Virus record (IMG/VR): IMGVR_UViG_3300032240_000827
Location: 1-20,545 of that record
Direction: 5' to 3' (one strand)
Length of the DNA stretch: 20,545 nt
Source of the DNA: a virus
Shown piece by piece: positions 1 through 20,545 of the stretch. The notes beneath the pieces were generated by a model, which was not told where the DNA came from, did no database searches, and saw only the letters and a program-made list of their open reading frames with translations. The translations under genes were made by a program, and so were the position numbers. How positions within the stretch are numbered: position 1 is the stretch's first letter; the number at the start of each line of letters is the position of its first letter.

Positions 1-1181
1 ATGTGGTACCACTCACCGGACACCTCGACGGCGTTGTCTAAGATCTCGTAATCACCGTTCTCAAGGAGAATGATCTCGTTGTCGTCAAGGTAATCCTCGT
101 CGTAGTACTCGTCGTTACAGTACACAACGTAGTCGCTGTGCACATAGTACTGATTACCCCTGCGGCCATACACATACTGGTAGTCGTGCTCCAGACATGA
201 CTGACACACATGGGTGTCCTCACTGCGGTTGACCCAGTAGCCATCGTCGTTAGATGTGCGGTCATCGCAAGACTCGCAGTTGAAGTAGTCCTCGTTGTCC
301 TCCTCGTCGTTGGCTAGACCATCGGTGCGGTTGCACGTGTACCGCCCGTTGCACTCCATGTACAGATGATCGTCACCGTCTGCAACGAGTTTGTCGTTGC
401 CATCGAGGAATGGCATGAGCACCGTGTTGTCGACCTCATGCTTGTCGAACTTCTCACCGTCTTGCCACGAGTACTTCTTGACGTAGCCCTGCTCTTTGAG
501 CCAGTGCTCAAGACCGCCGTCGACTTGGCTGTAGTCACCGTCACGGGTTGGCCGCAGGTAGGTGCGGACATAGTACTTGTCGCCCGTTTCTTTGTTGTCC
601 ATGCACAGCGCACGACTGAGCGTCTCACCGTTCAGAATACCCACCGCCATGTGCCAGCCATACTTGGGGTTGTAGACCTCGTAGGGATGGCGAGTCTTGC
701 CGTCAGCACAGCGCACACCGGAGCGATGCCAGACCATGCACGAGCCGGGGCCGTTGGCTAAATGATGGAGCATCTCGGCCATGGTGTGCACCAGCTTGTA
801 GTCGCTGTTCGTGCCGTAGCGTTGCACCAGATCACGGATGTCGTGGTCAGGCAGAGCAGGCCAGTGGCGGCGCAGATACTTGCCAACGGATGTGACCGTC
901 TGCTTGTCGGTGATACCTGCACGCTCGTCCCTAGTGTAGGCAATGCGTGCGGCATCGTTGACCGACTGATGCGGCCATTCGAGGAGGAGCTGCTGCCAGT
1001 CATGCGGACGTGCCGCCTTCATTGCCGCCCATACGATGGGATGCAAGTCGTACTTGGTAGTCTCGCGGTAGAACCAGTCGTTCTCCCTTGGCAGTATGTT
1101 TCGCGTACTTGAATAGCGCAAGATGTGCTTGGCCTGCAAAAAGATTTCCATCATAGTCTTGGGGTTGTAAGTGTCGTTCAC
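1..1181 (-). CDS. Cys-rich phage protein of unknown function, partial (C-terminus beyond left edge)
   Basis: Reading the minus strand from a GTG at 1181 gives 393 uninterrupted codons that leave the window without a stop. The GTG is preceded by AAGGAG (1195-1190) at 8 nt spacing, so this start is well supported. The N-terminal ~200 residues are globular, Trp-rich and mostly charged. A segment around HPYEVYNPKYGWHMAV recalls hypothetical proteins of other environmental phages (from memory). The visible C-terminal third is very acidic (Asp/Glu/Tyr-rich) and carries Cys at about 277, 283, 302, 305, 326, 329 and 355, including CESC and CQSC, compatible with one or two zinc knuckles. It is the most downstream visible gene of the leftward operon. 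Function is unknown; zinc binding is inferred only from Cys spacing. Confidence 0.85.
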   Translation of the reverse strand, partial: MNDTYNPKTMMEIFLQAKHILRYSSTRNILPRENDWFYRETTKYDLHPIVWAAMKAARPHDWQQLLLEWPHQSVNDAARIAYTRDERAGITDKQTVTSVGKYLRRHWPALPDHDIRDLVQRYGTNSDYKLVHTMAEMLHHLANGPGSCMVWHRSGVRCADGKTRHPYEVYNPKYGWHMAVGILNGETLSRALCMDNKETGDKYYVRTYLRPTRDGDYSQVDGGLEHWLKEQGYVKKYSWQDGEKFDKHEVDNTVLMPFLDGNDKLVADGDDHLYMECNGRYTCNRTDGLANDEEDNEDYFNCESCDDRTSNDDGYWVNRSEDTHVCQSCLEHDYQYVYGRRGNQYYVHSDYVVYCNDEYYDEDYLDDNEIILLENGDYEILDNAVEVSGEWYH

Positions 1182-1207
1182 TTTGTTTTCTCCTTGGGAT
1201 ACACAAT

Positions 1208-1226
1208 GGCACTGGGCGGCAGTGCC
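1208..1226. repeat. Intercistronic hairpin beside palindrome copy 1
   Basis: GGCACTG (1208-1214) and CAGTGCC (1220-1226) form a perfect 7-bp inverted repeat with a 5-nt loop. In the leftward transcript it lies between palindrome copy 1 and the ribosome site of the Cys-rich gene, so the 73-nt gap carries two consecutive hairpins. Neither is followed by a convincing U-tract, so simple intrinsic termination is not supported. Confidence 0.6.
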
Positions 1227-1236
1227 CACCGTTAAA

Positions 1237-1253
1237 GGGGGAACCGTTCCCCC
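1237..1253. repeat. Intercistronic palindrome copy 1
   Basis: This is a GGGGGAACCGTTCCCCC element, with 8-nt inverted arms around a single central base. It starts 1 nt after the TAA stop of the 67-aa minus-strand gene. In RNA it would fold as a stable G-C stem with a 3-nt loop. It is one of five copies in this operon. Confidence 0.9.
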
Positions 1254-1254
1254 G

Positions 1255-1458
1255 TTATTCCTTGCACAAAATATCGTCACGGATGATGTCGAGCTGAGCG
1301 AGTACCTCATGGCGCTTGCCCTTGAAGCCCATCATCTTGAGCGTGGAGTAGGCCGTTGGCCCACGGGATTTGCTTAAGCCTTTCATCTCTAGCTTGAGCA
1401 TGGCACGCAGTGTGAGGATGCGTGCCGCTTCGATCTGGTGTCCGGTCAGTGTTGTCAC
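1255..1458 (-). CDS. Small phage protein of unknown function (67 aa)
   Basis: The gene starts at GTG (1458-1456) with AAAGGAG about 6 nt upstream. The start overlaps the TGA of the preceding 59-aa gene as GTGA, which implies translational coupling. The protein is basic and predicted helical, with an N-terminal helix around HQIEAARILTLRAMLKLE and a middle segment GPTAYSTLKMMGFKGKR. Short proteins of this pattern occur in other environmental phages (from memory) without an assigned role. The TAA stop is followed 1 nt later by palindrome copy 1. A DNA- or RNA-binding role would fit size and charge but has no direct support. Confidence 0.85.
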   Translation of the reverse strand: MTTLTGHQIEAARILTLRAMLKLEMKGLSKSRGPTAYSTLKMMGFKGKRHEVLAQLDIIRDDILCKE

Positions 1459-1634
1459 TTGCTTTCTCCTTTGGTTAAATCACACAATTCATTCAGGCGT
1501 GAGCGCACTTGCTCAACCTGATGCCGCACATATGTGCGCCGCTCGATGCTGTCCAAGTTGTCCAGCACATAGCGCAGACGCGCTCTCATGTCATCGAGCT
1601 CAATGTGCCACTCGTGCTCTTGTCCTTCAGTCAT
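1455..1634 (-). CDS. Small charged helical protein (59 aa)
   Basis: ATG at 1634 is preceded by AAGGAG with about 6 nt spacing, and the frame runs 59 codons to TGA (1457-1455). That stop overlaps the GTG of the next gene by 2 nt. The product is almost entirely charged and helical, with heptad-like spacing of Leu/Val around DDMRARLRYVLDNLDSIERR, so a short coiled coil is plausible. It sits between palindrome copy 2 (upstream) and the 67-aa gene (downstream) and is probably co-translated with the latter. Function is not recognised. The strong ribosome site and the coupled overlap are the main evidence that it is a real gene despite its size. Confidence 0.75.
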   Translation of the reverse strand: MTEGQEHEWHIELDDMRARLRYVLDNLDSIERRTYVRHQVEQVRSRLNELCDLTKGESK

Positions 1635-1656
1635 CTTCTTTCTCCTTGGGTTGAAT

Positions 1657-1673
1657 GGGGGAACCGTTCCCCC
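1657..1673. repeat. Intercistronic palindrome copy 2
   Basis: This GGGGGAACCGTTCCCCC copy lies 1 nt after the TAA of the 240-aa minus-strand gene and ends shortly before the AAGGAG that serves the 59-aa gene. It is identical to copies 1 and 5 over the 17-nt core. Confidence 0.9.
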
Positions 1674-1674
1674 G

Positions 1675-2397
1675 TTAAATAATCTCTACGCCATGCCATG
1701 TGTGCGGCACGACTTCGGTGGGTTCAAGTGCCTCAATAATCTTGAGTGCCTTGTCGATGCGGTGGATTACATTGCCGTTCTCCTCGGTTGGGTTGAGTTG
1801 GTACAGGCGCTCGGCATTGGCAAGCTCCGTTTGTGTGCGCTTGATGAGCTTGGCCTTCGCCCGCTTGTGCTGTGCAGGCAGGGTCACCCGCTGAAAAGGA
1901 ATCTTTCGCTTGGCTTTGGGTTTGTATGGCAGTGCGGCGAACGCATCAGCGATGGCGTTCTTGATGTGTGCGGGTATCCAGTCCGTCCAGTGCATACCGT
2001 TGTTCGGGATGGGCGATCCCTTGCCCGTGTCGTTGTGCTCCTTGACCATCTGCGAGGGATGCAGTGTGAGCTTGGTGCTCGGCATCGAGAACTTGGCTAC
2101 GAGTTTCTCCATCACCTTGATGTAGGCATCGAACACCTCGATGCGTTCGGGCGGTTGCTTATCGGGTTTGTACTTGCGCCCGATCTTGGCGTTACTCAGC
2201 TCTGCCCGCAGTGGTTGGAGCAGGTCTTGCCACGCTTGTTTGCGTACAGTGCGAGTGATGCGGTCGGTTCTTTGAACTTCCTTTAGGGATGCAACATCCT
2301 TTTTAATCTGCTCGATGCGGTAGGGATGGAGCTTGAGGGTGCGCGTGAGGTGATCGTGAAGATCGTTGGGTTTCATCTTGACATACGATTCGTACAT
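1675..2397 (-). CDS. Basic phage protein of unknown function (240 aa)
   Basis: The chosen start is ATG at 2397, preceded by AAAGGA at about 10 nt. An in-frame TTG at 2442 would add 15 residues but has no good ribosome site. The protein is strongly basic and largely helical. Its N-terminal ~60 residues are charged helices, a Lys/Arg-rich stretch follows the middle (KPKAKRKIPFQ), and the C-terminal ~60 residues (TQTELANAERLYQLNPTEEN) look like a helical hairpin. No catalytic motif is visible. It is the first gene downstream of the 430-nt control-like gap and is followed by palindrome copy 2. A nucleic-acid-binding role is suggested only by charge; the family is not recognised. Confidence 0.8.
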   Translation of the reverse strand: MYESYVKMKPNDLHDHLTRTLKLHPYRIEQIKKDVASLKEVQRTDRITRTVRKQAWQDLLQPLRAELSNAKIGRKYKPDKQPPERIEVFDAYIKVMEKLVAKFSMPSTKLTLHPSQMVKEHNDTGKGSPIPNNGMHWTDWIPAHIKNAIADAFAALPYKPKAKRKIPFQRVTLPAQHKRAKAKLIKRTQTELANAERLYQLNPTEENGNVIHRIDKALKIIEALEPTEVVPHTWHGVEII

Positions 2398-2440
2398 GGC
2401 AGGTTTTTCCTTTAGAGATGGGTGAGGCAGGTAGTTTAGC

Positions 2441-2533
2441 AAGGAGCCTGCCGTGTGTAAAGAGGATGTCCAAAGATTTGTTCCTTACTAGACAAGACTC
2501 GGGGACGCTGGAACCCGCATGGTTACTAGGGCC
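2441..2533 (+). repeat. Left copy of a diverged inverted duplication
   Basis: Blocks read in order on the + strand are AAGGAGC (2441), GTGTGTAAAGAG (2453), TGTCC (2467), CCAAAGATT, TAGACAAG (2489) and GCATGGTTACTAGGGC (2517). Each recurs in the same order on the minus strand from 2795 to 2695. AAGGAG followed by GTG also starts a 12-codon mini-ORF ending in TAG. The similarity was found by eye. Confidence 0.5.
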
Positions 2534-2639
2534 GTGGCAAAACTGACCCACTTTGTCTATCTTTTTTCTGGAGTTTTTAAACTTGAGCAAAAGTGTCCTT
2601 TTGAATGTGGAAAAATGCACCCCCTTGTGAAGGGACGCT

Positions 2640-2679
2640 CCTATATATATAAATACTTTTAAAAAGATATATATATAGG
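2640..2679. repeat. AT-rich perfect inverted repeat
   Basis: CCTATATATATA (2640-2651) and TATATATATAGG (2668-2679) are 12-nt perfect inverted arms around a 16-nt A/T-rich loop. The element could act as an easily melted origin core, as a cruciform, or as a source of -10-like TATATA sequence for either strand. It sits between the two inward-facing copies of the diverged duplication. Confidence 0.8.
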
Positions 2680-2694
2680 GCCAGAAGTTCGGAC

Positions 2695-2795
2695 GCCCAG
2701 TAACCACGCCGTTTGTGGCAGGCCCTACGCTTGTCGACTACGCCATAATCTTGGACTAGCTCGGGACAGCTCTTTAGACACTGTAAAAGCTCCTT
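2695..2795 (-). repeat. Right copy of a diverged inverted duplication
   Basis: On the minus strand this segment reads AAGGAGC (from 2795), GTGTCTAAAGAG (2781), TGTCC (2768), CCAAGATT, TCGACAAG (2737) and GCGTGGTTACTGGGC (2709), collinear with the left copy apart from a ~10-nt insertion. AAGGAG plus GTG (2781-2779) opens an 18-codon mini-ORF to TAG, possibly a leader peptide or the relic of a gene start. Confidence 0.5.
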
Positions 2796-2805
2796 AATCA
2801 TGGAC

Positions 2806-2822
2806 GGGGGAACCGTTCCCCC
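2806..2822. repeat. Intercistronic palindrome copy 3
   Basis: This core copy carries one extra C on the right side. It follows the 73-aa gene's TGA after TTAA, giving TGATTAA (two stops in overlapping frames) before the hairpin. AAGGAG follows 11 nt downstream of the core in the leftward transcript. Confidence 0.9.
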
Positions 2823-2827
2823 CTTAA

Positions 2828-3049
2828 TCACTTGAACAGGTCTTGCTGTTTGGGTTGCTTGCTGAGCCATTGGAAGAAGGCTTCGTCCGTGGTGAAGGTG
2901 AGGCCTCGTTCGTTGAGAGCCTTGCGCTTGTAGACGTAGACAACGTATTGACTGCCGCCATTGGGGTAGTGGTATTCCATCTGGTAGTCCGTCACGCCGA
3001 GCGTGACTGTGCCTACGGACTTGATACGGTATTGGTTGAGGTTACGCAT
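2828..3049 (-). CDS. Small protein ending in a sliding-clamp-binding-like motif (73 aa)
   Basis: The start is ATG at 3049 with AAGGAG about 6 nt upstream, embedded in the last codons of the preceding gene; the two genes are 2 nt apart. The open frame continues upstream but has no ribosome site there. The N-terminal two thirds alternate hydrophobic and polar residues (VGTVTLGVTDYQMEYHYPNG, then QYVVYVYKRK), suggesting a small beta-sheet fold. A helix with FFQWLSK follows. The C-terminus is KQQDLFK: QQDLF matches the bacterial beta-clamp-binding consensus QL(S/D)LF in all but position two, and lies at the extreme end where such motifs often sit. The clamp link is inferred; the family is not recognised. 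Confidence 0.8.
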   Translation of the reverse strand: MRNLNQYRIKSVGTVTLGVTDYQMEYHYPNGGSQYVVYVYKRKALNERGLTFTTDEAFFQWLSKQPKQQDLFK

Positions 3050-3051
3050 GG

Positions 3052-3240
3052 TTATTCTCCTTGGATTGCAATGAACATTTGATCGGCTGTGGGTTCGTTG
3101 AGCGCCCACCATTCGAGGTTGCCGTACTTGGGGTTTCGCTTGGCGATGTCGTACAGCGTGACGCCATGCTCTGATGTGAATTTGACGATCTGCCCCTCGA
3201 ATTGGGGGCGCACTTTAGCGTTGGTGGTTTCAAAAGCCAT
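3052..3240 (-). CDS. Small protein of unknown function (62 aa)
   Basis: ATG at 3240 begins 62 codons ending with TAA just upstream of the next gene. Its ribosome site is weak (GAAAG about 10 nt upstream), unlike the other leftward genes, and it lies behind a three-hairpin cluster, so its expression may be set by structure or by its own promoter; the minus strand has a -10-like TATAAC about 20 nt before the start. The protein is compact with one Trp pair (NLEWWALNE), and TLYDIAKRNPKYGNLEWW suggests a short helical segment. No known domain is recognised. It is probably translated with the following 73-aa gene, whose ribosome site it contains. Confidence 0.75.
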   Translation of the reverse strand: MAFETTNAKVRPQFEGQIVKFTSEHGVTLYDIAKRNPKYGNLEWWALNEPTADQMFIAIQGE

Positions 3241-3283
3241 GGTTAATTACTTTCAGTTATATGGATTGGACAAGGGAAAGAAC

Positions 3284-3345
3284 ACCGCAAGAGCCTCTCT
3301 CTTGCGGTTATGCGGGAAACGCATAAGGGGGGAACCGTTCCCCCC
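3284..3345. repeat. Three contiguous hairpins, including palindrome copy 4
   Basis: Three perfect inverted repeats abut with no spacer: ACCGCAAGAG/CTCTTGCGGT (3284-3293, 3299-3308, 5-nt loop), TTATGCG/CGCATAA (3308-3314, 3320-3326, 5-nt loop) and the fourth palindrome copy, extended to GGGGGGAAC/GTTCCCCCC (3327-3345). In the leftward transcript they follow the TGATTAA stop of the 138-aa gene. No U-tract follows, so an RNA-stability or protein-binding structure, or a polarity element, is likelier than a simple terminator. Confidence 0.85.
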
Positions 3346-3349
3346 TTAA

Positions 3350-3766
3350 TCACAGAGCGGCCTTGAAAGCCTTTTTCTGTGCGGGTGTCAGGGCGGCGTA
3401 CTCCTTGAGCAGTTTCGCAACGACATCGACCTCGACCTTGGCCGAACTACTACGCTTTGCGGCCTTGGCATCAGCCGCACCAGTGGCAACATCGACCAAG
3501 TAGCGCACACGGTTGTACGGCTTGCTATCCTTGATGAACGTCAGTTCCCCGCCATTGCGACTCGGATGTGGTTGCACATCCATGACTTCAGCGACATACG
3601 CCACGGCAAAGGGTTTGATGTCAGGCCCGACAATGCCCGCCTTGGCAAGGGCCTCCGCCCATTTGTCCGATTGCGCCTCAATCTGTTTGAACACCGCAGA
3701 GGCGGCGGCGTATGCGTTGCTGTTCATGGCGATGAAAGCCTTAACGTGGTTGATTGCTTTGCTCAT
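3350..3766 (-). CDS. Ala/Lys-rich protein of unknown function (138 aa), first gene of leftward operon
   Basis: ATG at 3766 follows AAGGAG at about 8 nt, and the gene ends with TGA directly before the three-hairpin cluster. The N-terminal ~45 residues form Ala-rich helices (AYAAASAVFKQIEAQSDKW). A central segment with PHPSRNGGELTF and YNRVRYLVDV looks like beta structure. The C-terminal ~45 residues are Lys/Ala-rich, with a Ser-Lys linker and a final helix TPAQKKAFKAAL, giving a basic tail that could contact nucleic acid. It is the first recognisable leftward gene, so it is probably expressed early if this operon is early. No family is recognised. Confidence 0.85.
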   Translation of the reverse strand: MSKAINHVKAFIAMNSNAYAAASAVFKQIEAQSDKWAEALAKAGIVGPDIKPFAVAYVAEVMDVQPHPSRNGGELTFIKDSKPYNRVRYLVDVATGAADAKAAKRSSSAKVEVDVVAKLLKEYAALTPAQKKAFKAAL

Positions 3767-3784
3767 TTGGAAACTCCTTGGAAT

Positions 3785-3801
3785 GGGGGAACCGTTCCCC
3801 C
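3785..3801. repeat. Palindrome copy 5, at the head of the leftward operon
   Basis: This is an identical 17-nt core, located 15 nt before the AAGGAGTTTCC ribosome site of the 138-aa gene. Unlike the other copies it has no intact gene upstream. The flank reads CAAC on the minus strand where copies 1 and 2 read TAAC (stop codon plus C), so the element may have moved with, or outlived, a gene end. Confidence 0.9.
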
Positions 3802-4097
3802 GTTGCTTTGCTCAGGGCCAATCCCTAAGCTAACTCCATTGTGCACACCCCCCGTTTTGATCGGGGTTGAGCCCCTTGTTTTCGGGGTATTTTCGGCCTC
3901 ATTTTCCCCCTGAAACGGCAACTTTCGACCCCCACCCATCCCCCACCACCCCTTTTTGACGACCCCCGACCATCAGGACTACAACACTGTTTCTCACCCG
4001 CAAATCCAATTTTTCAAAACTCAGCCCCAACATGACCCACCCCAAAAATTTTATAAAAATTTCCATGCACTCTTGTCCAACATTTGACACAGCCCAT
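3802..4097. other. Divergent intergenic region with extreme C/G strand asymmetry; packaging-site or promoter candidate
   Basis: No gene is supported here. By hand count, 3921-4090 has about 67 C and 13 G on the + strand. Two small GC hairpins (CCCCG/CGGGG near 3847 and CCCC/GGGG near 3871) are followed by the C-tract block and an A/T-rich stretch around 4045-4060 that contains TATAAA on both strands. On the minus strand TTGGAC lies about 19 nt upstream of TATAAA, a weak leftward promoter candidate. Position directly upstream of TerS is typical for a cos or pac site. The function is inferred from position only. Confidence 0.4.
3929..3952 (-). other. G-quadruplex-forming motif on minus strand
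   Basis: The + strand has C5-A-C3-AT-C5-ACCA-C4. The minus strand therefore has four G-tracts of at least 3 G with loops of 4, 2 and 1 nt, which satisfies the usual G-quadruplex pattern. If the leftward operon starts near 4050 this would be in its 5' untranslated RNA. Confidence 0.6.
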
Positions 4098-4130
4098 AAA
4101 AAAATCCCCGGAGGTTGCCCGCCGGGGATT
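4098..4130 (-). terminator. Leftward-reading intrinsic terminator overlapping the TerS upstream region
   Basis: AATCCCCGG (4103-4111) and CCGGGGATT (4122-4130) are perfect 9-nt arms with a 10-nt loop. On the minus strand the stem is followed directly by seven T (4104-4098), the standard intrinsic terminator layout. It would stop leftward transcription coming from the packaging genes. There is no U-tract on the rightward side. Confidence 0.75.
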
Positions 4131-4137
4131 GAAGGAG

Positions 4138-4830
4138 ATGTTCTACCATCCCAAGGAGAAGCGACAAGACCTTGCGGCGTCACTCACATGTAGTGTACAC
4201 TTTGTCCAACGAGGAAACAAGTGCACGCCAGCACCACCCTACGCAATGTTAGAACACCTGATTGACGGCGAATTTGAACCAGCAGTGGAAGACAGCCCTG
4301 CGGCTATGCCTACGCCTATTCAAAAGGCAGACGCGGCGCAAACGATCGACGCCCAAGTCAAGACAGCCGAGTGGCTCAAAGAGCTGGGGCTGGATGATGA
4401 AGAGATTGAAGCCAAGGCAGACGCCCAAGCAGCACGCAAGTCTTTTGCCTCTCTGGTTACCGGCCAGTCAGCCCCCAATACACAGGTCGCCCTGTCACAG
4501 ATTAAAACCCCAGCGGCTGTTCAGCATCTGGTGGGCATGCTCACTGCCTACGACTGGCAGTTCGTGGAGCAGGCCAAGGAGCTGCGCGGCTACGCCGTGG
4601 CGCAGATTCTGGAAGAAACAAAACACTCCGACGCCCGCATCCGGCTCAAAGCTCTTGATATGCTGGGCAAGGTCACGGAAGTCGCGCTGTTCACCGAACG
4701 GGTGGAGGTCAAGAAGGCCGACATGTCGGACGATGAGCTGGAGACCCGGATCAAGGACAAGCTCAACCGGTTCATGCAAGTCGTTGATGTTGTGGATGTT
4801 TCTGAAGTGACGCCGCCCAATGCAGCTTGA
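4138..4830 (+). CDS. terS: Putative terminase small subunit (TerS)
   Basis: This frame ends 11 nt inside TerL, the usual place for TerS, the DNA-recognition subunit of the packaging motor. The ~230-aa acidic protein has a variable N-terminus, a Pro/Ala linker, a middle helical region (ELGLDDEEIEAKADAQAARK) and a conserved-looking C-terminal part (SDARIRLKALDMLGKVTEVALFTERVEV) that recalls TerS-like proteins of related phages (from memory). The start is uncertain. ATG 4138 is touched by AAGGAG with no spacing, though GGGGA lies 9 nt upstream. ATG 4246 has no ribosome site, and the frame stays open back to TTG 4084 through the terminator. A perfect 10-bp palindrome at 4192-4201 within this zone hints that part of it may be regulatory or packaging DNA. 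Confidence 0.65.
   Translation: MFYHPKEKRQDLAASLTCSVHFVQRGNKCTPAPPYAMLEHLIDGEFEPAVEDSPAAMPTPIQKADAAQTIDAQVKTAEWLKELGLDDEEIEAKADAQAARKSFASLVTGQSAPNTQVALSQIKTPAAVQHLVGMLTAYDWQFVEQAKELRGYAVAQILEETKHSDARIRLKALDMLGKVTEVALFTERVEVKKADMSDDELETRIKDKLNRFMQVVDVVDVSEVTPPNAA
4192..4210. promoter_or_regulatory. Palindrome AGTGTACACT followed by TTGTCCAAC
   Basis: AGTGTACACT (4192-4201) is a perfect 10-bp palindrome. TTGTCCAAC (4202-4210) repeats the nonamer at 4074-4082, and TTGTCCAA occurs on the minus strand near 3266-3274. Together they could be an operator or packaging-protein site, but chance is not excluded. Confidence 0.3.
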
Positions 4831-6358
4831 TAAACTGACCACGCTGTCAAAGGTAGAGTTGCAAGCGCTCCTTCGGGCGCTGCCGCACATGTCCACGCAA
4901 GATAAGCTGGAGTTGTTCCAAGATTTGGAGTTGCGCGAGTCCCGCGCCAGCCTTCAGGCTGCAAAGACCAACATGCTGGGTTTTGCCACAGCCGTGTACC
5001 CCGGGTTTAAAGTCGGACCGCACCACAAGAAGCTGGCCCGCATCTTTACGGACGTGATCGAGGGCCGCAAGAAGCGCGTCATCATCAACATCGCGCCGCG
5101 TATGGGTAAGTCCGAGTTTTCGTCTTACCTGTTCCCCGCTTACTTCCTTGGCAAGTACCCCAACAAGAAGATCATCATGGGCACGCACACGGCGGGTCTG
5201 TCGGAGGACTTCGGTCGGCGGGTGCGAAATCTGATTGAGACGGAGGAGTACCATGAGGTTTTTCCCAACACATTGGTTGCTGACGACCAGAAAGCGGCTG
5301 GTAAATGGTCTACTTCTGCTGGCGGTCAGTATTACGCTGCCGGTGTTGGCGGCGCTCTTGCTGGTCGTGGTGCTGATCTGTTCGTTATTGATGACCCTCA
5401 CTCCGAGCAGGATGTCAAGGCGAATTCCCGTTTGGCTTTCGACACGGCGTGGTCATGGTTTCAAACAGGCCCGCTCCAGCGACTGATGCCGGGCGGGGCG
5501 ATCATCGTCATCATGACGCGTTGGTCGTTGCTGGACCTGACTGGCCGGTTGATCGACTACCAGACCAAGAATCCCGACGCAGTTCCATGGGAGATCGTAG
5601 AACTTCCGGCCATCCTGAATGAGGATACGCCGGAAGAAAAGTCACTGTGGCCAGAACAGTGGGCGCTGGATGCGTTGAAAGCGACAAAGGCCAGTATCGA
5701 GCCAAGATATTGGAACGCGCAGTACATGCAGCAGCCCACCAGTGAATCAAGCGCCATTGTGTCGCGCAAGATGTGGAGAATCTGGGAACCGGACAAGCCG
5801 CCGCCCTGTGACTACATCATCCAGAGCTGGGATACGGCGTTTGAAATCAAGAACAACTCCGACTACAGCGCTTGCACCACGTGGGGCGTGTTCTACAACG
5901 AGGAAGAAGGGGACAAACCCCAGATCATCCTGCTCGATGCGTTCAAAGACCGCATGACGTTCCCAGATTTGAAGGCCGCAGCGCTGAAACACTGGAAAGA
6001 ATGGGAGCCCGATGCGTTCATCGTGGAAAAGAAGGCGTCTGGTGCGCCGCTCATCCAAGAATTGCGCAACATGGGCATACCGGTGCAGGAAACGAACCCT
6101 AGCCGGGGCAACGACAAGATGGTACGATTAAACGCGGTGTCCGATCTGTTCGCTTCTGGCATGGTTTGGGCACCCGACACGCGCTGGGCGCGGGAAGTGA
6201 TCGAAGAAATGGCTGCTTTCCCTGTTGGAGAGCACGATGACTACGTGGATACGACAACTCAGGCGCTCTTGCGGTTCCGCCAAGGCGGATTTATCGCGCT
6301 GGACTCCGACGAGAAGGACGATCTGTACAGCTACGCCCGCAAGGCCGCATACTATTAA
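4820..6358 (+). CDS. terL: Terminase large subunit (TerL), ATPase-nuclease
   Basis: TerL translocates and cuts phage DNA at the portal. The 512-aa product shows both expected domains. The N-terminal ATPase has Walker A in IAPRMGKSE (about 91-99), Walker B in LFVIDDP (about 187-193) and a likely coupling motif in VIMTRWS (about 230-236). The C-terminal RNase H-like nuclease has acidic residues at D338 (SWDTAFE), E403 (IVEKKASG) and D473/D474 (EHDDYVD). The overall length is normal. The ATG overlaps the TerS stop by 11 nt with only a weak ribosome site, implying translational coupling, and the portal follows 10 nt later. All key motifs are intact. I am confident of the identification but not of the exact subfamily. 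Confidence 0.96.
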   Translation: MQLDKLTTLSKVELQALLRALPHMSTQDKLELFQDLELRESRASLQAAKTNMLGFATAVYPGFKVGPHHKKLARIFTDVIEGRKKRVIINIAPRMGKSEFSSYLFPAYFLGKYPNKKIIMGTHTAGLSEDFGRRVRNLIETEEYHEVFPNTLVADDQKAAGKWSTSAGGQYYAAGVGGALAGRGADLFVIDDPHSEQDVKANSRLAFDTAWSWFQTGPLQRLMPGGAIIVIMTRWSLLDLTGRLIDYQTKNPDAVPWEIVELPAILNEDTPEEKSLWPEQWALDALKATKASIEPRYWNAQYMQQPTSESSAIVSRKMWRIWEPDKPPPCDYIIQSWDTAFEIKNNSDYSACTTWGVFYNEEEGDKPQIILLDAFKDRMTFPDLKAAALKHWKEWEPDAFIVEKKASGAPLIQELRNMGIPVQETNPSRGNDKMVRLNAVSDLFASGMVWAPDTRWAREVIEEMAAFPVGEHDDYVDTTTQALLRFRQGGFIALDSDEKDDLYSYARKAAYY

Positions 6359-6368
6359 GGACTGAACG

Positions 6369-8933
6369 ATGGCAACGAACATTGACAAGGCGCTGTACCA
6401 GCAGCCGATGGGTATCGACGAGGCAGCGATGGGTGAATCCCCGCTAGAAATTGAGATTGTTGATCCCGAAGAGGTCACGATCGGTATGGGTGGTATGGAG
6501 ATCACCCTTGGTAAAGGCGATCCAGAGGAAGAAGGCTTCAGCGACAACCTTGCCGAGTACATGGATGAGGGCAAGATCAGTTCCATGGCCAGCGACTTGT
6601 CCCGGGACATTGAGAATGACAAATCCAGCCGCAAAGACTGGGAGAAGTCTTACACAGAGGGCTTAAAACTGCTGGGTTTGCAGATGGAAGAGCGCACAGA
6701 GCCTTGGAACGGGGCTTGCGGTGTGTTCCACCCCATGATTACAGAAGCTGTGGTGCGCTTTCAAGCCGAAACCATCACCGAAACCTTCCCCGCGCAAGGC
6801 CCTGTCAAGACCAAAATCCTTGGAAAAGTCACGCCAGAGAACAAAGAAATCGCGGCAAACATCGAAGAGGACATGAATCACGAGCTGACAGACGTGATGA
6901 AAGAGTTCCGCCCAGAGCACGAACGCATGCTGTGGAGCCTCCCGGCCACCGGTTCGGCGTTCAAAAAAGTGTATTTTGACCCCGGTCTGGGCCGTCAAGT
7001 GTCGATTTTTGTGCCTGCCGAAGACATGCTGCTCCCATACGGGGCCACAGACATGGATACGTGCTACCGCATCACGCACGTCATGCGCAAAACCAAGAAC
7101 GAGATCACCAAGCTGCAAGCAGCAGGGTTCTACCGTGACATCGAGCTGGGTGAACCCAGCCGTGCGCAGACCGACATCCAAAAAGCCAAGGACAAAGAGA
7201 CCGGCTTCAGTGATCTGAACGACGATCGCTTTACTTTGTACGAGTGCCACGTCGACTTGGACCTCGACGGTTTTGAGGACATGGATGAAGACGGTAACCC
7301 CACGGGCATCTTGTTGCCCTACGTGGTTACAATGATTAAAGGCACGAACGACGTGCTGGCAATCCGCCGCAACTGGAAAGAAGACGATGACCTCAAGCTC
7401 AAGCGCCAACACTTCGTCCATTACCAGTACATCCCCGGCTTCGGAGCCTACGGATTTGGACTCTTTCACCTCATCGGAGGCTTCGCCAAGTCCGCAACGT
7501 CTCTTATGCGTCAACTGGTCGACGCGGGAACTCTTTCTAACCTCCCCGGAGGTCTTAAATCGCGTGGCCTTCGGATTAAGGGTGATGACACACCCATTGC
7601 ACCGGGGGAATTCCGGGACGTAGACGTCGCCTCGGGCAGCATCCGCGACAGCATCCTGCCTCTTCCGTACAAGGAGCCATCAAGCGTTCTGTATACGCTA
7701 CTCCAAAACATTGTGGACGAAGGCCGTCGGTTTGCCGCAACGGCAGACATGCAGGTCAGCGATATGAGCGCACAAGCTCCTGTCGGTACAACCCTTGCAT
7801 TGCTTGAGCGCCAGCTCAAGGTGATGACGGCTGTTCAGGCCCGAGTTCACTTCGCCCTGAAGCAAGAGTTGCGCCTGCTCAAGGACATCATCCGCGACTA
7901 CACCGACTCTGACTACTCGTACGAGCCTGAGTACGGCTCACGCAAGGCCAAGAAAGAAGACTACGATCTGGTGGACGTAATCCCTGTGAGCGATCCGAAC
8001 GCGGCCACTATGAGCCAGCGCGTGATCCAGTATCAGGCCGTGATCCAGATGGCGCAGATGGCCCCGGACATCTACGACTTGCCGCAGTTGCACCGCAACA
8101 TGTTGGAGGTGCTGGGCATCAAGAACGCCGACAAGCTCGTGCCAATCAAAGATGACATGAAGCCAACCGATCCGGTGACGGAGAATCAAGGCATCCTAAA
8201 AGGGGAGCCGGTCAAAGCGTTCCTGCACCAAGACCACAAGTCCCACATCGCTGTGCACAGCGCGATGATGCAAGACCCGTCGATCGCGGCGTTGATTGGC
8301 CAAAACCCACAGGCCCCCAAGATCGGAGCCGCGCTGCAAGCGCATATTGCCGAGCACGCTGGGTTCATGATGCGCCAGCAGATCGAGGCGCAGCTCGGGA
8401 TGCCCCTGCCTCCCGAAGATGAGAAGTTGCCACCACAGATGGAGATCGCTCTGTCGGCCATGATGGCGCAAGCTGCCCAGCAGGTGGTCCAGCAGAACCA
8501 AGCCATGGCCGCGCAGCAGCAAGCGCAGCAGCAAGCCCAAGACCCTGTGATCCAGATGCAGCAGCAAGAGTTACAGATCAAGATGCAGGAAGTGCAGATC
8601 AAGCAGCAAGAAGCTCAGATGAAGATGCAGCTTGAGCAGGCCAAGATGCAGATGGCGCAGAAAGAACTGGAGCTTAAGGCTCAGTCCATGATGATTGACG
8701 CCGCCGCCACTTCGGACAAACAAAAGCTGGAAGAGCAAAAAATTTCAGGCCAATTGCAGCTCGACGGTATGCGCATCGGTGCGCAGATCAAAGAAAGCCA
8801 AGCCAAGCAACAGTTCAATGAGGAGCAGACAGGCGTCAAGCTGGGCTCCGACATTGCCAAGAACAAAGCGCAAAACGCTTTGCAAGCAGCCCAACTCTTA
8901 GCCAACGCTCAAAAGGACAAGAAACCTAAATGA
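6369..8933 (+). CDS. Portal protein with extended Gln/Met-rich C-terminal coiled coil
   Basis: The portal is the dodecameric ring through which DNA enters the head. The 854-aa protein follows TerL with AAGGA about 9 nt before the ATG. After an acidic N-terminus (~1-75), a core at ~95-640 carries portal-like segments: EPWNGACGVFHPMITEAVV, the clip/stem region with FVPAEDMLLPYGATDMDTCY, and a helical domain around LMRQLVDAGTLSNLPGGLKS. This resembles P22-like portals of podoviruses (from memory). Residues ~690-770 are extraordinarily rich in Gln and Met in heptad-like runs, then a charged helical tail reaches the end. This extension makes it longer than most portals and may form a barrel-like coiled coil. 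The stop overlaps the next ATG (ATGA). Confidence 0.88.
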   Translation: MATNIDKALYQQPMGIDEAAMGESPLEIEIVDPEEVTIGMGGMEITLGKGDPEEEGFSDNLAEYMDEGKISSMASDLSRDIENDKSSRKDWEKSYTEGLKLLGLQMEERTEPWNGACGVFHPMITEAVVRFQAETITETFPAQGPVKTKILGKVTPENKEIAANIEEDMNHELTDVMKEFRPEHERMLWSLPATGSAFKKVYFDPGLGRQVSIFVPAEDMLLPYGATDMDTCYRITHVMRKTKNEITKLQAAGFYRDIELGEPSRAQTDIQKAKDKETGFSDLNDDRFTLYECHVDLDLDGFEDMDEDGNPTGILLPYVVTMIKGTNDVLAIRRNWKEDDDLKLKRQHFVHYQYIPGFGAYGFGLFHLIGGFAKSATSLMRQLVDAGTLSNLPGGLKSRGLRIKGDDTPIAPGEFRDVDVASGSIRDSILPLPYKEPSSVLYTLLQNIVDEGRRFAATADMQVSDMSAQAPVGTTLALLERQLKVMTAVQARVHFALKQELRLLKDIIRDYTDSDYSYEPEYGSRKAKKEDYDLVDVIPVSDPNAATMSQRVIQYQAVIQMAQMAPDIYDLPQLHRNMLEVLGIKNADKLVPIKDDMKPTDPVTENQGILKGEPVKAFLHQDHKSHIAVHSAMMQDPSIAALIGQNPQAPKIGAALQAHIAEHAGFMMRQQIEAQLGMPLPPEDEKLPPQMEIALSAMMAQAAQQVVQQNQAMAAQQQAQQQAQDPVIQMQQQELQIKMQEVQIKQQEAQMKMQLEQAKMQMAQKELELKAQSMMIDAAATSDKQKLEEQKISGQLQLDGMRIGAQIKESQAKQQFNEEQTGVKLGSDIAKNKAQNALQAAQLLANAQKDKKPK

Positions 8934-9124
8934 TCCAAGACTTCGCACGCGTATTGCGCGAACAAATACGCACCGACATGAACAACTACGCCGATGACTT
9001 GGCTGGTGGGGCATGCCGCTCATTTGACGAATACCAAAAACTCTGCGGGACCATTCAGGGTCTGGCGCTTGCAGAGCGTTACATCATCGACCTTGCAGAG
9101 AAAGTGGAAAAAGCAAATGAGTGA
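8930..9124 (+). CDS. Small helical protein of unknown function (64 aa)
   Basis: The gene starts in an ATGA overlap with the portal stop and ends 8 nt inside the next gene, so it is tightly coupled between portal and co-chaperonin-like gene. The acidic product is predicted to be two helices: residues ~1-25 (FARVLREQIRTDMNNYADDL) and ~33-63 (EYQKLCGTIQGLALAERYII). It has Cys at 29 and 39. Small proteins of this pattern sit after the portal in related phages (from memory), without an assigned role. A portal- or assembly-associated factor is possible. Coding is supported by the coupled overlaps and by the absence of any other good frame. Confidence 0.8.
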   Translation: MIQDFARVLREQIRTDMNNYADDLAGGACRSFDEYQKLCGTIQGLALAERYIIDLAEKVEKANE

Positions 9125-9554
9125 AATCGATTTGAGCCCCGGCTCTTTCGCCTTACCCGAGACAATTCAAGCCACGGATGCGCCTGCACCAGACGCAACT
9201 GCGCAAGAAAAAGCTCGGCAACTGCCCGACCCAGCGGGCTACAAACTGTTGTGTGCCGTGCCTGACGTTGAAGAACGTTATGCAGGAACCACACTGGACC
9301 TTGTAAAACCATCGGACATCATTCGTCAGGAAGAGCACGCCACCACGGTGTTGTTTGTCTTGAAGCATGGCCCCGACGCTTACAAGGACACTGCCAAGTT
9401 CCCCACCGGACCTTGGTGCCAACCCGGCGATTTCATCCTTGTCCGTACGTATTCCGGTACACGAGTGAAGATTTACGGGAAGGAATTCCGTCTCATCAAC
9501 GACGACCAAGTTGATGCTGTTGTGCAAGACCCACGCGGTATTACCCGCGCTTAA
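9117..9554 (+). CDS. GroES-like co-chaperonin (Cpn10-type), probable capsid-folding factor
   Basis: ATG 9117 overlaps the previous stop by 8 nt, giving 145 aa. Residues 1-38 are a Pro/Ala-rich acidic extension. The rest follows the GroES order: a first strand (GYKLLCAVPDVEE, 41-53), a mobile-loop position (RYAGTTLDLVKPSDIIRQEE, 54-73), strands with VLFVLKHGPDAY (78-89), GPWCQPGDFILVRTYSGTRV (98-117), a KIYGKEFRLI strand, and a closing segment with DQVDAVV. GroES-type proteins cap the GroEL chamber, and phage versions such as T4 gp31 help fold the capsid protein. Placement between portal and scaffold/capsid fits this. A similar fold used as a virion protein is the alternative. Assignment rests on pattern memory, not a search. 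Confidence 0.65.
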   Translation: MSEIDLSPGSFALPETIQATDAPAPDATAQEKARQLPDPAGYKLLCAVPDVEERYAGTTLDLVKPSDIIRQEEHATTVLFVLKHGPDAYKDTAKFPTGPWCQPGDFILVRTYSGTRVKIYGKEFRLINDDQVDAVVQDPRGITRA

Positions 9555-9563
9555 GGAGTAGAT

Positions 9564-10499
9564 ATGGAACCGTTCAAGTTTCCCGACGAAGTTGAGGATA
9601 AAAACGTCGAGGTCGAAATCGAAGGTGAAGGCGACATCGAAATTGAAGTTGTCGACGATACCCCCGAGCAAGACCGTGGTCGCCAGCCCTTGAACAAGGT
9701 GGTGGATGACCCGACAGACGATGAAATTGAGAGCTACTCTGGCAAAGTCCAGCAGCGTATCAAGGAGCTGACACATGCGCGACACGACGAGCGCCGCGTC
9801 AAAGAAGCCACGATGCGCGAGAAAGCTGAGCTGGAGCGTCTTGCACAGCAGTTGATCCACGAGAACAACCAGCTTAAACAAAACGTCAATTACGGACAGG
9901 AAGCCTTTGCGCAAACTGTTCGGCAGAGTGCCGAATCCGAAATGGAGAAAGCGCGCCGCCAGTTAAAAGATGCCCACGAGGCGTTTGACACTGACGCCAT
10001 CATTGCTGCACAAGAAGCTGTGATGGAAGCGAAGATGCGTTTTGAGGCGGCAAGAAATTTTCGCCCCACCCCTTTACAGGAAACAGAAATTCCTGTACAA
10101 ACACAATCACGACAGCCCCAAAGGGTTGAGCCGGACGAACAATCACTGCGCTGGCAGGCAAGAAACCAGTGGTTCGGCTCCTCGGGGTTCGAGGAATACA
10201 CCAGCTACGCACTAGGGCTGCATCAAAAATTAGTCAACGGCGGGGTTGATCCCCGATCGCAAGAGTATTTCGACCAGATTGATGGTCGCATGAAGTCCAA
10301 GTTCCCAGAGTTATTTGGGCGCGAAGACAGAAATCAGACAGGTGAGGTTCGCCGCAAGCCTACGACGGTTGTCGCCTCGGCGTCTCGTTCTACGAGCGCT
10401 GGAAAAGTTCGTTTGACCAATACCCAAGTGGCGTTGGCCAGAAAACTTGGATTAACCCCACAGCAATACGCTGTACAAGTAGCAAAACTGGAGAACTGA
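9564..10499 (+). CDS. Putative capsid scaffolding protein
   Basis: The gene has AAGGAG about 5 nt before its ATG. The 311-aa product has the typical scaffold architecture. It begins with a very acidic N-terminus (VEVEIEGEGDIEIEVVDD, ~15-32), then a long charged coiled coil (~58-165, rich in Glu, Lys, Gln and Ala with few aromatics). A more variable Gln/Pro linker follows (~167-190), and the C-terminal part ends in KVRLTNTQVALARKLGLTPQ, a helix-turn-helix-like basic tail such as scaffolds use to bind the coat protein. No protease motif is seen. It lies two genes before the decoration-like and major capsid genes. The role is inferred from architecture and position. Confidence 0.7.
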   Translation: MEPFKFPDEVEDKNVEVEIEGEGDIEIEVVDDTPEQDRGRQPLNKVVDDPTDDEIESYSGKVQQRIKELTHARHDERRVKEATMREKAELERLAQQLIHENNQLKQNVNYGQEAFAQTVRQSAESEMEKARRQLKDAHEAFDTDAIIAAQEAVMEAKMRFEAARNFRPTPLQETEIPVQTQSRQPQRVEPDEQSLRWQARNQWFGSSGFEEYTSYALGLHQKLVNGGVDPRSQEYFDQIDGRMKSKFPELFGREDRNQTGEVRRKPTTVVASASRSTSAGKVRLTNTQVALARKLGLTPQQYAVQVAKLEN

Positions 10500-10500
10500 A

Positions 10501-10953
10501 ATGGCTGAAACACGTACCCCTCGTGACCTTGTGTCGCGCGAAAAATCTGCTCGTGCTGTATACGTACCGCCGACATCACTGCCTGATCCGACACCTGAAC
10601 CCGGAATGGCGTATCGCTGGATTGCGACACACGTTCTTGGACAGGCCGAGACCCGCAACGTATCTACCAAGATGCGCGAGGGCTGGGAGCCGGTCAAAGC
10701 AGTAGACCATCCGGAGTTGCAACTGTACGGTAATGCCGCCACAGGTAACGTCGAGATCGGTGGGCTCATGCTCTGCAAGTGCCCAATCGACAAGATGCGT
10801 GCCCGTGAAGAGTATTACAACGCGCAAGCGCAAACCCAGATGGATTCAGTGGACAACCACTTCATGCGAAACAACGACCCTCGGATGCCGCTGTTTGCTG
10901 ACCGCAAGTCAACAACCAGTCGCGGACAAGGATTTGGTTCTGGTTCAAAGTAA
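10501..10953 (+). CDS. Virion-associated protein of unknown role (150 aa)
   Basis: The ATG follows the scaffold stop by 1 nt. There is no strong ribosome site, so expression probably depends on coupling to the scaffold gene. The product has a Pro-rich stretch (YVPPTSLPDPTPEPGMAYRW), a central segment with STKMREGWEPVKAVDHPELQ, a CKCP element at ~93-96, and a C-terminal part (VDNHFMRNNDPRMPLFADRK) that recalls a protein commonly found just before the capsid gene in environmental phages (from memory). It ends in a Gly/Ser-rich tail. It is likely a structural or assembly factor; no enzyme motif is visible. Confidence 0.75.
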   Translation: MAETRTPRDLVSREKSARAVYVPPTSLPDPTPEPGMAYRWIATHVLGQAETRNVSTKMREGWEPVKAVDHPELQLYGNAATGNVEIGGLMLCKCPIDKMRAREEYYNAQAQTQMDSVDNHFMRNNDPRMPLFADRKSTTSRGQGFGSGSK

Positions 10954-10967
10954 TATAGGAGCCCTAA

Positions 10968-11609
10968 ATGGCATCTACCGCAACGCCCTACGGCTTTAAA
11001 GCCGTAAACGAGTTGGGTGGCCTACCTTATGCGGGTAGCACTCGACAATTCCTCATCAACCCTGCTGGTTACAACACGAACATCTTCAATGGTTCACTCG
11101 TGTATGTGGCTACAACAGGCTACATTCAAATCGCTACCTCGACTGGTGCTGATGCAACTACCAACGGTTTCCCCACTGGTACTGCTAACACTGGCTGTAT
11201 TGGTGTGTTTGTTGGCTGCTCATACGTGAACGCGCAAGGCCAAGTGATCTACGCTCAGTACTACCCAGCTAACACTGTGGCACCTACTGGTACAGCCATC
11301 ACTGCCTACGTGATTGACGACGACCGTGCTGTGTTCCAAGTTCAGTCTGCTGGCTCTGTCACGCAGGCTGCATTGGGCGCAAACGTGTTTTTGAATGCTG
11401 TGCAATCTACCTCCACAGGTAGCACCACCACTGGCAACTCAAACACTGCTGTTGTTGCAGGCTCTTCTGCTGTCACTACTACTGCCGCTTTCCGCGTCGT
11501 TGGTTTTGTTGACATGCAAGGCTTCTCGACCGTGGGTGACGCCTACACTGACATTCTGGTGAAGTTTAACCCCGGATACCACTCTTACAGCAACGCTGTT
11601 GGTCTGTAA
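10968..11609 (+). CDS. Putative head decoration or capsid-associated protein (213 aa)
   Basis: TAGGAG lies about 7 nt before the ATG. The 213-aa product is rich in Thr, Ala, Gly, Val and Ser, with few charged residues and many predicted beta strands, for example VIYAQYYPANTVAPTGTAIT and DDDRAVFQVQ. This is typical of capsid decoration or surface proteins. It opens with ATPYGFKAVNELGGLPYAGS, a start I recall from virion proteins that precede the capsid gene in related phages. Codon use is like that of the major capsid gene (GCT, GGT, ACT and AAC favoured), suggesting high expression. It lies 13 nt before the capsid gene. The exact role is inferred. Confidence 0.7.
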   Translation: MASTATPYGFKAVNELGGLPYAGSTRQFLINPAGYNTNIFNGSLVYVATTGYIQIATSTGADATTNGFPTGTANTGCIGVFVGCSYVNAQGQVIYAQYYPANTVAPTGTAITAYVIDDDRAVFQVQSAGSVTQAALGANVFLNAVQSTSTGSTTTGNSNTAVVAGSSAVTTTAAFRVVGFVDMQGFSTVGDAYTDILVKFNPGYHSYSNAVGL

Positions 11610-11622
11610 AAGGAGCTAAATC

Positions 11623-12555
11623 ATGGCTATTTCACGCGCACAACTGCTCAAAGAATTGCTTCCCGGTCTGAACGCTTTGTTCGGTATGGAGTACGCACGC
11701 TACGGCGAAGAGCACAAAGAAATCTACGAAACAGAGAAGTCTGAGCGTAGCTTTGAAGAAGAAACCAAGCTGGCCGGTTTCGGCGCTGCTCCGGTCAAGA
11801 ACGAAGGTTCTGCCATTGCTTATGACAATGCGCAGGAAGCGTTCACTGCCCGTTACAGCCACGAAACCATCGCCTTGGGCTTCGCCATCACTGAAGAAGC
11901 TGTTGAAGACAACTTGTACGACAGCCTGTCTGCTCGCTACACCAAGTCTTTGGCACGCGCCATGGCCTACACCAAGCAAGTTAAAGCTGCTTCCATTCTG
12001 AACAACGGTTTCAGCGGCTCTTACTTGGGTGGTGACGGTGTGTCGCTGTTCGGTGTGAACTCTTCCAGCACTCGCGTTGGTCACCCACTCATCAACGGTG
12101 GCGTGAACTACAACAGCCCAAGCGTTGCAGTCGACTTGAACGAAACATCGTTGGAAAACGCTGTGATTCAGATCGCTGCTTGGACTGATGAACGTGGTCT
12201 GTTGATCGCTGCCCAGCCCCGTAAGCTGATTATTCCTCCAGCACTGCAATTCGTTGCAACCCGCTTGTTGGAAACCAGCCTGCGTGTTGGTACAACCGAC
12301 AACGACATCAACGCGTTGAAGAACAACGGTTCGATCCCAGAAGGTTACGCAATTAACCACTATCTGACCGACGTCAATGCTTGGTTCTTGACAACAGACG
12401 TGCCAAACGGTCTGAAGCACTTTGAGCGTTCGCCTCTGACGAACTCTATGGACGGTGACTTCGACACTGGTAACGTCCGTTACAAGGCCCGTGAGCGTTA
12501 TTCGTTCGGCTGGTCTGATCCCCTCGGTATGTGGGGTTCTTCAGGTTCGACCTGA
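11623..12555 (+). CDS. Major capsid protein, HK97-fold, Mu gpT-like
   Basis: AAGGAG precedes the ATG by about 7 nt. The 310-aa product resembles Mu-like major head subunit gpT proteins: LLKELLPGLNALFGMEYARY at the N-terminus, an EEHKEIYETEKSERSFEEE segment, then FTARYSHETIALGFAITEEA and SLARAMAYTKQVKAASILNN, matching the long spine helix and E-loop region of the HK97 fold. The C-terminal FDTGNVRYKARERYSFGWSD resembles the conserved end of the family. It forms the icosahedral shell. Codon choice is strongly biased, as expected for the most abundant virion protein, and a strong terminator follows 7 nt after the stop, so high mRNA dosage of this segment is likely. The fold assignment is from memory of the family. 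Confidence 0.92.
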   Translation: MAISRAQLLKELLPGLNALFGMEYARYGEEHKEIYETEKSERSFEEETKLAGFGAAPVKNEGSAIAYDNAQEAFTARYSHETIALGFAITEEAVEDNLYDSLSARYTKSLARAMAYTKQVKAASILNNGFSGSYLGGDGVSLFGVNSSSTRVGHPLINGGVNYNSPSVAVDLNETSLENAVIQIAAWTDERGLLIAAQPRKLIIPPALQFVATRLLETSLRVGTTDNDINALKNNGSIPEGYAINHYLTDVNAWFLTTDVPNGLKHFERSPLTNSMDGDFDTGNVRYKARERYSFGWSDPLGMWGSSGST

Positions 12556-12562
12556 TAAAGTG

Positions 12563-12592
12563 AAAAAGGGGCCTTGTGCCCCTTTTTCTTTT
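12563..12592 (+). terminator. Strong intrinsic terminator after the capsid gene
   Basis: AAAAAGGGGC (12563-12572) and GCCCCTTTTT (12578-12587) pair perfectly around a 5-nt loop, followed by CTTTT. The A-tract/T-tract symmetry could also stop transcription on the other strand. It separates capsid mRNA from the connector/tail genes. Confidence 0.93.
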
Positions 12593-12596
12593 GGTG

Positions 12597-12683
12597 TATA
12601 TTGGGCCATCCGGGCTTTCCGGTGTATCAAACCGTCCCGGCGGACGTCATGCAAGATTGATACACCTTTAACTGCATGAAGGA
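12597..12683 (+). ncRNA. Structured RNA candidate with H-type pseudoknot downstream of the gpT-like capsid gene
   Basis: Stem 1 is GGTGTATCAA (12621-12630) with TTGATACACC (12657-12666). Its loop holds a small hairpin CGTCC-CGGC-GGACG (12633-12646) and TCATGCA (12647-12653), which is the exact complement of TGCATGA (12673-12679) downstream of stem 1. This interleaving defines an H-type pseudoknot. Its last arm abuts AAGGA (12679-12683), the ribosome site of the next gene, so folding could gate translation. A Mu-gpT downstream-element RNA (Mu-gpT-DE) was described for this genomic position; identity is from memory and untested. A TATATT at 12597 with TTGTGC 17 nt upstream is a weak promoter candidate. 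Confidence 0.55.
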
Positions 12684-12689
12684 AAAATC

Positions 12690-13160
12690 ATGGGATTCGC
12701 AACACACCTTGGCCCTTGGCTGCTCGGCACCGTCAAAAACACAACTGGCACTACCGCTGGCACAGTTCAGAACACTGGCGCAACCCTTGTTGCCCAATCA
12801 TTTAACCTGACCGCTGCTCAAGTGGCTACAGGTAGCATTGCTGCTGGTTTCATTCCCGCAGGCGCGGCAATCACCGACGTCCAGATTTTGACCACCACGC
12901 TGTTTGCTTCAGCCACCACGCTGCAAGTAAGCATCGGCGGTACTGCGACTGCTACCGCAACCACCATTACGTCGGCTGGCACGTACCCCATCACTATCGC
13001 GGCTGGGTTCACGCCTACACAGGCCAACGTGGGCTCGACTGATGCAGCGATCTTGTTTACAACTACAGGCTCTTCGAGCACTGGCGCAGCCACCGTCATC
13101 ATCAGTTACATGGTGCGTGATTCCAGCGGCTCTATGGCCCCATCGGCAACACAGCAGTAA
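12690..13160 (+). CDS. Probable virion surface or neck protein, beta-rich (156 aa)
   Basis: The ATG follows AAGGA at 6 nt, just behind the pseudoknot candidate. The product is very Thr/Ala/Gly/Ile-rich with almost no charged residues. It starts with a short hydrophobic stretch (MGFATHLGPWLLGTV) and continues as alternating beta-type sequence (ITDVQILTTTLFASATTLQV, TYPITIAAGFTPTQANVGST), as in small phage decoration or fibre-like proteins. No cleavable signal sequence is convincing. The hairpin terminator starts 7 nt after the stop. The family is not recognised; a structural role is inferred from composition and the morphogenesis neighbourhood. Confidence 0.75.
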   Translation: MGFATHLGPWLLGTVKNTTGTTAGTVQNTGATLVAQSFNLTAAQVATGSIAAGFIPAGAAITDVQILTTTLFASATTLQVSIGGTATATATTITSAGTYPITIAAGFTPTQANVGSTDAAILFTTTGSSSTGAATVIISYMVRDSSGSMAPSATQQ

Positions 13161-13167
13161 TTAGTCT

Positions 13168-13190
13168 CAGGGGCTTCGGCCCCTGTTTTA
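13168..13190 (+). terminator. UUCG-loop hairpin, weak terminator or attenuator
   Basis: CAGGGGC (13168-13174), loop TTCG, and GCCCCTG (13179-13185) form a 7-bp stem with a very stable tetraloop, followed by TTTTA. The short U-tract suggests partial termination. It lies directly before the ribosome site of the next gene, so it may lower downstream expression. Confidence 0.75.
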
Positions 13191-13203
13191 AAGGAGATTG
13201 ATT

Positions 13204-13497
13204 ATGATGCAAACAGACGTAAAAGCAGCGCATCTAAGCGCGGCGGGTTCTTTTGTAGCGGGGCGCACGCGCCTCAAAGGTATTGTGGTTAGCCCTAAAG
13301 TTACAACAGCGGCTACATTTGAAATCCGTGATGGCAGCGCCACTGCCGCCGTGCTGTTTACGATGGATATTGCCAGCGTTGCCACCCCGGTGAACTTTAA
13401 TATCACAATACCCGGTGAAGGTATTGTGGCAACTACAGGACTGTACCTAACAACCAGTGTAGGAACTGTTGTGGGTATTGAAGTGTTCTATGGCTAA
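13204..13497 (+). CDS. Small beta-rich virion-type protein (97 aa)
   Basis: ATG 13204 lies 7 nt after AAGGAG, which decides this start over the upstream in-frame TTG. The ATG at 13207 is an alternative. The 97-aa product is Ala/Thr/Val-rich with predicted strands throughout (LKGIVVSPKVTTAATFEIRD, VNFNITIPGEGIV, TTGLYLTTSVGTVVGIEVFY). It looks like a single compact beta sandwich, as in small capsid or tail-associated proteins. Its last codons overlap the next gene by 8 nt. The family is not recognised; the role is inferred from composition and neighbours. Confidence 0.75.
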   Translation: MMQTDVKAAHLSAAGSFVAGRTRLKGIVVSPKVTTAATFEIRDGSATAAVLFTMDIASVATPVNFNITIPGEGIVATTGLYLTTSVGTVVGIEVFYG

Positions 13498-13759
13498 AGC
13501 AGCGCCCAAGAAAAAAGGTCCGTCACTGGCCGTTGGCCGTGGGGAGAAGCTGCCTATTTCCAAAGGTGCTGGCTTGACGGCAAAGGGCCGGGCCAAGTAC
13601 AACGCCGCTACGGGCAGCAACCTGAAGGCCCCCCAGCCCCAAGGTGGCCCTCGCAAAGACTCATTCTGCGCTCGGATGTCCGGTATGCCCGGCCCGATGA
13701 AAGACGAAAACGGCAAGCCTACCCGCAAGGCGGCTTCACTTGCAAGATGGAAGTGTTAA
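13490..13759 (+). CDS. Small basic phage protein, possibly DUF6321-like (89 aa)
   Basis: ATG 13490 overlaps the previous stop by 8 nt. An in-frame upstream extension has no ribosome site. The protein is strongly basic with a Lys-rich N-terminus (AKAAPKKKG), a central KGAGLTAKGRAKYNAATGSN and a conserved-looking C-terminus with SFCARMSGMPGPMKDENGKP and LARWKC. Proteins with this central and C-terminal pattern are common in environmental phages and are, from memory, annotated DUF6321; their function is unknown. Two Cys (in SFCAR and at the C-terminus) could bind metal or form a disulphide. It is the first of a series of tiny basic proteins. Confidence 0.8.
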   Translation: MAKAAPKKKGPSLAVGRGEKLPISKGAGLTAKGRAKYNAATGSNLKAPQPQGGPRKDSFCARMSGMPGPMKDENGKPTRKAASLARWKC

Positions 13760-13999
13760 ATGGATTTCAACACCATTTGGTCAGCGGCGCTGACTCTTGT
13801 AACCACGCTCATCGGAATGACGTTGCGGGAGAAGTTTGCGGAAATAAAACGCCTCGACATTCTGCTCAACAAAACACGCGAGGAGGTCGCACGTGATTAC
13901 GTTACTCAAACAGAAATTCAGCGCATTACTGACCACATTGACCAACGCTTCAACAAACTTGAAGCAAAGATTGACCAGCTTATTCAAGCGGGGCGATGA
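13760..13999 (+). CDS. Small membrane-anchored coiled-coil protein, holin-like candidate (79 aa)
   Basis: The ATG follows the previous TAA with no gap. Residues ~5-22 (TIWSAALTLVTTLIGMTL) form the only hydrophobic membrane-length helix seen in this window. The remaining ~55 residues are a charged helix with heptad spacing (RLDILLNKTREEV, then IDQRFNKLEAKIDQLIQ), likely a coiled coil. One N-terminal transmembrane segment with a soluble helical tail fits a class III holin or another membrane protein of lysis, but no endolysin is nearby and similar small proteins of unknown role are common. The stop overlaps the next ATG (ATGA). Confidence 0.75.
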   Translation: MDFNTIWSAALTLVTTLIGMTLREKFAEIKRLDILLNKTREEVARDYVTQTEIQRITDHIDQRFNKLEAKIDQLIQAGR

Positions 14000-14352
14000 T
14001 GCCAAGCACGAGTAAAAAGCAACACAACTTTATGGAAGCCGTGGCGCACAGCCCGGCTTTTGCGAAGAAGGCAGGCGTCCCACAATCTGTGGGCAAAGAT
14101 TTTTCTAACGCGGACAAGGGCCGCAAATTTTCAAAAGGTGGTGATACCATGGCTTCTAAAATGAACCCCGGCTTCATGGCAATGATGGCCAAGAAAAAAG
14201 ACGGCATGACCAAGATGGCCGGTGGCGGCTCTGCAATGTCCGGCAAAATGGGTGCTGTAAAAACGGCTGCTCCTAGCCGTGATGGCATTGCGTCTAAGGG
14301 TAAAACCAAAGGCACAATGATCGTCATGAAGGGCGACAAAGGTCTTAAATAA
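13996..14352 (+). CDS. Tiny basic Lys/Gly/Met-rich protein (118 aa)
   Basis: ATG 13996 overlaps the previous stop as ATGATG; 13999 is the alternative start. The first ~45 residues (SKKQHNFMEAVAHSPAFAKK, then GVPQSVGKDFSNADKGRKF) match a short family often seen alone in environmental phages (from memory), ending at SKGG. The remainder (MASKMNPGFMAMMAKKKDGM and a Ser/Lys/Gly tail with SRDGIASKGKTKG) looks like a second such module. It has its own internal ATG (14150) behind AAGGTGG, so this could be two fused small proteins or one with an internal start. Strongly basic; a DNA- or membrane-contacting role is possible but unproven. Confidence 0.75.
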   Translation: MMPSTSKKQHNFMEAVAHSPAFAKKAGVPQSVGKDFSNADKGRKFSKGGDTMASKMNPGFMAMMAKKKDGMTKMAGGGSAMSGKMGAVKTAAPSRDGIASKGKTKGTMIVMKGDKGLK

Positions 14353-14362
14353 GGAGCACATC

Positions 14363-14566
14363 ATGGCAAAATTTAAAGCTGAAGCTACTACCGAACCCCG
14401 TCACATCATCGAAGACACTGAAAAGCGTTTTGGTGGTGACGGTCACAAGCCTGCCTTCGAGGACTACAAGAAGCACGCAGCAGGTCATCAACTGGAGCAC
14501 GAGCGCGTCAAAGCCATGTGCGGTGGCGGCATGACCAAGAAAATGGCAAGCGGCGGGATGTGCTGA
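14363..14566 (+). CDS. Tiny basic GG-containing protein (67 aa)
   Basis: AAGGAG lies about 6 nt before the ATG. The 67-aa product starts with AKFKAEATTEPRHIIEDTEK, has a His/Lys-rich middle (KPAFEDYKKHAAGHQLEHER), and ends with VKAMCGGGMTKKMASGGMC. The paired Gly motifs and two Cys in the last 15 residues recur in style in neighbouring tiny genes. Function is not recognised. Its strong ribosome site and tight packing between coding neighbours support it as a gene. Confidence 0.75.
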   Translation: MAKFKAEATTEPRHIIEDTEKRFGGDGHKPAFEDYKKHAAGHQLEHERVKAMCGGGMTKKMASGGMC

Positions 14567-14567
14567 A

Positions 14568-14846
14568 ATGATGGCAAGCCGGGGGATGGGGGCCATTTCC
14601 CCCAGCAAGATGCCAAAGGCTAAGAAGATCAAACGCAAGGACGATCCGAATACCGTTGACATGTATGCCGAAGGCGGGCACGTGAATGCGGCAGGCAATT
14701 ACACCAAGCCCAGTTTGCGTAAGCGGATTGTGTCTCAGGTAAAAGCCGCCGCAACGCAAGGCACTGGTGCAGGCCAGTGGTCCGCCCGTAAAGCGCAACT
14801 TGTGGCCAAGAAGTACAAAGCCGCTGGTGGCGGGTATAGAGATTGA
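14568..14846 (+). CDS. Tiny basic protein with SARKAQLVAKKYK motif, possibly DUF5872-type (92 aa)
   Basis: The ATG starts 1 nt after the previous TGA. A second ATG follows at once (14571). The product begins MASRGMGAISPSKMPK, contains YAEGGHVNAAGNYTKPSLRK, and ends with GQWSARKAQLVAKKYKAAGG, a C-terminal pattern shared by many environmental phage proteins (from memory, sometimes called DUF5872). It is basic with no Cys and no membrane segment. It is coupled to the next tiny basic gene, which starts 1 nt after its stop. Function is unknown; a virion-internal DNA-associated or host-interaction role are both possible. Confidence 0.8.
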   Translation: MMASRGMGAISPSKMPKAKKIKRKDDPNTVDMYAEGGHVNAAGNYTKPSLRKRIVSQVKAAATQGTGAGQWSARKAQLVAKKYKAAGGGYRD

Positions 14847-14847
14847 C

Positions 14848-15081
14848 ATGAAAGCGCCGCAGCAATCCCTGAAAGACTGGGGCGACCAGAAATGGCGCAC
14901 CAAGTCCGGCAAACCGTCAAGCAAGACTGGAGAGCGTTACTTACCGGAGAAGGCAATTAAAGCGCTATCCCCGGCAGAGTACGCAGCCACCACGAGAGCA
15001 AAGCGGGCAGGTAAAGCAGCAGGTAAACAGTTTGTGGCGCAGCCAAAAGGCATAGCCAAAAAAACAGCGGGGTATAGATAA
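14848..15081 (+). CDS. Tiny basic protein, TGERYLPEKAIKAL family (77 aa)
   Basis: ATG 14848 follows the previous TGA by 1 nt. The frame is open further upstream, but that part overlaps the previous gene and has no ribosome site. The 77-aa product reads SLKDWGDQKWRTKSGKPSSK, then TGERYLPEKAIKALSPAEYA and a Lys/Ala/Arg tail. This pattern is very widespread in phages and some giant-virus and bacterial genomes (from memory), often without function. It is strongly basic. The TAA stop overlaps the next ATG by 1 nt (TAATG), so translation is coupled to the Gly-rich protein. Confidence 0.8.
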   Translation: MKAPQQSLKDWGDQKWRTKSGKPSSKTGERYLPEKAIKALSPAEYAATTRAKRAGKAAGKQFVAQPKGIAKKTAGYR

Positions 15082-15830
15082 TGGCTTACGGCGATTACAT
15101 GGGCGGTTACGGTCAACAGATGCAAAACCCTTTTATGGGTGGCTACGGTGGCGGTATGGGTGGCTACGGTGGCGGTATGGGTGGCTACGGCGGCGGTATG
15201 GGTGGCTACGGTGGTGGCTACGGCGGCGGTATGGGTGGCTACGGTGGTGGCTACGGTGGTGGCTACGGTGGTGGCAACCCTTACCAGATGCAGAACCCCT
15301 TCATGGGTGGAGGCATGGGCGGCTTTGGCGGCGGCGGTAACCCATATCAAATGCAGAACCCCTTTATGGGTGGTGGCATGGGTGGCTACGGTGGCGGCTT
15401 CGGTGGCGGCATGGGCGGTTACGGTCAACAGATGCAAAATCCTTTCATGGGTGGCGGCTTCGGTGGCGGCATGGGCGGATTTGGCAGAGGCAATCCTTAC
15501 CAGATGCATAACCCCTTCATGGGCGGTCAACAGCAACAACAGCAACAACAAAATCCGTTTTCCGGGCTTGATTCAAAAGCAATAGAAGCAGACCCACAAA
15601 AGTTTGTGCAGTGGTTGCGCACGCAACAAGCTCAGAGTAACAGTAGGAATATGCAAGGGGGCAACTTCCCGAACGTACCAACAAACGAAGGCCCTATAGG
15701 CGGTCCTATGGGTATGCTTCAGCAAGCGAATAGCGCACAGCCCATGACTGTTGGCAACACGCTGCCTTTGCAAATACCAACTCAACCCTCACCAGCAGCC
15801 CCAACAGACTATCAAGGCGGAGTAAGCTAA
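15081..15830 (+). CDS. Gly/Tyr/Met-rich low-complexity virion-type protein (249 aa)
   Basis: The gene is coupled by TAATG to the previous one. The N-terminal ~155 residues are built from two repeat types, GGYGGGM units and NP(Y)QMQNPFMGG units, with very few charges. A poly-Gln run (QQQQQQQQ) ends this part. The C-terminal ~95 residues differ: NPFSGLDSKAIEADPQKFVQ forms a short helical segment, then a Pro/Gly/Gln-rich disordered tail. The composition resembles sticky or phase-separating low-complexity proteins. The DNA repeats could change copy number by slippage. Function is not recognised; a virion-associated adhesive or assembly role is speculative. Confidence 0.8.
   Translation: MAYGDYMGGYGQQMQNPFMGGYGGGMGGYGGGMGGYGGGMGGYGGGYGGGMGGYGGGYGGGYGGGNPYQMQNPFMGGGMGGFGGGGNPYQMQNPFMGGGMGGYGGGFGGGMGGYGQQMQNPFMGGGFGGGMGGFGRGNPYQMHNPFMGGQQQQQQQQNPFSGLDSKAIEADPQKFVQWLRTQQAQSNSRNMQGGNFPNVPTNEGPIGGPMGMLQQANSAQPMTVGNTLPLQIPTQPSPAAPTDYQGGVS
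15135..15275 (+). repeat. Tandem 21-nt repeats encoding (M)GGYGG(G) units
   Basis: Units of ATG GGT GGC TAC GGT GGC GGT recur head to tail, at first exactly 21 nt apart and then as shortened 12-nt GGC TAC GGT GGT units. Third-position C/T changes keep the protein repeats. The region is prone to slippage and in-frame length change. Confidence 0.85.
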
Positions 15831-16007
15831 ATGGCTACCAAGAACTGGATCAAAGACGCAATCAAGAAACCCGGTGCTTTGCGCAAAGAATTGGGAGCCA
15901 AAAAAGGCGAACCGATTCCTGCCAAGAAGCTGGCGGCTGCGGCTAAAAAACCCGGCAAGATGGGCCAACGCGCACGTCTGGCAGAAACCCTCAAGGGGCT
16001 TAAGTAA
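15831..16007 (+). CDS. Tiny basic KKPGALRKELG-type protein (58 aa)
   Basis: ATG 15831 starts right after the previous TAA, and the TAA stop overlaps the following ATG by 1 nt (TAATG). The 58-aa product reads WIKDAIKKPGALRKELGAKK, then EPIPAKKLAAAAKKPGKMGQ and ARLAETLKGLK. This compact basic pattern is one of the commonest tiny phage proteins in environmental data (from memory) and has no assigned function. It is almost one-third Lys/Arg and likely binds nucleic acid or acidic protein surfaces. Exact abutment with both neighbours strongly supports it as a gene. Confidence 0.85.
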   Translation: MATKNWIKDAIKKPGALRKELGAKKGEPIPAKKLAAAAKKPGKMGQRARLAETLKGLK

Positions 16008-16957
16008 TGGCTTTCACATCCGGTGTCTCATCTTTTAACCTCGACCTCACGGAGATCGTAGAGGAAGCGTTTGAGCGCTGTGGGCAAGAGCTGCGCACCG
16101 GATATGACCTGCGTACTGCGCGGCGTTCCTTAAATCTGATGTTTGCTGACTGGGCCAACCGTGGCCTGAACATGTGGACGTTTGAGCAAGGCACGATCAC
16201 GCTGGTCCCCGGCCAAAACACCTACGCTTTGCCCAATGACACGGTGGATTTGCTGGAGCACGTCATCCGCACAGGCGCAGGTAGCGCCTCGACGCAAGCC
16301 GACTTGACCATCACGCGTATCAGTGTTTCTACGTACGCTACGATCCCCAACAAGTTGCAGCAGGCTCGGCCCATTCAGGTCTGGGTGCAGCGCATGTCTG
16401 GTCAAGATGGGGCAGTAGGCGCGGTGCTCACTTCCACAGTCTCGGCTACAGCCACAACGATTGCGATCGACAACGTGAACAACCTGCCAGCCGCAGGCTT
16501 CATTAAGCTGGACAACGAAGTCATCAGCTACGGGTACATCACCCCCACAGCAGGCTCAACGGCGGGTACACTGAACAATTGTGGCCGGGCACAACAGAAC
16601 ACGTTGGCTACGACCCACAACACAGGCGCAACGGTCTATTGGACGCAAGTTCCTGCGTTTACCGTTTGGCCAACGCCAGACAACACCCAGACGTATCAGT
16701 TCGTGTATTGGCGTCTGCGCCGCACACAAGACGCTGGCGGCGGTGTGAACGTCATGGACGTACCTTTCCGGTTCATCCCTTGCATGGTTGCAGGGCTGGC
16801 CTACTACTTGGCATTGAAGGTCGATGGCGGTGCGCAGCGTTTGGATGTACTCAAAGCGCAGTACGATGAGGCTTGGCAGTTGGCATCTGATGAAGACCGC
16901 GAGAAGGCTGCGGTTCGGTTTGTGCCGCGCCAGATGTTCATTGGAAGCGGTACGTAA
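16007..16957 (+). CDS. Head-tail connector/adaptor protein with inserted beta domain (316 aa)
   Basis: The N-terminal ~125 residues (VSSFNLDLTEIVEEAFERCG, RTGYDLRTARRSLNLMFADW, VDLLEHVIRTG) and C-terminal ~100 residues (FIPCMVAGLAYYLALKVDGG, YDEAWQLASDEDREKAAVRF) match head-completion or adaptor proteins of podovirus-like phages such as the P22 gp4 type (from memory), which join portal to tail. Between them, residues ~138-212 hold an inserted segment (TATTIAIDNVNNLPAAGFIK, DNEVISYGYI, NTLATTHNTGATVYW) with the repeat-like pattern of small beta modules found in phage tail proteins. It is coupled by TAATG to the tiny gene before it and abuts the zinc-ribbon gene. Confidence 0.8.
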   Translation: MAFTSGVSSFNLDLTEIVEEAFERCGQELRTGYDLRTARRSLNLMFADWANRGLNMWTFEQGTITLVPGQNTYALPNDTVDLLEHVIRTGAGSASTQADLTITRISVSTYATIPNKLQQARPIQVWVQRMSGQDGAVGAVLTSTVSATATTIAIDNVNNLPAAGFIKLDNEVISYGYITPTAGSTAGTLNNCGRAQQNTLATTHNTGATVYWTQVPAFTVWPTPDNTQTYQFVYWRLRRTQDAGGGVNVMDVPFRFIPCMVAGLAYYLALKVDGGAQRLDVLKAQYDEAWQLASDEDREKAAVRFVPRQMFIGSGT

Positions 16958-17350
16958 ATGGGAAATCGCTTTGCATCTGGCAAGAACAGCATCGCCATAT
17001 GCGATCGCTGCGGCTTCCAGTTCAAGTTGACGGCCTTGCGAAAGGAAGTCATCAAGACAAAGATTTACAATCTGTTGGTCTGCGACGTGTGCTGGGACCC
17101 CGATCAGCCACAGTTGCAGTTGGGCATGTATCCGGTGGACGACCCACAGGCTGTGCGTAACCCTCGTAAAGACACGACGTACGTGACGGCAGGACCCAAC
17201 GCACAAGGCAACCTGACAGGCGGTTCACGCGATATTCAGTGGGGCTGGAACCCTGTTGGTGGCGCAAGAGCGTATGATGATCTGCTGACGCCAAACTACT
17301 TGGCATTGGCAGCACAAGTTGGTACAGTAACGGTACAGATAGGAGCTTGA
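16958..17350 (+). CDS. Virion-associated zinc-ribbon protein (130 aa)
   Basis: The ATG follows the connector stop directly. Residues 15-18 (CDRC) and 42-45 (CDVC) form a four-Cys zinc-ribbon pattern with a 23-residue spacing. The rest has WDPDQPQLQLGMYPVDDPQA, a SRDIQWGWNPVGG segment and a beta-like C-terminus ending VGTVTVQIGA. Proteins with this layout occur next to connector genes in environmental phages (from memory), with structural roles proposed but not shown. Metal binding is inferred from the four Cys. A role as a small connector or tail completion piece fits the position between two adaptor-like genes. Confidence 0.8.
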   Translation: MGNRFASGKNSIAICDRCGFQFKLTALRKEVIKTKIYNLLVCDVCWDPDQPQLQLGMYPVDDPQAVRNPRKDTTYVTAGPNAQGNLTGGSRDIQWGWNPVGGARAYDDLLTPNYLALAAQVGTVTVQIGA

Positions 17351-17351
17351 T

Positions 17352-17552
17352 ATGGCTAAGATGGAATCAATGAAGGCTGACAAAAAGCAAGACGTCGCCC
17401 TCATCAAAAAAGCGTTCAAACAGCACGACGCTCAAGAGCACAAGGGCGGCAAAGGCACAGCCTTGAAGCTCAAAAAAGGTGGTCCTACGTCGGAAGACCG
17501 CATGCGTCTTGGCCGCAACATGTCTCGTGCAAACAACCAAAAGACAGGTTAA
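17352..17552 (+). CDS. Tiny basic KKGG protein (66 aa)
   Basis: AGGAG lies about 5 nt before the ATG. The product reads MESMKADKKQDVALIKKAFK, then EHKGGKGTALKLKKGGPTSE and DRMRLGRNMSRANNQKTG. It is strongly basic with two KGG-type motifs and a helical N-terminal half. Similar short proteins with LKKGGPTSEDR-type ends are common in phages (from memory), with no known function. It lies between the zinc-ribbon gene and another tiny gene. Confidence 0.8.
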   Translation: MAKMESMKADKKQDVALIKKAFKQHDAQEHKGGKGTALKLKKGGPTSEDRMRLGRNMSRANNQKTG

Positions 17553-17556
17553 TACC

Positions 17557-17802
17557 ATGGCCAAGATCAACAACCTCCCCGCAGCAGCCTACGCCAAGCC
17601 GCACACAATGAGCGGCAAGGAAGTCAAGGTTGAAGAAAACCCCGGCTACGGCAAAGACCGCAGCAAGCTCGACTCGATGGATGTGAGCATTGGCCGCATC
17701 AGCAAGTCGGCTGGCAACGAAGGCACAAAGACCAGCGGGATCGTGACTCGCGGTAATGGCGCAGCTACTAAAGGCGTGATGGCCCGAGGCCCGATGGCAT
17801 GA
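17557..17802 (+). CDS. Tiny basic Gly/Ser-rich protein (81 aa)
   Basis: ATG 17557 starts 4 nt after the previous stop. No strong ribosome site is visible, so coupling is likely. The frame also runs upstream but overlaps the preceding gene. The product has NLPAAAYAKPHTMSGKEVKV, a charged centre (GYGKDRSKLDSMDVSIGRIS) and a Gly/Ser/Thr-rich end (TKTSGIVTRGNGAATKGVMA). The last 4 nt overlap the next gene's ATG. It is basic but less so than the other tiny proteins. Function is not recognised. Coding is supported by tight packing and overlaps. Confidence 0.75.
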   Translation: MAKINNLPAAAYAKPHTMSGKEVKVEENPGYGKDRSKLDSMDVSIGRISKSAGNEGTKTSGIVTRGNGAATKGVMARGPMA

Positions 17803-18464
17803 ACTACACTGCTCTGAGACAGGCGATCGAAGACTACACGGAGAACTATGAAACGTCTTTCATAGCGAACATCCCTGTCTTCGTACAGCAAGCAGAGCAG
17901 CGCATTTTCAACTCGATCCAGTTTCCTTCGTTGCGCAAAAACGTAACGGGTACGGTGACCGACGGCAACAAGTATTTGGCTTGCCCAAACGACTTTTTGG
18001 CTCCGTATTCGTTGGCCGTTGTGCACACCAACGGGGACTATGAGTATTTGTTGAACAAGGATGTGAACCTCATTCGGCAAGCATATCCGCAGCCTACGGA
18101 CAAGGCGTTCCCCAAGTACTACGCGTTGTTTGGTCCCACTGTTACCGGCAGCACCGTCACCAACGAGTTGTCGTTCATTCTTGGCCCCACACCAGACGCT
18201 ACGTACACAGCCGAGCTGCACTATTTCTACTACCCCGAGTCCATCGTGACTGCTGGCACTTCGTGGCTTGGCGACAACTTTGATACTGTGCTGCTGTATG
18301 GTTCACTGGTTGAAGCATACACGTACATGAAGGGCGAGACCGACATGATGCAGCTCTACGATGCCAAGTACAAAGAAGCACTTGCGTTGGCCAAGCGGCT
18401 GGGTGATGGTCTGGAGCGTCAGGATGCCTACCGCTCTGGGCAAGTAAGAATACAGGTGACGTGA
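17799..18464 (+). CDS. SU10-like adaptor / tail-tube connector protein (221 aa)
   Basis: The ATG overlaps the previous stop by 4 nt (ATGA). The 221-aa product has YTENYETSFIANIPVFVQQA near the N-terminus, IFNSIQFPSLRKNVTGTVTD, a long beta-rich centre, and a helical C-terminus with LLYGSLVEAYTYMKGETDMM and YDAKYKEALALAKRLGDGLE. This matches the adaptor family known from podovirus SU10-like phages (from memory), rings between portal and tail nozzle. With the other connector-like gene at 16007, two adaptor steps would be present. The SU10 assignment is from memory, not a search. Confidence 0.78.
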   Translation: MNYTALRQAIEDYTENYETSFIANIPVFVQQAEQRIFNSIQFPSLRKNVTGTVTDGNKYLACPNDFLAPYSLAVVHTNGDYEYLLNKDVNLIRQAYPQPTDKAFPKYYALFGPTVTGSTVTNELSFILGPTPDATYTAELHYFYYPESIVTAGTSWLGDNFDTVLLYGSLVEAYTYMKGETDMMQLYDAKYKEALALAKRLGDGLERQDAYRSGQVRIQVT

Positions 18465-18465
18465 G

Positions 18466-18912
18466 ATGTCTATCGCGCAAACCACAACCACTTCTTTCAG
18501 AGTTGAGCTGCTGCAAGCAGTCCACAACTTTGGCCCGACTTCGCCCAACACTTTTAAGATTGCGTTGTACACAGCAGCGGCGTCATTGGACGCCACAACA
18601 ACTGTGTATACAACCAGCAACGAAGTGACTGGCACAGGCTACACAGCAGGCGGCAACACGTTGGTCATCAATGTCAGCCCCACATCGGGCTTGAATGTCG
18701 GGCAGATTCCTACAGCCTACATTGACTTTAACGACACAAGCTGGGCAAACGCTTCGTTTACCGCCCGGGCGGCGTTGATCTACAACGCCACGCAAAGCAA
18801 CAAGTCAGTGGCAGTGCTGGACTTTGGTTCCGACAAATCGGTTAACGGCAATACGTTCACCATTCAATTCCCCACCGCCGATGCCAACAGCGCAATCGTG
18901 CGTATCTCGTAA
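18466..18912 (+). CDS. Virion protein, paralogue A of a duplicated pair (148 aa)
   Basis: The ATG starts 1 nt after the previous TGA. The product is Thr/Ala/Ser/Asn-rich and beta-rich. It shares a clear pattern with the 158-aa gene starting at 19122: TTTSFRVELLQAVHNFG versus MTTSFMGELLTATHNFG, TFKIALYT versus TFKAALYL, NEVTGTGYTAGG versus GEVTGTNYTAGG, and LIYNATQSNKSVAVLDFG versus LIYNSTQSNKAVSVHTFG. The two therefore arose by duplication. Likely a tail or fibre-associated structural protein. It is separated from its paralogue by one small gene. Confidence 0.8.
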   Translation: MSIAQTTTTSFRVELLQAVHNFGPTSPNTFKIALYTAAASLDATTTVYTTSNEVTGTGYTAGGNTLVINVSPTSGLNVGQIPTAYIDFNDTSWANASFTARAALIYNATQSNKSVAVLDFGSDKSVNGNTFTIQFPTADANSAIVRIS

Positions 18913-18920
18913 GGACACAC

Positions 18921-19112
18921 ATGCTGGTCACAACCACCTACGGCGACATGGATGACTCGTTGCTTGACCGCAAGGATGGCACGTTTGAGGACGACAACGA
19001 ACTGACCACTTGGGTAGAATACTGGAAAGATGCCGAACTTGTGCATCGCTCTGTCCATGTGACGTTGAAGAAAATGCCTGCTTTTGCTGGCGGCGAAACC
19101 GCTTCTTTTTAA
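18921..19112 (+). CDS. Small acidic protein of unknown function (63 aa)
   Basis: AAGGA precedes the ATG by about 5 nt. The acidic 63-aa product reads TTTYGDMDDSLLDRKDGTFE, then DNELTTWVEYWKDAELVHRS and HVTLKKMPAFAGGETASF. It has two Trp and a beta-like C-terminal strand and resembles a small protein found in similar positions in environmental phages (from memory), function unknown. It sits between the two paralogous virion genes and may have been carried along in, or separate, that duplication. No motif points to an enzyme. Confidence 0.75.
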   Translation: MLVTTTYGDMDDSLLDRKDGTFEDDNELTTWVEYWKDAELVHRSVHVTLKKMPAFAGGETASF

Positions 19113-19121
19113 GGAAATATC

Positions 19122-19598
19122 ATGGCGAATACGCAAAGCATGACAACGAGCTTCATGGGCGAATTGTTAACTGCCACCCACAACTTTGGCACTGCACCTA
19201 CACGTGGCACAACTGCTGCTGACACGTTTAAAGCAGCCCTGTACTTGACTTCGGCCACAATCAATGCGGCCACCACTGCGTACTCAGCAACGGGTGAAGT
19301 GACGGGTACAAACTACACGGCTGGCGGCGTGACGGTGACCAACGCAACGGCTCCTACGGCAACCAACTCCTCGGCTACGGCTGGTGTGGCGTACTGGACT
19401 CCTTCAGCTTCGATCACATACACGACAGTAACTCTGAGCACTGCGTTTGATTGCGTCTTGATCTACAACAGCACCCAGTCCAACAAGGCTGTGTCTGTTC
19501 ATACGTTCGGTTCGCAAACCATTACGGCTGGTACATTCACACTGACCATGCCATCGAACACCACTACAACCGCTTTGCTGCGCTTGTCTACCACCTAA
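19122..19598 (+). CDS. Virion protein, paralogue B of a duplicated pair (158 aa)
   Basis: AAGGA lies about 7 nt before the ATG. The 158-aa product is Thr/Ala-rich and beta-rich and aligns along its length with the 148-aa protein at 18466. It differs mainly by a longer loop after the N-terminal motif (GTAPTRGTTAA) and by a divergent middle. The shared GEVTGTNYTAGG and LIYNSTQSNK blocks show common descent. Likely a tail or fibre-associated structural protein. The next gene starts 10 nt after its stop. Confidence 0.8.
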   Translation: MANTQSMTTSFMGELLTATHNFGTAPTRGTTAADTFKAALYLTSATINAATTAYSATGEVTGTNYTAGGVTVTNATAPTATNSSATAGVAYWTPSASITYTTVTLSTAFDCVLIYNSTQSNKAVSVHTFGSQTITAGTFTLTMPSNTTTTALLRLSTT

Positions 19599-19608
19599 AG
19601 GGTAGGTC

Positions 19609-20545
19609 ATGGCCGGATGGGGCACGGGCGCTTGGGGCTTAGGCACTTGGGGCAATGGCCAGACCATCCTTACAGGTGACGCGGCCTCGGGCGCAGTAGG
19701 CTCAACCGGGGTCAGCATTACCATAGCCCTCACGGGCGTAGGCGGCACGGGCGCGGTTGGTACAGTAGTTGGTACATCCACAGTTGCCCTGACTGGAGAT
19801 GCCGCATCTGGTAATGTAGGCTCCGTCACTGTTGCAGAACGTCAAATCGCCCTGTCTGGTGTAGCGGCCTCGGGTAACGTAGGAACGGTTGTTGGCTCTG
19901 AAGTTGTCCCAGACACTGGGGATAGCGCAGTTGGTAATGTCGGCACAGTCGGTATCTCGGTATCGGTAGCTCTGACGGGTGTCGCCGCATCAGGTGCGGT
20001 TGGCACGGTCGTTCAAAGCAAGTCCGTAGATTTGTCTGGTGTTACTGCTTCTGGCAGTGTCGGCTCAGTTGTACCGTCAAGCACAGTCGCACTGTCTGGG
20101 GTTTTGGCCTCGGGTCTGGTGGGCACGGTTAGCGCAGACAAAAGCAAAGCGATAACGGGCGTTGCCGCTTCAGGCGCAGTTGGTACAGTTGTTCAGTCCG
20201 CATCCGTTAATTTGTCTGGCGTTGCTGCACAGGGTGTAGCAGGTGGTGTGATTGTCCCGCTGCCATCCAACCAAGCCAACGGCGCAGTAGGTTCTGTTAC
20301 CGCAGATCGCAGCATTGCATTGACGGGTGTGGGTGCAACAGGCTCGGCTGGCACGATGAGTATTGCCGCAAGGATTCTGGCGTTGACCGGGGTTGCGGCG
20401 CAGGGTTCAGTTGGTAATGTAGTTGCGGTATATTGGAAGCCAATCCCTGACGATCAAAATCCCAACTGGCAAATTATTTCTGACGGCCAAACACCAAATT
20501 GGACGTTAATAGGTGACACGCAGACTCCAAACTGGCAAAATGTCG
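19609..20545 (+). CDS. Repeat-rich tail or surface protein, partial (C-terminus beyond right edge)
   Basis: ATG 19609, behind AAAGGGTAGG, opens a frame with 312 codons and no stop before the right edge. The N-terminus is GWGTGAWGLGTWGNG. Residues ~20-270 hold about 12 repeats of roughly 22-24 residues with the pattern LTGVAASGAVGTVV (variants LSGV..., ITGV...), typical of a beta-solenoid or extended beta surface. After a short YWKPIPDD linker come three copies of a QTPNW-type motif (NPNWQII, TPNWTLI, TPNWQNV) at the edge. Acidic and Lys/Arg content is low. Likely a tail fibre or spike-related surface protein; receptor binding is possible but not shown. Repeats may vary by recombination. Confidence 0.85.
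   Translation, partial: MAGWGTGAWGLGTWGNGQTILTGDAASGAVGSTGVSITIALTGVGGTGAVGTVVGTSTVALTGDAASGNVGSVTVAERQIALSGVAASGNVGTVVGSEVVPDTGDSAVGNVGTVGISVSVALTGVAASGAVGTVVQSKSVDLSGVTASGSVGSVVPSSTVALSGVLASGLVGTVSADKSKAITGVAASGAVGTVVQSASVNLSGVAAQGVAGGVIVPLPSNQANGAVGSVTADRSIALTGVGATGSAGTMSIAARILALTGVAAQGSVGNVVAVYWKPIPDDQNPNWQIISDGQTPNWTLIGDTQTPNWQNV

Follow-up and report, generated by a model that had tools for sequence, protein, structure and literature searches.

The short palindrome repeated through the early operon of an uncultivated tailed phage points to a phage-encoded regulatory system in which the product of the first operon gene would act on sites placed in its own leader and in the gaps between later genes. 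The overall reading, to which we give a probability of about two in three, is that this product is an autoregulator binding a stoperator-like array of operators that throttles the early operon. The window, that is, the whole stretch of 20,545 nucleotides analysed here, is an entire record with rightward TerL, portal and head genes, and its TerL shares about 50% identity with the TerL proteins of phage 023Pt_psg01, the pelagiphages HTVC023P and HTVC027P, and phage DSL-LC04.

A repeated palindrome in the gaps of the leftward operon

The 17-mer GGGGGAACCGTTCCCCC, which reads GGGGGAACGGTTCCCCC on the minus (coding) strand, consists of two arms of 8 bp around one central base, and was found in exact form at positions 1237, 1657, 2806, 3328 and 3785, five matches where shuffled sequence gave an expectation of 0.10. 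No further match was observed in the 20,545 bases when up to three mismatches were allowed, and the rightward genes harbored no copy. Every non-overlapping gap of the leftward operon contained one copy. Four of them followed stop codons on the minus strand: at 1237–1253 (1 nt from the stop, with the next start 55 nt further on), at 1657–1673 (1 nt from the stop, with the next start 22 nt further on), at 2806–2822 (5 nt from the stop, opening a non-coding gap of about 400 nt) and at 3328–3344 (5 nt from the stop codon that ends the first gene). The fifth copy, at 3785–3801 on the same strand, was located in the operon leader, 18 nt 5′ of the first gene's ATG. The preliminary description, which placed five identical palindromes in the gaps of the leftward operon, with four directly after stop codons and none among the plus-strand structural genes, was thus borne out, except that the distances of 1 or 4 nt that it gave were measured here as 1, 1, 5 and 5 nt. 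Its remark that weak U-tracts make ordinary termination unlikely also agreed with a terminator scan of the minus strand, in which none of the five copies was listed. As RNA, the 17-mer could fold into a stem of 7 bp with a loop of 3 nt; an Rfam scan of positions 1–5000 returned no match at the gathering level, and the largest repeat families of the window included no second repeat of the SAS type.

The leftward operon is encoded on the minus strand. Its first gene (3350–3766) specifies a product of 138 aa, the candidate operator-binding autoregulator, and is followed by two genes of 62 aa (3052–3240) and 73 aa (2828–3049) with no assigned function. An AT-rich non-coding gap (2398–2805), with a copy of the palindrome at its far end, as also in most relatives, precedes the gene of an F23 family protein of 240 aa presenting an HWTDW motif (1675–2397). 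Beyond it lie a gene of 59 aa without assigned function (1455–1634), a gene of 67 aa matching phrog_19182, whose function is not assigned (1255–1458), and a gene of at least 393 aa (3–1181) that continues past the window edge.

Upstream of the leader copy, a putative −10 element, CACAAT (3838–3843, minus strand), was recognized by eye in a comparison of leaders, in which relatives displayed the −10-like hexamers TACAAT, TAAACT or TATAAT at the corresponding position. This element was not reported by a sigma-70 scan of 5 kb, which returned two promoter-like sites, corresponding to the chance level, and none within the repeats. A stem-loop, GCTTAGGGATTGGCCCTGAGC (3810–3830, minus strand), is found between the putative promoter and the leader copy, and a comparable leader stem-loop is present in many relatives.

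Lineage-specific arrays among relatives

A scan of viral contigs with the 17-mer recovered 32 stretches, several holding four or five copies, in which the palindrome was often lengthened in the flanks by differing complementary bases, and 257 Gb of bacterial genomes yielded 45 scattered stretches and no host element. When relatives were collected by TerL alone and then submitted to a palindrome finder, most of them proved to have an inverted repeat of their own, present in several copies that were identical or almost identical in any one contig, and lineage-specific in sequence, such as GGGGAGA..TCTCCCC, GGGTCA..TGACCC or TGAGACA..TGTCTCA. Close relatives whose genes are arranged in the same order lacked the 17-mer and presented a different repeated palindrome at corresponding positions; L038, the nearest contig by TerL (96%), harbored three copies of TGAGACACCGTGTCTCA in this way. 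The preliminary description had held that absence of the element from such relatives would speak against its significance. The exact 17-mer is indeed absent from them, but that conclusion does not follow, because these relatives carry an equivalent element of another sequence. The selection on the element that had been suggested is supported. The change of sequence between lineages also explains why the repeated palindrome can be overlooked among relatives.

A repeated hairpin core was detected upstream of TerL in 41 of the 55 contigs, versus 1 of 55 in an equal-length downstream control, and three or more copies of the core occurred upstream in 32 contigs versus none downstream. Nearness to stop codons was likewise general, since 140 of 292 sites lay no more than 14 nt after the stop of a long ORF, compared with 13% of random positions. 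The order that was kept, an arrangement shared by dozens of related freshwater phages, comprises a leader site (equivalent to that of the window in most relatives), the first gene, a post-stop site, a site opening the AT-rich gap of about 400 nt, and the F23 gene.

Concerning cultured phages, a DNA search with a 46-nt element-bearing stretch of a relative gave no match, and arrays were not found within the regions read of the nearest cultured relatives, 023Pt_psg01, DSL-LC04, HTVC023P and HTVC027P. The cultured freshwater Synechococcus phage MinM2 (OQ594354.1) presented 37 GGTTCAG-N-CTGAACC sites at up to two mismatches (0–1 in the control), many between leftward genes and some within coding sequence. 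Its leader site is followed by the gene of WEV89279.1, a protein whose C-terminal segment resembles, by eye, the C-terminal module of the window protein. Among 18 contigs, several of which exceed 60 kb but may be incomplete, no tyrosine integrase was detected. A search for a T7-type RNA polymerase (PF00940) gave zero matches, as did its control.

Candidate DNA operators and their probable cognate protein

The pattern of conservation within and between contigs suggests that the palindromes are very probably double-stranded DNA operators for a dimeric protein. In any one contig, the half-sites do not change and the spacing is 2 or 3, with a few sites off by one; some leader sites in G012, G016 and L234 are longer by one base, and the leader site of G008 is otherwise diverged. 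The sequence of the centre was variable in 48 of the 55 contigs that have three or more sites, and one asymmetric centre occurred in both orientations relative to the operon in 26 cases, a few of which came from near-duplicate contigs. Moreover, in one group of relatives the F23 homologue bears a site inside its coding sequence, either GGGGAGA..TCTCCCC or GGGGAAC..GTTCCCC, whose type matches the other sites of the contig, the flanks being about 80% identical between types. Fixed half-sites, free centres, the occurrence of both orientations and concerted change speak for a DNA dyad that a protein recognises, so that, among the options raised in the preliminary description, operators for a phage regulator came to the fore. 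The sites might instead act as RNA hairpins in the transcript, with phage-specific stems serving as stabilisers, processing signals, weak terminators or targets of a phage RNA-binding protein: all copies of the window lie in gaps of a presumably transcribed operon, often beside a Shine-Dalgarno sequence, the stem of the 17-mer folds, spacings of 2–4 are all compatible with an RNA loop, and in some relatives the stem is extended in the flanks by different complementary bases or has a T-run behind it (G012, G016). Such hairpins are nevertheless unlikely, since loops vary freely within a genome in which the stem sequence is fixed, the asymmetric centres are found in both orientations, T-runs are absent at most sites, and sites in coding sequence exist and switch together with the array. 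Single mismatches read on the sense strand comprised 24 A-C, 20 G-U and 9 others, and an RNA stem, which should prefer G-U, is disfavoured by the lack of such a preference over A-C. Together with the variable spacer, these observations weigh against the hairpins for RNA processing or stability proposed earlier. A mobile palindrome, also proposed, is disfavoured by the syntenic positions occupied in different phages by different sequences.

The protein reading these DNA operators is likely to be the product of the first gene, as its co-variation with the sites suggests. First-gene products range from 120 to 155 aa and are the most divergent among the genes compared, with a median pairwise similarity of 0.05 (TerL, 0.83; TerS, 0.50; F23, 0.26). 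Across 42 contigs, site distance was correlated with first-gene similarity (Mantel r = −0.31, p = 0.001), and the corresponding tests gave p = 0.24 for TerL, p = 0.17 for TerS and p = 0.22 for F23, all these p-values having been computed on related contigs and ignoring kinship. The 93 pairs similar in TerL and dissimilar in the first gene had a mean site distance of 3.11, with none identical; the 28 pairs dissimilar in TerL and similar in the first gene had a mean of 0.91, with 14 identical. Within the first-gene product, the sites were tracked by the N-terminal part (p = 0.0005), the C-terminal 42 aa giving p = 0.11, and these last 42 residues behave like a swappable module. A tblastn search of cultured phages with the first-gene protein gave no match, and a scan with the single sequence recovered no relative. 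A protein-only scan with the first-gene alignment returned 34 loci, 27 of which had sites of the GGGGGAAC/GGGAGAAC type; the other seven presented CTGGGGTGA-N4-TCACCCCAG sites and the protein motif G-V-R-[DE], at a place where the others mostly have G-A-A. Three first-gene families were homologous by profile (97% and 95%). No profile match was obtained between the GAAC-type and GAGA-type first proteins, which left a fourth family unlinked, and for this reason one common family is not established for all first genes.

When all gene families of 17 long contigs were tested, the first gene did not stand out (r = −0.16, p = 0.09), and stronger site correlations than its own were obtained for several replication genes, at n = 8–9. 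These correlations of replication-module genes in a small set, and the match of F22 to a MarR-type PHROG (E = 5e-4), would suit DNA operators bound by another regulator, such as the MarR-like F22, with the first gene hitch-hiking beside the leader site. This appears quite improbable, given that F22 similarity is uncorrelated with site sequence (r = 0.00, n = 10), which led to its rejection as the cognate protein, that TerS, likewise located near the leader, does not track the sites, and that within the first-gene product the N-terminal part alone does so. The F23 protein was also set aside as a candidate, its correlation with the sites not being significant. It is also conceivable that the sites are recombination boundaries comparable to PeSLs, in which intergenic palindromes drive the shuffling of early cassettes and owe their identity to recombination, as the strong variation of gene content between sites that keep their places would allow. 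We consider this highly improbable, because it leaves unexplained why the sites are linked to one protein, why they change in concert within conserved flanks and why centres vary while half-sites are fixed, and because the repeat unit has no promoter.

The first-gene product is laid out as a variable N-terminal part and a small helical C-terminal module. It had no significant sequence match in Pfam, PHROG or PDB. The AlphaFold2 model of the window protein reached a mean pLDDT of 79.6, and the models of two first-gene families (mean pLDDT of about 79) both displayed, ahead of the C-terminal module, helices, a beta hairpin and one more helix, a modelled arrangement that is compatible with a winged helix. 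Fold searches with two models against solved and viral structures gave no significant match (in PDB none at E ≤ 0.001, with a best Z of 4.2), so that DNA binding is deduced from co-variation and not from fold.

According to the proposed mechanism, the product of the first gene (3350–3766, minus strand) would be made early as a dimeric phage regulator, and its binding to the leader site, downstream of the promoter, would result in autoregulation. It would also bind the sites in later gaps, so that RNA polymerase would be blocked or slowed along the early operon. In relatives, the −10-like hexamer and the stem-loop precede the leader site, which would place this site about 30 nt into the transcript. 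Bound there and in later gaps, the protein may form a roadblock instead of occupying the promoter itself. By analogy with stoperators, repression by such roadblock action is proposed tentatively, at somewhat less than even odds. Each lineage has its own half-site, and the N-terminal part of the candidate regulator changes along with it.

Possible immunity groups and comparison with known systems

It is possible, though doubtful, that a fast-diversifying, previously undescribed regulator family re-keys whole operator arrays in abundant, apparently integrase-less freshwater phages and so sets "immunity groups". If this were true, a phage would shut down the early operon of co-infecting virulent relatives sharing its key, and not that of others. 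Dozens of lineages have terminases 80–96% identical and different keys. They would, if this is right, provide a large natural experiment in the joint change of a DNA-binding protein and all its sites, including pairs for specificity mapping, such as L046 (GGGGAGA) and L055 (GGGGAAC), whose first-gene products are 60% identical, as well as a set of small regulators that may be orthogonal and an opportunity to test phage–phage exclusion where no lysogeny module is obvious.

The operators of classical phage repressors, of the lambda CI/Cro type, are palindromic, of about 17 bp, phage-specific and autoregulatory. The sites described here share this length, the palindromic form, the phage-specific specificity and, as proposed, the autoregulation; however, they are spread through gene gaps and placed downstream of the putative promoter, and the protein family is unrelated by sequence.

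The PeSL cassettes of T4-type phages reportedly combine an early promoter and a terminator. They are stem-loops repeated between early genes, in regions where genes are shuffled (PMC4503421). The present palindromes are likewise repeated between early genes of varying content, but they include no promoter and have weak U-runs. The ESAS of Cluster K mycobacteriophages are inverted repeats upstream of some non-structural genes, with a consensus that differs by subcluster, arms of 17 bp each and a variable spacer of 4–13 bp, usually beside a 13-bp SAS (PMC3203893). They resemble our sites as inverted repeats near non-structural genes whose sequence differs between phage groups, whereas here the whole site measures about 17 bp, spacing is near-fixed, no SAS is present, almost every lineage has a different sequence, and there is a candidate for the cognate gene.

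The stoperators of Cluster A mycobacteriophages, bound by L5 gp71 and Bxb1 gp69, are many short, mostly intergenic sites that co-vary with their cognate regulator between phages and for which a stop of elongation was proposed (PMC3029335, PMC6550527). They are asymmetric 13-bp sites oriented with transcription and recognized by a monomeric repressor in temperate phages (PMC9283540). As in that system, many copies of one short, mainly intergenic site follow the operon described here, and site sequence co-varies with a phage-encoded product, the inferred regulator, within the caveat of the small contig set mentioned above. Unlike stoperators, these sites are palindromes of 15–22 bp with free centres in both orientations, are confined, in most relatives, to a single early operon, and occur in phages of which 18 contigs yielded no tyrosine integrase; in the candidate protein, whose family appears unrelated by sequence, the sequence and fold searches recognised no HTH. 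The array probably works like a stoperator array, but outside that family.

The AT-rich gap upstream of the F23 gene

In most relatives, the gene of F23, a 240-aa operon protein family, is preceded by an AT-rich non-coding gap of ~400 nt with TATATATA tracts, which occupies 2398-2805 in the window; the corresponding positions in the related phage loci L220, L229 and L218 are 3354-3634, 3215-3496 and 7197-7509, respectively. In several relatives, this gap sits between long inverted repeats of 55-75 nt with 73-85% complementarity. The region may be an origin of replication or have a strong regulatory role.

The first gene and other window genes

Among the products of the first operon gene, the candidate autoregulator, the C-terminal ~40 aa fall into a few interchangeable types (e.g., in L046, L048, L057, L078, L114 and L219), including DPVAxLLKAYxxLTPAQK.., LPKxLVSxIxxEIIDAGLTKAQFDALL.. 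and others, which are shuffled independently of both the N-terminal part and the operator. Elsewhere in the window, a gene matching a GroES-like co-chaperonin (phrog_3188) was found at 9117-9554; a glycine-rich repeat protein with GGYGGGMGGYGG units and a gene with repeats of ~60-nt period (15081-15830 and 19670-20355) are possibly tail-related.

Putative operator variants and neighboring hairpins

Two of the putative window operators have additional, unrelated stem-loops nearby, CCGCAAGAG..CTCTTGCGG and GGCACTGCCGCCCAGTGCC (3284-3308 and 1208-1226), and extra variable hairpins are also present in the gaps of relatives. Seven loci (L211, L218, L220, L221, L222, L229 and L231) carry a longer operator, CTGGGGTGA-N4-TCACCCCAG, with one copy placed within the coding sequence of the first gene itself, not in its leader. 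The cultured freshwater Synechococcus phage MinM2 (L244 and L246; OQ594354.1) has its own palindrome, GGTTCAG-N-CTGAACC, present in 37 copies genome-wide (≤2 mismatches), some of them within structural genes.

Follow-up and report, generated by a model that had tools for sequence, protein, structure and literature searches.

The window analysed here, a 20,545-nt IMG/VR virus record, raises the question of what RNA is encoded between its capsid gene and the gene that follows, and which of the two genes that RNA serves. The genes of the window and their order match those of podoviruses, e.g., phage DSL-LC04 and Roseobacter phage CRP-901. A sequence-only reading of this DNA had proposed a pseudoknotted RNA at 12597-12683, placed it downstream of a Mu gpT-like capsid gene, and likened it to the Mu-gpT-DE class (RF03012; PMC7657543). 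The identity of the upstream neighbour was borne out, as the protein encoded at 11623..12555 scored 49.2 bits against Pfam Phage_capsid_4 and 23.5 bits against Mu-like_gpT, and corresponds to the PHROG major head protein. The knotted RNA itself belongs to the downstream (cement) gene rather than to gpT. It is an unlisted RNA with a rare double-pseudoknot fold and, judging from its sequence and those of its relatives, it probably acts as a structured leader that gates translation of the cement protein. The features of the locus are collected in Table 1.

Table 1. Features of the capsid-cement intergenic region and its flanking genes, in window coordinates
Feature	Position	Strand	Evidence or remark
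Major capsid protein gene, Mu gpT-like, 310 aa	11623..12555	+	Upstream neighbour of the RNA; Pfam, PHROG
Intrinsic terminator ending the capsid-gene transcript	12562..12588	+	11-bp stem followed by T run; equivalents in relatives
Promoter -35 element TTGTGC, in the terminator loop	12574..12579	+	TTG at 17-nt spacing in relatives
Promoter -10 element TATATT	12597..12602	+	5/6 match in 81/89 relatives
Helix Pa, 5' strand CCGGG, 5' end of the RNA	12610..12614	+	Covaries with the Pb loop
Helix Pc, 5' strand	12621..12630	+	10/10 pairs with double changes, 96.9% paired
Conserved unpaired A	12631..12631	+	95% of 98 sequences
Hairpin Pb, 5' strand CCG	12632..12634	+	100% paired; 3/3 pairs with double changes
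Helix Pa, 3' strand CCCGG, within the Pb loop	12636..12640	+	Covariation with the 5' strand
Hairpin Pb, 3' strand CGG	12641..12643	+	Covariation
Conserved unpaired AC	12644..12645	+	96% and 94% of 98 sequences
Helix Pd, 5' strand	12647..12653	+	6/7 pairs with double changes, 80.2% paired
Conserved unpaired GA	12655..12656	+	94% and 98% of 98 sequences
Helix Pc, 3' strand	12657..12666	+	Covariation
Helix Pd, 3' strand, abutting the Shine-Dalgarno	12673..12679	+	Register to the Shine-Dalgarno kept in 98 relatives
Shine-Dalgarno AAGGA	12679..12683	+	Sequence; 6 nt before ATG
Cement/decoration protein gene, 156 aa, beta-rich (predicted)	12690..13160	+	Homologue annotation, AlphaFold/Foldseek

Two exact complements, GGTGTATCAA at 12621-12630 with TTGATACACC at 12657-12666 (helix Pc) and TCATGCA at 12647-12653 with TGCATGA at 12673-12679 (helix Pd), are interleaved. 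The sequence-only reading had combined these same arms with an internal hairpin, the 3-bp Pb, into a pseudoknot, and this fold is supported by the relatives; helix Pa was not part of that reading, and the 5' part of its interval (12597-12602) proved to be the -10 box of a promoter, while the rest stands as RNA. The last arm does adjoin the ribosome site, as had been claimed, since the Pd 3' strand and AAGGA (12679-83) have one base in common. A scan of both strands of the 20.5-kb window for exact H-type pairs of 10+7 bp within about 80 nt returned the 12621-12679 pair as the sole case, and 200 dinucleotide shuffles of the window yielded three such cases in all. Minimum free-energy (MFE) folding without pseudoknots gave no significant signal for the region (window z -0.9 to -1.4) and did not show the structure. 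Because MFE folding does not single the region out, the window sequence alone is suggestive and the relatives must decide. Two further pairings were set aside: UUUCC at 12616-20 with GGAAA at the Shine-Dalgarno (SD), noticed by inspection in the window and in a small number of relatives, is not conserved, and a local CCGG/CCGG hairpin rivalling Pa is enriched, not universal, so that a switch through it is not claimed.

The sequences of the relatives cover the region between the capsid and cement genes, and 89 motifs from it were aligned without reference to structure. In this structure-blind alignment 89.9% of the cells pair, against 73.4% in shuffled versions, double changes occur in 22 of the 25 pairs, and sliding the partner by one column reduces pairing to about one third. 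When 80 capsid-gene loci were searched with a covariance model containing only Pb and Pc (R1), most of them had the motif, usually once, and 98 matches were aligned with this model. Pa and Pd, which are absent from R1, covary on the R1-made alignment above every shuffle (0.268 vs 0.170; n = 98). For the full four-helix structure in the 98 relatives, 90.1% of the cells are paired (71.1% in shuffles) and the covariation is 0.552, compared with 0.221 in shuffled alignments and reached by 0 of 500 shuffles. With the register left free, at least 5 bp form in 97 of the 98 sequences both for Pa (about 51 when the 5' arm is swapped between sequences) and for Pd (about 65 when swapped). Compensatory changes in relatives, on which the earlier proposal had staked itself, were found in all four helices, and a double pseudoknot of four helices, kept across relatives with differing letters, is well supported by these alignments.

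Only five unpaired bases are near-fixed, namely A12631, A12644, C12645, G12655 and A12656. The start of the SD hexamer lies between -7 and +3 nt from the end of Pd in the 98 relatives, and Pd touches or overlaps the SD, within 3 nt, in 98 of 98. One divergent leader (locus L149), about 80 nt before its cement gene, is without the 5' Pa strand; CUAGG at the SD site is the complement of its Pb loop, CCUAG, and the loop may pair directly with the SD.

The RNA is most likely the 5' end of the mRNA of the next gene, because the capsid gene is followed by a terminator and then by a sigma70-type promoter about 7-10 nt before Pa. A -10 box with 5/6 matches lies ahead of Pa in 81 of the 89 relatives, whereas about 16 are expected from shuffles, and its distance to Pa is about 7-10 nt in most of them. 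TTG is found exactly 17 nt before the -10 box in 59 of 89 relatives, versus 0-9 at other spacings. By this sequence pattern, the transcript would most likely start at about 12609-12610, i.e., at Pa. A simple consensus scan had returned no promoter, a result that was discarded because the weakness of the -35 element had caused the real promoter to be overlooked.

The protein encoded at 12690..13160 has no confident family match in Pfam or PHROG. Its homologue in DSL-LC04, with 33% identity, is annotated as a cement protein. The AlphaFold model (pLDDT 74) retrieved, in Foldseek, 7eel (Pam1) at rank 1, 7dn2 (KHP30) at rank 2 and 8h89 (GP4) at rank 6, with the KHP40 cement protein also near the top of the list; the E-values are modest (0.002-0.014 overall, 0.002-0.009 for the three ranked entries) and the TM scores moderate (about 0.4-0.5). 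Cement identity is assigned because the top structural matches agree on cement proteins despite the modest E-values, and the model points, with moderate confidence, to an Ig-like capsid cement fold similar to those of Pam1, KHP30 and GP4.

The association between this gene type and the RNA is exclusive. Two pattern scans of viral contigs, which used the RNA core only and no proteins, gave 229 complete cases, and a cement-type gene comes next in 229 of 229 (N-termini TFxGPv, THLGPW or SIWRS), a count that includes eight scripted as 'other' and reassigned by eye as variants or mis-picked start codons. Inserts longer than 300 nt separate the capsid gene from the RNA at 28 of 98 loci, mostly an endonuclease, GIY-YIG- or HNH-like by eye, and such inserts between the RNA and the cement gene occur at 0 of 98 aligned loci. 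By BLAST, the cement proteins form three or more clusters with different bodies and related N-terminal arms (MGFATHLGPW, TTFxGPv), and the RNA subtypes are mixed freely among the protein families; such mixing speaks against a strict pairing of one protein with one operator. We infer that the gene at 12690..13160 is controlled by the leader.

The mechanism proposed is as follows. Comparison of the relatives indicates that the capsid-gene transcript ends at the terminator and that the sigma70-type promoter restarts transcription, so that the RNA most likely begins at Pa. Pa pairs the 5' end of the RNA with the Pb loop, Pb sits inside Pc, and Pd interleaves with Pc and ends at the SD. The closing and opening of Pd with Pc would set the ease of 30S ribosome binding. 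The leader would thereby gate translation of a protein needed in large amounts, about one per capsid subunit as in GP4, where cement and capsid proteins are equal in number (540:540; PMC9698820), and this equality gives the tuning of cement supply a reason. A 5' end buried in Pa would probably slow mRNA decay as well. The candidate triggers would be feedback by a capsid-shell protein, fixed tuning, or a host factor. Because the overlap between Pd and the SD in the window is a single base, the SD may be only partly sequestered, or the knot may raise translation instead of repressing it. The locus suggests RNA-level control of the capsid cement supply in phages.

Among systems studied by experiment, the closest is the leader of T4 gene 32, a pseudoknot that is bound by gp32, its own protein (PMC3014915). 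Like the window RNA, the T4/T2 gene 32 element is a pseudoknot in the 5' leader of the mRNA for an abundant phage protein (PMC3014915); it consists of two helices located 67 nt upstream of the start codon, whereas the window RNA has four helices ending at the SD. A 2010 review considered that T4 gene 32 might be the sole viral case of a pseudoknot in translational autoregulation (PMC3014915).

By analogy with gp32, the knot could be an autogenous operator to which excess cement or capsid protein binds, shutting off cement synthesis. The exclusive link of the RNA to cement genes, the T4 precedent (PMC3014915) and the N-terminal arms kept across different bodies all agree with this, but the free mixing of RNA subtypes with protein families, and the spread of the protein bodies over several clusters, leave it an unlikely explanation. 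Stabilization of the mRNA as the main role, with translation not switched, is likewise doubtful. On this reading, a start flush at Pa would bury the 5' phosphate end and block 5'-end-dependent decay (RppH/RNase E or RNase J), and the cement mRNA would stay plentiful. The short distance from the -10 box to Pa would indeed place the 5' end within a helix, the scarcity of conserved unpaired bases leaves no obvious ligand site, and no T4 message is more stable than that of gene 32, whose leader likewise holds a pseudoknot (PMC3014915). Yet a simple hairpin would be enough for such a purpose, Pd and its fixed register to the SD would be superfluous, and Mu-gpT-DE, which is without Pa, still appears to pair with the start codon.

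A trans-acting sRNA, or a 3'-UTR element of the capsid gene, is what the name Mu-gpT downstream element and the Rfam type 'Gene; sRNA' suggest, and in the loci read the RNA does follow the capsid gene; with a terminator and a promoter between that gene and the RNA, a capsid-RNA link broken by inserts, no terminator separating the RNA from the cement gene, and the SD at the 3' arm of the RNA, we give this reading hardly any credence. Riboswitches of the preQ1-II and SAM-II types are compact pseudoknots ending at the SD, and in preQ1-II the knot carries an embedded hairpin and its last strand meets the SD. A small-molecule riboswitch sensing the state of infection would match this form, but is very improbable: only five unpaired bases (A, AC, GA) are conserved, and the RNA is found before a structural gene only. 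The conserved bases of preQ1-II (RF01054) differ from those of the window RNA, which is without queuosine genes downstream. The search with riboswitch pseudoknot models that had been proposed earlier produced no Rfam riboswitch match, preQ1-II reaching 17.2 bits against a cut-off of 47.

A translational leader is also what comparison with Mu-gpT-DE favours. The assignment to that class made in the sequence-only reading stands for the place, after a gpT-like capsid gene, and, we argue, for the junction and topology, and fails for the Rfam model, which at its cut-off of 49 bits matched neither the window motif nor those of close relatives; among the relatives' motifs the only overlap with RF03012 was at L144, with 10 bits, far under 49. 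R1 had zero matches in 63 Mu-gpT-DE loci, and at gathering and relaxed thresholds no Rfam family fits the window RNA. In CRP-901, RF03012 matches with 72.3 bits at the equivalent position and ends in the start codon of the cement homologue, which shares 31% identity with the window protein.

Like the window RNA, Mu-gpT-DE lies between a gpT-like capsid gene and a cement gene, and it is preceded by a terminator and often by a -10-like box as well. The common order is outer helix - A - hairpin - AC - arm - GA - outer helix, with the equivalence of the A/AC/GA junctions drawn by eye; the strands run Pc - A - Pb - AC - Pd - GA - Pc in the window RNA and CCUG - A - hairpin CAG..CUG - AC - AnUAGCCAn - GA - CAGG(AG) in Mu-gpT-DE. 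The 3' arms of both classes are at the translation start, those of Mu-gpT-DE holding the SD and the start codon. Mu-gpT-DE differs in being 53 nt long, with a fixed CCUG/CAGG helix that holds the SD and a near-invariant UAGCCA facing the start codon, and in having no helix Pa; UAGCCA and the CCUG/CAGG helix are absent from the window RNA, which has UCAUGCA and a 10-bp Pc without the SD instead. Because the Mu-gpT-DE of CRP-901 has the same place, junction nucleotides and pseudoknot order, the window RNA is likely a distant relative or functional equivalent of this class, not a member by model, and their architecture and place lead us to infer common descent.

The UAGCCA of Mu-gpT-DE can, by base complementarity, pair with the start codon region UGGCUA as a second pseudoknot helix, which is invisible to the Rfam model because the model ends at AUG. 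The loci considered were the RF03012 loci L168-L287, L552-L671 and L672. GCCA faces UGGC in all 207 distinct leaders, a result that is weak alone because the pattern fixed GCCA and most genes start with Met-Ala. When the whole viral collection was scanned for a different base at the fourth place, three matches came back, only one of them a real leader (L672), and this leader is compensated, GCUCA facing UGAGC with AGC as codon 2. Where position 2 is U, 17 of 77 leaders have the codon GCA; where it is A, none of 108 do (Fisher p = 1e-7), even though U-U mismatches occur often at that position. The class thus looks like a translational leader, not an sRNA, and the orphan Mu-gpT-DE gains a testable role, that of a leader pairing with the start codon of a cement gene. 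A bolder proposal, which we consider rather improbable, would join the window RNA and Mu-gpT-DE in one superfamily of 5'-terminal pseudoknot switches that couple cement translation to capsid assembly in abundant aquatic phages, the signal being a shell protein; if true, it would represent RNA-level stoichiometry control for virion building, with the cement protein's conserved N-terminal arm as the key.

The window-type RNA is widespread in freshwater and marine phages, its shape recurring in hundreds of relatives despite differing letters, and its cultured carriers are DSL-LC04 and Pelagibacter phage HTVC023P. R1 found a match in 19 of 24 larger records, a single one in 17; in one record the second match was at noise level only. 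A 65-kb contig (G032; L065, L311, L312) has the locus at both ends, with different cement families, and each end is composed of a capsid gene, an endonuclease-like gene, the leader and a cement gene; this double locus probably represents variant alleles or a mixed assembly of variants. A scan of a genome collection gave 18 matches, with the real motif on two MAG contigs (L292, L297); several of the 18 are high-GC actinobacterial sequences and were taken as chance.

Some other observations concern the surroundings of the RNA. The stretch from the capsid terminator to the promoter of the leader has repeatedly taken in endonuclease-like genes (GIY-YIG- and HNH-type by eye), at L011, L014, L016, L029, L030, L057, L065 and other loci, and is a hot spot for mobile genes of this kind. 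Directly behind the capsid stop, L097 and L104 have tRNA-like stretches with an acceptor-like stem and a T-arm-like GGTTTxAATCC, in which ARAGORN called no tRNA. Elsewhere in the window, positions 15081-15830 encode a 249-aa protein rich in glycine and tyrosine, in which GGYGGGMGGYGGG-type repeats stand in tandem. The near-palindrome GGGGGAACCGTTCCCCC occurs five times in the leftward gene region (1237-1262, 1657-1682, 2806-2831, 3328-3353 and 3785-3810), and its copies are perhaps an operator or terminator repeat.
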